A DNA stretch of 64,000 bases. Source: Micromonospora parva (GTDB lineage: Bacteria > Actinomycetota > Actinomycetes > Mycobacteriales > Micromonosporaceae). Positions 1 to 64,000 of this stretch are shown here, in pieces (the first letter of the stretch is position 1; every line of letters starts with the position of its first letter). Made by a program: the position numbers and the translations under genes. The notes beneath the pieces are model-generated. The model ran no database searches, was not told where the DNA came from, and saw nothing but the letters and a program-made list of their open reading frames with translations. The stretch spans positions 30,799 to 94,798 of the forward strand of contig NZ_JNZS01000023.1 in the NCBI RefSeq assembly GCF_000718515.1, given 5' to 3'.

Positions 1-101
1 TCCACCGACCGCTTGTCGATGCCGCTGCGCCCGCTCGCGTCGCCGGCCCACTCCGCCTCGGTCACCACGCCGAGGTTCACCGCTGCCACCCTGCCCGTCA
101 T
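1..101 (-). CDS. MOSC domain protein, N-terminal fragment
   Basis: Only the first 33 codons lie in the window; the gene runs off the left edge. The readable start (MTGRVAAVNLGVV, then EAEWAGDASGRSGIDKRSV) matches the opening of small stand-alone MOSC proteins of the YiiM type, with the conserved N-terminal strand and the W-G / SGIDKRPV-like segment. MOSC domains bind molybdenum cofactor or act in sulfur-carrier chemistry, but the catalytic cysteine would be outside the window. The ATG at 101 is the natural start; the next gene upstream ends about 70 bp away. The family is inferred from a short stretch, so confidence is moderate. Confidence 0.6.
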   Translation of the reverse strand, partial: MTGRVAAVNLGVVTEAEWAGDASGRSGIDKRSV

Positions 102-172
102 GACGGTCAGCCTAGCGGGGGCCGGCGGGGTCGACCCGCCCTCAAGATCGTCTACCGGTACCGGGGCGACCC

Positions 173-1003
173 TCAGCCCTTGACGGCGCCGGCCACCAGA
201 CCGGAGACCATCCGACGCTGCACCAGCAGGAAGAAGATGATGACCGGCAGGGTGAACAGGGTGGACGCGGCCATCACCGGACCCCAGTTGGTGTCGTCGC
301 GACCGAAGAAGAAGGTCATCGCCACCGGCAGCGTGTAGCTGCCCTGGTCGTTGATGAACGTCAACGCGAAGATCAGCTCGTTCCACGCGGTGATGAAGGA
401 GAAGATGCTGGTGGCCACCAGGCCGGGCGCGACCAGCGGGAAGAGCACCCGGCGGAAGGTCTGGGCCCGGCTGGCCCCGTCGATCGCCGCCGCCTCCTCC
501 AGCTCCTTCGGCACCGCCGCGACGAAGCCGCGCAGCATCCAGACCGCGAACGGCAGCGAGAAACCCAGGTACGTGAGGATCAGGCTGGGCAGGGTGTTGT
601 AGAGCCCCAGCCGCTGGATCATCAGGAACAGCGGGATGACCAACGCCTCCAGCGGGATCATCTGCACCACCAGCAGCATGATCAGAAAGCTGGTCCGCAG
701 CTTGAAGCGGAACCGGGCCACAGCTGTCGCGGCGAGCAACGCCACCAGACCGCTGAGCACCACTGTCGAGACGGCGACGAGTGCGCTGTTGAGGAAGAAG
801 TCGAGGAAGCTGACACCGGGGATCAGGTTGCCGGTCAGGATCTCCCGGTAGTGCTCAAGCGTCGGGTGGGTCGGCACCGGCTGCGGGGTGGCCGAGAAGA
901 TCTCCCTGCTCGGCTTCAGCGAGGTGGAGATCATCCAGTAGACCGGGAACGCCGCGAAGAGCGCGACCAGCAGCCCGGCGCCGTTGAGGGCGACCTTCTT
1001 CAC
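173..1003 (-). CDS. Sugar ABC transporter permease (MalG type)
   Basis: Inner-membrane permease of a carbohydrate ABC importer, about 276 residues, six hydrophobic segments. The cytoplasmic EAA loop that docks the ATPase is visible as EEAAAIDGAS about two thirds along. The N-terminal signature FPVYWMISTSLKP and the PxW-N-F loop (TAWNELIFALTF) are typical of MalG-like proteins. The GTG start at 1003 overlaps the stop of the upstream permease by 4 bp (GTGA), which indicates translational coupling; longer in-frame extensions run inside that gene and are unlikely. It is the last gene of a three-gene unit (binding protein, MalF type, MalG type). No ATPase is present, so a shared MsiK-like ATPase encoded elsewhere is inferred. 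Substrate unknown. Confidence 0.9.
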   Translation of the reverse strand: MKKVALNGAGLLVALFAAFPVYWMISTSLKPSREIFSATPQPVPTHPTLEHYREILTGNLIPGVSFLDFFLNSALVAVSTVVLSGLVALLAATAVARFRFKLRTSFLIMLLVVQMIPLEALVIPLFLMIQRLGLYNTLPSLILTYLGFSLPFAVWMLRGFVAAVPKELEEAAAIDGASRAQTFRRVLFPLVAPGLVATSIFSFITAWNELIFALTFINDQGSYTLPVAMTFFFGRDDTNWGPVMAASTLFTLPVIIFFLLVQRRMVSGLVAGAVKG

Positions 1004-1986
1004 GACTCGTCCTCCTGCCTGAGCACCATGCGTACGTAGAAGCCGGTGACCACCAACAGGATCAGCGTGAGGATGACCGCGATGGCCGCGCCGAGCCCGT
1101 ACTTCGGCGGCGGAGAGAACGCTTCGGCGTACGAGTAGATGGCAAGCATGAACGTCGGCCGGTCCTGGGTGCCGCCGGCCAGCACGAACTGCTGGGTGAA
1201 GACCTTGAAGTCCCAGATCGTGGAGAGCACGATCAGGATTCCGAAGACCGGGCGCAGCAACGGAAAGGTGATCTTCCAGAAGACCCGCCACGGGCTGGCG
1301 CCGTCCACCCGGGCCGCCTCGTGCAGCTCACTCGGCACGCTCTTCAGCCCGGCGAGCACGCTCACCGCGATGAACGGGAACGAGTGCCAGACCACCACCA
1401 GCGTGAGGATGGCGAAGAAGAGCAGTGGCGAGTTGAACCAGCCGTAGCCGGTCCAGTCGCTGCGCCCGAACAGGCCGTTCGAGAGCCCGTCCGGCAGCGC
1501 GTTGAACAACCAGGTGACCAGGCCGCTCGTATCGTCGAAGATCCACTTCCAGACGATGGTGCCGGTCAGCGCAGGCGTGGCCCAGGCGAGCATCACGCAG
1601 CTCGCCACGAACGTCGCCATCTTGCGACCGAGCCGGTTGAGCAGCAACCCCACCAGGGTGCCGAGCACCATCGTGAGCAGCACGTTGGCCGCGGCGAACA
1701 GCACCGTGTTGCGCAGCACGGTCAGGAAGAACGGATCGGAGAGAATGTCGGTGTAGTTACCGAGCCCCACCCACGGCCACTCCCGATCGCCGCGTAGTTG
1801 CCGGACGCTGTTCAGCCGGTAGAAGGACATCACCACCACCTGGCCGAGCGGCCAGAGCAGCAGCACCCCGATGATCAGCAGGGCGGGCAGGAGCAGCAGG
1901 TAGGGCAGGCGGTCCACCCGGCGACGGCGCCGCGCGGGGGTGTCCCGCGCGGCGGCCGCCTCCGGCACCTCGGTCAGCGTGCTCAC
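1000..1986 (-). CDS. Sugar ABC transporter permease (MalF type)
   Basis: Second membrane subunit of the importer, about 328 residues. A basic N-terminus (RRRRRVDRLPY) precedes the first membrane helix, followed by five more helices. The EAA loop reads HEAARVDGAS, the expected coupling-helix motif. The GTG start at 1986 overlaps the binding-protein stop by 4 bp, and the gene's own stop overlaps the MalG-type start by 4 bp, so all three cistrons are probably translated in series. It would pair with the MalG-type subunit to form the translocation pore for a sugar or oligosaccharide. The specificity cannot be read from the sequence. Confidence 0.9.
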   Translation of the reverse strand: MSTLTEVPEAAAARDTPARRRRRVDRLPYLLLLPALLIIGVLLLWPLGQVVVMSFYRLNSVRQLRGDREWPWVGLGNYTDILSDPFFLTVLRNTVLFAAANVLLTMVLGTLVGLLLNRLGRKMATFVASCVMLAWATPALTGTIVWKWIFDDTSGLVTWLFNALPDGLSNGLFGRSDWTGYGWFNSPLLFFAILTLVVVWHSFPFIAVSVLAGLKSVPSELHEAARVDGASPWRVFWKITFPLLRPVFGILIVLSTIWDFKVFTQQFVLAGGTQDRPTFMLAIYSYAEAFSPPPKYGLGAAIAVILTLILLVVTGFYVRMVLRQEDES

Positions 1987-3269
1987 TTGGCGTTGAGGAT
2001 GCTTTCCATCTCGGTGGCCGCGTCGGCGGTGGCCTTCTCGACCGTCTTCTGACCCTTCATCACCGAGCTGTTCATCGCCTGGGTCACCGTCTTCGTCCGG
2101 CTGACCTCCACCCACTTCGGGGTGAGCGGCGTGAGCTTGGTGTTCTGCATCGTGGTGGCGAACGCCGCCATCACCTTGTCGTTCGCGTACGCGTCACCGG
2201 ACACCAGATCCTGGTAGACCGGGAAGAAGCCGAGGCTGCTCGCGAAGCTCTGCGCGTTCTTCTTGTTCAGCAGCACGGTCAGGTAGTCCCAGGCCAGGTC
2301 CTGCCGCTCGCTGTCCTTCCAGATCGCCACGTCCGAGCCGCCCGCGAAACCGGGCGCCGCCTTGCCGTCCGGGCCGGGGATCGGGAACGTACCCCAGACC
2401 TTCTCGATCTCGGGGTTGTCCTTCTTGATGGCACCCTGCTGCCAGCTGCCGGCGAAGGCCATCGCGGCCTTGCCGGTGGCGAACTGGGTACGCGCGTCGA
2501 TCTCGTTCCAGCCCGCGGCGGCCGGCGGGGCCACCTTGTGGACGGTCACCAGGTCGGTCCAGAACTTGACCGCCCGCTGCGCCTCCGGCGTGGTGTAGCC
2601 GGACTTCCAGGTGCCGCCCTGGTTGCTGGCGATCTCACCGCCGGCTCCCCAGAGGAAGGAGTAGAAGGGCAGCTCGGAGTTGCCCGGCAGGGCGATGCCG
2701 TAGGTGCCCTTCTTCTTCGCCTGCACGGCCTTGGCCACGCTGACCAGGTCGTCCCAGGTCTTCGGGGGCTGCACGCCAGCCTCGGCGAACCAGTCGGTGC
2801 GGTAGTAGATGGCCCGCACACCCGCGTACCAGGGCACGCCGTACTGCTTGCCGTCGAGCTGCGCGTTACGCACCAGGTCGGGCAGCAGGTCCTTGCCGTC
2901 CGCCCAGCCACCCATCCGGCTGCTCACGTCGGCGAGCGCCTCCTGGGCGGCCCACCCCTGGGTCTCGGTGTTGCCCAGCTCGGTGATGTCCGGTCCCTCA
3001 CCGCCGGCGAGCGCGGCCTGGAACTTCTTGGGCGCCTCCAGCCAGGGGATGTACTGCACGACCACATCGGTGTCGGGGTGCTTCTGACGGAACTCGGCCT
3101 CGACCCCGTCGAGGAAGGAATTCTGCGCGTCCCCGCCCTCGCCCATCATCCAGACCGTGAGCTTGCTGTCGTCGGCCGCGTCGTCGCCGGAGCCCCCACA
3201 GCCGGTCAGCACCATCGCGGCCGAGGCCACCATGGCGGTGACCGGGGCCAACCGCTTCCACCTGTTCAC
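1983..3269 (-). CDS. Extracellular sugar-binding lipoprotein (ABC importer)
   Basis: Solute-binding protein of about 428 residues. It opens with a lipoprotein signal: positively charged MNRWKR, a hydrophobic stretch and the lipobox LTGC around residues 21-24, followed by a Gly/Ser/Asp linker, so the mature protein should be lipid-anchored outside the membrane. The body has family-1 solute-binding features (LTVWMMGEG, FQAALAGGEGPDI, AMAFAGSWQ). It is first in the transporter operon, with GTG start and a GGGGAG ribosome site. Immediately upstream, an inverted repeat surrounds a -10-like TACTAG, so repression by a sugar-responsive regulator is plausible. The ligand is not predictable. Confidence 0.9.
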   Translation of the reverse strand: MNRWKRLAPVTAMVASAAMVLTGCGGSGDDAADDSKLTVWMMGEGGDAQNSFLDGVEAEFRQKHPDTDVVVQYIPWLEAPKKFQAALAGGEGPDITELGNTETQGWAAQEALADVSSRMGGWADGKDLLPDLVRNAQLDGKQYGVPWYAGVRAIYYRTDWFAEAGVQPPKTWDDLVSVAKAVQAKKKGTYGIALPGNSELPFYSFLWGAGGEIASNQGGTWKSGYTTPEAQRAVKFWTDLVTVHKVAPPAAAGWNEIDARTQFATGKAAMAFAGSWQQGAIKKDNPEIEKVWGTFPIPGPDGKAAPGFAGGSDVAIWKDSERQDLAWDYLTVLLNKKNAQSFASSLGFFPVYQDLVSGDAYANDKVMAAFATTMQNTKLTPLTPKWVEVSRTKTVTQAMNSSVMKGQKTVEKATADAATEMESILNAK

Positions 3270-3303
3270 GCCACTTCTCCCCTCGCGCCGCCTGGAACTA
3301 ACC

Positions 3304-3330
3304 TTCTCCGCCGCACCCTAGTACGGAGAA
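3304..3330 (-). promoter_or_regulatory. Inverted repeat over promoter of sugar importer
   Basis: Arms TTCTCCG (3304-3310) and CGGAGAA (3324-3330) flank 13 bp. Read leftward, the spacer holds TACTAG, a plausible -10 element, about 50 bp before the binding-protein start. An operator for a LacI- or ROK-like regulator is an inference; no regulator gene is adjacent. Confidence 0.4.
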
Positions 3331-3433
3331 TTCCTTTACGACAGTGGGTGGCGCTGGCCGAAGCGTGGCGAACGTACCGCAGCGCCCCACCGGCGGGCAC
3401 TCCGACGTCGGGCCAAAGTTGGGCGCTTCAACA

Positions 3434-3468
3434 CGAAAGAGCGCCCGGCGTGGCCGGGCGCTCTTTCG
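3434..3468 (-). terminator. Intrinsic terminator of first glsB-like gene
   Basis: Perfect 16-bp stem, CGAAAGAGCGCCCGGC (3434-3449) with its complement (3453-3468) around a 3-nt loop. It lies 50 bp past the stop of the leftward gene at 3519 and insulates it from the sugar transporter promoter. Confidence 0.8.
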
Positions 3469-3518
3469 AGTGGTGCTGTCCCACCGGTGGTGGGGTGTTA
3501 CCAGATGATGCCGGGTCG

Positions 3519-3803
3519 TTATCGGGTGATGCTGCGGCGGCGACCCACGCCGGCCACCAGCGCGACAGCGATCGCGGCCACCACGACCTGCACCAGCAGC
3601 TCGCCCCAGTCGACACCGTTGGTCTCGGTCGCGATGCCGATGGCCCGCGCCAGGACGGTGCCCAGCAGTGCCGCACCGACACCGATCAGCAGGTGCAGCC
3701 AGATCGGCATGTTCTGCCGGCCCGGAACGACCAGGCGGCCGAGCGCGCCGACGATGAGACCAACAACGATCGCAGTGATGATGCCCCACACGGTGAGCTC
3801 CAC
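3519..3803 (-). CDS. GlsB/YeaQ/YmgE-family stress membrane protein, copy 1
   Basis: Small integral membrane protein of 94 residues with three hydrophobic segments. It has the transglycosylase-associated (GlsB/YeaQ) pattern: WGIITAIVVGLIVGALGRLVVPG, then PIWLHLLIGVGAALLG. Members are typically induced by general or envelope stress; molecular role unknown. I chose the second GTG (3803) because the GGAGGG ribosome site sits 5 nt before it, as in the neighbouring copy; an upstream GTG at 3809 overlaps the ribosome site. It is nearly identical to the gene at 4474-4758, and the leader and promoter region are duplicated too. A GTTT-N16-GGGCAA sequence upstream resembles a sigma-B-type promoter. Confidence 0.9.
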   Translation of the reverse strand: MELTVWGIITAIVVGLIVGALGRLVVPGRQNMPIWLHLLIGVGAALLGTVLARAIGIATETNGVDWGELLVQVVVAAIAVALVAGVGRRRSITR

Positions 3804-3864
3804 GGCCACCCTCCTTCAAGAATGTCTGACACACGGTGCGTGTGCTTCCTGTCGTGACCGTTAA

Positions 3865-3890
3865 TTGCCCGACCCACCCAAATTCCAAAC
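3865..3890 (-). promoter_or_regulatory. Possible sigma-B-type promoter of glsB-like copy 1
   Basis: Leftward GTTT (3887-3890), 16-nt spacer, GGGCAA (3865-3870). It is one base off the GGGTAA-like -10 of sigma-B/F promoters and keeps the same position and spacing in the second copy. A 5-bp hairpin (CACAC/GTGTG) lies in the leader downstream. Confidence 0.4.
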
Positions 3891-4403
3891 CGACTTCACT
3901 CACCAAACGATCACGATCTGGCCGACAGGAGCACGTTCCACCGCAGGCCCCGACCCCCGCCCACCGCCCACCGGCCTCCGGACACCGGACACCGGCCCCG
4001 GCCTCCGGGCACAGACAACCGGCACGGGCCACCCGGCCCATTCCCGGCCAGCCCGGCCACCGGGGACCCACCCACGACCACTGGCCGCGTTCAACAAGGG
4101 GTCGCCGCATTCGGCGGTGTCGTCGTTCGACCGGAGCTGGCAGAGATACGGGGCTGCGGCGTGCCAGTGCGGCGACCCGGAACCCCCGGCTCCCCCGGGA
4201 ACCGAAACGATGACCGCGGTCCGGCTCGCCGCACGCCTGGCAAGTCGCCAGCAGACTCGGGAGGCTGCGCCGCGTAGACCGCGAGCTGCACGCCGCGGAC
4301 CTTCGGCCGCACAGACAGACATCGGGCCGCCTGCCGAAACGTCGGGCGGGAGGCCGTCGCGACGGTACGAAGACGGCGACGCCCACCCGTGGCGGGCGGA
4401 ACG
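3891..4403. other. Non-coding spacer between the two glsB-like genes
   Basis: About 500 bp without a convincing gene. Open frames here have poor third-position GC and no family resemblance. It contains GC-rich low-complexity runs of CCGG/CACC near 3940-4080 and the inverted-repeat element described separately at 4099-4178. Confidence 0.5.
4099..4178. repeat. 80-nt inverted-repeat element, possible structured RNA or MITE-like sequence
   Basis: An 11-bp perfect inverted repeat, GGGTCGCCGCA (4099-4109) and TGCGGCGACCC (4168-4178), bounds 80 nt. Directly inside the right arm lies TGCCAG (4162-4167), which pairs with CTGGCA (4137-4142). A weaker GTCG/CGAC hairpin lies in the left half. The nested arms could fold into a three-way junction on either strand. 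Whether it is a small RNA, a mobile miniature element or chance is not decidable here. Confidence 0.35.
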
Positions 4404-4441
4404 TCGATGGGCGCCCGACCTGTCGGCCGGGCGCCCATCGA
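4404..4441 (-). terminator. Intrinsic terminator of second glsB-like gene
   Basis: 14-bp perfect stem, TCGATGGGCGCCCG (4404-4417) and its complement (4428-4441), with a 10-nt loop, 33 bp past the stop at 4474. The stem sequence is unlike that of copy 1, so the duplication did not include, or did not keep, the terminator. Confidence 0.75.
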
Positions 4442-4473
4442 TGGTGTCGCTGGTAAGGGTTGGTGCCGTGGTG

Positions 4474-4758
4474 TTACCGGGTCACGCGGCGGCGGCCACC
4501 CACACCGGCCACCAGCGCGACAGCGATCGCCGCGACCACGACCTGCACCAGCAGCTCGCCCCAGTCGACACCGCTCGTCTCGGTCGCGATGCCGATGGCC
4601 CGCGCCAGAACGGTGCCCAGCAGTGCCGCACCGATACCGATCAGCATGTGCAGCCAGATCGGCATGTTCTGCCGGCCCGGGACGACCAGACGGCCGAGCG
4701 CGCCGACGATGAGACCAACAACGATCGCAGTGATGATGCCCCACACGGTGAACTCCAC
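4474..4758 (-). CDS. GlsB/YeaQ/YmgE-family stress membrane protein, copy 2
   Basis: A 94-residue paralogue of the gene at 3519-3803, differing at only a few residues (for example MLIGIG for LLIGVG, TSG for TNG, and the C-terminal GGRRRVTR). The same three hydrophobic segments and the conserved WGIITAIVVGL and GRLVVPGRQ motifs are present. GTG start with GGAGGG five bases upstream. The 5' leader keeps GTCTGACACAC and GTGTGCTTCCTGTCGTGA in both copies while the spacer and far upstream differ, which points to a tandem duplication of promoter, leader and gene. Probably an envelope or general-stress membrane protein; exact role unknown. Confidence 0.9.
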   Translation of the reverse strand: MEFTVWGIITAIVVGLIVGALGRLVVPGRQNMPIWLHMLIGIGAALLGTVLARAIGIATETSGVDWGELLVQVVVAAIAVALVAGVGGRRRVTR

Positions 4759-4820
4759 GGTCGCCCTCCTTCTAAGAATGTCTGACACACGAGCTGTGTG
4801 CTTCCTGTCGTGACGGCTAA

Positions 4821-4846
4821 GTGCCCGGCCCCCCGAAAACCCAAAC
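4821..4846 (-). promoter_or_regulatory. Possible sigma-B-type promoter of glsB-like copy 2
   Basis: Leftward GTTT (4843-4846), 16-nt spacer, GGGCAC (4821-4826). Same layout as copy 1. The leader between promoter and gene holds CACAC-GAGCT-GTGTG, a stem conserved in copy 1 with a different loop. Confidence 0.4.
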
Positions 4847-5169
4847 CGACTCACCCCGAAGAAGAGCGTCACTCGTCGATGCTCCAGCGACGCGTCGATT
4901 GGCCCGTGAGTGCGTCCACACAGGTAGGAGGCGGTTTCGTCGACCCACCGACCCGACGACAGCGACGGAAAAAATTGCCGCACCGACGGTCGCACCGCCG
5001 CACCACAGCGCCGAGCCCCAGCACCCCGCGCCCCAACACCCGCACCACAGCGCCCCGCGCCACAGCGCCGACGCTCCCAGCACGAAGCACCCCGCCCCCC
5101 GCGCCAGTGGAGACGGTGCCGACGCCGACGCCCACACCACGCGGGGCGACCGGGACGCCCTGAAACGCG
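4847..5169. other. Non-coding, C/A-rich spacer
   Basis: Between the glsB-like promoter and the lepA terminator. From about 4995 to 5110 it is low-complexity CACCACAGCGCC-like sequence. No open frame here resembles a known protein and no RNA gene was recognised. Confidence 0.5.
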
Positions 5170-5200
5170 ACGCGCCCGGGCGTGTGACACCCGGGCGCGT
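5170..5200 (-). terminator. Terminator downstream of lepA
   Basis: Stem ACGCGCCCGGG (5170-5180) pairs with CCCGGGCGCGT (5190-5200), loop of 9 nt, starting 14 bp past the lepA stop. Confidence 0.7.
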
Positions 5201-5213
5201 ACAGCGTCGTGAA

Positions 5214-7091
5214 CTACTTCTTGCCGGCGGCCTTGCCGTCGCCGGAGTCGGAGGAGAGGGCGGCGATGAAGGCCTCCTGCGGCACCTCGACCCGGCCGAC
5301 CATCTTCATCCGCTTCTTGCCTTCCTTCTGCTTCTCCAGCAGCTTGCGCTTGCGGCTGATGTCACCGCCGTAGCACTTGGCGAGCACATCCTTGCGGATC
5401 GCCCGGATGGTCTCGCGGGCGATGACCCGGCTGCCGATGGCCGCCTGGATCGGCACCTCGAACTGCTGGCGCGGGATCAACGTGCGCAGCTTCGCGGCGA
5501 TGGTGACGCCGTAGTTGTACGCCTTGTCCTTGTGCACGATGGCGCTGAACGCGTCCACCGGCTCGCCGTGCAGCAGGATGTCCACCTTCACCAGGTCGGA
5601 CGCCTGCTCGCCGGAGGGCTCGTAGTCCAGCGACGCGTAGCCCTTGGTGCGGCTCTTCAGCTGGTCGAAGAAGTCGTAGATGATCTCCGCGAGGGGCAGC
5701 GTGTAGCGCAGCTCCACCCGGTCCGCGGAGAGGTAGTCCATGCCGAGCAGGGTGCCGCGCCGGCCCTGGCACAGCTCCATCACCGCGCCCACGTAGTCGT
5801 TCGGGGTCAGCACGGTGGCCCGGACCACCGGCTCGTACACCTCGGCGATCTTGCCGGTGGGGTACTCGCTCGGGTTGGTCACCACGATCTCCTCGCCGTC
5901 GTCCGTGATCGCCCGGTAGACGACGTTCGGGGCGGTGGAGATCAGGTCGAGGTTGTATTCGCGCTCCAGCCGCTCCCGGATGATCTCCAGGTGGAGCAGG
6001 CCGAGGAAGCCGCAGCGGAAGCCGAAGCCGAGCGCGCCGGAGGTCTCCGGCTCGTAGTCCAGCGCGGCGTCGTTGAGCTTGAGCTTGTCCAATGCCTCGC
6101 GCAGGTTCGGGTAGTCGGACCCGTCGATCGGGTAGAGGCCGGAGTAGACCATCGGCTTTGGGTCCTTGTAGCCACCCAACGCCTCGGCCGCCGGCCGGCT
6201 GTTGATGGTGACAGTGTCACCGACCCGGGACTGCCGGACGTCCTTCACGCCGGTGATCAGGTAGCCGACCTCGCCGACGCCGAGCGCCTCGGCCTTGACC
6301 ATCTCGGGTGAGATGACGCCGATCTCCAGCAGCTCGTGCACGGCGCCGGTGGACATCATCTTGATCCGCTCGCGGGCGCTGATCCGACCGTCGATGACGC
6401 GGACGTAGGTGACGACGCCGCGGTAGACGTCGTACACCGAATCGAAGATCATCGCCCGGGCGGGCGCCTCGGCGTCGCCGACCGGTGGGATGAACTGCCG
6501 GACGATCTCGTCGAGCAGGTGCGGGACGCCCTCGCCGGTCTTGCCGGAGACCCGGATGCAGTCGGCGGGGTCGCCGCCGATGAGGTGGGCCAGCTCCTCG
6601 GCGTACTTCTCCGGCTGCGCGGCCGGCAGGTCGATCTTGTTGAGCACCGGGATGATGCGCAGGTCGTTCTCAAGGGCCAGGTAGAGGTTGGCCAGGGTCT
6701 GCGCCTCGATGCCCTGGGCGGCGTCGACCAGCAGCACAGCGCCCTCGCAGGCGGCCAGCGACCGGGACACCTCGTAGGTGAAGTCCACGTGCCCCGGGGT
6801 GTCGATCATGTTGAGCACGGCGTGCTCGCCGGCCCGCTCACCCTCGCGGATCGTCCACGGCATGCGGACGGCCTGACTCTTGATGGTGATGCCGCGCTCG
6901 CGCTCGATGTCCATCCGGTCCAGGTACTGCGCGCGCATCTGCCGGGGGTCGACCACGCCGGTGAGCTGCAACATCCGGTCGGCCAGGGTCGACTTCCCGT
7001 GGTCGATGTGGGCGATGATGCCGAAGTTCCGGATGCGACCGGGGTCGGTGGCACCAGGGGCGTTCGCGCCGGGATCGAGCTTCGGTGGCAC
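5214..7091 (-). CDS. lepA: Elongation factor 4 (LepA, back-translocating GTPase)
   Basis: Translational GTPase of 625 residues, the normal length. G1 is AHIDHGKST around residues 27-35, G3 is [11 protein letters not shown], and G4 is NKIDLP. The LepA-specific C-terminal domain is complete, ending with the basic [16 protein letters not shown] segment. The protein binds the ribosome and promotes back-translocation or early-elongation quality control. GTG start; it carries a short N-terminal extension ([21 protein letters not shown]) common in actinobacterial LepA. It sits alone with its own terminator; the leftward neighbour upstream is a DUF4240 gene 116 bp away. Confidence 0.97.
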
Positions 7092-7207
7092 AGCGGTCCG
7101 TTCTGGTCGGCTGACGTGAACAGGCCGGCGCGCCGCCGACCCCCTCTATGTTCCCACGCCGCCGGGGTGCCCCCACTGCGCGGGCGATGGATCGGCCCGA
7201 GAACCCC

Positions 7208-7744
7208 TCACTCCATCGGCGGCTCGACGAAGAGCGCGGCCAGCCGGGGCAGCCGCCGGCGCGCCTCGTCCTCGTCGTCGAAGTCCCAGAAGTCGTTGAG
7301 GTCGGGCGTCCGCACCGGGTCACGGTCCGCCGGCAGGTCGGTAGCGGTGGCCTTGCGGTACGCGTCCCAGGGCACCGAGAGCATCTGCTCGGCGGAGAAC
7401 TCCTCGCCGGTGAGCGAGGCCGCCCGCACCTGGGGCAGTTCGGCCAGCGAGTCCGGTTCGGCGACAGCGCGGGCGAAGACGGCACGCCCCTGCGTCATCA
7501 GCCAGCCCCGGAAGTGTTCGAAGCCGTCGGCCGAGGCACCACCGTTGATCAGGTACGCCGCGCCCCACAGATCCGCCTTGTGCGAGGCGGCGAGCACCCG
7601 CGTCTGATGCCGCGCGTACCCGATGATGTCCTCCGGGTCGCGCTCGGCGAGCAGCGCGACGGCCCGCGCGGCGACCGGGCCGGGCTCACCACCGCCGCCC
7701 GCCCGCGCCTCGTCGATCAGCTGCCAGAAGTCCTCGGTCCTCAT
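7208..7744 (-). CDS. DUF4240 domain protein
   Basis: Soluble protein of 178 residues beginning MRTEDFWQLIDEAR, the signature opening of DUF4240, with the matching EDIIGYARHQTRVLAASHKADLW core and an acidic tail (DFWDFDDEDEARRRLP). Function unknown in the family. ATG start at 7744 is the only sensible one, since the family motif begins there. It diverges from the phosphotransferase at 7806 with a 61-bp shared promoter gap. Domain assignment is from motif recognition. Confidence 0.8.
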   Translation of the reverse strand: MRTEDFWQLIDEARAGGGGEPGPVAARAVALLAERDPEDIIGYARHQTRVLAASHKADLWGAAYLINGGASADGFEHFRGWLMTQGRAVFARAVAEPDSLAELPQVRAASLTGEEFSAEQMLSVPWDAYRKATATDLPADRDPVRTPDLNDFWDFDDEDEARRRLPRLAALFVEPPME

Positions 7745-7805
7745 GGCTTGGCAGTCTGGCAGTGCCGCCGCGCGTCGTGCACGTACCCCAGGGCAGCATG
7801 GTGGG

Positions 7806-8792
7806 GTGTCCTCGCCCCAACTGCCGCCGGTGCCGTACCACGCGAGCGCCCAGCGCCCGTCGTGGCCGGCGTTACCGGCGGCGCTGCGGGCCGCGGTCGC
7901 GGACCGGCTCGGCGCGCCGGTGGTCACCGCCCGGGTCGCGGGCGCGGGCTTCACCAGAGGTTTCGCCGCCGTGCTCGACACCGCCGACGGTGCTCGGGCC
8001 TTCGTCAAGGCCGCACCCGCCGCCGAGCAACCGCATCTGGTCGACTGGTACGCCCGAGAGGCCGCGATCCTCGACCGGCTGCCGGTGGACCTGCCGGCGC
8101 CCCGCCCCCGGTGGACCCTCTCCGCGGCCGGCTGGTTCGTGCTGTGCACCGACGCCGTCGACGGGCACACCCCGAGCCTGCCCTGGGTGCCCGCCGAGCT
8201 GGACGCCACCCTGGCCGGGTACGCGCAGATCGCCGCCGCCCTGGCCGACCCGCCGGCCGAGCTGACCGCGCTCGGCCTGCCGCGCCTGGCCGACCTGGCC
8301 CGGTCGGACATCCTCTGGTGGGAGGAGGTCGCCGCCGGTCGCGAGCCGACCCCACCCCTGCCCGCGCCGCTGCTGGCCCGGCTGCCCGAGCTGGTGGAGT
8401 TGGAGTCGCTCCTCCCCCGGTACGCCGCCGGGGCGACCGGTCTGATCCACGGCGACCTACGGCTCGACAACGTGTTGATCGGGTCGGACGGCCGAGCCTG
8501 GTTCTGCGACTGGACCTGGGTCTGCTCCGGGCCCGCCTGGTTCGACCTGGCCGGCCTGCTGCTCACCGCGTACGCCAGTGGGCTGGACGCGGACCGGCTC
8601 TTCGCCACGCACCCGGCGTGCGCGGGCGCGCCCGCCGACGCGTTGGACGCCGCGCTCGCCGCGCTCGCCGGCTACTACCTCACCGGCGCCACGTCCGCAC
8701 CGCCCACGGCCTCGCCGCACCGGCGCGCACACCAGCGATGGAGCGGCGAGCAGTCGCTCAGCTGGCTGGCCGACCGCCAGGGCTGGCAGTGA
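7806..8792 (+). CDS. Aminoglycoside phosphotransferase-family kinase
   Basis: A 328-residue member of the APH/choline-kinase fold. The catalytic loop HGDLRLDNVLI and the metal-binding CDWTW follow each other near residues 216-240, in the expected order. The N-lobe has a nucleotide-binding glycine stretch (VAGAGFTRGFAAVL) and a Lys in AFVKAAPA. The substrate could be a small hydroxyl compound; antibiotic resistance cannot be inferred. I chose GTG at 7806 because it precedes SSPQLPPVPY and the shared gap with the divergent DUF4240 gene; longer versions would read through that gene. A perfect GC-only tandem repeat starts directly after the stop. Confidence 0.85.
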   Translation: MSSPQLPPVPYHASAQRPSWPALPAALRAAVADRLGAPVVTARVAGAGFTRGFAAVLDTADGARAFVKAAPAAEQPHLVDWYAREAAILDRLPVDLPAPRPRWTLSAAGWFVLCTDAVDGHTPSLPWVPAELDATLAGYAQIAAALADPPAELTALGLPRLADLARSDILWWEEVAAGREPTPPLPAPLLARLPELVELESLLPRYAAGATGLIHGDLRLDNVLIGSDGRAWFCDWTWVCSGPAWFDLAGLLLTAYASGLDADRLFATHPACAGAPADALDAALAALAGYYLTGATSAPPTASPHRRAHQRWSGEQSLSWLADRQGWQ

Positions 8793-8793
8793 C

Positions 8794-8879
8794 GGCGGCC
8801 CGGCGGCCCCGGCGGCCCGGCGGCCCCGGCGGCCCGGCGGCCCCGGCGGCCCGGCGGCCCCGGCGGCCCCGGCGGCCCG
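8794..8879. repeat. GC-only tandem repeat, 17-bp unit
   Basis: Four perfect copies of a 17-bp unit GGCGGCCCGGCGGCCCC (8794-8861) followed by two 9-bp partial units (to 8879). It begins two bases after the phosphotransferase stop and contains only G and C. Slippage-prone and potentially length-variable. The rest of the gap up to 9015 shows no gene. Confidence 0.9.
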
Positions 8880-9015
8880 TGATCGACTCGGGTTTCTTGA
8901 AGTCGGGCTGTCAGCCGTGGTCGGATGGCCCGGTTTGCAGGAAGGCGAGTGGATCAAGCGTCGAGCGTCCGGATGAGCCCGCGAACCGGGCGGAGGCGGT
9001 TTCGGCCGAGCCGTT

Positions 9016-9044
9016 TTGGCTCGTCCCGGGCGACCTGGTAACCT
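9016..9044 (+). promoter_or_regulatory. Housekeeping-type promoter of rpsT
   Basis: -35 TTGGCT (9016-9021), 17-bp spacer, -10 TAACCT (9039-9044), close to the vegetative sigma consensus. The rpsT start codon is about 80 bp downstream, leaving a leader of roughly 75 nt that could be a site of S20 autoregulation. Confidence 0.6.
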
Positions 9045-9126
9045 GGCTCTTCGCGCAGCGGTGACGCATGTTCGTCATCATGCGCAATAAGCTGACCAAC
9101 CCGAGCTATCAAGACGAGGCTGTCGC

Positions 9127-9393
9127 GTGGCGAACATCAAGTCCCAGATCAAGCGCAACCGGCAGAACGAGAAGGCCCGGCTGCGCAACAAGTCGGTCAA
9201 GTCGTCGCTGAAGACCGCCGTCCGGAAGTTCCACGAGGCTGCCGAGGCCGGTGACGTCGAGAAGGCGACCGCGCTCATGCTGGACGCCTCTCGCAAGCTG
9301 GACAAGGCCGTCAGCAAGGGCGTGATCCACTCCAACCAGGCCGCGAACCGCAAGTCCGCGATCGCAAAGCGCGTGGTGGCGCTCTCCGCCTGA
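9127..9393 (+). CDS. rpsT: 30S ribosomal protein S20
   Basis: Basic 88-residue protein beginning [21 protein letters not shown], the S20 signature, with the usual alanine/lysine helical hairpin and the closing [12 protein letters not shown]. It binds 16S rRNA in the small subunit. GTG start, typical for actinobacterial rpsT. Transcribed opposite to the flanking holA and lepA genes, as in other actinobacteria. Confidence 0.98.
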
Positions 9394-9419
9394 CGACTTC
9401 ACCGTCAGACTGATTCGGA

Positions 9420-9445
9420 AAGCCCCGGGCCCAGGCCCGGGGCTT
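9420..9445 (+). terminator. Terminator of rpsT
   Basis: AAGCCCCGGGCC (9420-9431) and GGCCCGGGGCTT (9434-9445) form a strong stem with a very short loop, about 26 bp past the stop. Confidence 0.8.
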
Positions 9446-9563
9446 CCGTGTGTCCTGGTAGTCGTCGGTCGGCCGACGTGCCTCCTCGAACAGCGCCGGC
9501 CCAGCGGCCGGCCGGGCTTCTCCGGGCCGGCCGTTCGGTGCGGGCCCCTGCCGGGGTCGGTGC

Positions 9564-9953
9564 TCAGTCTGACGGGTTGGCCCGCCGCTGCGGTGGCGGC
9601 GGGTCGGCGGTGATCACCACGCCGGGAACGCTGTGCGAGATCCACTCCACCCGGGCTCGGCCGACCACCGGTTCCATCTGCCGGCGAAACCGGTCCCGTT
9701 CCTGCTCGGGTACGAGCGCGGCGGAGCGGACCACGACCGCGGCCACCATGTCGTTGAGCTTGACCATGGCCGCCACCACGACCGGCAGCACCAGCACCGC
9801 CCACCAGCTGACCAACTCGGCGAGGGCGAGCAGGACCGCCAGGGCGATGGCACCCTCGAAGAAGAGGAAGCACAGCACGCCACCGGGGTTGACGAACCGC
9901 AGGCCGAGGAGCCGGGCGTAGAGCGGCCGGTACCGCTCCTCGTCCACGGACAT
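9564..9953 (-). CDS. Conserved small membrane protein next to holA
   Basis: 129 residues with two adjacent hydrophobic segments (about residues 24-43 and 47-68), then a soluble basic tail ending PPPPQRRANPSD. It starts MSVDEERYRPLYARLLGL. I do not recognise a named family. Orientation and position directly after holA (30-bp gap) suggest co-transcription with it. Codon use is normal and third positions are GC-rich, so it is a real gene. GGCCGGCC palindromes at 9506-9532 downstream may serve as terminator. Confidence 0.7.
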   Translation of the reverse strand: MSVDEERYRPLYARLLGLRFVNPGGVLCFLFFEGAIALAVLLALAELVSWWAVLVLPVVVAAMVKLNDMVAAVVVRSAALVPEQERDRFRRQMEPVVGRARVEWISHSVPGVVITADPPPPQRRANPSD

Positions 9954-9982
9954 GGTGGCCCACACTGGGCGGTTCGCCCCCG

Positions 9983-10963
9983 TCACCTGGTGCTGCCCTG
10001 CCGGGCCGCCGCAACCGAGAAGACCGCACGTTCCAGGGCGTACGCCCGGTCGTCGGACCCGCCCTTGACGGCCGCGTTGCACTCGGCGGCGACCTGCATG
10101 GCCCGGACCAGTCCCTCCGGCGTCCAGCCCCGCCCCTGTCGCTGCGCCCGCTCGATCTTCCAGGCGGGCATGCCGAGGCTGCTGGCGAGCTGGTACGGGC
10201 TGCCCCGCCCGGCCGACGCCACCCGGGCCACCGTCCGCACCCCGTCGGCCAGCGCGTCGGCGATGGGCACCGGGTCGACCCCGACGTGCAGGGCCCACCG
10301 CAGTGCCTCGAGCGCGGCCGGCACGTCGCCGACCATTGTGGCGTCCGCCACGGTGAAGCCGGTCACCTCGACCCGACCCCGGTAGTAACGGGACACCGTC
10401 TCGGCGCTGATCCGCCCATCGGTGTCGGCGATCAGTTGGGAGCAGGCGGCGGCCAGCTCGCGCAGGTCGTTGCCGACGGCGGCGATGAGCGCCTCGGCGG
10501 CGTCGTCGGTGCACTTCCCCCCGGCCCGGCGGATCTCGTCACGGACGAAGGCCACCCGCTCGCGGTGCCCCTTGAGCTTGCCGGCCGGGACCACCGTTGC
10601 GCCGGCCGCCCGCAGGCCGTCGGCGAACGCCTTGCCCTTCGCGCCGCCCAGATGCAGCACCAGCAGTTGGACGTCCGGGTCGGGGTTCTTCGCGTACGCC
10701 AACAGCGCGGCGACCAGGTCCTTGCGGGCATCCTGGCCGGAGCGCAGGATCAGCAGCCGCCGTCCGCCGAACAGTGAGGGGCTGAGCATCTCGGCGATCT
10801 CACCGACGGTGAGCGCACTGGCCTGGTACTCGCGGACGTCCACCTCGGGGTCGACGCCGCGAACCTTCGCGACAGCTTCGGTGACCGCGCGCGTGGCGAG
10901 CAGTTCCTCGTCACCGAGGACGAGCAGAATGGGGGCGAGGCTGGCGGGGGTCACGTCGCCCAT
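9983..10963 (-). CDS. holA: DNA polymerase III subunit delta
   Basis: Clamp-loader delta subunit, about 326 residues. It opens the clamp so that it can be placed on DNA. Typical features are LAPILLVLGDEELL at the N-terminus, VQLLVLHLGG, then the helical domain GNDLRELAAACSQL and C-terminal PYQLASSLGMPAWKIERAQRQ. I chose ATG at 10963 (MGDVTPASLAP); a longer ATG at 10999 adds 12 residues not usual for the family, and neither has a strong ribosome site. It lies in the conserved order comEA-comEC-holA. Confidence 0.93.
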   Translation of the reverse strand: MGDVTPASLAPILLVLGDEELLATRAVTEAVAKVRGVDPEVDVREYQASALTVGEIAEMLSPSLFGGRRLLILRSGQDARKDLVAALLAYAKNPDPDVQLLVLHLGGAKGKAFADGLRAAGATVVPAGKLKGHRERVAFVRDEIRRAGGKCTDDAAEALIAAVGNDLRELAAACSQLIADTDGRISAETVSRYYRGRVEVTGFTVADATMVGDVPAALEALRWALHVGVDPVPIADALADGVRTVARVASAGRGSPYQLASSLGMPAWKIERAQRQGRGWTPEGLVRAMQVAAECNAAVKGGSDDRAYALERAVFSVAAARQGSTR

Positions 10964-11098
10964 ATTCGCACGGCCTGCGGCGGGATCGTGCCTGCTCATT
11001 CGCTGCTTGGTCGGCGCAGCCCGCACACAGTGCAAATCAAGACATCTAACTCAATTCCCTCCTTAATCCGCAAATCGTTCATCGAATCGGAGTGCGGC

Positions 11099-13552
11099 TC
11101 AGGGCTGCCGGCCCGCGGGCAGACCTCGCCGGGCCACCGCCAGACCGTTGCCCGTTCGGACCGCCGCCACATCGCCGTCCGTGTCGGTGCGCAGCACCCG
11201 GACGCCGCCGCTGTTCAGGCGGGCGAGCAGCCCCGGGCTCGGGTGCCCGTAGGTGTTGCCGGTGCCCACCGGCACGAGCGCCACCGCCGGCCGCACCGCG
11301 TCGAGGAAGCCCGGGTCCTGATACGCCGAACCGTGGTGCGCGACCTTCAACACGTCCGCCCTCAAGTGGCCGGGCGCCGCCCGGGTCACCATCGCGTGCT
11401 GCTCCTCGGTCTCCGCGTCGCCGGCCAGCAGGATCCGCACCCCGGCCACCGTGGCGCGCAGCACCAGTGAGTTGTTGTTCGGGTCGGATCTGGTCCCCGC
11501 CAGCGGGTACGGCGGGCCGAGCACCAACAGGTCGACCCCGCCCACGGGATGGCGAGCGCCGGCCACGGTGGTCAGCAGCGCGGCCCGCCCGCCGGTGGCC
11601 GCCGCCCGGACCAGGTCCCGGCCGCTCTCCGGGTCCGTCGATGACGGCGTCAGCACGGCACCCACCCGCCGCCCCCGGAACACCCCGGCCACCCCGCCCA
11701 CGTGGTCCACGTGAAAGTGGCTGATCACCAGCAGCGGCACCTCCCGCACGCCGAGCCGACGCAGGCAACCGTCCACCGCACCTGGTTCCGGCCCGGCGTC
11801 CACCACCACGGCCCGGCCGCTGCCGGCCGGAAGCACCACGGCGTCGCCCTGCCCGACCGCACAGGCCACCACCACCCAACCGGCGGGCGGCCAGCCGGCG
11901 GCCACCAGCCGCACCGGCAGGGCACCCAGCACCGCGGCGACACCGACCACCGCGACCAGCCGGCGGACGAGTGGTCGGCGCACCGCGATCAGCAGCGCGA
12001 CTGTCAGCCCGGTCAGCAGCAGGGCCCCCGGCACCCCACCCGGCCACGGCAGGGTGCCGCCCGGCAGCCGAGCCCCCTGCCGGGCGATGAGCACCAACCA
12101 CCAGGCCGGCCAACTCGCCAGCCACGCGACGAACCCGGCACCGGCCGGCCAGATCGGCGACACCAGTGCCGCCAGCACGCCCAGCACTGTGGCCGGCGCG
12201 ATGGCCGGCACCGCCAGCAGGTTCGCCGGCACCGCCACGAGGCTGACCGTGCCGGAGATGCCGGCGACGACCGGGCCGCAGGCAAGTTGGGCGGCCGCCG
12301 GCACGGCCAGCGCCTCGGCCAGCCCTGTCGGTACGCCTCGCCGCCGCAACCCGTCCCGCCAGCGCGGCGCGAGCAGCAGCAGGCCACCGGTGGCCAGCAC
12401 GGAGAGCGCGAACCCCGGGTCCCCGGCCAACTCCGGGTCGACGAGCACCAGCACGGTCACGGCAGCGGCCAACGCGGGCAGCGCCGCCCGAGGACGACCG
12501 GCGGCGAGCGCGGCGAGCCCGATCGCCCCCATCGTGGCGGCCCGTACGACGCTCGGCGACGGGCGGACCAGGATGACGAACCCCACCAGCGCCACCGCAC
12601 AGAGCGCGGCGGCGAGCCAGGGACCGGCCCGTGCCCACCGGGCCAGCAACAACACCGCACCCACCACAATCGCGACGTTGGAGCCGGAGACCGCGTTGAG
12701 GTGGGTCATCCCGGTGGCTCGGAAGTCCTCCTCGACGGCGGGCGGTAGTCGGCTGGTGTCGCCCACCACCAGACCGGGCAGCAGCCCACCGGGGTCGTCG
12801 GGCAGCGGCGCGCAGGCGCGTTGCAGGCCGGTACGCAGCACCCCGGCGGCCCGCTGCGCCCAGGACGGCGCGCCGTGCCGCTGCGGTGGACTGTTGGTGC
12901 TGAGCACCGCCGCGGTGAGGTCGCCTCCGCGCGGAACGCCGAGCCGGCCGTCGGCGGTGAGGCGCTGCCCGGGCAGCAGGCCCCGCCAGGCCGGGTCGGT
13001 CGTCAGCACGAGCAGCCGCACCGACGCGTGGATCCGCCGGCCGTCCGGGCCGGTGAGCCGGACCAGCTGCGTCGACACCAGCAACATGCCCGGCCGACCG
13101 GCGCTCCGGATCGGGCGGGGGTCGTCCCGGACGACAAGGTCGGCGGTGACCGGAGCCCGTTGCTCGGCGAGGGCCCGGATCGGCGGCGCGTCGCGGACGG
13201 CGAGCCGGGCGGCGGTGGCCGCACCACCGCAGACCACACCGAGGCCCACCGCCACCGCCACCCACCCGTAACGCCGCACCACGGCTTGGGGACCGCCGAG
13301 GCGGCCCAGCAGGTGCCCGGCCCCAACCGTCGTCAGCCCGGCCGCCGTGCCGGCCACCAGCAGCACGGTGCGGCTGCCGAGGTGCAGGCCGGCGAGCGCG
13401 GTGAGCCAGGCCGCCACGGCGAGCCCCGCCAGTCGCAGGTCCGGCGGCTCGGATCCGGCCCGACCAGCCGGGGGCGCGGTCTGCGACTGCTCGACCGGAG
13501 GGCCGGGCTGGGCGATGCGAGGCGGCGGTGGACCAGCGGCGGGCCCGCTCAC
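11099..13552 (-). CDS. comEC: ComEC/Rec2 DNA-uptake channel with metallo-beta-lactamase domain
   Basis: Large membrane protein of 817 residues. An N-terminal domain with membrane helices and an OB-like section comes first, then the Competence domain (HLNAVSGSNVAIV, a hallmark), about ten helices, and a C-terminal metallo-hydrolase domain with HFHVDHVGG (HxHxDH) and KVAHHGS. ComEC is the inner-membrane channel for single-stranded DNA, and its C-terminal domain may degrade the second strand. GTG start overlaps the comEA stop by 4 bp. All key metal ligands are present. Natural competence in this genus is not established. Confidence 0.95.
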   Translation of the reverse strand: MSGPAAGPPPPRIAQPGPPVEQSQTAPPAGRAGSEPPDLRLAGLAVAAWLTALAGLHLGSRTVLLVAGTAAGLTTVGAGHLLGRLGGPQAVVRRYGWVAVAVGLGVVCGGAATAARLAVRDAPPIRALAEQRAPVTADLVVRDDPRPIRSAGRPGMLLVSTQLVRLTGPDGRRIHASVRLLVLTTDPAWRGLLPGQRLTADGRLGVPRGGDLTAAVLSTNSPPQRHGAPSWAQRAAGVLRTGLQRACAPLPDDPGGLLPGLVVGDTSRLPPAVEEDFRATGMTHLNAVSGSNVAIVVGAVLLLARWARAGPWLAAALCAVALVGFVILVRPSPSVVRAATMGAIGLAALAAGRPRAALPALAAAVTVLVLVDPELAGDPGFALSVLATGGLLLLAPRWRDGLRRRGVPTGLAEALAVPAAAQLACGPVVAGISGTVSLVAVPANLLAVPAIAPATVLGVLAALVSPIWPAGAGFVAWLASWPAWWLVLIARQGARLPGGTLPWPGGVPGALLLTGLTVALLIAVRRPLVRRLVAVVGVAAVLGALPVRLVAAGWPPAGWVVVACAVGQGDAVVLPAGSGRAVVVDAGPEPGAVDGCLRRLGVREVPLLVISHFHVDHVGGVAGVFRGRRVGAVLTPSSTDPESGRDLVRAAATGGRAALLTTVAGARHPVGGVDLLVLGPPYPLAGTRSDPNNNSLVLRATVAGVRILLAGDAETEEQHAMVTRAAPGHLRADVLKVAHHGSAYQDPGFLDAVRPAVALVPVGTGNTYGHPSPGLLARLNSGGVRVLRTDTDGDVAAVRTGNGLAVARRGLPAGRQP

Positions 13553-14385
13553 ACCGTCACCAGATCCTTGAGCTGCTCGTAACGGGCATCGCCGATCCCG
13601 TCGACCTGGCGTAGGTCGCCGACGGACGTGAACCCGCCGCGCTGATCCCGGTGGGTGAGGATGCGTTGGGCGAGCACCGGACCCACCCCGGGCAGTGCGT
13701 CGAGCTGCGCCAGCGTCGCGGTGTTGAGATTCAGCGGCCCGACGGCGGATGCCGCACCGCCCGCCGCCGGCCCGGCCGCGCCGCCCGGCACCGGCGGTGG
13801 TGTCACCCCGACCACGATCAGCTCACCGTCGGTGACCTTGCGGGCGGGGTTGAGCAGCGCCACGTCCACCCCGGGCAAGGCGCCCCCGGCCGCCTGCACC
13901 GCGTCAGCGAGACGGGACCCGGCCGGTAGACGTACCAGACCGGGCTTGCGGACCTTGCCCGCGACCGCCACCACCACCTCGCCGGAGCTGGACACGCTGG
14001 GGCCACCCGACGGTGCAGCCGACGCGGCGTCGCTGAGCAAAGGGGCGACCGGTTCCGACTGTGGCCGGGCCTGCCAGGCCCAACCTGCCGCAGCCAGGAC
14101 CACCACCACGGCGACCACCGCCAACGCCCGCACACCGCGTCGCCCGGGGTCGAACGCCCCCGGGCCGGGCAACCGCGACCCGGGTGGGAGCGCGAGGCCG
14201 CCCGACGCCGGCTCCGCGACCGGCGCGGCAGGCTGGAAAGGCAGCCCGTCCGCAGGCAGCGCGCCGACCAGAGACGACGGGGGTACGCCCGTGAGCGGCG
14301 CCGCCGGCCGGGGCGACGGCGCGACAGCCGCCTCCGTCAGCCGGCGCAGGCGCTGGCGTACCTCTGTCTCCTCGTCGTGCGACAC
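13549..14385 (-). CDS. comEA: ComEA-type DNA receptor (SLBB plus helix-hairpin-helix)
   Basis: 278 residues: a disordered N-terminus, one membrane anchor (about residues 86-105), an SLBB segment (VAVAGKVRKPGLVRLPAGSRLADAV), a proline/glycine linker and a C-terminal tandem helix-hairpin-helix domain (LNLNTATLAQLDALPGVGPVLAQRIL then VDGIGDARYEQL). ComEA captures double-stranded DNA outside the membrane and hands it to ComEC, with which it overlaps by 4 bp. GTG start. Two DnaA-box-like 9-mers lie 52-79 bp upstream of the start. Confidence 0.93.
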   Translation of the reverse strand: MSHDEETEVRQRLRRLTEAAVAPSPRPAAPLTGVPPSSLVGALPADGLPFQPAAPVAEPASGGLALPPGSRLPGPGAFDPGRRGVRALAVVAVVVVLAAAGWAWQARPQSEPVAPLLSDAASAAPSGGPSVSSSGEVVVAVAGKVRKPGLVRLPAGSRLADAVQAAGGALPGVDVALLNPARKVTDGELIVVGVTPPPVPGGAAGPAAGGAASAVGPLNLNTATLAQLDALPGVGPVLAQRILTHRDQRGGFTSVGDLRQVDGIGDARYEQLKDLVTV

Positions 14386-14436
14386 AGCGCGACGCTATGG
14401 CGGCGGCCGGGACGGTAGAGGGTGACGACGGCATCC

Positions 14437-14464
14437 TGTGGACAACCACCCCCACTGTGGACAA
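14437..14464 (-). promoter_or_regulatory. Pair of DnaA-box-like sites upstream of comEA
   Basis: TGTGGACAA occurs at 14437-14445 and 14456-14464, which is TTGTCCACA on the complementary strand, the box preferred by actinobacterial DnaA. The two are in the same orientation, 19 bp apart. They lie within the likely comEA promoter region. Binding is inferred only from sequence match. Confidence 0.5.
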
Positions 14465-14570
14465 CGCCCTGATCATGCCCCGATCTGCTATGGCGGAGCC
14501 GAATCGCCGCGCGTGGCCTGGGTAACCGGGCTCCAGACCACGCGCATGCTGAGGGTGACGCCGTCGCCCC

Positions 14571-14945
14571 CTACAGGTACGGCCGGGTGATGATCTCGAT
14601 GGCGTGGCCGGCCGGGTCGAAGAAGTAGAAGCCCCGCCCACCGTGCTCGGTGTTGGTCTCCCCCTCCCGCTTCAGCTGCGGGTCGGCCCAGTACGTGATG
14701 CCACGCCCCTCGACGAACGCCAGGCACCGCACGAACACCTCGTCGTCGACGAGGAACGCGTAGTGCTGCATCTGGATGTCCACCGGCGGCTCGGCGAACT
14801 GGAGCAGTACGCCGTCGTCCAACCGCACGTTGGCGAACGGCCCCCACGAGGGGGCCTCCGGCAGGTCGAACAGCTCGCGGTAGAACGCGGCCGAGGCGCT
14901 CTTGTCCTTGCTCGCGATGATGGTGTGGTTGAACGTGACTGTCAT
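14571..14945 (-). CDS. VOC (glyoxalase/bleomycin-resistance) family protein
   Basis: 124-residue single-module VOC protein: MTVTFNHTIIASKD at the start, a central MQHYAFLVDDEVF and the closing FDPAGHAIEIITRPY, which together give the beta-alpha-beta-beta-beta fold with His and Glu metal ligands. The family covers dioxygenases, glyoxalases and antibiotic-binding proteins, so no reaction is assigned. The gene stands alone and is preceded by an unusually long leader (see 15000-15128). Confidence 0.85.
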   Translation of the reverse strand: MTVTFNHTIIASKDKSASAAFYRELFDLPEAPSWGPFANVRLDDGVLLQFAEPPVDIQMQHYAFLVDDEVFVRCLAFVEGRGITYWADPQLKREGETNTEHGGRGFYFFDPAGHAIEIITRPYL

Positions 14946-14999
14946 GCGTACGGTCTTCTTTCCGGTCGATCCGATGACCCGACCGCAGGCCCACAGCGT

Positions 15000-15128
15000 T
15001 CACCCAGCCACGCAGATGACGAAGCCCCGGGGGCACCGACGCCCCGGATCCCGCACGAGAGACGCGGACGACGCGTCGATCTCGGCGTGGTGGCTGAAGT
15101 AGCCAGAACCTCCGGGGGGTAGGCCCAT
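15000..15128 (-). other. Possible upstream leader ORF (42 codons) of the VOC gene
   Basis: An ATG at 15128 opens 42 codons and stops 54 bp before the VOC start. The peptide begins MGLPPGGSGYFSHHAEID and has two His, two Cys and several Arg codons. Third positions are mostly, but not strongly, G/C, and no ribosome site is clear. It may be a leader peptide, a small protein, or chance within an untranslated leader. Confidence 0.25.
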
Positions 15129-15186
15129 CTGGGGCGCGCACGGAGGCTAACACAGCGGCGCGGAGCAGCTGCCCCCCGAGAACCTG

Positions 15187-15960
15187 TCAGCGGGCCTCCG
15201 GGTCGAGGCCGAGCACGGCCCGTCCCCCGTCCACCGGCAGTGTCACCCCGTTGATGAAGCTCGCCGCGGGTGACAGTAGGTACGCGACCGCCTCGGCCAC
15301 CTCGTCGGTACGCCCGATCCGGCCCACCGGGTGCAGCCGGTTCAGCTCGGTGGTGATCCACTCAGCCTGGGACGGCTCCTGAGCGGCCAGGAACTCTGCG
15401 TGCCGTTCGGTGGCGATCGAGCCGAGCGCTACCGCGTTGGCGCGGATGCCGTGCCGTCCGTACTCGACGGCCAGCGCCCGGGTCAGCCCCTCCACGGCGG
15501 CCTTCGCCGTCGCGTACGGCAGCGCACCGGGCACCGGTCGGCGGGCCTGGTGCGACGAGACGTTGACGATCGCGCCGCCGCTGGCGTGGGCCAGGAAGTG
15601 GCGGACGGCGACCGCGGCGCCCACCACCGCCGGGCGCAGGTTCACGGTGATCAGGTCCAGCACCGTGTCGGCCGACGCGGAGTGCAGCGCGGCGTCGCGG
15701 AACACCGCCGCGTTGTTCACCCAGCCGGTCAGCGGCGCGGCCCGGTCCGCCAGCTCGACGGCGCGTTCGGCCACCTGCTCGTCGGCGGCGTCGCCGAGAA
15801 CCGCGACGAGCCGATCGGCGGCCGGGTGGCCGGCCAACCAGTCCACAGCCTCGGCGTCGCGTTCCAGGACGACGACGGTGGCACCGGTGGCCACCAGCCG
15901 TTGCACCACAGCCCGGCCGACACCGCGCCCACCCCCGGTCACCACGTACGACGTGGGCAC
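15187..15960 (-). CDS. Short-chain dehydrogenase/reductase
   Basis: 257-residue classical SDR. The NAD(P)-binding TGGGRGVG lies around residues 8-15, NNAAV about residue 87, and the catalytic triad is visible as NVSS and YATAK. The C-terminus has INGVTLPVDGG. An acidic residue after beta-2 (VVVLERDAEAV) favours NAD(H). Substrate unknown. GTG start lies 3 bp after the DegV stop, so the pair is probably co-transcribed, DegV first. Confidence 0.9.
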   Translation of the reverse strand: MPTSYVVTGGGRGVGRAVVQRLVATGATVVVLERDAEAVDWLAGHPAADRLVAVLGDAADEQVAERAVELADRAAPLTGWVNNAAVFRDAALHSASADTVLDLITVNLRPAVVGAAVAVRHFLAHASGGAIVNVSSHQARRPVPGALPYATAKAAVEGLTRALAVEYGRHGIRANAVALGSIATERHAEFLAAQEPSQAEWITTELNRLHPVGRIGRTDEVAEAVAYLLSPAASFINGVTLPVDGGRAVLGLDPEAR

Positions 15961-15963
15961 TGC

Positions 15964-16818
15964 TCAGCCCTGCGGGCGGCGGTGGACGACCACGCAGGCC
16001 AGCCCTGGCCCGGCGTGCGCCGCGATGACGGCACCCGCCTCGGAGACGTAGGTGTCGTGCAGCCGGTCGCCGAACCGTTCGGTCAGCGCGGCACGCAACG
16101 CCTCGGCCCGTTGCGGTGCGGCCAGGTGGTGCACCCCGAGGTCCACGTCGTCGTCGCCGGCCGCCTCGACGGCCAGGTCCACGAGGCGGGCCACTCCCCG
16201 GCTGGCGGTGCGGACCTTCTCGCGCAGCACGATCGCCCCGTCCGGCATGTGCATAATCGGCTTGACGGACAGCGCGGTGCCGACCAGCGCCTCGGCGGCG
16301 TTGATCCGGCCGCCGCGACGGAGGAACTCCAGCGTGTCGACGTAGAACCAGACGGTGGTGCGGGCCACGGCGGCGAGCGCCGCGTCGCGTACCACGGCAA
16401 GATCGGCGCCGGCCTGGGCTGCGGTGGCGGCGGCGATGGCGGGAAAGCCCAGTCCCATGCCGGTCGAGCGGCTGTCCACGACCTCCACCCGGCCGTCCAG
16501 GTCGGCGGCGGCCAGCCGGGCGGCCTCCACGGTGCCGGACAGCGCGGCGGAGAGGTGCACCGAGACGATCCCGTCGGCGCCGGCGTCGAGCAGTTGGCGG
16601 TACGTCCGGGCGAACTGCTCCGGTGCCGGGCGGGAGGTGGTCGCGGTGACCCGGCGGGCGCTCAGTGCGACTGTCGCGTCGGACGGCTGGGTCTCCACCC
16701 CCTCCAGCCCTTCCGCGCCGTTGAGGACGACGGTCAACGGCACGACGGTCAGCCGGTGCGCCTGCACCAGCTCGGGCGGAAGGTAGGCGGTGGAGTCGGT
16801 GACAACCGCGACGGGCAT
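15964..16818 (-). CDS. DegV family fatty-acid-binding protein
   Basis: 284-residue DegV protein. The fatty-acid-binding signature DSTAYLPPE opens the domain and SLSGTVEAARLA-type helix is present as LSAALSGTVEAARL. The family binds a fatty acid between two domains and can act as the binding partner of FakA-type fatty acid kinases. I chose ATG at 16818 (MPVAVVTDST); a GTG three codons upstream (16827) is also possible, and TAGCGT just before it would fit a leaderless start. Position after the phosphatase and rsfS matches the mycobacterial order. Confidence 0.9.
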   Translation of the reverse strand: MPVAVVTDSTAYLPPELVQAHRLTVVPLTVVLNGAEGLEGVETQPSDATVALSARRVTATTSRPAPEQFARTYRQLLDAGADGIVSVHLSAALSGTVEAARLAAADLDGRVEVVDSRSTGMGLGFPAIAAATAAQAGADLAVVRDAALAAVARTTVWFYVDTLEFLRRGGRINAAEALVGTALSVKPIMHMPDGAIVLREKVRTASRGVARLVDLAVEAAGDDDVDLGVHHLAAPQRAEALRAALTERFGDRLHDTYVSEAGAVIAAHAGPGLACVVVHRRPQG

Positions 16819-16866
16819 GCCCGGCACGCTAGCCGATCGAGGCCGCGAACGCCGAGGCGCGATTGC

Positions 16867-17496
16867 TCAGACCGCGTCGACGGCGACCGGTGCGGTGATG
16901 AGGCCGACGTTGTGCGCCCGCAACTGCCATCCACGGACGTCGTCGTGACGCAGTTCGGTCCAGTGGCAGTTGGCCAACGAGCCGACGGTGCGCAGCACGG
17001 CATTGTCCCAACCGAGCAGGTGACCGATGCCCTGCCGGGAGCCGCCACCGTGCGTGGCGATCACCACGGTGCCGCCCGCGGCCGCTTCGGCTGCCTCCTG
17101 CAACGCGACACCGACCCGTTCGCCGAGGTCGTGCAGGGGCTCCAGGCCCGCCCCCGGGTCGGGGTCGCCGGCTCGCCAGCGCGCGTACTCGTCGGGAAAG
17201 CGCGCGGCGACCTCGGTGAGGTGCAGACCCTGCCACTGGCCGAAGTGCCGCTCACGGAGCCGGGCGTCGGTGCGGACCGGCAGCCCGGTCAGCGCCGCGA
17301 GCGCGGCGGCGGTGTCCGCGGCGCGGCTCAGGTCGCTGGCCACGATCGCGTCGGGCCGCAGCGCCGCGAGCAGCGGGGCGGCGGCGCGGGCCTGGTCGCG
17401 GCCCAGCTCGTTGAGGGGTACGTCGGTCTGCCCCTGGACGCGGTTGGCGGCGTTCCAGTCGGTGTTGCCGTGCCGCCAGACGATCAGTCGGCTCAT
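16867..17496 (-). CDS. Histidine phosphatase, GpgP-like
   Basis: 209-residue phosphoglycerate-mutase-like phosphatase. The phosphate-binding RHGNTDWN is at residues 8-15 and the second histidine is in ATHGGGSR. In Mycobacterium the gene at this position between rsfS and octT/degV encodes glucosyl-3-phosphoglycerate phosphatase (GpgP), which makes glucosylglycerate for methylglucose polysaccharide. That role is inferred from synteny. ATG start overlaps the rsfS stop by 4 bp (ATGA), so the two are translationally coupled. Confidence 0.88.
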   Translation of the reverse strand: MSRLIVWRHGNTDWNAANRVQGQTDVPLNELGRDQARAAAPLLAALRPDAIVASDLSRAADTAAALAALTGLPVRTDARLRERHFGQWQGLHLTEVAARFPDEYARWRAGDPDPGAGLEPLHDLGERVGVALQEAAEAAAGGTVVIATHGGGSRQGIGHLLGWDNAVLRTVGSLANCHWTELRHDDVRGWQLRAHNVGLITAPVAVDAV

Positions 17497-17900
17497 TCGG
17501 CGGCGGCGGACCCGCTGGCGTCGGCCTCGACCAGGTCGCGATCGACGAACGGGATGGTGGGGCAGTCCTTCCAGAGGCGGTCGAGCCCGTAGAACTCGCG
17601 CTCCTCGGTGTGCTGGACGTGCACCACGATGTCGACGTAGTCGAGCAGCACCCAGCGGCCACCGCGCTCGCCCTCGCGCCGCACCGGCTTCGCCTTCTCC
17701 GGAAGCTCCAGCAGGCTCTCCTCGATGGCGTCGACGATGGCCAGCACCTGACGCTCATTGGGGGCGGCGGCGAGCACGAACGCGTCGGTGATGGCGAGCT
17801 GGTCGCCGACGTCGATGATCGTGATGTCCTGCGCCTTCTTGTCGGCGGCGGCCTGGGCGGCCGCGATAGCCAGCTCGTGAGCGCGTTCGGAAACTGTCAC
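17493..17900 (-). CDS. rsfS: Ribosome silencing factor RsfS
   Basis: 135-residue Iojap/RsfS protein that binds L14 and blocks subunit joining when nutrients are scarce. Characteristic motifs are AQDITIIDVGDQLAITDAFVL near the start and WVLLDYVDIVVHVQ with EEREFYGLDRLW near the end. GTG at 17900 has AAGGAG 6 nt upstream and is clearly the start; the open frame continues about 58 codons further without support. Co-directional with nadD upstream, as in most actinobacteria. Confidence 0.96.
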   Translation of the reverse strand: MTVSERAHELAIAAAQAAADKKAQDITIIDVGDQLAITDAFVLAAAPNERQVLAIVDAIEESLLELPEKAKPVRREGERGGRWVLLDYVDIVVHVQHTEEREFYGLDRLWKDCPTIPFVDRDLVEADASGSAAAE

Positions 17901-18010
17901 CGTTCTCCTTCGATCAAGCGTGCGATCCTCCAAGCGTCTCATACCCGACGGCATCGCGATCGTGCAGTTCTGCCCGGTTAGCTGCACAAACCTGGGCATA
18001 ACGGGTGCGC

Positions 18011-18607
18011 TCAGCGCTGATAGAGGCTCCGCTTGGCGATGTACTGCACCACACCGTCGGGCACCAGATACCAAACCGGCTCACCTCTGGCGACCCGGGC
18101 GCGGCAGTCGGTCGACGAGATGGACATCGCGGGCACCTGGATCAGGCTGACGGTGTCCGCCGGAAGGTGCTTGTCGCTCAGCGGGAAGCCGGGCCGGGTC
18201 ACCCCGATGAAGTGCGCCAGCTCGAAGATCTCGTCCAGGTCCTTCCAGGACAGGATGCGTTGCAGGGCGTCCGCGCCGGTGATGAAGAAGAGCTGCACCT
18301 TCGGGCCGTACTCAGCCTGGAGGTCACGCAGCGTGTCGACGGTGTAGGTGGGTCCGCTGCGGTCGATGTCGACCCGGCTGACCTGGAAGCGGGGGTTGGA
18401 GGCGGTGGCGATGACGGTCATCAGGTACCGGTCCTCGGCCGGGCTGACCGGCTCGTCGGCCTTCTGCCACGGCTGGCCGGTGGGGACGAAGACCACCTCG
18501 TCCAGGCCGAACCGGTCCGCCACCTCGCTGGCCGCGACGAGGTGCCCGTGGTGGATCGGGTCGAAGGTGCCACCCATGATCCCGATCCGCCGGATATCTT
18601 CCTCCAC
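18011..18607 (-). CDS. nadD: Nicotinate-nucleotide adenylyltransferase
   Basis: 198-residue NadD, which adenylates nicotinate mononucleotide in NAD synthesis. The nucleotidyltransferase motif [12 protein letters not shown] is near residues 12-23 and the [13 protein letters not shown] motif is at the C-terminal side. I chose the GTG at 18607 ([13 protein letters not shown]). A TACGAT -10-like hexamer ends 9 nt before it, so the message may be leaderless. Longer readings lack family similarity. Confidence 0.95.
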
Positions 18608-18720
18608 CCAGTGATCGTAGGCCGAGCGTCGTTGACGACCGTCCCGGCCCGGCACCGTCGGCCCGTGCGTCGCCGGACATCGGTGCGACAGGGGGTCGCG
18701 GCAGCCTGCACGGCGGCGTA

Positions 18721-18736
18721 TATTCGTAGACGAGTA
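18721..18736 (+). promoter_or_regulatory. Palindrome, likely PadR operator
   Basis: TATTCGTAGACGAGTA is a 16-bp dyad with seven of eight arm pairs matching. It overlaps the AT-rich GTATAT promoter stretch 27 bp upstream of the padR-like start. Autorepression is the usual arrangement in the PadR family. Confidence 0.55.
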
Positions 18737-18761
18737 GCCGTCGACGAGCGAGGGGGTCGTC

Positions 18762-19430
18762 GTGCCGAAGCGGCGCAAGGTCGGCAACCTGCTGGCGCTG
18801 GCCGTGCTGTCCGCCCTGGTCCAGCGGCCCATGCACCCGTACGAGATCGCCACCGCACTCCGCGCCTGGGGCAAGGACCAGGACATGGAGTTCAAGTGGG
18901 GGTCCTTCTACACGGTGATCGGCAACCTGGACAAACACCACCTGATCGAGGCGGTGGAGAGCCTGCGCGAGGGCCGCCGCCCGGAACGCACCGTCTACCG
19001 GATCACCGACGCCGGGCGGGCGGAGCTGATCGACTGGGCCCGCGAGCTGGTCTCCACCCCGATGGCGGAGCACCCCCGCTTCCGGGCCGGGCTGTCAGTG
19101 CTCGCCGCGTTGCACCCCGACGAGGCCACCGACCTGCTGCGGCAACGGCTCTCCCGGCTGGAGGACGCGATCCGCCAGGACCGCGAAACGCTCGACGCGC
19201 ACCTGCGGGAGATTCCCCGGCTGTTCCTGGTGGAGTCGGAGTACGACCTCGCCATCCGGGACGCGGAGGCAGCCTGGCTACGGGCCCTGCTCGCCGAGCT
19301 GACCTCGGGAAGCTACCCCGGCCTGGACACCTGGCGGGCCTTCCACGAGACCGGCGAGATGCCCGCCGAACTGACCGATCTGGCCGAGAGAACCAGCACC
19401 GACAGCCGCGGGGGTGATCCCACCGGCTGA
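18762..19430 (+). CDS. PadR family transcriptional regulator
   Basis: 222 residues. The N-terminal winged-helix domain shows the PadR pattern [20 protein letters not shown], then [18 protein letters not shown] and [15 protein letters not shown]-terminal helical domain (about 110-200) mediates dimerisation. GTG start with GAGGGGG 6-7 nt upstream. A near-perfect palindrome overlaps the promoter. The FAD monooxygenase lies 185 bp downstream after a terminator-like hairpin, making it the likely target. Confidence 0.92.
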
Positions 19431-19436
19431 AAGAAC

Positions 19437-19472
19437 GGCCCCGGCGAGGTGCGCCAACACCTCACCGGGGCC
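19437..19472 (+). terminator. Terminator of the padR-like gene
   Basis: GGCCCCGGCGAGGTG (19437-19451) pairs with CACCTCACCGGGGCC (19458-19472) with one mismatch and a 6-nt loop, 6 bp past the stop. Confidence 0.75.
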
Positions 19473-19544
19473 CTGACCCCGAACCGACGCCTGGGAAGGC
19501 ACCCGGCCCGAAGCGGCAACCACGAGGATAACCGGGCTCCCTCC

Positions 19545-19602
19545 CAGGTCCGCGTGCCCGCGCACCGACCACACCAGGTCCGCGCGTCGGCACCGACCAC
19601 AC
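19545..19602. repeat. Imperfect direct repeat upstream of monooxygenase
   Basis: Two tandem units, 19545-19574 (30 bp) and 19575-19602 (28 bp), share CAGGTCCGCG at the front and CACCGACCACAC at the end. They end 13 bp before the monooxygenase start. They could be regulatory half-sites or a recent small duplication. Confidence 0.6.
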
Positions 19603-19615
19603 CAAGGGAGAGACC

Positions 19616-20821
19616 ATGACCACGGTACGAACCGCGACCGTCATCGGCGGTGGCATCGCCGGGCCGGTGACAGCGCTCGCGCTGCGCCGCGCCGGCATCA
19701 CCGCAACCGTCTACGAGGCGTACCCGAGCACGGCCACCGGCATCGGCGGCACCCTCGCCCTCGCGCCCAACGGGATGGCGGCGCTGCGGACGGTCGGCGT
19801 CCACGACGCGGTGACGGCGATCGCCACACCGATCGGACGCAACGCCCTGGCTGTCGGCCGCCGACGCATCGACCTGCCCACCCTGACCGGGGTGCCGCCG
19901 CTGCACGTGGTGCACCGGGCCGAGCTTCACCAGGTGCTGCACGATCAGGCGTCCGCTGAGGGCGTGCCGTTCGCGTACGGCAAGCGGCTGGTCGCCGCCG
20001 AGCAGACCGGCGACGGCGTGATCGCCCGTTTCGAGGACGGCAGCACCGCCACCGCCGACATCCTCGTCGGCGCGGACGGAATCCGCTCCACGGTCCGGAG
20101 TCTCATCGACCCGGCCGCGCCCGGCCCTCATTTCACCGGGTTGCTCGGCTTCGAGGCGGTGGCCCGACACGAGGTCGACGCCGAGCCGGGCACGATGACG
20201 TTCGCGTTCGGGCGACAGGGCTACTACCTGTACTGGCCGGAGCCCAGTGGCGGCACCCGGTGGGGGGCCAACCTGCCGCAGCAGCGGCCGATGAGCCTGG
20301 TCGAGGCCCGGGCGGTGCCGGCGGAGCAGTGGCTGGACACGCTGCGCAGCAGCTACGGCGACGACGACCCGGGCCGGGACCTGATGGCGACCAGCAACGC
20401 CGCCGACCTCCAGGTGGTCGGGTCGTTGCAGATCATGCCGCCGGTGCCGCACTGGCATCGGGGCCGGATGGTGCTGGTCGGCGACGCGGCGCACGCGCCG
20501 TCGAACAGTTCGGGGCAGGGCGCGTCACTGGCCATCGAGAGCGCCGTGCAACTCGCCCGCTGCCTCCGCGACCTGCCGGACGTCGAGGCGGCGTTCGACG
20601 CGTACGTGCGGCTGCGTCGTACCCGGGTGGAGAAGGTGGCGGCGCGCGCGGCCCGGATCAACCACGCGAAGGCTCCCGGGGCAGTCGCGCGGACGCTGAT
20701 GCCGTTGCTGATGCCACTGATGGTGCGCACGGTGCTGGACCCGGAGAAGACCGTCGCCGACGAGCAGCGCTACGTCATCGACTGGGACGCGCCGGTCACT
20801 GCGGTACCCGCCCCGCGCTGA
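19616..20821 (+). CDS. FAD-dependent aromatic-type monooxygenase
   Basis: 401-residue flavoprotein of the PHBH/UbiH class. The FAD Rossmann motif GGGIAGPVTAL is at residues 12-22, the DG motif is ADILVGADGIRSTVR around 149-163, and the GD motif GRMVLVGDAAHAPSNSSGQGAS is near 283-304. Such enzymes hydroxylate aromatic or polyketide-like rings, or modify antibiotics such as rifamycin and tetracycline. Substrate cannot be decided. ATG start with GGGAGAG 4 nt upstream. Its partner is the upstream PadR regulator. Confidence 0.9.
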   Translation: MTTVRTATVIGGGIAGPVTALALRRAGITATVYEAYPSTATGIGGTLALAPNGMAALRTVGVHDAVTAIATPIGRNALAVGRRRIDLPTLTGVPPLHVVHRAELHQVLHDQASAEGVPFAYGKRLVAAEQTGDGVIARFEDGSTATADILVGADGIRSTVRSLIDPAAPGPHFTGLLGFEAVARHEVDAEPGTMTFAFGRQGYYLYWPEPSGGTRWGANLPQQRPMSLVEARAVPAEQWLDTLRSSYGDDDPGRDLMATSNAADLQVVGSLQIMPPVPHWHRGRMVLVGDAAHAPSNSSGQGASLAIESAVQLARCLRDLPDVEAAFDAYVRLRRTRVEKVAARAARINHAKAPGAVARTLMPLLMPLMVRTVLDPEKTVADEQRYVIDWDAPVTAVPAPR

Positions 20822-20830
20822 GGTTGTGGG

Positions 20831-20862
20831 CCAGCGGGGTGGCCGGCCGGCCACCCCGCTGG
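20831..20862. terminator. Bidirectional terminator between monooxygenase and pepN
   Basis: CCAGCGGGGTGGCCGG followed directly by its complement forms a 32-bp perfect palindrome between two convergent stops (20821 and 20870). Confidence 0.8.
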
Positions 20863-20869
20863 TCAACGT

Positions 20870-23386
20870 TCAGGCCGAGGCGGCGGCCACCGCCGTCCGG
20901 GCGACCAGCGCGCGGCGCAGGTCGTCGGCGGCGTCGGTCACCACCCGGCGCAGGCCGGGGGTCAGGTCGTCGCGGGCCAGCAACGCCGCGGCCGCCTCCC
21001 GGGTCGGCTGCGCCACGGCGTAGCGGGGGAACGCCAGGGCCGCCACCCGGTCGGCCGTCCAGGGGGTACGCCGGCGCGCGGCGGCCGGCATCTCCGCGAA
21101 GTACCGATCGACGTACGCGGCGGTCAGCTCGGCCTGCTCGGGTTGCCAGAACCCCTCGGCTGTCGCTTCCAACAGCCGGTTGGACAGGTCGTCGCCCCGC
21201 ACGATGATCTCCCAGGCCGCCTGCTTCGCCGCCGGGTCGGGCAGTGCGGCCCGGCACCGCGCGGCCCGTTCCGCGCCAGCGGAGCTGACGTCTGCGGCCG
21301 CCTCGATGGCGATCTCCGCCTCGCCCGCGGCACCCAGCACCACCAGTCGGCGCAGCACCGCCCAGCGCAGCTCCGCGTCGACCTTCAGGCCGGCCGGCAC
21401 GTCCCGGCCGGCGAGCCAGCCGACGAGCAGGTCGGCGTCGGTGGTGGCGGCGATCCAGCCCCGTGCGGCGGCGAGCTGCAACGACTCCCCGGCCGGCGCG
21501 CCGTCGAGCAGGCGCCGGCACGCCTCGGCGACCCGGGCCAACGCTGTCGAGCGGGTCAGCGGGTCGAGGTATCGGTCGATCAGTGACCGACTGAGCGTCA
21601 GCACGTCCTCCGCAATGATCACCTCGGTCTCGGTGGGCAGCGCGGCGACGATCAGGTCGACCAGGCCGGCGACCGGCCGCTCCCCGTCGGTCACCGCGTC
21701 CAGCGCCTCACCCCACAGCACCGCCCGGGCCAGCGGGTCGGTCAGGCCGGGCAGCACCAGCGGGACGGCCTCGGCCGACGCCGGGTCGAGACGCACCTTG
21801 GCGAAGGTGAGGTCACCGTCGTTGAGCAGCAGCAGCCGGGCCGCCGGCTCACCCGTCAGCTGACCCAGCACGGTGCGCCCACCGTCGGCGGCCGGGTCGA
21901 TGTCCACCTCGTCGCGCCGGACGGTGCCGTCCGCCGCATAGCGGCCCACGCCGATCCGGTGCGGGCGCAGCACCGGGTGCGACTCGGGTGCGGTCTGCAC
22001 CACGGCGACCTCGGTGTAGCGGCCGTCGGCGTCGACGGCGACCTCGGCGCGCAACGTGTTGACCTGCGGCTGGCGCAACCACAGCTCGGCCCAACCGGAC
22101 AGCTCCCGCCCACTGCTGGCGGAGAGGCTGGTGAGCAGGTCGTCGAGGGTGGCGTTGCCGAAGCGGTGCGCCGCGAAGTGCGCGTTCAGGCCGGCCAGGA
22201 ACGCCTCGTCGCCGAGCCACGCGACCAGCTGCCGCAGCACGCTGGCCCCCTTGGCGTACGAGATGCCGTCGAAGTTGAGCAGGCCCTCGTCGGCGTCGGC
22301 CACCTCCTGCGGGGCGACCGGGTGGGTGGAGGGGCGCTGGTCGGCTGCATACCCCCAGGCCTTGCGGCGCATGGCGAAGGTGGTCCAGGACTGGTCGAAG
22401 CGGGTCGCCTCGGCGGTGACCCGGGTGCCCAGGTATTCGGCGAAGGACTCGTTCAACCACAGGTCGTCCCACCAGCGCATGGTGACCAGGTCACCGAACC
22501 ACATGTGGGCCATCTCGTGGGCGATGGTGCCGGCCCGCTGCTCGCGCTGGGTGTCGGTGACCGCCGAGCGGAAGATGTAGTCGTCGCGGAAGGTGACGAT
22601 GCCCGGGTTCTCCATCGCCCCGGCGTTGAACTCGGGCACGAACGCCTGGTCGTACTTGCCGAACGGGTAGCGCTCGGTGAAGAGCTGGTGGAACCGGTCC
22701 AGGCACTGCCGGGTGACGGTAAAGATCTCGTCGGCGTCGGCGTCCAGGTGCTCGGCCTGCGACTGGCGGCAGTAGATGCCCAGCGGTACGCCGTCGTGCT
22801 CGGCCCGCCGGACGTGGTACGGCCCGGCGATCAACGAGAAGAAGTAGGTGGCCAGGGGCGCGCTCGGGGCGAACTCCCAGCGCCCGGGGGCCGGGTTGGC
22901 GGCCAGCTCGGCGTTGCCCGCGACGAGCCACTGCGGTGGTGCGGTCACCGAGAGGGTGAACGGGGCCTTGAGGTCGGGCTGGTCGAAGGCGGCGAAGATG
23001 CGCTGCGCGTTGTCGAGGAAGGACATCGCGTAGAGATAGGTCTCGCCGTCGGCCGGGTCGACGAAGCGGTGCATCCCCTCGCCCGCGTTGGAGTACGCCA
23101 TCTCCGCCTCGACGACGAGCGTGTTCTCCGCGGCCAGGTCACCGATCGGCAGCCGGTTGTCGGTGAGCAAATCGAGGTCGAGGTCACTGTCGTTGAGGCG
23201 TACCCCGAGCAGTTTGGCGGGCTTGACCTCGGCGAAGGTCGCGGCGCCGGCGGTCGCCCGGAACCGGATCTCGACGCGGGAACGGAACACGTCACCGTCA
23301 CCGGTCAGGTCGAGGTCCACCTGATAGGACTCGACAGTAATCGCCGCGCCACGCGCGGTCGCCTCTACACGGGTCAGGCTCGGCAT
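20870..23386 (-). CDS. pepN: Aminopeptidase N (M1 zinc metallopeptidase)
   Basis: 838-residue M1 peptidase. The substrate-anchoring GAMENPG and the zinc site HEMAHMW followed by NESFAEYLG (HExxH-x18-E) are intact. The C-terminal half is the ERAP1-like helical domain. It removes N-terminal amino acids from peptides in the cytoplasm. ATG at 23386 opens MPSLTRVEATARGAA; a GGATAA hexamer ends just upstream, so the message may be leaderless. Divergent from the DUF397 gene 69 bp away. Confidence 0.96.
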   Translation of the reverse strand: MPSLTRVEATARGAAITVESYQVDLDLTGDGDVFRSRVEIRFRATAGAATFAEVKPAKLLGVRLNDSDLDLDLLTDNRLPIGDLAAENTLVVEAEMAYSNAGEGMHRFVDPADGETYLYAMSFLDNAQRIFAAFDQPDLKAPFTLSVTAPPQWLVAGNAELAANPAPGRWEFAPSAPLATYFFSLIAGPYHVRRAEHDGVPLGIYCRQSQAEHLDADADEIFTVTRQCLDRFHQLFTERYPFGKYDQAFVPEFNAGAMENPGIVTFRDDYIFRSAVTDTQREQRAGTIAHEMAHMWFGDLVTMRWWDDLWLNESFAEYLGTRVTAEATRFDQSWTTFAMRRKAWGYAADQRPSTHPVAPQEVADADEGLLNFDGISYAKGASVLRQLVAWLGDEAFLAGLNAHFAAHRFGNATLDDLLTSLSASSGRELSGWAELWLRQPQVNTLRAEVAVDADGRYTEVAVVQTAPESHPVLRPHRIGVGRYAADGTVRRDEVDIDPAADGGRTVLGQLTGEPAARLLLLNDGDLTFAKVRLDPASAEAVPLVLPGLTDPLARAVLWGEALDAVTDGERPVAGLVDLIVAALPTETEVIIAEDVLTLSRSLIDRYLDPLTRSTALARVAEACRRLLDGAPAGESLQLAAARGWIAATTDADLLVGWLAGRDVPAGLKVDAELRWAVLRRLVVLGAAGEAEIAIEAAADVSSAGAERAARCRAALPDPAAKQAAWEIIVRGDDLSNRLLEATAEGFWQPEQAELTAAYVDRYFAEMPAAARRRTPWTADRVAALAFPRYAVAQPTREAAAALLARDDLTPGLRRVVTDAADDLRRALVARTAVAAASA

Positions 23387-23455
23387 CCGCTTATCCTGCC
23401 CGATGGGGATCGGCACCCGGTCACCAGACGACCCTCGGCACTGGAGGAAAGAACC

Positions 23456-23674
23456 ATGGCGCAGCACCCCAAGGGCGACTTCGACCTCTCTCGGGCGGTC
23501 TGGCAGCGGGCCGAGGGGGACACCTCCGACAGCGCCGTTGAGGTCGCGTTCGTCGACGACCTGATCGGCATGCGTAACTCGGCCGAGCCGGACGGGCCGG
23601 TGCTGGTCTTCACCCAGGCCGAGTGGGACGCCTTCGTGGCCGGCGCGCAGGACGGCGAGTTCGACCTGGACTGA
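23456..23674 (+). CDS. DUF397 domain protein
   Basis: 72 residues, ending FTQAEWDAFVAGAQDGEFDLD, the DUF397 signature. In actinomycetes these small acidic proteins usually accompany Xre-type regulators of the BldB/AbaA-orf regulon and may modulate them. No Xre gene is next to this one, so it is an orphan. ATG with GGAGGAAAG 6 nt upstream. Full family length. Confidence 0.9.
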   Translation: MAQHPKGDFDLSRAVWQRAEGDTSDSAVEVAFVDDLIGMRNSAEPDGPVLVFTQAEWDAFVAGAQDGEFDLD

Positions 23675-23705
23675 TCGCGCCCGCCGACCCGTCGGTGCTG
23701 GATCG

Positions 23706-23740
23706 CCGTGCCGGTGCCCGTGCTGCGGACACCGGCACGG
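23706..23740. terminator. Hairpin between DUF397 gene and hypothetical gene
   Basis: CCGTGCCGGTG (23706-23716) pairs with CACCGGCACGG (23730-23740), loop 13 nt, between the convergent stops at 23674 and 23795. Confidence 0.6.
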
Positions 23741-23794
23741 CCACGCGGGCGGCCGGGTCGACGCCCTCCCGGGTCGACCACCCGGGGCCGCTGG

Positions 23795-24196
23795 TCAGTC
23801 ATCGCCAGGGCCGTCGCCGCCGCCCCAGCCGAGGCCACCGGGACCGGGGGCGTGGTGGAAGCCCGGGTGGTCGGCCACGTCGACGCAGCGCTCCCCGTCC
23901 GGGCCGACCGCGCCGCAGAACAGCCGCTCGGCCCGCTGCCAGGCGTCGGCCGGTGACAGGGCCGCCGCCCCGAGTGCCACCTCCGAGCGGAGCAGGCTCA
24001 ACGCCTCGGCGTACGCCACTGCCAGTTCACGCGCCTCGGCCGGGCCGGGCGCGGTGAAGCCCAGGTGCACTGTGAAGAACCGGTGCGGACGGGTGGGCCG
24101 CCGTGGTGGCCCGATCAGTGACCGCCCGTCGCGGCCTCCGCCCAGTGCTCCGGCCGCTCGCCGCTGCCGCCAGTGCGGCGATCTGTTGTCACGCAT
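23795..24196 (-). CDS. Hypothetical small protein
   Basis: 133 residues, no recognised family. The N-terminus is basic (MRDNRSPHWRQRRAAG); a middle segment RFFTVHLGFTAPGPAEARELAVAYAEAL looks like a mixed strand-helix domain; it has three... two cysteines (LFCGAV, GERCVDVADHPG) and a Gly-rich acidic tail. ATG at 24196 has GGGAGGG 5 nt upstream, good evidence for translation. Divergent from the CYP152 gene, sharing its promoter gap. A function in the same stress island is only positional inference. Confidence 0.6.
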   Translation of the reverse strand: MRDNRSPHWRQRRAAGALGGGRDGRSLIGPPRRPTRPHRFFTVHLGFTAPGPAEARELAVAYAEALSLLRSEVALGAAALSPADAWQRAERLFCGAVGPDGERCVDVADHPGFHHAPGPGGLGWGGGDGPGDD

Positions 24197-24270
24197 CCGC
24201 CCTCCCCGTGGTTGTCCCACCAGCAGCAAACCAGGTTCCGCCGCCCCTGGGAGGGGCCAGCCGCACCGGG

Positions 24271-24294
24271 GTTCAGCGGCGTCGACCGGGGTAA
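24271..24294 (+). promoter_or_regulatory. Sigma-B/F-type promoter of the CYP152 gene
   Basis: GTTC (24271-24274), 14-bp spacer, GGGTAA (24289-24294), about 48 bp before the start codon. Same pattern as other promoters in this island. Confidence 0.55.
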
Positions 24295-24342
24295 CCGCGG
24301 TGGGCGGCGGCGACCAGCCGCGCCCGCGCGTGAGGAGACCCG

Positions 24343-25605
24343 ATGGCGACCATGCCGGCCGACCGCAGCCCGGACAGCACCCTCGCACTGCTGCGCGCCG
24401 GTTACCGGTTCGTCAGCGAGCGCTGCGAGCGGTACGGCAGCGACGTCTTCCAGACCCGGATCCTGCTCACCCCGACCATCTGCCTACGGGGCCGGCCGGC
24501 GGCGGAGCTGTTCTACGACAACGACCGCTTCCAACGTGACACCGCGATGCCGCTGCGCGTGCAGCGGACCCTGACCGGTCGGGGTGGGGTGCAGGGCCTG
24601 GACGGGCCGGAGCACGACGACCGCAAGGCCATGTTCATGTCGATCATGACACCGACCGCGATCCGGCAACTCGGCCAGCTCTTCGACGACGAGTGGCGGA
24701 CCCGGATCACCGCCTGGGAGGGCGCCGGCCCGGTGTCGCTCTACGACGAGCTGGGCCGGTTGCTGACCCGGGTGGTCTGCGCCTGGGCCGGGGTGCCACT
24801 GCCGACGTCGCAGGTCGAGCGCCGTGCCACCGAGCTGCACGCCATGATCGAAGCCCCAGCGGCGATCGGCCCCCGGCACTGGCGGGGGCGGCTCGCCCGG
24901 TACCGCGCCCAACACTGGCTCACCGACCTCGTCGAACGGACCCGGGTCGGCTCAGCCCCGGCGCCGGCCGGCAGCGCCCTGGCCGTGATCGCCGAACACC
25001 GGGACCGAGCCGGCCGCCTCCTCCCCCGCCGGATCGCGGCGGTGGAGCTGCTCAACGTGTTGCGCCCGGTGGTCGCCGTCGACCAGTACATCGCCTTCGC
25101 CGCGCTCGCCCTGCACGACCATCCGGCCTGGCGGGAACGGGTCCGCGACGACGACGAGGCCACCGAGCACTTCGTCCAGGAGGTCCGCCGCTACTACCCG
25201 TTCTTCCCGCTGGCGGCGGCCCGGGTCCGGCGGTCCTTCGACTGGCAGGGCCATCACTTTCCGAAGGGCCGGCGGGTGCTGCTCGACCTCTACGGCACCA
25301 ACCACCACCCGGCGATCTGGCCGCAACCTGAGCTGTTTCGTCCGGAGCGGTTCGCCGGCCGCCGGGTGGACCCGTTCGAGCTGATCCCGCAGGGCGGCGG
25401 TGATCACTGGGCCGGTCACCGCTGCGCCGGCGAGTGGCTCACCATCGACCTGATGAAGCGGGCGGTCACCAACCTGACCGCCGCCATGCGCTACGACGTG
25501 CCGGTCCAGGACCTGGCCCTGGACCTGCACCGGATGCCGGCGCTGCCGCCGCTGGGCCTGACCGTCACCAACGTCCGCCGCGCGCCCGACCTCCGCCCTG
25601 CCTGA
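24343..25605 (+). CDS. CYP152-family fatty-acid peroxygenase (cytochrome P450)
   Basis: 420-residue P450 of the peroxygenase class, which uses H2O2 directly and needs no reductase. Landmarks are the CYP152 motif GVQGLDG with Gln84 at the position that separates hydroxylases (Gln, P450-BSbeta) from the OleT decarboxylase (His), the carboxylate-binding Arg241 in NVLRPVVA, VRRYYPFFP at 281-289, LDLYGTNHHP, and the haem ligand Cys361 in GHRCAGEW. Alpha/beta-hydroxylation of fatty acids is therefore favoured over alkene formation. ATG with GAGGAG nearby. A sigma-B-type promoter upstream fits a peroxide-linked stress role. Confidence 0.93.
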   Translation: MATMPADRSPDSTLALLRAGYRFVSERCERYGSDVFQTRILLTPTICLRGRPAAELFYDNDRFQRDTAMPLRVQRTLTGRGGVQGLDGPEHDDRKAMFMSIMTPTAIRQLGQLFDDEWRTRITAWEGAGPVSLYDELGRLLTRVVCAWAGVPLPTSQVERRATELHAMIEAPAAIGPRHWRGRLARYRAQHWLTDLVERTRVGSAPAPAGSALAVIAEHRDRAGRLLPRRIAAVELLNVLRPVVAVDQYIAFAALALHDHPAWRERVRDDDEATEHFVQEVRRYYPFFPLAAARVRRSFDWQGHHFPKGRRVLLDLYGTNHHPAIWPQPELFRPERFAGRRVDPFELIPQGGGDHWAGHRCAGEWLTIDLMKRAVTNLTAAMRYDVPVQDLALDLHRMPALPPLGLTVTNVRRAPDLRPA

Positions 25606-25653
25606 CCCGCCCCACCGGTCACGGTGCCCGGCGAGACGGGTGCCCCCGGCCCG

Positions 25654-26823
25654 TCAGGGATGCAGCACGCTGCGCAGACAGCCGTCCTCCTTCTTCTCGA
25701 ACAGCTCGTACCCGTGGACGCCCTCGTCCAGGGAGAGCGGATGGGTGGCCAGATAGCCGGGCTCGATCTCGCCGGCGGCGAGCCGGTCGAGCAGCATCGG
25801 AATGTAGCGCTGCGCGTGCATCTGTCCCATCCGCAGCACCAGGGCCTTGTTCATGGCCGCGCCGAGCGGAAACTTGTCGACCAGGCCGGCGTAGACACCG
25901 ACGATGCTCACCGTGCCGCCCTTGCGGCAGGCCATGATCGCCTGCCGGACCGAGGTCGGGCGGTCGGTCTGCAACCGGGCCGCCTGCTTCACCCGGTCGT
26001 ACGCGTAGGTCGGCCCGACGTCGTGCGACTCCATTCCGACGGCCTCGATGCAGGCGTCCGGCCCGCGCCCGGCGGTCAACTCCCGCAGCGCCTCCAACAC
26101 GTCGGTCTCCGCGTAGTTGATCGTCTCGACCCCGATCCGTTCGGCGGCGGTGGCGAGCCGATCCGGAAACCGGTCGATCATGATGACCCGTTCGGCGCCC
26201 AGGAGCTGCGCCGAGCGGGCCGCCATCTGACCGACTCCCCCGGCACCCCAGACGGCCACCACCTCGCCACCGGTCAGCCCGCAGAAGTCCGCCGCCATCC
26301 ATCCCGTGGGCATCGCGTCGGAGGCGAACACCACCGAGTCGTCCGGCACTCCCTCGGGTACGGCGAATGCGCCGATGTCACCGAACGGCACCCTGATGTA
26401 CTCGGCGTGCGATCCGGCGTAGCCGCCAGCGGCGTGCGAATACCCCAGGATGCCGGCCGCCGCGTGCCCCCACAGCTTCTCGGTGAACACCGGCTGCGGG
26501 TTGGAGTTGTCGCAGAGCGAGTACTGCTCGGTCCGGCAGTACCAACAGCCACCGCAGGCGACCACCGACCCCACCACCACCCGGTCGCCGACCCGGTGCC
26601 GCCGTACGCCGGGCCCGGTCTCCACCACCTCGCCCATGAACTCGTGGCCGAGGATGTCCCCCTCCCGCATCGCCGGCAGGTACCCGTTGATCAGGTGCAG
26701 GTCGGATCCGCAGACACTGCTGGCCCGGACCCGGACGATGATGTCCCCCTCGGCGCGGATCCGGGGCTCCGGCACGTCCCGGACCGCCAGCTTGCCGACG
26801 CCTTCCCAGCAGAGCGCCCTCAC
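25654..26823 (-). CDS. Zinc-dependent alcohol dehydrogenase (glutathione-independent formaldehyde dehydrogenase-like)
   Basis: 389-residue MDR enzyme. Catalytic zinc ligands lie in VCGSDLH and GHEFMGEV; the structural zinc site is CGGCWYCRTEQYSLC; the NAD site is GAGGVG. The long loop with YAGSHAEYIRVP and the C-terminal LRMGQMHAQRYIP resemble the FDH/threonine-dehydrogenase-like group. GTG start overlaps the SRPBCC stop by 4 bp with GGAGGA upstream, so it is coupled to it. Substrate unknown; an aldehyde or alcohol arising under stress is an inference from its promoter and neighbours. Confidence 0.9.
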   Translation of the reverse strand: MRALCWEGVGKLAVRDVPEPRIRAEGDIIVRVRASSVCGSDLHLINGYLPAMREGDILGHEFMGEVVETGPGVRRHRVGDRVVVGSVVACGGCWYCRTEQYSLCDNSNPQPVFTEKLWGHAAAGILGYSHAAGGYAGSHAEYIRVPFGDIGAFAVPEGVPDDSVVFASDAMPTGWMAADFCGLTGGEVVAVWGAGGVGQMAARSAQLLGAERVIMIDRFPDRLATAAERIGVETINYAETDVLEALRELTAGRGPDACIEAVGMESHDVGPTYAYDRVKQAARLQTDRPTSVRQAIMACRKGGTVSIVGVYAGLVDKFPLGAAMNKALVLRMGQMHAQRYIPMLLDRLAAGEIEPGYLATHPLSLDEGVHGYELFEKKEDGCLRSVLHP

Positions 26824-27458
26824 GCCCGTCCTCCCGTCATCAACGTCTCCCGCATCCTGTCGGTCCTCTTCTCCTGGGCCCGGCTGCGGCCGGACGGGTC
26901 GTCCCGGGTGTCCAACACCTGGCCGCACTCGACCAGCGCCTTCGCCCGCCGCAGCGCGTCCCGCAGCGCCAGGTCCGGTTCGTCGCCGCCGACCAGGCCG
27001 ACCAACCGGCGCAGCGGGCCGGAGCGGTAGCGCATCTCGGCGCGGATCTCGGTGCCGCGGCCCTGCGGGGCCTCGGCCAGCTCGATCCGCCCCAGCTGCG
27101 GCATCGGCCCGTCCTCGACCCGCCAATGCAGCGTGCCCGCCTCCTCGACGGTGATCTCGGCCTGCCACTGCGTCTCACCGGCGGCCCGGTCCCGGGCCAC
27201 GCACCGCCACCGGCGTTCGTCGAGCTGTCGCAACGTGGCCCAGCCGGCCAGCGCCCGGTCCCGCCGTTCGCGGTCGGCCCAGAAGCCGATCACCTCGTCC
27301 CGGGGCCGGTCCACTGTCACTGCGCGACGCACCACGTACCAGCCGTCCTGCCGCTGCGGCTGATGCCGATGCCGGCGGCGGGCCACCGCCCGCCCCACGC
27401 CGACCGCCGTCGCCGCGGTGACGCCGAGCAGCGCCCACCTGGTTCCGTTGTTGGTCAT
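26820..27458 (-). CDS. Membrane-anchored SRPBCC (cyclase/dehydrase-like) protein
   Basis: 212 residues. A short N-terminal hydrophobic anchor (RWALLGVTAATAVGVGRAVA) and basic RRRHRH precede an SRPBCC lipid-binding domain (VRRAVTVDRPRDEVIGFWAD, then GRGTEIRAEMRYR). Related actinobacterial proteins sit with zinc dehydrogenases and are annotated as coenzyme Q-binding or cyclase-like. ATG at 27458 has GGAGAGAG upstream. First gene of a two-gene operon with the dehydrogenase, behind a good sigma-B-type promoter. Confidence 0.85.
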   Translation of the reverse strand: MTNNGTRWALLGVTAATAVGVGRAVARRRHRHQPQRQDGWYVVRRAVTVDRPRDEVIGFWADRERRDRALAGWATLRQLDERRWRCVARDRAAGETQWQAEITVEEAGTLHWRVEDGPMPQLGRIELAEAPQGRGTEIRAEMRYRSGPLRRLVGLVGGDEPDLALRDALRRAKALVECGQVLDTRDDPSGRSRAQEKRTDRMRETLMTGGRA

Positions 27459-27511
27459 CACGTCTCTCTCCTCCACGGAAAACCGGGCATGGACCGCCCT
27501 TACGGGCAGCG

Positions 27512-27536
27512 CTACCCGGGGCCCGGCCGTCGAAAC
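27512..27536 (-). promoter_or_regulatory. Sigma-B/F-type promoter of SRPBCC-dehydrogenase operon
   Basis: Leftward GTTT (27533-27536), 15-bp spacer, GGGTAG (27512-27517), 54 bp before the SRPBCC start. The best match to the sigma-B/F consensus in the window. Confidence 0.65.
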
Positions 27537-27615
27537 GACCCGGCCGTTTGATCCCCGTGATTGCGGGCAGACTCTGCTCGGCACCGGCCGCGGCCCTGTC
27601 CGTCACGGAGTTGTC

Positions 27616-28668
27616 ATGTCCCCGTTCAGCCCCACTGGTGACACCCGGCGCGGTGCGCGTCGGGAGGTCGAACACGAGGGCGCCGGCCCGTCGCCGGTCC
27701 GTCTGCCGATGACGTACGTCCTGCCGCTGCGCTGGCACTCCGACAACGGCCTGGCCGAGCTGACCGACTACCTGCGCTGGCTGTCCGACCGGGTCGAGGT
27801 GCTCGTGGTCGACGGCTCACCTCCGGACCTCTTCGCCCGGCACGCCGACGCCTGGGCGGGGCTGGTCCGGCACCTCCCGCCCGACGTCACCGGTGCCGGG
27901 CTCAACGGAAAAGTGGTCGGCGTACGCACCGGGGTACGCGCGGCGGAGCACGAGCACGTGGTGATCGCCGATGACGACGTCCGGTACGACCAGGCCGGGC
28001 TGACCGCCGTGCACCTACTGCTCGACGAGGTCGATCTGGTCCGGCCGCAGAACTACTTCGACCCGCTGCCCTGGCACGCCTGGTGGGACACCGGTCGCAC
28101 GCTGCTCAACCGGGCGCTCGGGGCGGACTACCCGGGCTCCCTGGCCGTGCGACACAGCACCTTCCTCGGCATGGGCGGGTACGACCCGGACGTGCTCTTC
28201 GAGAACCTGGAGCTGATCCGCACCGTGCGCGCGTACGGTGGCACCGAGGCCGCCCCGGCCTGGCTGTACGTCCGCCGACTGCCACCGGACGCCGCGCACT
28301 TCCGCGGCCAACGGGTCCGTCAGGCGTACGACGATCTGGCGCAGCCGGCGCGCCTGCTGACCGCGCTCGCGGTCCTTCCGGCACTGGCCGCGGCGGTCGC
28401 GGCCCGGCGACCCGGGTTGGTGTTCGGCGCGGCGGCCGGCACTGTCGCGCTCGCCGAGGTCGGTCGCCGTCGAGCGGGCGGTGTCGCGGTCTTCCCCGCG
28501 ACGACGGCGCTGGCGGCACCGCTCTGGCTGCTGGAGCGTGGCGTGTGCGGCTGGCTCGCGGTCGCCCAGCGGTTCCTGCTCGGCGGCGTCCGGTACGGCG
28601 ACACCCGCATCCGCCGGGCCGCCCACCCGGTCCGGGCCCTGCGCCCACAGGTGGGTGACCGCCCCTGA
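27616..28668 (+). CDS. Family-2-like glycosyltransferase with C-terminal membrane segments
   Basis: 350 residues. A GT-A fold N-terminal domain with the metal-binding ADDDVRYD motif (about residues 116-123), preceded by VEVLVVDGSPPDLF and NGKVVGVRTGVRAAEHEHVVIADDD. Two to three hydrophobic segments follow residue 245, so the enzyme is probably membrane-associated and acts on a lipid or wall precursor. ATG with ACGGAG 6 nt upstream. It diverges from the SRPBCC operon and ends at a strong bidirectional terminator. Donor and acceptor unknown. Confidence 0.82.
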   Translation: MSPFSPTGDTRRGARREVEHEGAGPSPVRLPMTYVLPLRWHSDNGLAELTDYLRWLSDRVEVLVVDGSPPDLFARHADAWAGLVRHLPPDVTGAGLNGKVVGVRTGVRAAEHEHVVIADDDVRYDQAGLTAVHLLLDEVDLVRPQNYFDPLPWHAWWDTGRTLLNRALGADYPGSLAVRHSTFLGMGGYDPDVLFENLELIRTVRAYGGTEAAPAWLYVRRLPPDAAHFRGQRVRQAYDDLAQPARLLTALAVLPALAAAVAARRPGLVFGAAAGTVALAEVGRRRAGGVAVFPATTALAAPLWLLERGVCGWLAVAQRFLLGGVRYGDTRIRRAAHPVRALRPQVGDRP

Positions 28669-28673
28669 CAGCA

Positions 28674-28711
28674 CGACAGCTCGCGGTCACCGCAGTGGCC
28701 GCGAGCTGTCG
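28674..28711. terminator. Bidirectional terminator
   Basis: CGACAGCTCGCGG (28674-28686) and its perfect complement (28699-28711) between convergent stops at 28668 and 28730. Confidence 0.85.
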
Positions 28712-28729
28712 CAACGGTGGTCGACCCGG

Positions 28730-29380
28730 TCAGGGGCTGACCTGGTGCCGGGCCTGCTGGGCCTGGTCCTTGACGTCCTGCGCGGCGGACTTGCTGTCGT
28801 CCTTGACCGCGTGCACGGCATCCTGAGCGGTGGACTTCACCGACGCGGCGGCCTGCTGGGCCGGCTCGCGCAGTTCTTCCTTCAGCTCGTTCGCGACCGC
28901 GCCCAGCTTCTCCGTCACCGCCCCGCTGTGCTCGCTGACCCGCTCCTTGAGCTGGGTCGCGGCCTGCTGCTCACGACGGGAGGCCGGGATCAGCGACGAG
29001 GCCAGCCAGCCGACCCCGAACGCGATCAGACCGGCGGCAAGCGGGTTGCCCTGGGACTTCTGCCGGATCACCCGCGGCGCGCTGTGGGCGGCGTCGCTGA
29101 CGGTGGCCGCCGCCGAGTGCGCGGCGTCGCTGACGCTGGAGGCCGCCGACGAGGCGTGGTCGCCCACCGAGTGGGCGGCCTGGCCGGTGCCGTGGCCGAG
29201 GTCAGACGCAGTTCCCATGACCTTGTCCCTCACATTCTGCAGAGCGGAGCGGGCCCGCTGCTTACGGTCGTCGACGATGCGGCTGGGGCTGACCTTGTAC
29301 GCCAGCGCATCCACATCGGAGCTGAGGCTGTTGCGGGTGGCTTCGATCTCACGGCGGATCTGATCGGGATCGGTGCTCAT
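28730..29380 (-). CDS. DUF3618 domain protein
   Basis: 216 residues. The DUF3618 motif DPDQIRREIEATRNSLSSDVDAL opens the protein, followed by a serine/alanine-rich helical stretch of repeating SDAAHSA, a single membrane segment (GLIAFGVGWLASSLI) and an amphipathic Lys/Ala/Gln-rich tail resembling LEA or apolipoprotein helices. ATG overlaps the holin-X stop by 4 bp. Third gene of the leftward unit. Such proteins are thought to bind or stabilise the membrane; no experimental function is known to me. Confidence 0.85.
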   Translation of the reverse strand: MSTDPDQIRREIEATRNSLSSDVDALAYKVSPSRIVDDRKQRARSALQNVRDKVMGTASDLGHGTGQAAHSVGDHASSAASSVSDAAHSAAATVSDAAHSAPRVIRQKSQGNPLAAGLIAFGVGWLASSLIPASRREQQAATQLKERVSEHSGAVTEKLGAVANELKEELREPAQQAAASVKSTAQDAVHAVKDDSKSAAQDVKDQAQQARHQVSP

Positions 29381-29844
29381 CGGGTGACTCCCTCCGGGTG
29401 TGGCTTGAGCGCGTCGGGGATCCGCTGCACGCTGTCGTTGGTCTGCTTGAGCCCGCGTACGTGCTGGGCGTTCTTCTTGGCCGCCGAGTAGAGGACGGCG
29501 GCGACCACGGCCCAGATCACGGCCACGATCAGCGCGGCCAGACCGGAGTCCATGACGTTGTCCAGGAACTGCCACACGGCGATGGACACGAAGAGAGCCA
29601 CCATGTAGCCGCCGAAGCCGGCACCGCCGAAGAGGCCCGCGGCCTTGCCGGCCTTCTTGCCCTCCTGGCGGATCTCGGCCTTGGCCAGCTCGACCTCCTG
29701 ACGCATCAGCGTCGACAGGTCGGTGGTGACCTGACGCATCAGGTCGCCGAGCGAGCTGTTCTTCACCTCCGCGTCGGTGTGCGGGGCCCCCGCGGTGGGG
29801 TGGTAACCGGAGTCCAGGCCGGACCCCTGCGTCGGCATGCTCAT
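29377..29844 (-). CDS. Phage holin family (Holin-X, PF07332) protein
   Basis: 155 residues with two membrane segments around residues 72-94 and 101-121, preceded by the family motif LMRQVTTDLSTLMRQEVELAKAEIRQEGKKAGKAAG. In actinobacteria these proteins are chromosomal and travel with DUF3618 genes; despite the name, no lysis role is implied. ATG with GGGAGACGAC upstream. Translationally coupled to the DUF3618 gene. Confidence 0.85.
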   Translation of the reverse strand: MSMPTQGSGLDSGYHPTAGAPHTDAEVKNSSLGDLMRQVTTDLSTLMRQEVELAKAEIRQEGKKAGKAAGLFGGAGFGGYMVALFVSIAVWQFLDNVMDSGLAALIVAVIWAVVAAVLYSAAKKNAQHVRGLKQTNDSVQRIPDALKPHPEGVTR

Positions 29845-29875
29845 GCCGTCGTCTCCCTTCGGATGACTCGGCGGC

Positions 29876-30721
29876 TCACGGGCGCGGGTTGCCGCTGGAC
29901 GGCACGCCCGGCAGCGGGTCGGTCTGGGTCACCGGCGGCAGCGGCTGACCGGTGCCGGAGTGCTCCGGGTGGTCGCCCCGGCCGGGCTCGGCGTAACCAC
30001 CGGACGCCGGGTCGGCGTAGCCGGCAGCCGTCTGGTCGGCGTAGCCACCGGACGTCGGCGGGGTGTGCGTGCCGGGGGTCGGGTCGAGGTAGCCACCGGC
30101 CGGAACGGCGTCCGGCACCGCGCGAGGCGCCGGCGGCGGCGTCGGGATCACCGCGGTCTGCTCCGGGTCGTACGCGCCCGCACCCCGGTAGCCGGCGGAA
30201 CCGTTGCCGGAGTCGTCACCGGCCGCCGAGATGCCACGGGTCAACCGACCCGCCAGCACACCGAGGACCGCCGCGCCGACCAGGAAGGTGCCCGGGTTGC
30301 GCCGCGCGTAGTCGCGGACCTCGGTGACGAGGTCACCGGGCTGGCGCTCCTCGAGCCAGCCGGCCACACCGTGCACCCGGTCGGCGGCCTGGCGGGCCAG
30401 CTCGGTCACCGGGCCGGCCTGGCCACCCTGCTCGGCCATCGAGCGCATCTCGTCGGCCAGCGAACGCAGCCCACCGGCCGCCTTGCGCTGCTGCTCACCG
30501 GTCTGGCTGGCGAGCTGGTTGCGAGCCTCGCCGTACAGGTTGCGGGCCTGCCGGGCCGCCTCACGGCCGACCTCGGTGCCCTGCTCCTTGGCGGTCTGGG
30601 CGACCGCCCCGCCGGCCTGCGCGGCCTCCGACCCGACCTGGCGCGCCTGGTCGCGGACGCCGCCGCCGTTGGTCGAGGGCTGCCCGTACGTGGAGGAGGT
30701 CGGTGAAAGATCGTAAGTCAT
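29876..30721 (-). CDS. Membrane-associated helical protein with Gly/Tyr/Pro-rich tail
   Basis: 281 residues, no named family recognised. Residues 20-130 form a charged, alanine-rich helix resembling LEA-type repeats (QVGSEAAQAGGAVAQTAKEQ, REAARQARNLYGEAR). A hydrophobic segment FLVGAAVLGVLAGRLTRG lies at about 146-163. The tail has repeated GGYADQTA, GYADPASGGYAEP units. ATG at 30721 with GGAAGGG 6 nt upstream. First gene of the three-gene unit with holin-X and DUF3618, under a sigma-B-type promoter. Likely an envelope-stress or desiccation protein by context. Confidence 0.75.
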   Translation of the reverse strand: MTYDLSPTSSTYGQPSTNGGGVRDQARQVGSEAAQAGGAVAQTAKEQGTEVGREAARQARNLYGEARNQLASQTGEQQRKAAGGLRSLADEMRSMAEQGGQAGPVTELARQAADRVHGVAGWLEERQPGDLVTEVRDYARRNPGTFLVGAAVLGVLAGRLTRGISAAGDDSGNGSAGYRGAGAYDPEQTAVIPTPPPAPRAVPDAVPAGGYLDPTPGTHTPPTSGGYADQTAAGYADPASGGYAEPGRGDHPEHSGTGQPLPPVTQTDPLPGVPSSGNPRP

Positions 30722-30800
30722 GATTTCCCTTCCGCTCAGCAAGTCGTCGCGGTATGTGCTGGGGGGATGCGGCGCGATGTTGCCGCCGCTGACCATTGAC

Positions 30801-30825
30801 CTACCCTGCGTTTCGGCTTCCATAC
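30801..30825 (-). promoter_or_regulatory. Sigma-B/F-type promoter of helical protein-holinX-DUF3618 operon
   Basis: Leftward GTAT (30822-30825), 15-bp spacer, GGGTAG (30801-30806), 80 bp before the first start codon. Confidence 0.5.
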
Positions 30826-30951
30826 CTCTTCGTGCATTTCTCTGCGCGGCCCACCGGATGAACTTCAAAATGGAGGATCGTCGGGCTGCGTCACGTCGCC
30901 GCTGCGGACAGTGAGGTTCGCGAGGCCGACAGATCCACGGAGGGGGCAGCG

Positions 30952-31443
30952 ATGGCACGAGGCGCACGAGGCGGTCGGGCGGCCGGTCCCCGACCCCGCG
31001 TCCAGCTGGCCGCACTGGTCGTGGCCGGGGTCTTCCTGCTGATCGGTGTCCTCGGCTTCATCCCCGGCATCACCACCGACTACGGCGAGCTGAGGTTCGC
31101 CGGGCACCACTCGGACGCCCGCCTGCTCGGGCTGTTCCAGGTGTCGATCCTGCACAACGCGGTGCACCTGCTCTTCGGGCTGGCTGGCCTGGTGCTGGCC
31201 CGCAGCATCGCCGGCGCCCGCGTGTTCCTGGCCGCCGGCGGCGCGATCTACCTCGCCCTCTGGCTGTACGGCCTGGCCATCGAGGCGGTCAACCCGGAAG
31301 GCGGGGCGAACATCCTGCCGGTCAACGACGCCGACAACTGGCTGCACCTCGCGCTCGGCTTCGGGATGCTGGCGCTCGGGCTGCTGCTGTCGAACCAGGC
31401 GGGCACCGGTGGACGCCTGGACAGCCCCGCCGAACGGCGCTGA
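30952..31443 (+). CDS. DUF4383 membrane protein
   Basis: 163 residues with four hydrophobic segments. The family pattern is clear: GVLGFIPGITTDYGELRFAGHHSDARLLGLFQVSILHNAVHLLFGLAGL and later DADNWLHLALGFGMLALG. Function unknown; common in actinobacteria, often in stress regulons. ATG with CGGAGGGGG 6 nt upstream. It diverges from the operon at 30721 and is followed 64 bp later by the DUF6766 gene, with its own promoter in between. Confidence 0.88.
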   Translation: MARGARGGRAAGPRPRVQLAALVVAGVFLLIGVLGFIPGITTDYGELRFAGHHSDARLLGLFQVSILHNAVHLLFGLAGLVLARSIAGARVFLAAGGAIYLALWLYGLAIEAVNPEGGANILPVNDADNWLHLALGFGMLALGLLLSNQAGTGGRLDSPAERR

Positions 31444-31456
31444 CCTGGCGCTCTTT

Positions 31457-31483
31457 GTTTCGCCGCCAGGCAAACAGGGGTAA
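31457..31483 (+). promoter_or_regulatory. Sigma-B/F-type promoter of DUF6766 gene
   Basis: GTTT (31457-31460), 17-bp spacer, GGGTAA (31478-31483), 25 bp before the start, with GAAGGAGG just upstream of the ATG. Confidence 0.55.
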
Positions 31484-31507
31484 TCGACCGGCGAAGGAGG
31501 TGCGATC

Positions 31508-32167
31508 ATGCCTCGTTGGCTGCGTGACAACGCCCTGGCAGTCGCCATGCTGGGCGCGTTCCTGGTCTTCCTCGTGTTGCAGAGCGTCTTCGGCTGGCAG
31601 ACCCACAACGAGGAGCTGACCGAGTTCGGGGCCGCACCGCTGAGCTGGCCGGCGTACCTGACCAGCGGGCACTTCGCCGAGGCGGTCTTCGAGAACTGGG
31701 AGTCGGAGTTCCTCCAGATGGGCGGCTACGTGCTGCTCACCGCGTACCTGGTGCAGCGGGGCTCGGCCGAGTCCAAGCCGGTGGACCAGACCGACCGGCC
31801 GGAGGACGACGAGCGCCGCGCGACCCCGCAGTCACCCTGGCCGGTCCGCGTCGGCGGCCTGCCGTTGGTGGTCTACCGGAACAGCCTCTCCATCGCGCTG
31901 CTGCTGATCTTCGCCGGTTCCTTCGTCGGTCACCTGCTCGGTGGCACCGCCGCCTACAACCAGGAGCAGGCGCTCCAGAGCGGCGCGCCGCCGATCGGGG
32001 TGTGGGAGTTCCTCGGCACCAGCGACTTCTGGTTCCAGTCGATGCAGAACTGGCAGAGCGAGTTCCTCGCTGTGGGCGCGCTGATCCTGCTGAGCATCGT
32101 GCTGCGCCAGCACGCCTCGCCGGAGTCGAAGCCGGTGACCGTCGCGCACGCCAGCACCGGCGCCTGA
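31508..32167 (+). CDS. DUF6766 family membrane protein with internal duplication
   Basis: 219 residues, four hydrophobic segments arranged as two similar halves. Half one (residues 5-98) and half two (118-213) share the order RN-hydrophobic helix, W-E/Q-SEFL, hydrophobic helix, then R-x-S-x-ESKPV (SAESKPV and SPESKPV). This shows an ancient tandem duplication inside the gene. Function unknown. ATG with a strong GGAGG. Stress induction is suggested by its promoter. Confidence 0.85.
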   Translation: MPRWLRDNALAVAMLGAFLVFLVLQSVFGWQTHNEELTEFGAAPLSWPAYLTSGHFAEAVFENWESEFLQMGGYVLLTAYLVQRGSAESKPVDQTDRPEDDERRATPQSPWPVRVGGLPLVVYRNSLSIALLLIFAGSFVGHLLGGTAAYNQEQALQSGAPPIGVWEFLGTSDFWFQSMQNWQSEFLAVGALILLSIVLRQHASPESKPVTVAHASTGA

Positions 32168-32183
32168 GGGGGCGACGCGGCAG

Positions 32184-32633
32184 TCAGGCCGCGACCGGCA
32201 GCCGCTTGGCGAAACAGACGCTGTACGGGTTGCCCACGTACTCGCCGTAGACCGGGATCTGCTGGTAGCCACACGAGGTGTACAGCGCGATCGCCGCCGG
32301 CAGGTAGGTGCCCGTCTCCAGGCAGACCACCGAGTGCCCCTGCCGGAACGCGCACTCCTCCAACGCGGCGAGCAACTGACGACCGATCCCCCGCCCCCGG
32401 TACGCGGGCCGGACGTACATCCGCTTGACCTCGCCGGTCTCGGCGTCGAGCGCCTGGAGCCCACCGCAGGCCACCGCCCGACCGTTCACCACCACCGCCA
32501 GGTAGCGGACGTCGTCGTGCGGCATGAAGACCTGCCCGTCCAACCCGCCATCGGCCTCGCGCAGCTCACGCTGCTGCGCGGTGACCATGGCGGCGATCTC
32601 CGGATCGATGGCAGGCCGGGACTCGATCAGCAT
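32184..32633 (-). CDS. GNAT family N-acetyltransferase
   Basis: 149-residue GNAT enzyme. The acetyl-CoA-binding motif A is VKRMYVRPAYRGRGIGRQLL (R-x-x-G-x-G), with LETGTYLPAAIALYTSCGYQQIPVYGEY as the C-terminal motif B. The substrate is unknown. Start is either ATG at 32633 or the GTG immediately before it; TAGCGT upstream would suit a leaderless transcript. Converges with the DUF6766 gene 16 bp away. Confidence 0.88.
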   Translation of the reverse strand: MLIESRPAIDPEIAAMVTAQQRELREADGGLDGQVFMPHDDVRYLAVVVNGRAVACGGLQALDAETGEVKRMYVRPAYRGRGIGRQLLAALEECAFRQGHSVVCLETGTYLPAAIALYTSCGYQQIPVYGEYVGNPYSVCFAKRLPVAA

Positions 32634-32703
32634 CACCCCACGCTAGGACGCGCCGATTTCGCGAAGGTTTCCGGAAATCAACCCCATCACGGAGCGCAAC
32701 GAA

Positions 32704-34173
32704 CTACTCGGCGTCGTCCTCGTCCTCGTCGTCGGGGTCGTCGGACGCGTCCGCGCCCACCTCGTCCGCCGACCGCACCCGACGAGCCTTGCGGGCCGCG
32801 AGCCGATCCGCGGCGGAGGCCCGGTTCGACTTCTCTTCCAGGCGGACGTCGGTGCCCCGGTTGCCGGGTACGAACTCCACGCCGGCGAAGAGCGTCGGCT
32901 GCCAGTCGAACTCGCGCACGCCGATCCGGACCAGATCACCGGGCTGCGCGCCGGCCTTGGCCAGCTTGTCCTCCACCCCGAGCCGGGCCAGCCGGTCAGC
33001 CAGGTAGCCGACCGCCTCGTCGTTGTCGAAGTTGGTCTGCTTGACCCAGCGTTCCGGGCGGACACCGCGCACGGTGAACGAGCCGTCCGCCTCGGCCGTG
33101 ATGGTGAAACCGTCGTCGTCCACGGCGATCGGGCGGATCACGATCCGCGTCGGCTCGGCGGGCGGCGCGGCCTTGCGCTCTGCCTCTACCAGCTCGGCCA
33201 TCGCGTAGGTCAGCTCCTTGAGCCCTTCCCGGGTGGCCGCGGAGACCTCGAACACCCGGTAACCGCGCTCCTCCAGGTCGGGACGCACGATCTCGGCGAG
33301 GTCGCGGCCGTCCGGCACGTCGACCTTGTTGACGGCGACCAGCCGGGGGCGGTCGGCCAGGCCGCCGTACTGGCTCAGCTCGGCCTCGATGGCGTCGATG
33401 TCGGCCACCGGGTCACGGCCCGGCTCCAACGTCGCCGAGTCGATGACGTGCACCAACACCGCGCAGCGCTCGATGTGCCGCAGGAACTCCAGGCCCAGGC
33501 CCTTGCCGGTGGCCGCGCCGGGGATCAGGCCCGGCACGTCAGCGACGGTGAAGGTGTGGTTGTCCATTCGGACCACACCGAGGTTGGGCACCAGGGTGGT
33601 GAACGGGTAGTCGGCGATCTTCGGCTTCGCGGCGGAGATCACCGAGATCAGCGACGACTTACCGGCGGACGGGAAGCCCACCAGGCCCACATCGGCGACG
33701 CTCTTCAGCTCCAGCACGATGTCGAGTTGGTCGCCGGGCTCCCCCAGCTCGGCGAAGCCGGGCGCCTTGCGCTTGGCGTTGGCCAGCGAGGCGTTGCCGC
33801 GCCCGCCGCGCCCGCCGCGCGCGACCTCGAAGGTGGTGCCGGCGCCGACCATGTCGGCCAGCACAGTGCCGTCGGTGGTCTGCACCACGGTGCCGTTGGG
33901 CACCTTGAGCACCAGGTTGTGGCCGTTGGCCCCGTCCCGGTTCGAGCCGGCACCGCCCTTGCCGTTGTCGGCCTTGACGTGCGGGTGGAAGTGGAAGTCG
34001 AGCAGCGTGGTCACCTGCGGGTCGACCACCAGGGACACGCTGCCGCCGTGTCCGCCGTTGCCGCCGTCCGGCCCGCCGAAGGGCTTGAACTTCTCGCGGT
34101 GGATCGAGACACAACCGTGCCCGCCATCGCCGGCCTGCAGATGCAGAACGACCCGGTCAACGAACGTTGCCAC
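32704..34173 (-). CDS. obg: GTPase Obg/CgtA
   Basis: 489-residue Obg GTPase used in late 50S assembly and stress control. The glycine-rich OBG domain is residues 1-158 ([24 protein letters not shown]), the P-loop GFPSAGKSS at 166-174, switch [18 protein letters not shown], and a C-terminal OCT domain (about 340-430), followed by an acidic [12 protein letters not shown] tail. GTG at 34173 with GGAAGGA 7 nt upstream; MATFVDRV is the canonical beginning. Follows rpmA and rplU as in most bacteria. Confidence 0.97.
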
Positions 34174-34222
34174 GGCGTCAATCCTTCCAGCGAGGTCCAC
34201 CCCCGCACTTCGCGAAAAAGGC

Positions 34223-34259
34223 TAAGCGGGCCGGGACCCGGAGGTCCGCGGCCCGCTTA
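34223..34259 (-). terminator. Attenuator-like hairpin between rpmA and obg
   Basis: TAAGCGGGCCGGGACC (34223-34238) pairs with GGTCCGCGGCCCGCTTA (34243-34259) with one bulge. It may partly terminate the ribosomal message before obg. Confidence 0.65.
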
Positions 34260-34269
34260 AGCCCGAGAA

Positions 34270-34524
34270 CTACTGCTGCGGAACGATGCTGACGGTCTTG
34301 CGACCGCGCTTGGTGCCGAACAGGACCGCACCGGCGGACAGCGCGAACAGCGTGTCGTCGCCGCCACGGCCGACCAGGTCACCGGGGTGGAACTTGGTGC
34401 CACGCTGCCGGATGATGATCTCACCGGCGCTGACAACCTGACCACCGAAGCGCTTCACGCCGAGTCGCTGGGCCGCGGAGTCACGACCGTTACGCGAGCT
34501 GGACGCACCCTTTTTGTGAGCCAT
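34270..34524 (-). CDS. rpmA: 50S ribosomal protein L27
   Basis: 84 residues beginning [22 protein letters not shown], the L27 signature, with the [15 protein letters not shown] core. Its N-terminal tail reaches the peptidyl-transferase centre. 11 bp downstream of rplU and co-transcribed. Confidence 0.98.
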
Positions 34525-34535
34525 TGGAGGACGAC

Positions 34536-34850
34536 CTACTTCCCGCTGGAGATGCCGGTCACCTTGACCTGGGTCAACGGCTGGCGGTGACCCTGGCGCT
34601 TGTGGTAGCCGGTCTTGTTCTTGAACTTGTGGATCCGGATCTTCGGGCCCTTGGTGTGCGCGGCGATTTCGCCGGACACCGCGACCTCGGCAAGCTTTGC
34701 CGCGTCGGTCACCAGGTCGTCACCGTCGACGAGGAGCACCGCGGTGAGCTTCACCGCGTCACCGGGGGCACCGGTGAGCTTCTCGACCTCGATCACGTCG
34801 CCCTCGGCGACCTTGTACTGCTTGCCGCCGGTCTTGACGATCGCGTACAT
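34536..34850 (-). CDS. rplU: 50S ribosomal protein L21
   Basis: 104 residues, [19 protein letters not shown] at the start and [26 protein letters not shown] at the end, both diagnostic. ATG at 34850 is set by the family start. It leads the rplU-rpmA-obg unit; its promoter must lie in the spacer before the relic at 35017. Confidence 0.98.
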
Positions 34851-35016
34851 CGGAGGCGGACTCCCTGTCGTTGAGGCTGCTGGCGGTCGTCCCCGCAGCG
34901 GCTCGCCGGGTAGCAGTGCACGGCGGCGCGGGCACACGGGAACTCGGCACACCAAAGGTGGGCCGCAGGCAAGAGTACGCCATTGCCGGCCCGGACCCCA
35001 AACCGGCCCGCCCTGG

Positions 35017-35355
35017 TCAGCGCGCGCAGAGCCGGTCGAGGCGCTGCTGAAGCCGGCCGGGTTCGCCGTCGTCGATCGACCCGACGTCGACCCCGCGCGC
35101 GCGAACCTCGGCCCGACTCCGGTGAGCAGGGTCGTGAGCTGCGGATCGTCGGCCCACTCCGAGCGCCCCCGCCGCACGGTCCGTCAGTCGACCAGCGCCG
35201 CCCCGGCCCGCCGCCGGGCAGCCCTCGGTCGTACGGCCGTCCCCGGCGCCCACCGCCGCGAACGGCGGGTCCCGCTCCGGCAGGTCCACACGGCAGCGGG
35301 GCCGGCGGGCCGCCTGCGCGGCGGTGCGAACCTGGGTGGTGTCGCCAGCTGACCG
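35017..35355 (-). pseudogene. Decayed protein-coding gene between rne and rplU
   Basis: A leftward stretch with strong third-position GC that jumps between frames. One frame reads RVDLPERDPPFAAVGAGD, a +1 stretch reads [20 protein letters not shown], and the first frame resumes as [20 protein letters not shown] and stops at 35017. Where the GC3 signal is good in one frame it is poor in the other, so at least two frameshifts are needed to read it through. A further stop follows AALVD near 35200. No start codon survives. I do not recognise the parent family. Confidence 0.45.
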
Positions 35356-35361
35356 CAACGG

Positions 35362-35404
35362 CAAGGTCCCTCCCCCGGGCACTGTGCCGGGAGAGGGACC
35401 TTGT
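35362..35404 (-). terminator. Terminator of rne
   Basis: CAAGGTCCCTC and GAGGGACCTTG arms extended by CCGGG pairing around a short loop, 24 bp past the rne stop. Confidence 0.75.
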
Positions 35405-35427
35405 CAACGCACGTGGCCGGTCAGTGC

Positions 35428-38400
35428 TCAGGGGCGGGTCCGCCGACGGGCGCCACCCCGACGCGACCGACGACGGCCGCCACCGCCGTCGGTGCTCTCC
35501 TCGTCGCCCTCACCGTCAGCGAGCGCGTCCGGGTCGTCCGCCGCGGCCAGCCGAGCCGACTCGCCCTGTTGGGCGTCGGAGATCGCCGGCGCGGCCGGGG
35601 TGTCCGACTCGTAGCGGGACAGGTCGTAGCCCATGGTGTCCTGGTAGTCGGCGTCCGGTTCAGGGCTGGAATCGGTGTCGACGACCTCGACCACGGTCCG
35701 CTCGGCCGCCGCCGGGGCGTTCTTGCGGGCCCGCCGGCGGGACGACGTGGCGCCCTGCTCGGCCGCCGGAGCGGGAGCCACCGACGCGGCGACCGCCTTG
35801 ACCTTCTCTCCCGCACCGGCGGGGCGCGGCTTCTCCGGCACCGGCTCGGTGTGGATGATGACGCCCCGGCCCTTGCAGCACTCGCAGGTCTCGCTGAACG
35901 CCTCCAGCAGGCCCGCGCCGATCCGCTTCCGGGTCATCTGCACCAGACCGAGCGAGGTGATCTCGGTGACCTGGTGCTTGGTGCGGTCCCGGCCCAGGCA
36001 CTCGGTGAGCCGACGCAGCACCAGCTCACGGTTCGACTCCAGCACCATGTCGATGAAGTCGATCACCACGATGCCGCCGATGTCGCGCAGCCGGAGCTGA
36101 CGGACGATCTCCTCCGCCGCCTCCAGGTTGTTGCGGGTGACGGTCTCCTCCAGGTTGCCCCCGGAGCCGGTGTACTTGCCGGTGTTGACGTCGACGACAG
36201 TCATCGCCTCGGTGCGGTCGATCACCAGCGAGCCACCGGAGGGCAGGAAGACCTTGCGGTCCAGGCCCTTGATGATCTGCTCGTCGATCCGGTACTCGGC
36301 GAAGACGTCACTCGTGCCGACGTGCCGGCGGACCCGGTCGACCAGGTCAGGAGAAACGTGCGACAGGTACGACTCGACCATGTCGTACGACTGCTCGCCC
36401 TCGATCACCAGCTCGCGGAAGTCCTCGTTGAACAGGTCCCGGACCACCCGGATGACCAGGTCGGGCTCCCCGTAGAGCAGCACCGGAGCACCACCCTCGG
36501 CGGCCTTGGCCTGGATGTCCTCCCACTGCGCCTGGAGCCGCTTGACGTCACGGGCCAGCTCGTCCTCGGTGGCGCCCTCGGCGGCCGTCCGGACGATCAC
36601 GCCCGCGCCGTCCGGGACCAGCTTCTTGAGCACGTCCCGCAGCCGCTTACGCTCGTTGTCCGGCAGCTTGCGGCTGATCCCGGAGGCGTTGCCGTTGGGT
36701 ACGTAGACCAGGTGCCGACCCGAGAGCGCGATGTGGCTGGTCAGCCGTGCGCCCTTGTGCCCGATCGGGTCCTTGGTGACCTGGACCAGCACCGAGTCGC
36801 CGGAGCGCAGCGCCTGCTCGATCGAGCGGGCCCGCCCCTCCAGCCCGGAGGTGTCCCAGTTGACCTCACCGGCGTACAGCACCGCGTTGCGGCCCCGGCC
36901 GACGTCGACGAACGCGGCCTCCATGCTCGGCAGCACGTTCTGCACCTTGCCGAGGTACACGTTGCCGGCCATGGTCGCGGAAGAGTTGCGGGTGACGTAG
37001 TGCTCGACCAGCACCCCGTCCTCCAGAACGGCGATCTGGGTACGGTCACCGCGCTGGCGGACCGCCATCACCCGGTCGACGGCCTCCCGGCGCGCCAGGA
37101 ACTCCGACTCGCTGAGGATCGGCGGGCGGGTACGGCGCTGCTCCCGGCCGTCGCGGCGGCGCTGGCGCTTGGCCTCCAGCCGGGTCGAGCCGGACACACC
37201 CTGCACCTCGTCGACGGTGCGGCGCGGCTCGCGGATCTTCACCACGGTGGGCACGCCGTCGTCCGCGGCGCCCTCGGTGTCACCGGCGCCACGACGGCGG
37301 CGACGACGGCGACGACGGGTCAGGCCGTCCCCGCCCTCGGACTCCTCGTCCTCGTCACCCTCGGTCTCGGCCTCGGCGGTCTCTTCCTCGTCGGTCTGTG
37401 CCGCCTCCTCGGACTCCTCGTCCTCGGCGTCGTCGGCCCCGCCCTTGCCCCGGCCGCGACCCCGACGACCACGCCGGCGGCGACGGCGCGCGGCGGCGCT
37501 GTCCTCGTCGTCCTCATCCGCCTCGGTGGCCTCGTCGGCCTCCTCGGTCGGCTCCTCTTCGGCCTCGATCGCCTCGATCGGCTCCACCGGCTCGACCTCG
37601 CGGCGGCCACGTCGACGGCGACGGGACGGCTCGGCGGCTTCCTCGACGGCCGGCTCCTCGGCCGCCGCGGCGGGCTCCACCGGTCGGGTCACCGGCACCG
37701 CGTCCGGCTGGGGTGCCATGAACAGCACTGTGGGCGCGGAGAGCGCAGCCCGGCGACGACGGGTACGCGGCTGCTCCGGCTCGATCTCGGCGGGCTCGTT
37801 CGGCTCGTCCGTCACACCGGACACGGCCACGCCCGGTGCCACGTCGCCGGCGCGCTCCTGCGGGCCACTGCTCCAGGCCAGCTCGGCGGCGGACGTGCTC
37901 GGGAGGGCCGGGGAGTCGGTCAACTCGGCCTCGGCCTCGCGCAGGTCGGACTCCGCCGGCTCCTCGACGACCGGCTCTCCGACGGCCGGCTCCTCGACGG
38001 CGGCGGCCGGCTGCTCGGTGGCGGGCGGCTCCTCGACGGCGGCGGGCGTGGCCTTCTTGCGCCGGGTACGGGTCACCTTGACCGGCGGAACCACCTCGGC
38101 CGAGGCCGCCTCCGCGGAGGCGGCGACCAGCGGCTCCTCAGCGGTCGTCTCGACGGCGGTGGCCTTGCGGCGACGCCGGGGGGTCTTCGGAGCGACGTCC
38201 TGGTCGCCGGAGACCGGTGCGAAGACCTCCGCCTGCGGTGCTTCGGCACTGCCGGCACCACCGGTGGACGCCTCGACCGGGGCGTCGGTCTGCTCCGGCT
38301 GGTTGAGCGGGGCGGCCCGGCGACGGGTCGCCCGGGTGCGCCGCACCGGCGCGGCCGGCTCGGCGGCCTCGGGAGCGCTCTGGGCGCCGGCTGGTTCCAC

Positions 38401-38529
38401 CGAGGCCGAACCGACCTCGGTGGTGGGGGGCGCGACAGCGGCGCCGTCGGCAGTGCTGCTCTGGTCGGCGGTCTCGCCGGCCGGCTGTGAACCGGTCCGT
38501 TCGCCGCCCTCGGGCTCGTTCTCGAGCAT
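35428..38529 (-). CDS. rne: Ribonuclease E/G with very long disordered N-terminus
   Basis: 1033 residues. About 490 N-terminal residues are disordered, with alternating acidic runs (EEEPTEEADEATEADEDDED) and Arg-rich runs ([17 protein letters not shown]), unlike enterobacterial RNase E where the tail is C-terminal. The catalytic part follows: S1 domain (GNVYLGKVQNVLPSMEAAFVDVG), DNase-like section with VVDVNTG and VVIDFIDM carrying the metal-binding aspartates, and the zinc-link CECCKGRG. The C-terminus is again Arg-rich. It processes rRNA and mRNA. ATG with GGAGAA 7 nt upstream. It lies just downstream of the TIGR03936 gene. Confidence 0.96.
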   Translation of the reverse strand: MLENEPEGGERTGSQPAGETADQSSTADGAAVAPPTTEVGSASVEPAGAQSAPEAAEPAAPVRRTRATRRRAAPLNQPEQTDAPVEASTGGAGSAEAPQAEVFAPVSGDQDVAPKTPRRRRKATAVETTAEEPLVAASAEAASAEVVPPVKVTRTRRKKATPAAVEEPPATEQPAAAVEEPAVGEPVVEEPAESDLREAEAELTDSPALPSTSAAELAWSSGPQERAGDVAPGVAVSGVTDEPNEPAEIEPEQPRTRRRRAALSAPTVLFMAPQPDAVPVTRPVEPAAAAEEPAVEEAAEPSRRRRRGRREVEPVEPIEAIEAEEEPTEEADEATEADEDDEDSAAARRRRRRGRRGRGRGKGGADDAEDEESEEAAQTDEEETAEAETEGDEDEESEGGDGLTRRRRRRRRRGAGDTEGAADDGVPTVVKIREPRRTVDEVQGVSGSTRLEAKRQRRRDGREQRRTRPPILSESEFLARREAVDRVMAVRQRGDRTQIAVLEDGVLVEHYVTRNSSATMAGNVYLGKVQNVLPSMEAAFVDVGRGRNAVLYAGEVNWDTSGLEGRARSIEQALRSGDSVLVQVTKDPIGHKGARLTSHIALSGRHLVYVPNGNASGISRKLPDNERKRLRDVLKKLVPDGAGVIVRTAAEGATEDELARDVKRLQAQWEDIQAKAAEGGAPVLLYGEPDLVIRVVRDLFNEDFRELVIEGEQSYDMVESYLSHVSPDLVDRVRRHVGTSDVFAEYRIDEQIIKGLDRKVFLPSGGSLVIDRTEAMTVVDVNTGKYTGSGGNLEETVTRNNLEAAEEIVRQLRLRDIGGIVVIDFIDMVLESNRELVLRRLTECLGRDRTKHQVTEITSLGLVQMTRKRIGAGLLEAFSETCECCKGRGVIIHTEPVPEKPRPAGAGEKVKAVAASVAPAPAAEQGATSSRRRARKNAPAAAERTVVEVVDTDSSPEPDADYQDTMGYDLSRYESDTPAAPAISDAQQGESARLAAADDPDALADGEGDEESTDGGGGRRRSRRGGARRRTRP

Positions 38530-38660
38530 GGACGTTCTCCAGTTCTGGCTACCCCGGGCGCGGGTGAGCGCTGCCACGCAGGGTCGCCGCAAAAGTGTTT
38601 CCGCCGGGCGCGCGTGGTGCGCGACCGCCGAAGTCTGCCTGCCAGAGCACGGACCGTCGG

Positions 38661-39473
38661 TCAGTGCCCAACGATGGCTGCCCCGTCGCGGTCCGCATCC
38701 AACGGATCCACGATCGCACCCTGCGCGGTCAACGTGCCCTGAGCCAGCCGGGTCACCCTCGGCGAAACCGGCGGCTCCAGGTCGGCCACCACGCGGAGGC
38801 CGGAAAGGACGTCATCGGGCCGTACGGACGGGGTGACCTGCCGCACGACCAGTTCGAGTATCGCACACGGTACGGCCGGCGCCCCGGAAGGCGTCGGCGT
38901 AGGCAGTTGGACATCGATCGATATCACGGCGGCGCGGGCGTCGAAAGTACGTCGCCCCTGCTTGGTCATCCGCTCGACCAGCACCTCCTCGGCCGCGACG
39001 AAGGCGTCCACGGCGGCGCGCAGCACCGCCGGGTCGACCTCGGGCAACTCGATGTACCAGCGCGACGCCTCGATCCGCTCCGGCAGGTTGCCGCCCTCGG
39101 CGATCACAGCGTCCAGGACGTCCAGCCCCGGCGAGAGCGCGGCGTCCAACGCGGCGCGCAGCGCCTCCGGGTCGACAGCGGCCTGCAGGGCGATCTCCAG
39201 GTACTCCGCCTCGCTGGCCACCCCGGTGGGCGCGGCGCTGGCGTAGGAGATCTTCGGGTGCGGGTGGAAACCCTGCGAGAAGGCGACCGGCACGGCGGCC
39301 CGGCGTAGCGCGCGCTCGAACGCCCGGGCGAAGTCCCGGTGCGAGGTGAATCGCAGCGGCCCGCGCTTGGCGTACCGGATGCGGACGCGCTGGACGACCG
39401 GTGCCTGGCCGCCCTCGGGTTGAGGCTTCTTGGCGATCGTGGGCTCCTCGGGTGTACCTGCGTGTCCGCCCAT
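38661..39473 (-). CDS. TIGR03936 (DUF2344) radical-SAM-associated protein
   Basis: 270 residues. The DUF2344 pattern is RVRIRYAKRGPLRFTSHRDFARAFERALRRA followed by PVAFSQGFHPHPKISYA. The family is normally next to, or fused with, the TIGR03960 B12-binding radical SAM protein, which here lies 3.8 kb upstream at 43253-45247. The pair is thought to act in RNA modification or a related process; not proven. ATG at 39473 gives a slightly extended N-terminus; no perfect ribosome site. rne follows 131 bp downstream. Confidence 0.9.
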   Translation of the reverse strand: MGGHAGTPEEPTIAKKPQPEGGQAPVVQRVRIRYAKRGPLRFTSHRDFARAFERALRRAAVPVAFSQGFHPHPKISYASAAPTGVASEAEYLEIALQAAVDPEALRAALDAALSPGLDVLDAVIAEGGNLPERIEASRWYIELPEVDPAVLRAAVDAFVAAEEVLVERMTKQGRRTFDARAAVISIDVQLPTPTPSGAPAVPCAILELVVRQVTPSVRPDDVLSGLRVVADLEPPVSPRVTRLAQGTLTAQGAIVDPLDADRDGAAIVGH

Positions 39474-39576
39474 CCTGGCGCAGAGCCCGTGGCGGTACGC
39501 AGCCGGGGCAGCCGAATGGCCCCGGCAGACGGGTGCAAACCGGTCAGCAGGGGCGCGACCACCCGGTGCGAATGCC

Positions 39577-39616
39577 GATGGCCGGCCGGTGACCCGGAGG
39601 TCACCAGCCGGCCATC
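39577..39616 (-). terminator. Terminator of the mycosin gene
   Basis: GATGGCCGGC and GGTGACC pair with GGTCACC and GCCGGCCATC around CGGA, a 17-bp stem with one mismatch, 15 bp past the mycosin stop. Confidence 0.85.
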
Positions 39617-39630
39617 ACGATCGGGACCGG

Positions 39631-41049
39631 TTACCGCTCTGTCGGCGGGACCGGCGGTGGCCCGCCCGGCGGGCCGTAACCGGACGGCGGGCCGTAGCCG
39701 GGAGGAGGTGCGTAGCCGGAGGGCTGGCCGTGGCCGGGTGGCGGCGGGTAGCCGGGAGGAGGTGCGTAGCCGGGTGACGGGGCGTAGTACGCGTCCGGCG
39801 ACGGAGGTGCGCCAGGGGTCACCCGGTCGAGCACCTCGTCCGGGATCTGGGCTGCTCGGGCCGCCTCCCGCCGGTAGCGCCGCCGGTTCCAGATGAGGAA
39901 CACCGCCAGCCCCAGCAGCAACACCAGCACCACGGCGATGCCGATGCCCACCACCATCACCTGCTGGTCGGTCGGACCACCGCGGTCACCGTGCTGGGTG
40001 ACGTCGAACTCCTCGTCCGCACCCCCGGTACGGGCCGGGCCGCCGGTGCCGGCCGGGTCCGGATCGGTCGCGGCGGCCGGACCGAGCAGCGGGTTGCTGG
40101 TGACCGGCGGCACGTTGGCGGTCAGCGCCTTCATCGGGTCGATCACCCCGAAGCCGTACTGCGGATCCCGTCCGGACGGGCCGGCGTCCCGGGCGGTCCG
40201 GATGATCCGGTTGATCACGCTCGGAGCGCTGAGGTCCGGGTACTTTGCCCGGATCAGCGCGGCCAGGCCGGAGACGATCGCGCTGGAATCGGAGGTCCCG
40301 TCGCCCCAGCCGTAGCCCGCCTCGTTGGTGATGTTGTAGACGCTGTCGCCCGGAGCGGCGACCACCGCCTCCGGCCCCCGGACGGAGCCGGACCAGAACT
40401 TGCCACCCTTTGTCGTCCCGGTCACGGCGATCACGCCCGGGGTATTCGCCGGGCTGCTCACTGTGTTTCTGCCGTTGGCGGTGTTGCCGGCGGAGCCGAC
40501 CACGACGACGTCATGGTCCAGCGCGTACTTGATCGCGCTCGCCTCTTGAGGGCTGGCCATGCCCGGGCCACCGAAGGACATGTTGATCACCTTGGCGCCG
40601 CCGTCGACGGCCATCCGGATGCCGAGGGCGACCGCGGCCTCGCTGTTGCTCCCGGTGCCCTTGCGCAGCTTGATGGGCAGGACCTTCGCGCCGGGAGCGA
40701 TGCCGTCCACACCGTCGGAGCCACCCTTCGCCGCGATGATGCCGGCGATGTGCGTGCCGTGCCCGTCCTCGTCGGCCCGGCCGTCGCCGGCCGCGCCGTA
40801 GCTGCGACCACCCGCAAGCACCTGGCCACGCAGGTCGGGGTGGCTGGCCTCGACGCCACTGTCGAGCACGGCCACGACCACGCCCCGCCCGGTCGAGACC
40901 TTGTGCACCTGGTCGATCCGCAGCTCGTCCAGATACCACTGCTCGGCCCGCCGGGGCGCGGCGGCCGCCGGCTGGGCGACCCCCGCCACCAGGAACCCCG
41001 CCAGCAGACAGGCGACTACCGGCCGGAGGCTTCCGACGTTCACCCTCAT
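39631..41049 (-). CDS. Mycosin, type VII secretion-associated subtilisin-like protease
   Basis: 472 residues. Signal peptide (residues 1-31, LLAGFLVAGVAQPAAAA), S8 protease domain with Asp63 (AVLDSGV), His97 (DGHGTH), oxyanion Asn189 and Ser253 (GTSDSS), then a Pro/Gly linker, a membrane anchor (about 366-389) and a cytoplasmic PPGYGPPSGY-type repeat tail. GTSDSSAIVSG departs from the usual GTS-x-AAP-x-VAG, but the Ser is kept. ATG at 41049 has GGTGAGGA upstream; a GTG at 41091 inside the preceding gene is less likely. Downstream of two WXG/PE-like genes. Confidence 0.92.
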   Translation of the reverse strand: MRVNVGSLRPVVACLLAGFLVAGVAQPAAAAPRRAEQWYLDELRIDQVHKVSTGRGVVVAVLDSGVEASHPDLRGQVLAGGRSYGAAGDGRADEDGHGTHIAGIIAAKGGSDGVDGIAPGAKVLPIKLRKGTGSNSEAAVALGIRMAVDGGAKVINMSFGGPGMASPQEASAIKYALDHDVVVVGSAGNTANGRNTVSSPANTPGVIAVTGTTKGGKFWSGSVRGPEAVVAAPGDSVYNITNEAGYGWGDGTSDSSAIVSGLAALIRAKYPDLSAPSVINRIIRTARDAGPSGRDPQYGFGVIDPMKALTANVPPVTSNPLLGPAAATDPDPAGTGGPARTGGADEEFDVTQHGDRGGPTDQQVMVVGIGIAVVLVLLLGLAVFLIWNRRRYRREAARAAQIPDEVLDRVTPGAPPSPDAYYAPSPGYAPPPGYPPPPGHGQPSGYAPPPGYGPPSGYGPPGGPPPVPPTER

Positions 41050-41059
41050 CCGTCCATCC

Positions 41060-42553
41060 TCACCGAAGGACGCCCGGGGACGCCCCGTCACCGGGGCCCC
41101 ACGGATCGTCGTCCTCAGTCAACCACGACGAGTGCTCGGAGCCGCCGCCACCGCCGTGTCCGGCGCCGCCCGCGCCGCCCATCATGCCGCCGCCCATCAT
41201 TCCGGCGCCGCCGATGCCCGCACCACGCGCGCCGCTCGCCATCCCGGCACCACCAGGGCCAGCGGCAGCGGCAGCGCGCAGCGCGTTCGCGGCGCTCGTC
41301 ATCGGCGGCAGCTTTCCGTTGCCGCCACCCACCATGCCGGGGATGCCGCCCACGCCGATGCCACCGCCCGCGCCGATGCCACCACCGGCACCGATCCCGC
41401 CGGCCGACCCGACGCCGGCACCGCCGCCACCGAACCCGCCGCCGGCGCCACCGAGGCCGGCGCTGCCGACCCCGCCGCCACCGATGCCACCGCCCAGGCC
41501 GCTGACGCCGCTCGGACTGGCGCCGGCCAGACCGCTGCTGTAGCCAGCGTCGCTGCCCGGGTAGCTGGAACCGGTCGACGGGGAGGTGAGCTGACCGGTG
41601 CCGCCGGTGGGTGAGCCCTCGCCGATCCCGCCCGGCGTGGTCGGGGAGAACGGGCCGACGGTGGACGTCGGGCCGCCCGTTTCGCCGATGCCCGGCGGCC
41701 TGCTGCCGATGGTGGGGCCACCACCGATATCGGGCTTCCCGCTGAAATCCCCACCACCGATGTCGGGTCGCCCGGTTGGCGGAATCCGGGTGTCACGCCT
41801 GATGTCGTTCTCGTCGTCACGCGGAGGATCACCGATGCCTGTCGGCGGGACCACTGTCAGCTTGGGACGCTCCGTGTAGACCGCCTGGGGCAGCGGCGCC
41901 ATCGCGGTGTTCGCCGCCTGCTGGTTGTCCCGGTACCAGTTGTCCAGGTGGGACTTGGTGTCCCACCAGCCGCCCCGCTTCTGGTCACCGGCCTGACCGT
42001 CGACCTTCATCGTCGCTTCCAGGTCGTCGGCCTTGTCCCGGAACGCGCCGTCGGCGTACGAGGCGGGATTGTTCTGGTAGTCCTGACGCAGGGCGGCGAG
42101 GAACCCCGACGAACTCTCGCCGTCGCGGGCGTCGTCGAGCTCGGTGCCGTTGGGCAGGCTCCACTCGTTGAAGCCGAAGTCGTCCATCAGCGGGATCGGG
42201 ATCGTGGAGACCGACTTGCGGATGTCGCCCTCGATCCGCGTCAACGCGCCACTGACGTTCGTCGCGTCGGTGATCAGATCCTCGATCTGCTTGCCGATCT
42301 TGCCCAGGTGCTCGCGGTACGCGTCGCCACCGCTGCCCTTCCAACCGGCGAGCATCCCGGGCAGACCGCCGACGTTGGGGCGTTCCTGACCTGTCGCGAC
42401 CGGGCCGACGAACGACCGACCGACGAGCGCGTCGCGCAGCTGTTGCAGGCCGCTGGAGAGATTGCTCCAGCCCGCTCCGACCGAACCGACCGTTTCCGGG
42501 TCCGCGGAGAGCGTCACCTCGCGGACGCACCGCTCCCAGGTTCCTCCAGCCAT
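41060..42553 (-). CDS. WXG/PPE-like type VII secretion substrate with glycine-rich tail
   Basis: 497 residues. The first 220 form a helical WXG100-like domain: WKGSGGDAYREHLGKI is the W-x-G hairpin, and LDNWYRDNQQAANTAM a later helix. Then come Pro/Gly-rich runs and a long GGG/AGG region (about 355-470). The C-terminus ends SSWLTEDDDPWGPGDGASPGVL, an acidic motif seen on actinobacterial T7SS partner proteins. Roles as secreted or export-chaperone substrates are inferred. ATG with GAGGGGG 6 nt upstream. Between the PE-like and mycosin genes, 10 bp gaps. Confidence 0.8.
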   Translation of the reverse strand: MAGGTWERCVREVTLSADPETVGSVGAGWSNLSSGLQQLRDALVGRSFVGPVATGQERPNVGGLPGMLAGWKGSGGDAYREHLGKIGKQIEDLITDATNVSGALTRIEGDIRKSVSTIPIPLMDDFGFNEWSLPNGTELDDARDGESSSGFLAALRQDYQNNPASYADGAFRDKADDLEATMKVDGQAGDQKRGGWWDTKSHLDNWYRDNQQAANTAMAPLPQAVYTERPKLTVVPPTGIGDPPRDDENDIRRDTRIPPTGRPDIGGGDFSGKPDIGGGPTIGSRPPGIGETGGPTSTVGPFSPTTPGGIGEGSPTGGTGQLTSPSTGSSYPGSDAGYSSGLAGASPSGVSGLGGGIGGGGVGSAGLGGAGGGFGGGGAGVGSAGGIGAGGGIGAGGGIGVGGIPGMVGGGNGKLPPMTSAANALRAAAAAGPGGAGMASGARGAGIGGAGMMGGGMMGGAGGAGHGGGGGSEHSSWLTEDDDPWGPGDGASPGVLR

Positions 42554-42563
42554 GACGTCCCCC

Positions 42564-43004
42564 TCAGGCCGTGTACGGGTAGGTGGGTGCGCCGCTGGCA
42601 GTGGGCGGCGGCGACGCCGACTCCAGCAGCCGCTCGATCTCCTTGCCGTTGGCGCCGTTACGCGCCTCGGTGTCGCGGAACGCCTTGGCGATCTCCTCGG
42701 TGCCCTCCTTCAGCGCGGCGAGCTTCTGGGAGAGCGTCGTGAGGTGCGCTTCCATGTTCGCAGTGGAGGTCTCCAGGGCCCGCCACTGCATGACGGCGTC
42801 CTCGTACGCGCCGAACGGGGTGCCGTTCGGGACGGTCTGGGCGTTGTTGCTGTCGCCCTTCATCCGCGTCTTGATGCGTTCCATCTCGTATTTGATGGTG
42901 TCGTCGACGTACTGCCTGAGCCGCTCGACGTACGCTGCGGCGGCGTCCAGGTCCTCGACGCTGACGTGCAGATCGCCGATGCTCGGCGGCGGGATGCTCC
43001 CCAT
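42564..43004 (-). CDS. PE-like/ESX helical protein
   Basis: 146 residues, largely helical: DLHVSVEDLDAAAAYVERLRQYVDDTIKYE, then AVMQWRALETSTANMEAHLTTLSQKLAALKEGTEEIAKAF. The helical hairpin and DLDAAAAYVERL resemble small T7SS partners, but no strict WXG is seen. It is first in the leftward unit with a very good GGGGGAGGAA ribosome site before ATG 43004. Likely pairs with the adjacent WXG/PPE-like protein. Family assignment is from shape and context. Confidence 0.7.
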   Translation of the reverse strand: MGSIPPPSIGDLHVSVEDLDAAAAYVERLRQYVDDTIKYEMERIKTRMKGDSNNAQTVPNGTPFGAYEDAVMQWRALETSTANMEAHLTTLSQKLAALKEGTEEIAKAFRDTEARNGANGKEIERLLESASPPPTASGAPTYPYTA

Positions 43005-43167
43005 GCGATTCCTCCCCCGTCCCCGACCCGCCGGGTCGGTCCATGTCAGACGCAGCGTATCGAGTCTGACCTAGGCGGGGCAGCCCCAGCCACCACCACG
43101 TGGTACAGATGACGGCCGATCCCGGTGGGTCCGGTGCGGGCGACAGCGCGGCGAGGCCCTGACAACG

Positions 43168-43198
43168 CCAACGGGCCCGCGAGACGTGGGCCCGTTGG
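43168..43198 (-). terminator. Terminator of TIGR03960 gene
   Basis: CCAACGGGCCCGC (43168-43180) pairs with GTGGGCCCGTTGG (43186-43198) with one wobble and a 5-nt loop. It separates the radical SAM gene from the ESX-like module. Confidence 0.8.
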
Positions 43199-43252
43199 AA
43201 AACATGTCGGATGTGGAGGGTGGTCGGGCGCCGCCAGCCGGCGGCAGCCTGG

Positions 43253-45247
43253 TCAGGGGTGCGAGTGGCCCGACGGAACCTTCATGCCGTTGCCGCCCAG
43301 CGGCGTGAGCGGCAGCAGCTTCTTGCCGGTGGGGCCGATCTGGATCTCGGTGTCCATCGACGGGCAGACGCCGCAGTCGAAGCAGGGCGTCCACCGGCAG
43401 TCGTCCTGCTCGAACCCGCTCACCGAGTCCTGCCAGTCCTGCCAGAGCCAGTCCTTGTCCAGGCCCGAGTCGAGGTGGTCCCAGGGCAGGACCTCCAGCT
43501 CGTCGCGCTGACGGGTGGTGAACCAGTCGAGGTCCACCCCGTACGCGGGCAGCGTCTCGGCCGCCGCGTCCACCCACCGCTGGTACGAGAAGTGCTCGCT
43601 CCACCCGTCGAACCGGCCGCCGTTCTCCCAGACCTTGCGGATGACCGAGCCGACCCGGCGGTCACCTCTGGAGAGCAGCCCTTCGATGAGGGACGGCTCG
43701 CCGTCGTGGTAGCGGTAGCCAATGGCCCGGCCCAGCGAGCGGTCCGCGTTGATGGCCTGCTTGAGGATCTTGAGCCGGTGGTCGATGACCTCCGGACGGT
43801 CCATCGCCGCCCACTGGAACGGGGTGTGCGGCTTCGGCACGAACCCGCCGATCGAGACCGTGCAGCGGATGTCCTTGGAGCCGGTCGCGGCGCGGCCGGC
43901 CCTGATCACCTCGTGGGCCATCTCCGCGATCTCGAGGACGTCCTCGTCGGTCTCGGTGGGCAGGCCGCACATGAAGTAGAGCTTCACCTGTCGCCAGCCG
44001 TTGGTGTACGCGGTGACGACTGTCCGGATCAGGTCTTCCTTCGACACCATCTTGTTGATGACCTTGCGGATCCGCTCCGACCCGCCCTCCGGGGCGAAGG
44101 TCAGGCCGGTACGCCGACCATTGCGGGACAGCTCCTGCGCGAGGTCGATGTTGAAGGCGTCCACCCGGGTCGACGGCAGCGACAGCGAGACGTTCGTGCC
44201 CTCGTACTGCTGGGCGAGGCCGGAGCACATGTCGCCGATCTCGGAGTGGTCCGCCGAGGAGAGCGACAGCAGGCCGACCTCGGAGAAGCCGGAGAACTCC
44301 AGACCCTCGCGGACCATCTGCCCGACAGTGGTGATCGACCGCTCCCGCACCGGCCGGGTGATCATCCCGGCCTGGCAGAACCGGCAACCCCGGGTGCAGC
44401 CCCGGAAGATCTCCACCGCGTACCGCTCGTGCACCGTCTCGGCCAGCGGCACGAGGGGCTTCTTCGGGTACGGCCAGGCGTCCAGGTCCATCGTCGTGCG
44501 CTTGTGCACCCGGAACGGCACGTCCGCCCGGTTCGGCACGACCCGCTGGATCCGGCCGTCGGGCAGGTAGTCGACGTCGTAGAAGCGCGGCACGTAGACG
44601 CTCTCGGTGCGGGCCAGCCGCAGCAGCAGCTCGTCGCGGCCACCCGGGGAGCCCTCGGCCTTCCACTCCCGGACGATCGCGGTGATCTCCAGGACCGCCT
44701 CCTCACCGTCGCCGAGCACCGCGGCGTCGATGAAGTCGGCGATCGGCTCCGGGTTGAACGCGGCGTGCCCACCGGCCACGATCACCGGGTCGGCGTCGGT
44801 GCGGTCGGCGGACAGCATCGGGATGCCGGCCAGGTCGATCGCGGTGAGCATGTTGGTGTAGCCCAGCTCGGTGGAGAAGGAGATGCCGAACACGTCGAAG
44901 CCGCGCACCGACCGGTGCGCGTCGACGGTGAACTGCGGCACGCCGTGCGTGCGCATCAGCGTCTCCAGGTCCGGCCAGACCGCGTACGTCCGCTCGGCGA
45001 GGGTGTCGGGCAGTTCGTTGAGCACCTCGTAGAGGATCTGCACGCCCTGGTTGGGCAGGCCCACCTCGTACGCGTCGGGATACATCAGCGCCCAGCGCAC
45101 GGTGGCGGCGTCCCAGTCCTTCGTGACCGCACCCAACTCGCCACCGACGTACTGGATGGGCTTGGAGACCTGGGGCAGCAGCGGCTCGAGCTGGGACCAC
45201 ACGGAATTGGTCGCGGCCGCGCGCGGCGTCGTGGACGGGGCACTCAT
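43253..45247 (-). CDS. TIGR03960 family B12-binding-type radical SAM protein
   Basis: 664 residues. A cobalamin-binding-like N-terminal domain (ALMYPDAYEVGLPNQGVQILY, later GGHAAFNPEPIADFIDAAVLGDGEE) precedes a radical SAM core with the cluster motif CTRGCRFC and FRGCTRG. The C-terminus has a second Cys-rich stretch (CRWTPCFDCGVC). The family is paired with TIGR03936 proteins. ATG at 45247 (MSAPSTTP) is preferred over a TTG three codons earlier. The reaction is not established. Confidence 0.92.
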   Translation of the reverse strand: MSAPSTTPRAAATNSVWSQLEPLLPQVSKPIQYVGGELGAVTKDWDAATVRWALMYPDAYEVGLPNQGVQILYEVLNELPDTLAERTYAVWPDLETLMRTHGVPQFTVDAHRSVRGFDVFGISFSTELGYTNMLTAIDLAGIPMLSADRTDADPVIVAGGHAAFNPEPIADFIDAAVLGDGEEAVLEITAIVREWKAEGSPGGRDELLLRLARTESVYVPRFYDVDYLPDGRIQRVVPNRADVPFRVHKRTTMDLDAWPYPKKPLVPLAETVHERYAVEIFRGCTRGCRFCQAGMITRPVRERSITTVGQMVREGLEFSGFSEVGLLSLSSADHSEIGDMCSGLAQQYEGTNVSLSLPSTRVDAFNIDLAQELSRNGRRTGLTFAPEGGSERIRKVINKMVSKEDLIRTVVTAYTNGWRQVKLYFMCGLPTETDEDVLEIAEMAHEVIRAGRAATGSKDIRCTVSIGGFVPKPHTPFQWAAMDRPEVIDHRLKILKQAINADRSLGRAIGYRYHDGEPSLIEGLLSRGDRRVGSVIRKVWENGGRFDGWSEHFSYQRWVDAAAETLPAYGVDLDWFTTRQRDELEVLPWDHLDSGLDKDWLWQDWQDSVSGFEQDDCRWTPCFDCGVCPSMDTEIQIGPTGKKLLPLTPLGGNGMKVPSGHSHP

Positions 45248-45354
45248 GATGCCCAAGGGTACGCGTTCGCCCGGCGCGGATCGCGCGCACGCCCGATCGG
45301 CGGTGGTGGCGGCGCGGTACTAACCTCGGATCGGCGCGAGAGGAGATTGCCGCG

Positions 45355-46668
45355 ATGCCGGACCCCCAGCCGGGAGCACGGCCGGCCGACGGGAGCACCC
45401 CGGGCACCGAGCCGGAGCGGGACCCGGCGGTCGCCGACGAGCCGACCTCCCCACCCGTACCCCGGACCCAGCCGGACCGCTCGGAACAGCCGGACCCCTC
45501 GGACCAGCCGGACAAGCCGAAACCACCGACCCAGCCGGACCCCCCGGACCCCTCGGGCCAGCCGGACCCGCCGGACGAGCCGGAACCTGCCGCCACCGCG
45601 GAGGTCCCGGCGCCCAGGTGGAGCGGTTCGGCTCCGGTGCCGCCGCCGCTGCCCCGCCGGGCCGCCTGGGGCGAGTCGGCCGAGCCGACCCCTGTCCCGC
45701 CGGTCTCCGTCGGGCCGCCCGAGCACCAGACGCCCGTCGACCCGTGGGCCGGCGTGGACACCGGCGGCTGGGACCTGCCCTCCGCCGAGCTGCCGCCGCT
45801 GCCACCGACGTTGTCGTACCCGGCGCCGCCGGAGACCCGGCAGTGGTCCTCCGGGCCGCCCGCTCCCCCGGTCGGGCCGTATCCGGTGTCGCCGTCGGCC
45901 CCGATCGCACCGCGGGCCGTCGGACCTGTGGCGCCGCCGCCGGCCGCCCCGAGCGCGCCGCGAGCCGCCGGACCCATGGTGCCGGCCCGACCGATGTCGC
46001 CACCCGCGCCGCCGAAGGTGCCCAAGCAGCGCCGGGGCAAGCGGTTCACCGCGTCACCGCCCGCCCCGCCGCCGGGCTGGCAGGCGCCCAAGGGGTACGT
46101 GCCGGTCCCGGTCCGCCGACGACGCCGCTGGCCGTGGCTGCTGCTGCTCACGCTGGCCTGCTGCTGTGGCTGCCCCGCCTACTACGGGTTCCCGATCTCG
46201 GCCCAGTACCCGGCGCGGGCGGCACTGCCCGTCCAGGTGAACGACCTCAGCCTGCGCCAGGACAACCGCAGCACCGAGACCGCCAAGAAGTTGGAGAACG
46301 AGGTACGCAAGGAACACTGGCTGGCCGAGGACACCTTCGCCGGCGTCTACGCCACGACGAGCGGCAAGCGGGTGACGGTCTTCGGCGGCACCGGCTTCCG
46401 GTTCAGTCCGGAGTCGGACGCGGAGGCCGAGATCAGCCGGCTCACCGATCGGTACGCGCTGAGCGCCCCGGAGAGCGTGGACACCGGTGTCCGGGGCCGG
46501 CACGAACGATGCGCTGTGGGTAGCGCCGACGGCAGTGACGTGGTGGTCTGCACGTCGGTCGACCACGGCAGCATCGCCACCGGCGTGTTCACCCGACTCT
46601 CGGTGGCCGACAGCGCCGACCTGCTGGCCAGCCTGCGCGCCCAGATCGTCCAGCCCGAACGGGGCTGA
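45355..46668 (+). CDS. Proline-rich single-pass membrane protein with C-terminal C-x12-C-x3-DHGS domain
   Basis: 437 residues. Residues 1-250 are disordered, proline-rich and acidic (repeats of PDPSDQPDK, QPDPPDPSGQ). A basic patch RRRRRWPW leads into a membrane segment (about 262-280, with a CCCGC run), and the extracytoplasmic C-terminal domain follows. This domain (VYATTSGKRVTVFGG, then CAVGSADGSDVVVCTSVDHGS and DLLASLRAQI) is clearly shared with the protein at 63141-63827. ATG with GAGAGGAG 7 nt upstream. Long proline tail may scaffold cytoplasmic partners. No named family recognised. Confidence 0.8.
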   Translation: MPDPQPGARPADGSTPGTEPERDPAVADEPTSPPVPRTQPDRSEQPDPSDQPDKPKPPTQPDPPDPSGQPDPPDEPEPAATAEVPAPRWSGSAPVPPPLPRRAAWGESAEPTPVPPVSVGPPEHQTPVDPWAGVDTGGWDLPSAELPPLPPTLSYPAPPETRQWSSGPPAPPVGPYPVSPSAPIAPRAVGPVAPPPAAPSAPRAAGPMVPARPMSPPAPPKVPKQRRGKRFTASPPAPPPGWQAPKGYVPVPVRRRRRWPWLLLLTLACCCGCPAYYGFPISAQYPARAALPVQVNDLSLRQDNRSTETAKKLENEVRKEHWLAEDTFAGVYATTSGKRVTVFGGTGFRFSPESDAEAEISRLTDRYALSAPESVDTGVRGRHERCAVGSADGSDVVVCTSVDHGSIATGVFTRLSVADSADLLASLRAQIVQPERG

Positions 46669-46677
46669 GCCGCGCCC

Positions 46678-47367
46678 TCAGGCGTCGCGGGTCGGGTCCG
46701 GGTGGGCCCGCGGCGGGGCGTAGCGCGGCACGTACTCCTGGCCGGTGAGCTTCTGGATCTCACTCATCAGCTCGTCGGTCATCTGCCGTAGCGAGGTGCG
46801 ATCGTCCGGCCGGCCGGTGAAGTCCAGCGGCTTGCCGAACCGGACCGTGATCTTGGCAGCGCCCGGCCGGGGCACCCGGGCGCCGATCGGCTGCGCCTTG
46901 TCCGTACCGATCATGCCGACCGGGATGATCGGCACGCCGGCCGAGATGGCCAGCCGGGCCGCGCCGGTACGCCCCCGGTAGAGCTTGCCGTCCGGCGAGC
47001 GGGTGCCCTCCGGGTAGACCACCACCAGGTCACCGCCCTTGAGCGCCGGGATCGCCGCGTCGAACGCGGACAGCGCCGCCCGACCGCCGGCCCGCTCGAC
47101 CGGGATCGCGCCCAGGCCGGTGAGCACGAACTTGGAGATCGCGCCCTTCACGCCGGCGCCCTTGAAGTACTCCGACTTCGCCCAGAACGCCAGGTGCCGG
47201 GGCACGACGGTGCCGAGGAACAGCTCGTCGGCCACCGAGAGATGGTTGCCGGCGAAGATCGCGCCGCCGGTCTCCGGCACGTGTTCCAGACCCTCCACGG
47301 TCGGGCGGAACGCCACCCGCAGCGTGGGCGCCACGGTCAGCTTGCCGATGGTGTAGAGCAGGGGCAC
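46678..47367 (-). CDS. 1-acylglycerol-3-phosphate acyltransferase (PlsC-like)
   Basis: 229 residues. PlsC motifs are present in order: NHLSVADELF (HX4D, block I), GAIPVERAGGRAAL (block II), VYPEGTRSPDG (block III) and VPIIPVGMIG (block IV). The enzyme would acylate lysophosphatidate in membrane lipid synthesis. I chose GTG at 47367, because GGAGGACCA directly precedes it; the frame extends 19 codons further to a weak GTG. Downstream of ileS but behind a terminator, so probably separately transcribed. Confidence 0.92.
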   Translation of the reverse strand: MPLLYTIGKLTVAPTLRVAFRPTVEGLEHVPETGGAIFAGNHLSVADELFLGTVVPRHLAFWAKSEYFKGAGVKGAISKFVLTGLGAIPVERAGGRAALSAFDAAIPALKGGDLVVVYPEGTRSPDGKLYRGRTGAARLAISAGVPIIPVGMIGTDKAQPIGARVPRPGAAKITVRFGKPLDFTGRPDDRTSLRQMTDELMSEIQKLTGQEYVPRYAPPRAHPDPTRDA

Positions 47368-47410
47368 TGGTCCTCCGGCAGATGAGGTGCGAGCGGGCGG
47401 TGTCACGGTA

Positions 47411-47455
47411 GCGGACGCCGCCACACCCCGCAGACGGAGGTGCGGCGGCGTCCGC
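47411..47455 (-). terminator. Terminator of ileS
   Basis: GCGGACGCCGCC (47411-47422) and its perfect complement (47444-47455), 8 bp past the ileS stop. Confidence 0.8.
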
Positions 47456-47463
47456 CCCGCGTG

Positions 47464-50400
47464 CTACGACCGGCGGACGGTGACCGTGACCCGCTCGCCC
47501 TCGCCGACCTCGCCGGCGAAGCCGTCGAGGCCCTCGGCGAAGTCCACCGAGTCGGCCAGGACCTCGCCGGCCACGAAGTCGAGGTACCCCGCCACCGCCG
47601 CGCGTACCTCGTCGGACGCCGACACCGACACCACGATCCGGTCCGAGACGTCCAGGTCGGCGTCCCGGCGGGCCTGCTGCACCACCCGCACCACGTCGCG
47701 GGCCAGCCCCTCGGCGGCCAGCTCCGGGGTGACGTCGGTGTCCAGCACCACCACGCCCTCGCCGCCGGGCAGCGGGGCGGAGTGCTCGGCGTCGGCCGCG
47801 ATCAGGCGCAGCTCGTACTCGCCCTCGGCGAGGGTGACACCGGCGGCCACCGGGGCGCCGTCGACCAGCTCCCAGTCACCGGCCTTGACCGCCTTGATCA
47901 CCTGCTGCACCTGCTTGCCGACGCGCGGGCCGAGGGCCCGGGGCACCACCGTCAACACCTGCTCGCAGTACGCGGACAGCTCCGCGCTGAACTCCACCGT
48001 CTTCACGTTGACCTCGTCGGCGACCAGGTCGGCGAACGGGCGCAACTGCTCCGCCGCCGGCGAGGCCACTGTCAGCGTCGACAGCGGCAGGCGCACCCGC
48101 AGCCCCTTGGCCTTGCGCAGCGACAGCGCCGCCGAGGCGACCGCCCGCACGTTGTCCATCGCGGCGACGAGGTCGTGGTCGGCCGGGAACTCCTCCGCCG
48201 AGGGCCAGTCGGTCAGGTGCACCGACCGCTCACCGGTGAGCCCACGCCAGATCTCCTCCGCGGTCAGCGGCGCGAGCGGCGCCACCACCCGGCAGAGCGT
48301 CTCCAGCACCGTCGACAGGGTGTCGAACGCGTCGGCGTCACCGGACCAGAACCGGTCCCGGGACCGGCGCACGTACCAGTTGGTCAGCGCGTCCAGGTAG
48401 GACCGGACGGTGGCGCAGGCGCCGGAGATGTCGTAGGCGTCCATCTGCGCGCCGACCGTCGACACCAGCTCGTTCGTCTTCGCCAGGATGTACCTGTCGA
48501 GCAGATGGGTGGAGTCGGTGCGCCGCCGCGCCTGATACCCGTCAGCGTTGGCGTAGAGCGTGAAGAAGTACCAGACGTTCCACAGCGGCAGCAGCACCTG
48601 GCGTACCGCGTCGCGGATCAGCGTCTCGGTCACCGCCATGTCCCCGCCGCGCAGCACCGGCGACGACATCAGCATCCAGCGCATCGCGTCCGAGCCGTAC
48701 GAGTCGAAGACGTGGTAGACGTCCGGGTAGTTGCGCAGGCTCTTGGACATCTTGCGCCCGTCCGAGCCGAGCAGGATGCCGTGGCTCAGGCAGTTGCGGA
48801 ACGCCGGCCGGTCGAACAGCGCGGTGGCCAGCACGTGCATCGTGTAGAACCAGCCGCGGGTCTGCCCGATGTACTCGACGATGAAGTCACCCGGGTAGTG
48901 GTGCTCGAACCAGTCCGCGTTCTCGAACGGGTAGTGCACCTGGGCGAACGGCATCGAACCGGACTCGAACCAGCAGTCCAGCACCTCCGGCACCCGGCGC
49001 ATCATCGACTGACCGCTCGGGTCGTCCGGGTTGGGGCGGACCAGGTCGTCCACTTCGGGCCGGTGCAGGTCGGTCAGGCGTACGCCGAAGTCCCGCTCGA
49101 TGTCGGCGAGGGAGCCGTAGACGTCCAGGCGCGGGTAGTTCGGGTCGTCGGACTTCCACACCGGGATCGGCGAGCCCCAGAACCGGTTACGGCTGATCGA
49201 CCAGTCCCGGGCGTTGGCCAGCCACTTGCCGAACGAGCCGTCCTTGATGTGCGCCGGCGTCCAGTTGATCTCCTGGTTCAGCTCGACCATCCGGTCCCGG
49301 AACTTCGTCACGGCGACGAACCACGACGAGACCGCCTTGTAGACCAGCGGGGTGTCACAGCGCCAGCAGTGCGGGTACGAGTGGGTGTAGGTGTCCTGCT
49401 TGAGCACCACCCCCCGGTCCTTCAGCTCCCGGATCACCGGCTTGTTGACGTCGAAGACCTGCTCACCCTGGTACGGCGGAACCAGCGCGGTGAAGCGGGT
49501 GTGGTCGTCCACGGTGACGATGGTGGGGATGCCGGCGGCGTTGCAGACGTTCTGGTCGTCCTCACCGAAGGCCGGGGCCAGGTGCACGATCCCGGTGCCG
49601 TCCTCGGTGGTGACGAACTCCGCGCCGAGCACCTGGTAGGCGTTCTCCCCGGCCTGCTCGACGAGGAAGTCGAACAGCGGCGTGTAGCGGCGTCCGACCA
49701 GGTCCCGGCCGTACACGGTGCCGACCTGCTCGAACCCGTCCAGTTCCTTGGCGTACGCGGCCAGCCGCGCCGCCCCGACCACGAACCGCTCGCCCTCGCG
49801 CTCCAGGACCGCGTACTCGATGTCCGGGCCGACGGCGAGCGCCAGGTTCGACGGCAGGGTCCACGGCGTGGTGGTCCAGACGCCCAGCTTGACCGGCCCG
49901 CGCACCAGCTCCGGGGCGGACTCGTCGGCGGTCAGCTCGAACCACACCGACAGGGTGGGGTCGTGCCGGTCCCGGTAGACGTCGTCCATCCGGGTCTCTG
50001 TGTTCGACAGCGGCGTCTCGCAGCGCCAGCAGTACGCCAGCACCCGGAAACCCTCGTAGATCAGACCCTTGTCGTGCAGGGTCTTGAAGGCCCACATGAC
50101 GCTCTCCATGTAGTCCAGGTCGAGGGTCTTGTAGTCGTTGGTGAAGTCGACCCAGCGGGCCTGCCGGTTGATGTACCGCTCCCAGTCCTGGGTGAACTCC
50201 AGCACCGAGGTCCGGCAGGCCTCGTTGAACCGGGCCACGCCCAGGTCGATGATCTCCGCCTTGCTGGTGATGCCGAGCTGCTTCTCGGCCACCACCTCGG
50301 CGGGCAGGCCGTGGCAGTCCCACCCGAAGCGCCGCTCGACGTGCCGGCCGCGCATGGTCTGGTAGCGCGGCACCACGTCCTTGACGTAGCCGGTGAAGAG

Positions 50401-50610
50401 GTGACCGTAGTGCGGCAGACCGTTGGCGAAGGGCGGGCCGTCGTAGAAGACGTACTCGTTCTTACCGTCGGTGCCGGCGGGACGGGCCTCGACGCTGGCC
50501 TCGAAGGTCTTGTCGGCCGTCCAGTGCTCCAGCACCCGGCGCTCGACCGCGGGCAGGTCCGGGCTCGCCGGCACACCGGCGGCGGTCGGGTCGTGCAACG
50601 GATAGGCCAT
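47464..50610 (-). CDS. ileS: Isoleucyl-tRNA synthetase
   Basis: 1048-residue class I synthetase. The HIGH-type motif is HYGH at 67-70, KMSKS lies at 620-624 (GRKMSKS), the editing domain includes [12 protein letters not shown], and the anticodon-binding and C-terminal domains are complete. Length and the HYGH form fit the eukaryote-like IleS2 type, which is often less sensitive to mupirocin; this is an inference. ATG with AGGAG 9 nt upstream. Expression is controlled by the T-box leader directly upstream. Confidence 0.97.
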
Positions 50611-50850
50611 CGGGGGTCGCTCTCCTCGCAGCTCACTCAACGTGGGTCTGCGAGGACGAACCGTCCGGGTACGCCGACGACGGCGCTCCCGGGTGGCCCG
50701 CGGTACCACCCCGCTTGGCGGTCAGGATCGACCGCCCGCTCATTGCCGGCTGTGACGGGCCGCACCCGTCCGGTTCTACTGGGCCGGTCGCCCGGCTGTT
50801 CTTCCGGAGGCTCACCGGTGATGGCCGGGTCATCGCCTTACGGTGCTCAA
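50611..50850 (-). promoter_or_regulatory. T-box leader (translational type) for ileS
   Basis: The leftward leader contains the T-box core GGGTGGTACCGCGG (complement of 50699-50713), whose UGGU can pair with the ACCA end of tRNA-Ile. An Ile specifier AUC sits in GGCCATCACCGG, with the codon at 50820-50822. Near the start codon TCCTCGCAG (complement 50648-50656) pairs over nine bases with CTGCGAGGA (complement 50623-50631), which contains the Shine-Dalgarno sequence. There is no U-run terminator, so translation rather than transcription is probably regulated. Confidence 0.88.
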
Positions 50851-50916
50851 CGATACAAGACCCGCACCCCACCCCACCGCCGAGTGACGCGCGCTCCGGC
50901 ACCCTAGGCTGACCGG

Positions 50917-51936
50917 GTGATCCGGATCGAGTTGGACGAGCCGACCCTGTCCCGCACCCGGATCGCCACCAGCCCGCTCTGGGAGGTGCTGACCAGCCTG
51001 TTCGTGCTGCACCGCCATCCGGTGCAGGCGCCCTGGCCGTACACCGCCTGGGCGCGGCACGCACGGCGGGTGCTCGACGAGGTGCCGGCGACCGCGCCGG
51101 CCCGGCTGCTGACCGTCGGCCTACCCGCACCGGACTTCCTCAGCCCGATCCCCACGTCGGCCGCGCCGACCCTGGCCGACCAGCTCGCCGAGCTGCGCGC
51201 GACGCCGGCTGAGGTGATCGCCGAGCAGATCCCCCACTACTACCAGCCGGACGACCTGCCGGAGTGGCTCCGCCCGTTCGTCACGGACCGGCGGGCCGCC
51301 CTGGAGCGACTCGCCGACGGCATCGAGGCGTACTGGGACGCGGCCATCGCACCGTGGTGGCCGGCGATGCAGGCGGCGCTGGACGAGGAGGTGCTGCACC
51401 GGGCCCGGGCGCTCGCCGCGTACGGTCCGGACGCGCTGCTGGCCGACCTGCACGAGCGGGTGCGCTGGGACAAGCCGGTGCTGACGCTGGTGAAGCCGTC
51501 GGAGCAGGAGTTCACGGCGGTGAACCAGCGGCTGCTGCTGATTCCCCTGGTCTTCGCGCAGGGAGCACTCATCTGCGCCACCGACCATCCGGAGATCATC
51601 GCCGTCTCCTACCAGGCGCGCGGGGCGGTGGTGCTCGCCGAGGGTGGGCCGACCTCGACGGCCCGGACGACACCGGTCACGGACCGGCTGGCGATGCTGG
51701 TCGGCCGAGGTCGTGCCCAGGTGCTGCGGGCGCTGGCGCGGCCAGCCACCACCGCTGGCCTCGCGGCCGCTCTGGGGCTCGCCCCGAGCACGGTGTCGGA
51801 GCAGCTCTCCGCGCTGCTGGCCGCCGGTGTGGTGCATCGTCGCCGGGTGGGCCGGCGGGTGTTGTACGGCCTGGAACCGGCCGGTCTGGCACTGGTACAG
51901 CTCGTCGGTGACGAGCCGGCGGACGCCTCGGCCTGA
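50917..51936 (+). CDS. DUF5937/ArsR-type transcriptional regulator
   Basis: 339 residues. A long N-terminal domain (LSRTRIATSPLWEVLTSLFVLHRHP) matches the DUF5937 family; the last 80 residues form an ArsR-type winged helix (RAQVLRALARPATTAGLAAALGLAPSTVSEQLSALLAAGVVHRRRVGRRVLYGL). A TAGGCT hexamer ends 6 nt before the GTG, so the transcript is probably leaderless. Divergent from ileS. Target unknown; the ABC relic just downstream may be the remnant of a once-linked transporter, as such regulators often sit with them. Confidence 0.85.
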   Translation: MIRIELDEPTLSRTRIATSPLWEVLTSLFVLHRHPVQAPWPYTAWARHARRVLDEVPATAPARLLTVGLPAPDFLSPIPTSAAPTLADQLAELRATPAEVIAEQIPHYYQPDDLPEWLRPFVTDRRAALERLADGIEAYWDAAIAPWWPAMQAALDEEVLHRARALAAYGPDALLADLHERVRWDKPVLTLVKPSEQEFTAVNQRLLLIPLVFAQGALICATDHPEIIAVSYQARGAVVLAEGGPTSTARTTPVTDRLAMLVGRGRAQVLRALARPATTAGLAAALGLAPSTVSEQLSALLAAGVVHRRRVGRRVLYGLEPAGLALVQLVGDEPADASA

Positions 51937-51997
51937 GCATTCGGCTCGATCCGAATCCGTTTCCCACCCGTCCCCGTCGCTCCTAGCCTGCGGATCA

Positions 51998-52123
51998 CAG
52001 CGTCGTAAGGTCCAGGCGGTCCGCGGCGTCGACCTGACGGTCGGCAACGGGGAGCTGTTCGGCCTGCCCGGGCCGAACGGCGCTGGCAAGACCGGCACCC
52101 AACCATTGTTGATCAAGGAGTTG
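51998..52123 (+). pseudogene. Relic of an ABC transporter ATPase (Walker A region)
   Basis: A short stretch reads RKVQAVRGVDLTVGNGELFG and LPGPNGAGKTGTQPLLIKEL. This is the N-terminal beta-strand and Walker A of a DrrA-like ABC ATPase, but the normal FLGPNGAGKTTT is altered, no start exists and the rest of the domain is missing. The residue pattern fails after position 52123, where GATCAAGGAG-type intergenic sequence begins. A truncated gene, probably a deletion scar. Confidence 0.75.
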
Positions 52124-52230
52124 TCGCCCCGCTCGACGGCTCGGGGTCACGGGGAGGGTGGCGTTCCGGAGCGAGGCGGCGTCAGAGAGCCGCCTTGACG
52201 CGTTGTGTGCCGCTCCCCAGAATTCAGCGG

Positions 52231-53409
52231 GTGGCCACGATAAGTTACGCCGAATACCGAGCGATGCGCCGGTTTCCTGCCCTCGACGGGCTCCGTGCGA
52301 TCGCCGCGGTGATCGTCGTCGCCTTCCACTTCGGGGGGCCGCGATGGACCTGGCTGTCCGGCTGGGTCGGCGTCCAACTGTTCTTCGTGCTCTCCGGCTT
52401 CCTGATCACCACGCTGATGCTGCGCGAGGAGGAGTCGCGGGGGCGGGTGTCGCTGCGGTCCTTCTACGTCCGGCGCATCTTCCGGATCCTGCCGGTCTAC
52501 CTGGTGGTGCTCGCCGCGACGTACGCCCTCGCGCACCTCAACGGCGCCAGCGCGAGGCTGCGCGAGTCGATGCCGTTCTACCTGCTCATGGTCAACGAGT
52601 TCGCGCCGAACCAGGCGTTCCCGCACTCCTGGACGATCGCGATCGAGTGGAAGTTCTACCTGGTCTGGCCGCTGCTCGCCTTCGTGTTCGTCCGCACCGC
52701 GTTCCTACGCCGGATGGCGGTGACGCTGCTGGCCATCGCCGCTCTGGTCGCGCTGATCCCGTTCGAGAAGGACTGGCCCTACTGGCCGATCCACTACGTG
52801 TCGATCCTGGTGGGTTGCCTGCTGGCGGTCGTCATGCACCACCCCCGGGGGTACGCGCTGTTCCGGCCGTTGACCCATCCGGTGGCGTCCCTCGCCGTAC
52901 TCGTCGGGTTCGTCGCCGTGCACCTGTCGCTGCCGTACTGGCCGCCCGCCGAGGACGGTCACTCGGAGTTGATGATCGGCGTTTACGCGGTGGCGGTGGC
53001 GGTGCTGCTCCCGGCCATGCTGGCCTCGGGCCTGCCGACGAAGCTGCTCTCCTGGCGACCGCTGGTGTTCGTGGGCGAACGCTCCTACTCGCTGTACCTG
53101 GTGCAGTACCTCGCCATGACGACGGTGATCGCGTTGGTCCCGTCGTACGCCGGGCACAGCACCCGGTTGTTCGTCGCCACCACGGTGGTCGGTCTGCTCG
53201 CCGCCGATCTGCTCTACCGCTGGGTGGAGCAGCCGATGATCGGGGTGGGACGCCGGTTCTCCGGCCGGGGAAAGGTGGTCCCCGCCACACCGGCCGCCAC
53301 CCCGACGTCCCCCGCGCCGACGACCCCCGAGCCCTCCATGTCGGCCGACCCCAACGAGCGGACGGTGCCCGCCCTGCCGGCCCTCACTCCCGGCGGCGAC
53401 CGCCGCTGA
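52231..53409 (+). CDS. Membrane-bound acyltransferase family 3 (O-acetyltransferase)
   Basis: 392 residues, about ten membrane helices. The acyltransferase-3 signature RFPALDGLRAIAAVIVVAFHFGG with the catalytic-type His opens the domain, and YVRRIFRILPVYLVV follows. The C-terminus has a Thr/Pro-rich soluble tail (residues 340-392). Such enzymes acetylate or acylate sugars, wall polymers or antibiotics. Start is uncertain: GTG at 52231, ATG at 52264 (MRRFPALDG) or TTG at 52195; none has a strong ribosome site. Followed by a hairpin and convergent PhoD gene. Confidence 0.85.
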   Translation: MATISYAEYRAMRRFPALDGLRAIAAVIVVAFHFGGPRWTWLSGWVGVQLFFVLSGFLITTLMLREEESRGRVSLRSFYVRRIFRILPVYLVVLAATYALAHLNGASARLRESMPFYLLMVNEFAPNQAFPHSWTIAIEWKFYLVWPLLAFVFVRTAFLRRMAVTLLAIAALVALIPFEKDWPYWPIHYVSILVGCLLAVVMHHPRGYALFRPLTHPVASLAVLVGFVAVHLSLPYWPPAEDGHSELMIGVYAVAVAVLLPAMLASGLPTKLLSWRPLVFVGERSYSLYLVQYLAMTTVIALVPSYAGHSTRLFVATTVVGLLAADLLYRWVEQPMIGVGRRFSGRGKVVPATPAATPTSPAPTTPEPSMSADPNERTVPALPALTPGGDRR

Positions 53410-53412
53410 TCA

Positions 53413-53458
53413 TGAGGTTGGCGGACGGCAGGTTGCCCAGTCCGCCCCGCCAACCTCA
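53413..53458. terminator. Hairpin between acyltransferase and phoD genes
   Basis: TGAGGTTGGCGG (53413-53424) pairs perfectly with CCGCCAACCTCA (53447-53458), loop 22 nt, between convergent stops. Confidence 0.7.
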
Positions 53459-53475
53459 CGACCAACGAGCTGTGG

Positions 53476-55026
53476 TCAGGGGGCCGGGAGGGTGGTGCTC
53501 CACAGCGAGGCGCCGTCCCGGTCGCGCAGGTGGACCGTCAGGGCCTCGGACTCACCGTCGATGGTGACCTCACCGAAGTGCTGGAAGCCCTCCGCCGGAG
53601 ACGTGTTGGCCACCGGCGGCGCGTGCACGAAGGCCGCCCGGGGCCCGAACGTGCCGTCCAACGCGTTCGGGCCGAACGCGCCGGCGTGCGCCGGGCCGGA
53701 GACGAACTCCCAGAACGGGGTGAAGTCGCCGACCGCCGCGCGGGACGGGTCGTAGTGGTGCGCGGCGGAGTAGTGCACATCGGCGGTGAGGAAGACCATG
53801 CCGGTCACCCCGGCCCGGTGGGTGGCCCGCAGCACCTCGGCGAACTCCAGCTCCCGACCCGCCGGCGCACCCGGGTCGCCCTGCGCGACACCCTCCTGCG
53901 CGCCCGGACCGTCCGGCACCACCACTCCGATCGGCAGGTCGTTGGCGATCACCTTCCAGGTCGCCGTGGAGCGCTTCAGCTCCCGGATCAGCCACTCCCG
54001 CTGCTGCCGGCCGAGCAGACCACGCTTCGGGTCGGCGTACGTGTTGCCGTCGTTCGGGTCCTTGTGGGTGCGCATGTCGAGCACGAACACGTCAAGCGAC
54101 GGCCCGTACGACAGCCGCCGGTACATCGGCCCGTCGACCGGCACCGGTAGCCACTCGTTGAACGCCTGGCGGGCCCGCGCGGCGAGCACGTCCACCCGCC
54201 GCTCGGTGTAGCGCGGGTCGTCCAGGATCTCACCCGGGTACCAGTTGTTCAGGACCTCGTGGTCGTCCCACTGGTTGATCTGCGGCACCGCCGCGGCGAA
54301 CTCCCGCAGGTGCTCGTCGAGCAGGTTGTAGGCGAACTGCCCGCGATACTCGGCCAGCGTCTCGGCGACCTTGCTCTTCTCCGGTGTGACCAGGTTGCGC
54401 CAGATCCGCCCGTCGGGCAGCGTCACCGACTCGACCAGCGGGCCGTCGGCGTACACCGTGTCGCCGCTGCACAGGAAGAAGTCCGGTCGGGCCTGCCGCA
54501 TCGCCCGGAAGATCGACATGCCGCCGAAGTCGGGGGCGATGCCCCAGCCCTGCCCGACCACGTCGCCGGTCCAGACGAACTTCACGTCACGTCGGCGGTG
54601 CCGTCCCGGCGCGGTGGTCAGCGTCCCGGTCCGCGGCTCGCTGACCACTCCGTGCCGATCCAGGCTCTCCACCCGCACCCGGTAGTGCAGCCGCTCGGCG
54701 TCCGGCAGGCCCCGCAGCCGGACCTTCCCGGTGAAGTCGCCGTTCGGGGTGAGCACCGGACCGCGCAGCTGACGCGCCCCCCGGAAGTCCGGTCGTCGGC
54801 TCACCTCGACCAGCATCCGGCCCGGCCGGTCGGCCCGCGTCCAGACCAGCGCCGAGTCCGCGGTCACGTCGCCGCTCTGCACCCCGTGGGTGAGCACCGG
54901 GCGCGCCGCCGGGCGCCAGGCCGGGGCGGCGTTCGCGCCGGCACCGCCCAACAGCGCGCCGCCGGCGGCTCCGGCGCCGACCATCAGGCCGGTGCGCAGC
55001 AGGGTACGTCGATCAAGCTCGGTCAT
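53476..55026 (-). CDS. phoD: Alkaline phosphatase D (PhoD), Tat-exported
   Basis: 516 residues. A Tat signal (DRRTLLRTGLMVGAGAAGG) with the twin Arg at residues 6-7 targets it out of the cell. The PhoD fold begins THGVQSGDVTADSALVWTRA; metal-binding motifs include CSGDTVYADG, NQWDDHEVLNNW and FLTADVHYSAAHHY. It hydrolyses phosphate mono- and diesters with Ca/Fe. ATG with GGGAGGA 6 nt upstream. Pho-box control is not visible to me. Length is normal. Confidence 0.94.
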   Translation of the reverse strand: MTELDRRTLLRTGLMVGAGAAGGALLGGAGANAAPAWRPAARPVLTHGVQSGDVTADSALVWTRADRPGRMLVEVSRRPDFRGARQLRGPVLTPNGDFTGKVRLRGLPDAERLHYRVRVESLDRHGVVSEPRTGTLTTAPGRHRRRDVKFVWTGDVVGQGWGIAPDFGGMSIFRAMRQARPDFFLCSGDTVYADGPLVESVTLPDGRIWRNLVTPEKSKVAETLAEYRGQFAYNLLDEHLREFAAAVPQINQWDDHEVLNNWYPGEILDDPRYTERRVDVLAARARQAFNEWLPVPVDGPMYRRLSYGPSLDVFVLDMRTHKDPNDGNTYADPKRGLLGRQQREWLIRELKRSTATWKVIANDLPIGVVVPDGPGAQEGVAQGDPGAPAGRELEFAEVLRATHRAGVTGMVFLTADVHYSAAHHYDPSRAAVGDFTPFWEFVSGPAHAGAFGPNALDGTFGPRAAFVHAPPVANTSPAEGFQHFGEVTIDGESEALTVHLRDRDGASLWSTTLPAP

Positions 55027-55186
55027 GCTTCCTCCCGATCATGGGTTGACCCCGTGGGTCTATCGGGCGGAGGTGACAGTGAGCGGCGGCCCGGGTGACG
55101 CGGACGCGAACGCCGGCCGTCGGTCGTCGGTCGGCCTGTCGCCCACCCGATCGCCGCGCCGGCATGAGCGGGGTCACAGTCCCGGT

Positions 55187-55213
55187 TGTCACGACGCGCC
55201 CGGCGCAACCGTC
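55187..55213 (+). promoter_or_regulatory. ECF41-type promoter of the CMD-sigma unit
   Basis: TGTCACG (55187-55193), exactly 16 bp, CGTC (55210-55213), 33 bp before the decarboxylase-like gene. This is one base from the TGTCACA-N16-CGTC signature described for ECF41 sigma factors, so the sigma factor encoded downstream probably controls its own partner gene. Confidence 0.7.
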
Positions 55214-55245
55214 GTATGGGTGTCGGAACCGATCAGGAGGTAGTC

Positions 55246-55686
55246 GTGCAACGGATGAACCCGACCGAGGTCGTGCCGCAGGCGTACAAGGCCGTCCTCG
55301 GGTTGGAGAAGTACGTCCAGACGAACGTCGACCACACGGTGCTGGAGCTGGTGAAGCTCCGGGCGTCGATGATCAACGGGTGCGCGTACTGCGTGGACAT
55401 GCACAGCCGGGACGCGCTCGCCGGCGGCGAATCGAGCCGGCGGCTGTTCGCGGTCGCCACCTGGCGCGAGTCGCCCTTCTTCGACGAGCGGGAACGGGCC
55501 GCGTTGGCCCTCACCGACGCGGTCACCCGGCTCGGCGAGCACGGGGTGCCGGACGAGGTGTGGGATGACGCCGCGAAGGTCTGGTCGGAGAAGGAACTGG
55601 CCGACCTGGTCATCGCGATTGCCACAATCAACGTGTGGAATCGGATCGGGGTGACGATGCGGCTGGAGCCTCCGGCCCAGGCGTGA
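55246..55686 (+). CDS. Carboxymuconolactone decarboxylase/AhpD-like protein (ECF41 partner)
   Basis: 146 residues, all-helical AhpD fold with the peroxidatic-type CxxC in NGCAYCVDMHSRDAL. Related proteins reduce hydroperoxides or decarboxylate lactones. GTG start at 55246 has AGGAGG 5 nt upstream. Its stop overlaps the sigma factor start by 4 bp, so the two are translationally coupled; this gene pair is the hallmark of ECF41 loci. Confidence 0.92.
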   Translation: MQRMNPTEVVPQAYKAVLGLEKYVQTNVDHTVLELVKLRASMINGCAYCVDMHSRDALAGGESSRRLFAVATWRESPFFDERERAALALTDAVTRLGEHGVPDEVWDDAAKVWSEKELADLVIAIATINVWNRIGVTMRLEPPAQA

Positions 55687-56561
55687 CCACCCGGGCGGCA
55701 GCAGAGGCGGCCGGTGCGCTCGAGGCGCACCGGCCGATGCTGCTTGGGCTCGCGTACCGGCTGCTCGGCAGCCTGCACGACGCGGAGGACGTGCTCCAGG
55801 AGGCGTACCTGCGCTGGCTGGGTGTGGACCGGGCACGGGTCGACGAGCCGCGCCGGTACCTGTCCCGGGTGGTCACCCGGTTGGCAGTGGACCGCCTACG
55901 CGCCCGGCAGGCGGCCCGCGAGACGTACGTGGGCACGTGGCTGCCCGAGCCGGTGCCGACCGCGCCCTCGCCGTTCGGGCCGTTGGACCGGGTGGAGCTG
56001 CGCGACTCGCTCTCCACCGCGTTGCTGCACGTCCTGGAGCGGCTCACCCCGCCGGAGCGGGCGGTGTACGTCCTGCACACGGCCTTCGACCTGCCGTACG
56101 CGGAGATCGCCGAGATCCTGGACCGGTCCGTCGCCGACTGCCGGCAGCTGTACCACCGGGCGACCGCCCGGGTACGCCAGGAGCAGCGCCGGTTCACCGC
56201 CAGCCGCCCGGAGCGGGACCGGCTGCTGAACGCGTTCCTCGCCGCCGCCCGCGACGGCGACCTGGCCACCCTCACCGACCTGGTGGCCGCCGACGCCACC
56301 GCCTGGAACGACGGCGGCGGGCGGGCCCGGGCCGCCCTCAACCCGGTCACCGGCGCGGACCGGATCGCCCGGTTCTACGCCGGGGTCTACGGCCCACGTC
56401 ATCAGGTGACCATGGAGCCGATCGAACTCAACGCGGAACCCGCGGTGCTGGTCACCCGCGCGGACGGCAGCCGGTACACGCTGACCATCGCCGCGGCCGA
56501 CGGTCGGATCACCGGGATCTACGTGATCGGCAACCCGGCGAAGGTGCCGGCGACCGGCTGA
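55683..56561 (+). CDS. ECF41-family sigma factor with SnoaL-like C-terminal domain
   Basis: 292 residues. Sigma region 2 (MLLGLAYRLLGSLHDAEDVLQEAYLRW), region 4 (LPYAEIAEILDRSVADCRQLYHRA), and a C-terminal SnoaL-like domain replacing an anti-sigma factor. ECF41 marker motifs are all present: WLPEP at 86-90, DGGGR at 209-213, and NPAKV near 284-288. The C-terminal domain is known to modulate activity in the family. GTG start overlaps the CMD stop (GTGA). Confidence 0.94.
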   Translation: MTTRAAAEAAGALEAHRPMLLGLAYRLLGSLHDAEDVLQEAYLRWLGVDRARVDEPRRYLSRVVTRLAVDRLRARQAARETYVGTWLPEPVPTAPSPFGPLDRVELRDSLSTALLHVLERLTPPERAVYVLHTAFDLPYAEIAEILDRSVADCRQLYHRATARVRQEQRRFTASRPERDRLLNAFLAAARDGDLATLTDLVAADATAWNDGGGRARAALNPVTGADRIARFYAGVYGPRHQVTMEPIELNAEPAVLVTRADGSRYTLTIAAADGRITGIYVIGNPAKVPATG

Positions 56562-56581
56562 ATTCGGGCGTCAATGGTGCC

Positions 56582-56609
56582 GGGGGCCCGTCAGTGGTGT
56601 CGGGCCCTC
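56582..56609. terminator. Bidirectional hairpin between sigma factor and ndk
   Basis: GGGGGCCCG (56582-56590) pairs with CGGGCCCTC (56601-56609) with one wobble, between convergent stops 56561 and 56623. Confidence 0.6.
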
Positions 56610-56622
56610 GGCCGGTGGGGCG

Positions 56623-57048
56623 TCAGCCCAGCTCGGGGAACCAGAGCGCGATCTCGCGCTTGGCGCTGTCCGTCGAGTCGGAGGCGTGCACGAGGTTCTC
56701 CCGGTTGGACAGCGACAGGTCACCGCGGATGGTGCCGGCGGCGGCCTTGCGCCCGTCGGTGGCCCCGACCAGCCCACGGACCACGTCGATGACCTGGTCG
56801 CCGGAGAGCACCAGGGCGACCAACGGGCCGCCGGTCATGAAGTCCTTCAGCGGCGGGTAGAACGCCTTGTCGACGTGCTCGGCGTAGTGCTCGTCGGCGA
56901 GCGCGGCGTCCATCGTCCGGTGCACCATCGCGTCGATCCGCAGCCCCTTGCGCTCGAAGCGGGAGAGGACCTCGCCGACCAGGCCGCGGCGAACCGCGTC
57001 GGGCTTGATCAGAACGAGGCTGCGCTCTTCCGGGCTGTTGCTGGACAC
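56623..57048 (-). CDS. ndk: Nucleoside diphosphate kinase
   Basis: 141 residues. The catalytic His121 lies in NRENLVHASDS; SLVLIKPDAVRRGLVGEV opens the fold and KDFMTGGPLVALVLSG is present. It transfers gamma-phosphate between nucleotides. GTG at 57048 has GAGGAA 9 nt upstream; the open frame extends to 57078 and beyond without support. In the mycobacterial order ndk lies between rne and folC; here it is about 18 kb from rne. Confidence 0.97.
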   Translation of the reverse strand: MSSNSPEERSLVLIKPDAVRRGLVGEVLSRFERKGLRIDAMVHRTMDAALADEHYAEHVDKAFYPPLKDFMTGGPLVALVLSGDQVIDVVRGLVGATDGRKAAAGTIRGDLSLSNRENLVHASDSTDSAKREIALWFPELG

Positions 57049-57190
57049 GCTGGGTTCCTCCTGTACGCGCTTCACGCTCGGGGTCGGTACGGTCAGCCTA
57101 GCGACCCGGCCCCGGCGTCGGCGCGGCGGCCGGTCTTTCCCCCGGTGGCCGATCCGGCCTAGCCTGGTCCTGACCCCCGGGAGGTCCACT

Positions 57191-58648
57191 GTGGCGAATG
57201 GCGGGAACCGACCCATCGCGCCGGTACGCAAGCTGATCGGCGCGGTGCTGGGCACCGTTGCCACGTTCGTCGTCCTCTTCGGCCTGGGCATGACCAGTTG
57301 GGCCATCGTGGCTCTCGGGGTCGCCCTGCTGGTGCTGGCGATCGCGCTGGCGACCGTACGCGGCGGCGGGCGTACCTGGGTGGTCGGCGTCGGGCACGTG
57401 CACAGCGCCTCGGAACCACCCACCCAGTACGCGTTCGGCCGCTGCGAACTCCAACTGGTGATCGACGCCCCGGGTCTGCCGCCCCGGTCCAAGAAGATCA
57501 TCGAGCCGAGGGTGCCGGTCTCCAAGTGGCCGTCGCTGGGCCAGACCCTGCCGATCCGGGTCGCGTTGGACGACCAGCGGCACGTCAAGGTCCTCTGGGA
57601 CGAGGTGCCGACCCACGCCGAGACCGCCGCCGCCGTCGCCGACCTCCCGCCGGAGTTCGCCGACGCGGAGGCGATGGACGAGGTGCTGATCCAGCAGGAC
57701 GCGCCGCCGTGGGCCGACCGCGCACCGGACGACGACTTCCGCGAGGACTTCCGTGACCCGGTCGGTGACCCGTTCCGGGACCCGCTCGGTGACCCTGTGC
57801 GCGCCGACCCGCTGCGCACCGACTCCCGGCGTGACGATCTCCGGCGTGACGACGCGGGCGTCGTGGCCGAGGAACGCGAGCCCGTGGTGATGCACCAGAG
57901 CCCGGGCGGCCCGGTGGTGTTGGAGGGCGTCGTCGTCGAACCGCAGGCCGGCGGGCTGCCACGGCGGGCCACCCCAGCCCCCCGCTCACCCGCCGAGGAG
58001 CGCTTCGACGAACCCGTCGCGGACCGGTTCGACGCCACGGATGACGACACTGTCATCCCGCCCTCCGACGACACCGTCGACCCGCCGGCGCAGCGCTTCG
58101 ACCCGCCGCCCGCGCAGCGGTCCGGCCCCGGTGCGGCCGACCCGTTGGACCCGCTCGACCTTCCGCTGGACGATCCCTCCCCGGCCGGTGCCGCACCCGA
58201 GACGGTGACCGACGAGGAGTTCGACCGGGCGATCTTCGGGTTCGCCGCCGACTCGGCAGCGGATCCCGCCGCACCGATCAGCGGGGTGGGCCTCACCCTC
58301 CTGGTCACCGACCTGTCCCGGTCGCTCGGCTTCTACCGCGACGTGCTCGGCTTCAGCGAGGTCGACCAGGGCGCCCACAACGCCGTCCTCGCCTCCGGGG
58401 CGACCCGGATCGTGCTGCGCGAGGTGACCGGGGCGGCGCCCATCAGCCGCCGCCTCGTGCACGTCAACCTCGAGGTCAACGACATCGAGGCCGCGTACGA
58501 ACGGTTGCGCGGGTCGGGCGTCCGCTTCACGTACGCGCCCCGGGTGGTCAACCGGGGCACCAAGCTGGAGGGCTGGGCGGCGGCCTTCCGTGACCCGGAC
58601 GGCCACGGTGTCGCCCTCACCCAGTGGCGCGAACGCGCCGACGCCTGA
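57191..58648 (+). CDS. Two-helix membrane protein fused to a C-terminal VOC (glyoxalase) domain
   Basis: 485 residues in three parts. Residues 13-58 form two membrane helices; 59-160 is a beta-rich domain (RTWVVGVGHVHSASEPPTQYAFGRCELQLVI, PRSKKIIEPRVPVSKWPSLGQTLPI). A disordered stretch (160-355) has short repeats FREDFRDPVGDPFRDPLGDPV and is rich in Asp and Pro. Residues 360-482 are a VOC domain (VTDLSRSLGFYRDVLGFSEV to GWAAAFRDPDGHGVALTQW). This combination is unusual. GTG with GGGAGG 7 nt upstream. Confidence 0.82.
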   Translation: MANGGNRPIAPVRKLIGAVLGTVATFVVLFGLGMTSWAIVALGVALLVLAIALATVRGGGRTWVVGVGHVHSASEPPTQYAFGRCELQLVIDAPGLPPRSKKIIEPRVPVSKWPSLGQTLPIRVALDDQRHVKVLWDEVPTHAETAAAVADLPPEFADAEAMDEVLIQQDAPPWADRAPDDDFREDFRDPVGDPFRDPLGDPVRADPLRTDSRRDDLRRDDAGVVAEEREPVVMHQSPGGPVVLEGVVVEPQAGGLPRRATPAPRSPAEERFDEPVADRFDATDDDTVIPPSDDTVDPPAQRFDPPPAQRSGPGAADPLDPLDLPLDDPSPAGAAPETVTDEEFDRAIFGFAADSAADPAAPISGVGLTLLVTDLSRSLGFYRDVLGFSEVDQGAHNAVLASGATRIVLREVTGAAPISRRLVHVNLEVNDIEAAYERLRGSGVRFTYAPRVVNRGTKLEGWAAAFRDPDGHGVALTQWRERADA

Positions 58649-58690
58649 CCCGGCCCGCTCCCGCCTCCGGGCGTCGCCGACGGGTCGTCC

Positions 58691-59125
58691 TCAGCCGAGG
58701 ATGACGCGGCGAACATGCAACGCGTACGCCCAGACCAGGGCGAAGATGATGCCCAGCCCGAGCAGCGACCAGTGCAGCAGACCGCCCAGCAGCAGCAGGC
58801 CCTGCAGCACGGTGCCGGCGTTCCAGGCCCACGGGCGGCGCATCATGCCGGCGAGCACCACGGCGGCCACCGCCAACGCCACCACCGCGCCGATCGCGGC
58901 GCCGCCGAGGTCACCGCCGACCACCCGGATCGGCTGGATCGCCAGCAGCAGCACCAGCGCCTCCAGGCTGAGCGTGCCCGCACCGAGACCGCGTACCGCC
59001 CGCTCCGGGTTGCGCAACCCGGAGCGCCGTGGCTGCCCGGCCGTGGGCTGCTCCCCCACCGGCGGCTCGACCGGCGGACCGGTCGGGTCCTCGGCGGTGT
59101 GCGGGTCCCGCTCCGGGCTGGTCAT
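58691..59125 (-). CDS. DUF4233 membrane protein
   Basis: 144 residues with four hydrophobic segments after a disordered N-terminus. The pattern RNPERAVRGLGAGTLSLEALVLLLAIQPIRVVGG and MRRPWAWNAGTVLQGLLLLGGLLHWSLLGLGIIFALVWAY is DUF4233. Its ATG overlaps the folC stop by 4 bp. In actinobacteria it follows folC, as here. No function known. Confidence 0.9.
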   Translation of the reverse strand: MTSPERDPHTAEDPTGPPVEPPVGEQPTAGQPRRSGLRNPERAVRGLGAGTLSLEALVLLLAIQPIRVVGGDLGGAAIGAVVALAVAAVVLAGMMRRPWAWNAGTVLQGLLLLGGLLHWSLLGLGIIFALVWAYALHVRRVILG

Positions 59126-60456
59126 CGCTTCAGCAGCCGGCGCGCGTCGGCGACAGTCACCACGGACCCAGTGACCAGCACCCCGACCCCGCTCAGCTCA
59201 CCGGGGACGTCCTCCTCGGCCATCGCCACCGCCAGCTCGATCGCATCCGGCATCTCCTCGGCCGAGGCCACCCGCTCCTCGCCGAAGATCTCGGCGGCCA
59301 GCGCGGCCAGCTGTTCCGTCGGCATCGCCCGTGGCGAGCTGTTGCGGGTGACCACCACCTGGTCGACCACCGGCTCCAGCAGCTCCAGCAGCCCTTCCGC
59401 GTCCTTGTCGGCGAGGACGCCGAGCACGGCGACCAGCTTGCTGAACGCGAACTCCTCCTGGAGCGCGGTGACGGTGGCCTTCATGCCGTGCGGGTTGTGC
59501 GCCCCGTCCAGCAGGACGGTCGGGGCGTTACGGACCCGCTCCAGCCGGCCCGGGGAGCTGGTCGAGGCGAAACCCTCCCGGACCGCCTCGATGTCGAGCT
59601 GACGTCGAGCCCCCGCACCCAGGAACGCCTCCACCGCGGCGAGCGCCACCGCCGCGTTCTGCGCCTGGTGGGCGCCGTGCAGCGGGATGAACACGTCGTC
59701 GTACACGCCACCCAGGCCCTGGAGGCGCAGCACCTGACCGCCGACCGCGACCGCCCGACCGAGCACGCCGAACTCGCCGCCCTCCCGGGCGATGGTGGCC
59801 CCGACCTCGGCGCAGCGTTCGAGCAGCGGGCCCGCCGCTTCCTCCTCCTGCGCTGCCGCGATCACGGTGGCGCCCGGGTGGATGATGCCGGCCTTGGCCA
59901 ACGCGATGTCCTGGAGCGTGTCGCCGAGCCACTCGGTGTGGTCCAACCCGATCGGGGTGATCACACAGACCCCGGCCTGGAGAACGTTCGTGGCGTCCTC
60001 GGCACCGCCGAGACCGACCTCGACCACCGCGATGTCGACCGGCGCGTCGGCGAACGTCGCGAACGCCAGCGCGGTGGTCATGTCGAAGTACGTCAGCGGC
60101 TCGTCCGACCGCGCGTCGACCAGCTCGGCCAGCGGTTTGATCTCCTGATACACCGCCGCGAACCGCTCCTCGCTGACCGGTTCCCCGTCCAGGCTGATCC
60201 GCTCCCGCACGGTCTCCAGGTGCGGGCTGGTGTAGCGGCCGGTGTGCAGCCCGAACGCCCGCAACAGCGAGTCGATCATCCGCGCGGTGGACGTCTTACC
60301 GTTGGTGCCGGTCAGGTGGATCGCGGGGTACGCCCGCTGCGGGCTGCCGAGCAGGTCGAGCAGCGACTCGATCCGGTCCAGCTCGAAGACCATGCGGGTG
60401 AAACCGCGGGCGTTCAGCTCGGCTTCGACGGCGGCGAAATCGGTACGGTCGGTCAC
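59122..60456 (-). CDS. folC: Bifunctional folylpolyglutamate/dihydrofolate synthase
   Basis: 444 residues. The ATP site is [10 protein letters not shown] at 48-57, the second signature is [14 protein letters not shown], and LDGAHNPHG in the C-terminal domain. It adds glutamates to folates. GTG at 60456 overlaps the valS stop by 4 bp, and its stop overlaps the DUF4233 start, giving a continuous valS-folC-DUF4233 operon. Confidence 0.96.
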
Positions 60457-63071
60457 GAGGGCAGTGTCTCCAGAGCAGCGTCGATCCGGACCAGGTCGGC
60501 CTCGGCGGTGGCGAGCCGGTCGCGGATCTTCGCGACCACCGGCTCGGGGGCCTTCCCGATGAAGGCCGGGTTGCCGAGCTTCGCCCGGGCCTGCGCGGCC
60601 TCCTTCTCGGCCGCCGCGCGGTCCTTGGTCAGCCGGGCCCGCTCGGCGGCCACGTCGATCGACCCCCGCGTGTCCAACGCGACACCGACCGCGCCGGGCA
60701 TGGCCAGCGTGGCGCTGGCCTGGAAGTCGTCACCGGCCGGGTCCAGCCGGACCAGCGAACGGATCAGCGGCTCGTGGGCCGCGATACCCGCACCGGACAG
60801 CCCGTCCAGCCGGGCGGCCACCCGCTGCGTGGGACGCAGCCCCTGGTCGGAACGGAACCGGCGGATCTCGGTGACCACCCGCTGCACGCCGAGCAGCTCG
60901 GCCTCGGCGGCGTCGTCGACCAGCGACCGGTCGGCCACCGGCCAGGCGGCGGCCTGCACCGTCTCGCCGCCGGTCAGCGCGAGCCACAACTCCTCGGTGA
61001 CGAACGGAATCACCGGGTGCAGCAGCCGCAGCAGCTGGTCGAGCACATGCCCGAGCACCCGACGGCTGGCCTCGGCCCGCTCGCCGCCCTCGGCGAGCAC
61101 CGGCTTGCTCAGCTCGACGTACCAGTCGCAGACGTCGTCCCACGCGAAGTGGTACAGCAGGTCGCACACCTTGGCGAACTCGTACGCCTCGAACTGTTCG
61201 TCGACCTCGGCGGTGACGTGCGCCAACCGGGACAGGATCCACCGATCGACGGTGGAGAGCTGCTCGGTCGGGGGCAGGTCACCCGTGGTGTGGGCGCCGT
61301 TCATCAGCGCGAACCGGGTGGCGTTCCAGAGCTTGTTGCAGAAGTTGCGCGAGCCCTGGCACCACTCCTCGCTCACCGGGACGTCCTGGCCGGGGTTCGC
61401 GCCCCGGGCCAGGGTGAACCGGGTGGCGTCGGCGCCGTACCGGTCGATCCAGTCCAGCGGGTCGACCACGTTGCCGAACGACTTCGACATCTTCTTGCCG
61501 AACTGGTCGCGCACCATGCCGTGCAGCGCGACCACGTCGAAGGGCGGCCGGCCGTCCATCGCGTACAGGCCGAACATCATCATCCGGGCGACCCAGAAGA
61601 ACAGGATGTCGTACCCGGTGACCAGCACGCTGGTCGGGTAGAACTTCGCCAGGTCCGGGGTCTGCTCGGGCCAGCCCAGTGTGGAGAACGGCCACAGGCC
61701 GCTGGAGAACCAGGTGTCCAGGACGTCCTCGTCCTGGTGCCAGCCCTCGCCGGTCGGCGGCGCCTCGTCCGGGCCGACGCAGACGATCTCACCGGCCGGG
61801 CCGTACCAGACCGGGATGCGGTGCCCCCACCACAGCTGGCGGGAGATGCACCAGTCGTGCATGTTGTCGACCCAGGCGAAGTAGCGCTTGGCCAGCTCGG
61901 CCGGCTCGATGCGGACCCGGCCGTCGCGCACCGCGTCCCCCGCGGCCTGGGCCAGCGGGGCGGTGTTGACGAACCACTGCAACGACAGCCGCGGCTCGAC
62001 GGTGGTCTTGCACCGCGAGCAGTGCCCGACGGCGTGCACGTACGGGCGCTTCTCGGCGACGATCCGGCCCTGCTCCCGCAGCGCTGCCACGATCGCCGGG
62101 CGCGCCTCGAACCGGTCCAGTCCTTCGAACGGTCCGGGGACGGTGATCACACCCCGCTCGTCCATCACAGTCAGCGCGGGCAGGTCGTGCCGCTGGCCGA
62201 TCTCGAAGTCGTTCGGGTCGTGGGCCGGGGTCACCTTGACCATGCCGGTGCCGAAGGACGGGTCGACGTGCGCGTCGGCGACGATCGGGATCCGGCGGCC
62301 GGTCAGCGGCAGCTCGACCTCGGTGCCGATCAGGTGCTGGTAGCGCTCGTCGTCGGGGTGCACCGCCACGGCGGTGTCGCCGAGCATCGTCTCGGCCCGG
62401 GTGGTGGCCACCACGACCTCGTCGCTGTAGCGGATCGAGATCAGCTCGCCGTCGTCGTCGGTGTGCTCGACCTCGATGTCGGAGAGTGCCGTGAGGCACC
62501 GCGGACACCAGTTGATGATCCGGTTGGCCCGGTAGATGAGGCCGTCGTCGAAGAGCTTCTTGAAGATCGTCTGGACGGCGCGGCTCAGCCCCTCGTCCAT
62601 GGTGAAGCGCTCGCGGTCCCAGTCGACGGAATCGCCGAGGCGGCGCATCTGACCGAGGATCGCCCCACCGGACTCGGCCTTCCACTGCCAGACCCGCTCG
62701 ACGAACTTCTCCCGACCGAGGTCGTGTCGGGACAGCCCTTCGGCGGCGAGCTGACGCTCGACCAGGTTCTGGGTGGCGATGCCGGCGTGGTCCATGCCGG
62801 GCAGCCACAGCGCCTCGAAACCCTGCATCCGCTTGCGACGGGTCAACGCGTCCATCAGCGTGTGCTCGAACGCGTGGCCCATGTGCAGGGAGCCGGTGAC
62901 GTTCGGCGGCGGGATGACGATGGTGAAGGGGGGCTTGTCGCTGTCGGCGGAGGCCCGGAAGTGCCCGCCGGCTACCCACTGCTCGTACCGTCGCTGCTCT
63001 ACCTCACCGGGCTGATACTGGCCGGCAAGGGTCGGGGCGTCGGGGCGTCGGGCATCCAGTCTCTCGGTCAC
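60453..63071 (-). CDS. valS: Valyl-tRNA synthetase
   Basis: 872-residue class I synthetase. The HIGH-type HMGH is at 63-66 ([11 protein letters not shown]), KMSKS is [14 protein letters not shown], editing and anticodon domains are complete and the C-terminal coiled coil ([27 protein letters not shown]) is present. No T-box elements are visible upstream. GTG start at 63071; the gene diverges from the membrane protein at 63141, whose leader overlaps its promoter. First gene of the valS-folC-DUF4233 unit. Confidence 0.97.
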
Positions 63072-63140
63072 CGGACAAGTCTACGGAGCGCTTCCGCGGA
63101 CCTGACGTGCGCCACCTGCCGTTCGCGTACGGTGTCGGCT

Positions 63141-63827
63141 ATGTCCGACGCACATCTCACCCAGCGGTCGCTCGACGGCGGCCGTGAGCCGGTCGAGCTG
63201 ACCGAAGAGCCGATCCAGCTGAGCACCCGAGACTCCGGGGGCGATCCCGACGAGCGATCCGGTGGCTGGTCCCGCCGCCGCAAGATCGCTTGGGGGGCGG
63301 CGCTGGTGGTCGGTCTCGCCGGTGCCGGGGTGCTCGGTGTCGCTGGGTGGCGGGTGGCGCAGCAGAAGGACACCCAACTGACCTCACCCGATCAGGTGGT
63401 GGGCCTGACCCGCGACGACAGCGAGCGGGCGAAGAGCACCGCCGACTATCTGCGCAGCGGCCTGGCGGCGAACATCGAGCTGGACCGCAGTTTCGGCACC
63501 GTCTACCGCGACCCGGCCGACGAGAAGCGCTCGGTGCTCATCTTCGGCGGCACCACCCTGCTCTGGCAGCCGGAACGGGACCTGGACAGCCTCTTCCGCC
63601 TGATGTCGGACGAGACCGGTGCGGTGAACGGGCTGCGCGAGCTGCCCGCGGGCGACCTCGGCGGCGTGCTGAAGTGTGGCAGCACCAGCGGCGAGGGAGG
63701 GGACTTCGCGGTGTGCGGTTGGGCCGACCACGGCAGCGTGGTCATGGCGATGTTCCCGGGCCGGTCCGTCAATGACGCCGGCGACCTGCTGCGCGACCTC
63801 CGCGACGGCATGCAGACCCGAAACTGA
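63141..63827 (+). CDS. Single-pass membrane protein with C-x12-C-x3-DHGS domain (paralogue)
   Basis: 228 residues: short charged cytoplasmic tail, WSRRRK then a membrane segment (about 48-70, IAWGAALVVGLAGAGVLGVAGW), and an extracytoplasmic domain. VYRDPADEKRSVLIFGG, then CGSTSGEGGDFAVCGWADHGS, and DLLRDLRDGM align with the protein at 45355. The cysteine spacing (12) and the following DHGS are identical. TACGGT ends 7 nt before the ATG, so the message may be leaderless. Lacks the proline-rich N-terminus of its paralogue. Unknown function. Confidence 0.8.
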   Translation: MSDAHLTQRSLDGGREPVELTEEPIQLSTRDSGGDPDERSGGWSRRRKIAWGAALVVGLAGAGVLGVAGWRVAQQKDTQLTSPDQVVGLTRDDSERAKSTADYLRSGLAANIELDRSFGTVYRDPADEKRSVLIFGGTTLLWQPERDLDSLFRLMSDETGAVNGLRELPAGDLGGVLKCGSTSGEGGDFAVCGWADHGSVVMAMFPGRSVNDAGDLLRDLRDGMQTRN

Positions 63828-63873
63828 CCCGCACCGGTCGGCGCCCAGTTCACGGAAAACGAGCATACGCAGA

Positions 63874-63901
63874 AAAGGCCACCCCGTGAGGGGTGGCCTT
63901 T
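63874..63901. terminator. Terminator of rRNA operon and of the gene at 63141
   Basis: AAAGGCCACCCC (63874-63885) pairs perfectly with GGGGTGGCCTTT (63890-63901) with a GTGA loop. Read leftward, it is followed by TTCTGCG, in the place expected after 5S rRNA. Confidence 0.85.
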
Positions 63902-63913
63902 CTGGAAGATTGT

Positions 63914-64000
63914 CCGGCGGCGTCCTACTCTCCCACACCCTCACGAGTGCAGTACCATCGGCGCTGGAGGGCTTAGCTTCCGGGTTCGGAATGTAACCGG
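63914..64000 (-). rRNA. rrf: 5S ribosomal RNA, 3' part
   Basis: Read leftward, the sequence has CCGAACCCGGAAGCTAAG, then GGTACTGCACTCGTGAGGGT and GGGAGAGTAGGACGCCGCCG, the conserved 3' two thirds of bacterial 5S rRNA. The 5' part and, presumably, 23S and 16S lie beyond the right edge. The exact 3' end is estimated. Confidence 0.95.

Follow-up and report, generated by a model that had tools for sequence, protein, structure and literature searches.

Related SigB-type systems

In Actinoplanes missouriensis, the sigma BFG factor sigma-SsdA carries a C-terminal STAS tail through which SipA, a STAS-HATPase protein, is reported to bind it, and for Micromonospora ctaD is reported to lie between the two genes (PMC10733313; this source and others marked "in part" are cited for selected passages). 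The sigma-SsdA motif is GnTT-n14-CGGGTA, and catalase, glutamate-cysteine ligase, a short-chain dehydrogenase and an alcohol dehydrogenase are among the probable targets. These targets are transcribed during sporangium formation and only very weakly in vegetative growth, zoospores of an ssdA deletion mutant are peroxide-sensitive, and SsdA orthologues have been reported in Micromonospora (PMC10733313, in part). In Actinoplanes sp. SE50/110, the sigma-H motif consists of (G/C)GTTT(A/C) and GGGTA with a spacing of 14.6 +/- 1.9 nt (PMC11205660), and overexpression of this SigB-family sigma strongly induced two DUF3618/Holin-X gene groups (PMC11205660 Table 1). The nine SigB homologues of Streptomyces coelicolor cross-recognise promoters with GTTT or GNNT at -35 and GGGTA/GGGCA at -10 (PMC8346170, in part). 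For Bacillus subtilis, SigB promoters have the form GTTT-N-GGG(A/T)A, and cypC (CYP152A1, ybdT) is on a list of SigB-controlled genes in the context of germination and outgrowth (PMC7824861, in part).

We analysed a stretch of 64,000 nucleotides from Micromonospora parva (the window) in which promoters of this type precede a CYP152 P450 gene and several genes for membrane proteins. The genome resembles the sigma-SsdA system in having a sigma BFG gene with C-terminal STAS domain, a STAS-HATPase gene with ctaD between them, promoters of the form GnTT-n14-CGGGTA and target classes common to both, matched by gene order and description. Unlike that system, it combines them with a CYP152 P450 and an SRPBCC protein, neither of which is among the targets named in the cited passages of PMC10733313, where 11/17 targets are hypothetical proteins. 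Likeness to the sigma-H regulon lies in the promoter motif with its spacing and in ACSP50_4921-4923, one of the two induced groups, which encode DUF3618, Holin-X and an uncharacterised protein in the same order as the window operon, whereas the main text of PMC11205660 has no mention of P450, DUF4383 or catalase. The promoters are also like those of the S. coelicolor SigB homologues, although no CYP152 target was seen in the passages cited from PMC8346170, and like those of the B. subtilis regulon, whose host belongs to a different phylum.

Promoter elements and genes of the window

The features of the central part of the window are as follows.

24270..24293, plus strand: P450 promoter, SigB-type, G(A/G)TT-N15-GGGTA; match in 28/28 ortholog sets including the window
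24343..25605, plus strand: CYP152-type P450, probable H2O2-using fatty-acid peroxygenase
25654..26823, minus strand: zinc-dependent alcohol dehydrogenase (ADH), probable second gene of the SRPBCC operon
26820..27458, minus strand: SRPBCC (helix-grip) protein by predicted fold, N-terminal stretch hydrophobic
27513..27536, minus strand: SRPBCC-ADH promoter, SigB-type, GTTT-N14-CGGGTA; strict match in 21/21 sets including the window
27546..27569, plus strand: possible further promoter, GTTT-N15-GGGCA, 47 nt before the glycosyltransferase gene
27616..28668, plus strand: glycosyltransferase (family 2/21-like), weak Pfam match
28730..29380, minus strand: DUF3618 membrane protein, probable third gene of the LEA operon
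29377..29844, minus strand: Actinobacterial Holin-X protein, probable second gene of the LEA operon
29876..30721, minus strand: LEA-like helical protein (description from an earlier note), first gene of its operon
30802..30825, minus strand: LEA-HolinX-DUF3618 promoter, SigB-type, divergent -35, G(T/C)ATGG-N13-GGGTA
30952..31443, plus strand: DUF4383 membrane protein, no SigB-type element
31457..31482, plus strand: DUF6766 promoter, SigB-type, GTTT-N17-GGGTA; match in 41/41 sets including the window
31508..32167, plus strand: DUF6766 membrane protein

An earlier note on this DNA had proposed SigB-type elements before the P450, SRPBCC, LEA and DUF6766 genes, and all four were recovered where it had placed them, on the correct strand and at most 150 nt ahead of a start predicted by our home-made gene finder. 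Its pattern G(T/A)T(T/C) did not cover the site at 30801, which reads GTAT-N15-GGGTAG; GTAT was added to the pattern for the window scan. The expanded pattern had four matches in the 64 kb window, and 4/4 preceded a gene start by at most 150 nt. With the LEA gene the distance holds for the gene-finder start at 30796 as well as for the ATG at 30721, which is preferred because of its ribosome-binding site. Dinucleotide shuffles gave an expectation of 0.12 upstream matches (57 predicted genes, 200 shuffles, maximum 3) and of 0.45 matches across the entire window (20 shuffles). At the P450 gene the element proposed earlier exists, but shifting its register GTTC-N14 by one base to the left gives a better reading, G(A/G)TT-N15-GGGTA, which fits 26/28 orthologs as compared with 10/28.

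Promoters were compared among up to 40 related Micromonospora regions, every set including the window. They came from 40 genomes selected for spread among the 77 in which DUF6766 was matched, and one region (L148) was short. Orthologs were dropped from the counts when the match started after residue 12, coverage was below 30% or 150 nt or less was available upstream, and the counts represent non-independent events because related species have common ancestry. Column identities of the promoter alignment were set aside, being partly a matter of construction, with rows picked by the motif. Against the complete recurrence of the P450, SRPBCC-ADH and DUF6766 elements (28/28, 21/21 and 41/41), shuffled ortholog sets gave 0.15-0.30 matches. 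The LEA element was matched in 15/35 sets by the preset pattern and in 34/35 by G(T/C)ATGG-N13-GGGTA, a pattern set after the alignment was seen. Among six other genes, a SigB-type element of their own was found in none of the ortholog sets for five, namely DUF3618 (0/35), Holin-X (0/35), ADH (0/16), the GNAT-region gene 32184-32636 (0/39) and the small gene 23456-23674 (0/26), and in 1/35 sets for DUF4383. An element similar to the possible glycosyltransferase promoter, which was absent from the earlier list, occurred in 7/10 assessable sets including the window, five of them with the element 0-5 nt from the assigned start.

The 41 DUF6766 promoters end in GGGTA (8), GGGCA (32) or GGGAA (1), the form in most relatives being GTTT-N16-GGGCA. 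DUF6766 itself was matched in 77/121 genomes of the genus, strongly in 69. The same weaker form had been described upstream of two duplicated genes elsewhere in the window, and we found it before both.

3519..3809, minus strand: glsB-like small membrane protein 1 (name from the earlier note)
3866..3890, minus strand: first glsB-like promoter, GTTT-N16-GGGCA
4474..4758, minus strand: glsB-like small membrane protein 2, sharing 92% identity with copy 1
4822..4846, minus strand: second glsB-like promoter, GTTT-N16-GGGCA

The match of the first copy to its NCBIfam model was weak (23.4 bits, cut-off 129). GTTT-N16-GGG(C/A)A preceded the glsB-like gene at 28/28 assessable loci out of 30, taken as the 30 best matches of 61 genomes; the other two (L250, L251) were cut by contig ends and not assessable.

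The LEA-like protein had no Pfam and no NCBIfam match, and neither had the SRPBCC protein. The AlphaFold2 model of the latter (pLDDT 68, moderate confidence) found 3ggn as its best Foldseek match (E 2.1e-8), and judged by this predicted structure the protein is of the SRPBCC helix-grip fold. Its frame overlaps that of the ADH by 4 nt.

Genome-wide occurrence of the motif

The expectation that the same pattern would recur across the genome before stress genes was borne out. GTTT-N14-17-GGGTA occurred at 62 sites, while the reversed pattern gave 11 and the wrongly spaced one 16. Intergenic DNA held 52/62 sites but made up 12.8% of the 679,415 bases examined; the other 10/62 were inside predicted genes. 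Sites both intergenic and at most 300 nt upstream of a codirectional start numbered 46/62 versus 6/16 of the wrong-spacing controls (Fisher p 0.008; one control doubles as a right-spacing site and two at contig ends could not be placed). Since 6/16 wrong-spacing sites were also upstream of genes, chance probably accounts for a minority of the 46. The GGGCA version had 77 sites, and among the 19 classified, mostly in already fetched stretches, 11/19 were intergenic and upstream. Start codons followed GGGTA by 8-12 nt at 11/46 sites and by 13-25 nt at none, a placement as for leaderless transcripts.

Genes downstream of the motif encoded a long catalase, OsmC, three hemerythrins, a ClpC-like ATPase, S30AE, glutamate-cysteine ligase and partner-switch proteins. 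In all, 51 first genes were profiled, including four with the site inside a predicted gene and one with the site at 329 nt; for many of the 51 no stress role was evident. The strict motif preceded 3/8 hemerythrin genes (p 1.8e-5, 6500 genes assumed); the formal test of stress enrichment covered hemerythrins, and other families were judged by inspection. The units of the window make up a small part of the regulon that the genome-wide sites outline. Clustering of the motif was rejected as proof of an island, for 14/62 sites had another site within 5 kb where 5.3 were expected, but random maxima reached 16. The fatty-acid/membrane theme noted earlier for this part of the window is based on few genes.

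Sigma and anti-sigma genes

In a genome profile search three sigma genes exceeded the TIGR02980 SigB/F/G cut-off. One on contig 10 shares its architecture and neighbours with Actinoplanes sigma-SsdA, and the other two are on contigs 16 and 4. The row of sigma-STAS fusion, ctaD and STAS-HATPase gene follows the sigma-SsdA/SipA order, and a G.TT/GGG(T/C)A match was located upstream of the STAS-HATPase gene in 32/32 loci holding it. HATPase_c_2 had 50 matches in the genome, and other anti-sigmas are therefore possible. Many Micromonospora SsdA-like proteins were without an intact STAS tail, counted among candidates above the E-value limit, 16 per genome, where "missing" is not proof of absence; this suggests that the tail was lost more than once within the genus. 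Such losses would be natural deletions with which the published model of inhibition by SipA becomes testable. A side comparison of DUF6766 with the intact STAS tail gave 66/89 against 0/28, raw counts across related genomes that we set aside as evidence.

Regulation of the units

Taken together, the recurrence among orthologs, the genome-wide enrichment, the stress genes, the three sigma genes and the Actinoplanes DUF3618/Holin-X precedent support the core of the earlier reading, namely SigB-type promoters of a general-stress regulon. Judged from the sequence data, the elements are very probably working sigma BFG promoters that bring the units into a regulon for general and oxidative stress extending across the Micromonospora genome. 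We infer sigma binding, induction, start sites and enzyme activities of the units as follows. In unstressed cells an anti-sigma protein, SipA-like for one sigma, would hold the sigma factor, which stress or entry into sporulation would release. The holoenzyme would then read promoters of GTTT-like/GGGTA-like type, with transcription starting presumably about 8-12 nt past GGGTA. The CYP152 P450 might spend H2O2 in hydroxylating fatty acids, and the SRPBCC-ADH pair might act on a hydrophobic carbonyl or alcohol. Adaptation of the envelope might fall to the membrane proteins (LEA/Holin-X/DUF3618, DUF6766 and GlsB-like). We propose that the response limits itself, because the sipA-like gene carries the same type of promoter.

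The promoters fall into three sub-types, which argues against a single sigma for all units. GnTT-n14-CGGGTA fits 18/21 SRPBCC promoters and, as GnTT-N15-GGGTA with a variable base before GGGTA, 26/28 P450 promoters, while the LEA, DUF6766 and glsB promoters in the ortholog sets do not fit it. A division in which the P450 and SRPBCC-ADH promoters answer to the SsdA-like sigma and the remaining units to a sigma-H-like paralog is as good as evenly balanced against its negation. Control of every unit by a sigma-H/B-like paralog (contig 16 or contig 4), with the SsdA-like sigma uninvolved, is unlikely: the Actinoplanes sigma-H motif, the Holin-X/DUF3618 precedent (PMC11205660) and cross-recognition among S. 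coelicolor SigB homologues (PMC8346170, in part) agree with it, but GnTT-n14-CGGGTA at SRPBCC and the target classes shared with SsdA point to the SsdA-like sigma. We consider it similarly improbable that the regulon is mainly developmental, serving sporulation and stationary phase and not acute stress. Such a role would suit the transcription of probable sigma-SsdA targets in sporangium formation and their very low vegetative levels, whereas the peroxide sensitivity of ssdA-deletion zoospores (both PMC10733313, in part) and the many stress-like downstream genes argue for a stress function. Somewhat less probable again is that the SsdA-like sigma alone governs the four units together with the glsB pair. 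Its motif fits the SRPBCC promoter and nearly that of the P450, and several motif sites are close to its gene on contig 10; against this, in most relatives DUF6766 and glsB combine N16-17 with GGGCA or GGGAA, the LEA operon has G(T/C)ATGG, the genome has three sigmas, and Holin-X/DUF3618 genes answer to sigma-H in Actinoplanes. Chance matches in a G+C-rich genome, of which the 10/62 sites inside genes and the 6/16 upstream wrong-spacing sites are reminders, are almost certainly not the explanation given a shuffle expectation of about 0.1 in the window, and are strongly opposed by the ortholog data at the P450, SRPBCC and DUF6766 sites.

The preferred reading, sigma BFG promoters of a stress regulon, would provide a sequence-level map of the SigB-type general-stress regulon of Micromonospora, a major antibiotic-producing genus, with its promoters and candidate sigma/anti-sigma partners. 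Control of this type is of a known kind; the peroxide-using CYP152 is an unexpected member and the most interesting of the set.

The CYP152 P450

The best solved relatives of the P450 were CYP152 enzymes (PDB 3awm, 459 bits; 1izo, 445 bits). R241, P242 and the haem cysteine C361 were invariant across ten sequences, and we take the Arg-Pro (R241, P242) to be the substrate-binding pair of CYP152. The score against the CypC equivalog model NF053744 (543.8 bits) was below its cut-off of 600. From these similarities the protein is probably an H2O2-using fatty-acid peroxygenase. A second phylum would then have a fatty-acid P450 of this type in a probable stress regulon.

Among the best 80 of 547 CYP152 loci, the regular promoter was present at 37/43 Micromonosporaceae loci and missing from 6/43, two of which have lost GGGTA. 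GTTT-N14-16-GGGAA, a pattern narrowed after a first look, occurred at 2/4 Bacillaceae loci and at 0/33 loci of other groups in the same sample. We propose, tentatively and with more doubt than belief, that CYP152 was recruited independently into SigB-type stress regulons in two phyla, in Bacillaceae and in Micromonospora, because an H2O2-driven lipid-modifying enzyme without need of redox partners would be useful when peroxide rises. CYP152 would then spend peroxide and remodel or clear membrane-derived fatty acids under stress. The odds of this are lowered by three observations on B. subtilis cypC: mutants showed higher, not lower, diamide tolerance (PMC7885715, in part), the enzyme also has a role in surfactin and fengycin synthesis (PMC12405028, in part), and a newer paper on the SigB regulon has no mention of the gene in its main text (PMC9847131).

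A CYP152 relative at E 1e-40 was encoded in 14/396 Actinomycetota genomes. The idea that the Micromonospora-type promoter accompanies CYP152 elsewhere in Actinomycetota was discarded, the regular element being present in 0/12 relatives outside the genus. Under looser patterns, look-alike elements were seen at five of these 12 loci (L158-L161, L163).

Genes and promoters of the P450 island

The earlier note had placed four SigB-type promoter elements in this island, and re-inspection of the sequence bore out each of them:

24270-24293, plus strand, promoter element of the P450 gene
24343-25605, P450 gene of the CYP152 type
25654-27458, genes for a zinc alcohol dehydrogenase (ADH) and an SRPBCC-like protein, a pair adjoining the P450 gene
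27513-27536, minus strand, promoter element of the SRPBCC-ADH pair
30802-30825, minus strand, promoter element of the LEA-like / Holin-X / DUF3618 operon
31457-31482, plus strand, promoter element of the DUF6766 gene

The pair is followed by a glycosyltransferase gene, the LEA-like / Holin-X / DUF3618 operon, DUF4383 and DUF6766. The promoter pattern of that note, with GTAT added, matched four times in the 64 kb window, and each match lay no more than 150 nt ahead of a predicted gene start on its own strand; shuffled sequence gave 0.12 such upstream matches.

Among the best solved relatives of the P450 were 3awm, a fatty acid alpha-hydroxylase (459 bits), and 1izo, P450 152A1 (445 bits). Residues R241, P242 and C361 were invariant in an alignment of ten members, and the CypC model score was 543.8 bits, under the cut-off of 600. 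Named relatives of the P450 placed the window in Micromonospora. A probable peroxide-type lipid enzyme was an unexpected member of a SigB-type promoter set. The protein encoded next to the ADH had no Pfam match and is predicted to adopt an SRPBCC-like fold (pLDDT 68; top Foldseek match 3ggn, E 2.1e-8).

Conservation of the promoters in relatives

We footprinted forty regions from the genus, with the window itself added to all counts. Gene order was mostly kept, with the ADH/SRPBCC pair as an optional insert between P450 and glycosyltransferase. Promoter matches were found upstream of 28/28, 21/21 and 41/41 members of the P450, SRPBCC and DUF6766 sets, for which shuffled upstream regions gave 0.15-0.30 matches per set. 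For the LEA operon the pattern preset before alignment matched in 15/35 (shuffles 0.40), and G(T/C)ATGG-N13-GGGTA, a pattern written after the alignment had been seen, in 34/35. Genes without an expected promoter yielded 0/16, 0/35, 0/35, 0/26 and 0/39 matches, and DUF4383, also of this kind, 1/35. Ortholog matches are not independent events because the species share ancestry. The spacers of the aligned promoters had drifted to pairwise identities of 0.39-0.66 (the motif columns of this alignment were fixed by construction, through the picking of rows). The SigB-type promoters recurring in relatives are a real set, ordinary in kind.

The -10 element of DUF6766 read GGGTA in 8/41 and GGGCA in 32/41 members. 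Since this promoter alternates between the two, GGGCA, which had been regarded as the weaker form at the two glsB-like membrane-protein genes elsewhere in the window, may rather be an equal variant. Those genes carried GTTT-N16-GGG(C/A)A in all 28 assessable loci of 30.

Several relatives (L132, L133, L134, L139) had an SRPBCC match with promoter and no ADH match. A GGGCA element at 27546-27569 (plus strand) faces the glycosyltransferase gene, divergent to the element at 27513-27536 (minus strand), both being SigB-type; similar elements occurred in 7/10 sets. Most aligned relatives also shared two blocks upstream of the LEA promoter, CCTCCATTxTG and CGCAGAGAAA, located on the minus strand between this promoter and DUF4383 (window about 30835-30880).

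Genome-wide occurrence of the motif

Across the genome (7.1 Mb, 87 contigs) the strict motif GTTT-N14-17-GGGTA occurred at 62 sites versus 11 for the reversed pattern and 16 for the wrong spacing (GTTT-N18-21-GGGTA), and GTTT-N14-17-GGGCA at 77 sites versus 22 for its control. Intergenic positions accounted for 52 of the 62 motif sites and for 12.8% of the 679,415 bases examined. Sites both intergenic and at most 300 nt from a codirectional start numbered 46/62, compared with 6/16 for wrong spacing (Fisher p 0.008). With start codons taken from our own gene finder, the spacing between GGGTA and the start codon at these 46 sites was two-humped: 8-12 nt at 11 sites (e.g. C10:117216, C16:29226 and C42:914, given as contig and position), 13-25 nt at none and 26 nt or more at the rest; many of the longer leaders contained ribosome-binding sites by eye. 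Leaderless transcripts beginning 8-12 nt past GGGTA would give this distribution, which suggests that about a quarter of the regulon may be made as leaderless mRNA.

The 51 first genes downstream included a long catalase, OsmC, glutamate-cysteine ligase, three hemerythrins, three DUF2267, two DUF2231 and one DUF4383 protein, a ClpC-like ATPase, S30AE, a DksA-like protein, a mechanosensitive-channel-like protein, a formamidopyrimidine-DNA glycosylase-like protein, a STAS protein and a STAS-HATPase protein. Others were without evident stress role (asparagine synthase, an EPSP synthase-type protein, a SteA-like protein, an acyltransferase), and some had no Pfam match. The strict motif preceded 3/8 hemerythrin genes of the genome (p 1.8e-5, 6500 genes assumed).

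Candidate sigma factors

Three genes of this genome scored above the cut-off for the SigB/F/G family. One, on contig 10, encodes a sigma factor with a C-terminal STAS fusion and is followed by ctaD and a STAS-HATPase gene, an architecture and neighbourhood matching the ssdA-ctaD-sipA arrangement described for Micromonospora in PMC10733313. The same paper gives for sigma-SsdA of Actinoplanes missouriensis the motif GnTT-n14-CGGGTA, lists catalase, glutamate-cysteine ligase, short-chain dehydrogenase and alcohol dehydrogenase as probable targets, and describes peroxide-sensitive zoospores of an ssdA deletion mutant. The SRPBCC promoter fits this motif, as given there, in 18/21 members, and the P450 promoter read G(A/G)TT-N15-GGGTA in 26/28. 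The LEA/Holin-X/DUF3618 operon has the order of ACSP50_4923-4921, Actinoplanes genes under sigma-H induction, and the sigma-H motif there consists of GTTT and GGGTA spaced by 14.6 +/- 1.9 nt (PMC11205660). From the resemblance of the SRPBCC and P450 promoters to the SsdA motif and the likeness in gene order of the LEA operon to sigma-H targets, we think that at least two SigB-type sigma factors may share the island, with cross-recognition as described for Streptomyces coelicolor (PMC8346170). The 50 HATPase_c_2 matches in the genome leave room for other anti-sigma factors.

CYP152 promoters across phyla

Among the best 80 of 547 CYP152 loci, all from named genomes, G(A/G/T)TT-N14-17-GGG(T/C)A stood upstream in 37/43 loci of Micromonosporaceae and in 0/37 of other groups. 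The other six Micromonosporaceae loci had GGGTA with GAAT (two), GGGTA without a regular -35 element (two) or had lost GGGTA (two). Within the same 80 loci, GTTT-N14-16-GGGAA, a pattern narrowed following a looser first look, was present in 2/4 Bacillaceae loci (shuffle chance 0.005 and 0.015) and in 0/33 others. Twelve actinobacterial CYP152 relatives outside the genus showed no regular element. PMC7824861 counts the Bacillus subtilis gene cypC among those under SigB control, but the gene is missing from the main text of PMC9847131. PMC7885715 and PMC12405028 report higher diamide tolerance of cypC mutants and a service of CypC in lipopeptide synthesis, respectively. It is possible that CYP152 was recruited separately in the two lineages, with few Bacillaceae loci behind this reading. 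The literature searched contained no account of this Micromonospora regulon or of SigB-type control of an actinobacterial CYP152. In a single case, L182 (genome G516), a CYP152 gene without regular element occurred where the closest ssdA-like match was 49% identical.

Apparent losses of the STAS tail

The ssdA-like gene was full-length in 89 of 121 genomes of the genus, split in one and without intact STAS tail in 28; at E 1e-75 it was not found in 3/121. In the 20 of these 28 genomes that were examined further, the tail-less proteins ended at 283-300 residues, with a sipA-like gene nearby in 15/20 and absent in 5/20. On a ctaD tree of 41 loci (20 without and 21 with tail) the distribution required four changes, at least three of them forced by well-supported branches. 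Losses are likelier than gains. Members of the genus seem to have lost the tail at least twice, which bears on the published model of SipA-STAS inhibition. All 32 loci holding the sipA-like gene had a G.TT/GGG(T/C)A match upstream of it, which suggests that this gene may be under feedback.

The sigma part stayed about 95-97% identical despite the apparent tail loss (L041:9023-13107, contig 10 of this genome; L275-L282, L303-L342). In L280 and L281 the sipA-like gene directly adjoins the ssdA-like gene with no ctaD between them, unlike the described Micromonospora arrangement. Strong DUF6766 orthologs were present in 66/89 genomes with intact STAS tail versus 0/28 without, counts uncorrected for ancestry among the 121 genomes.
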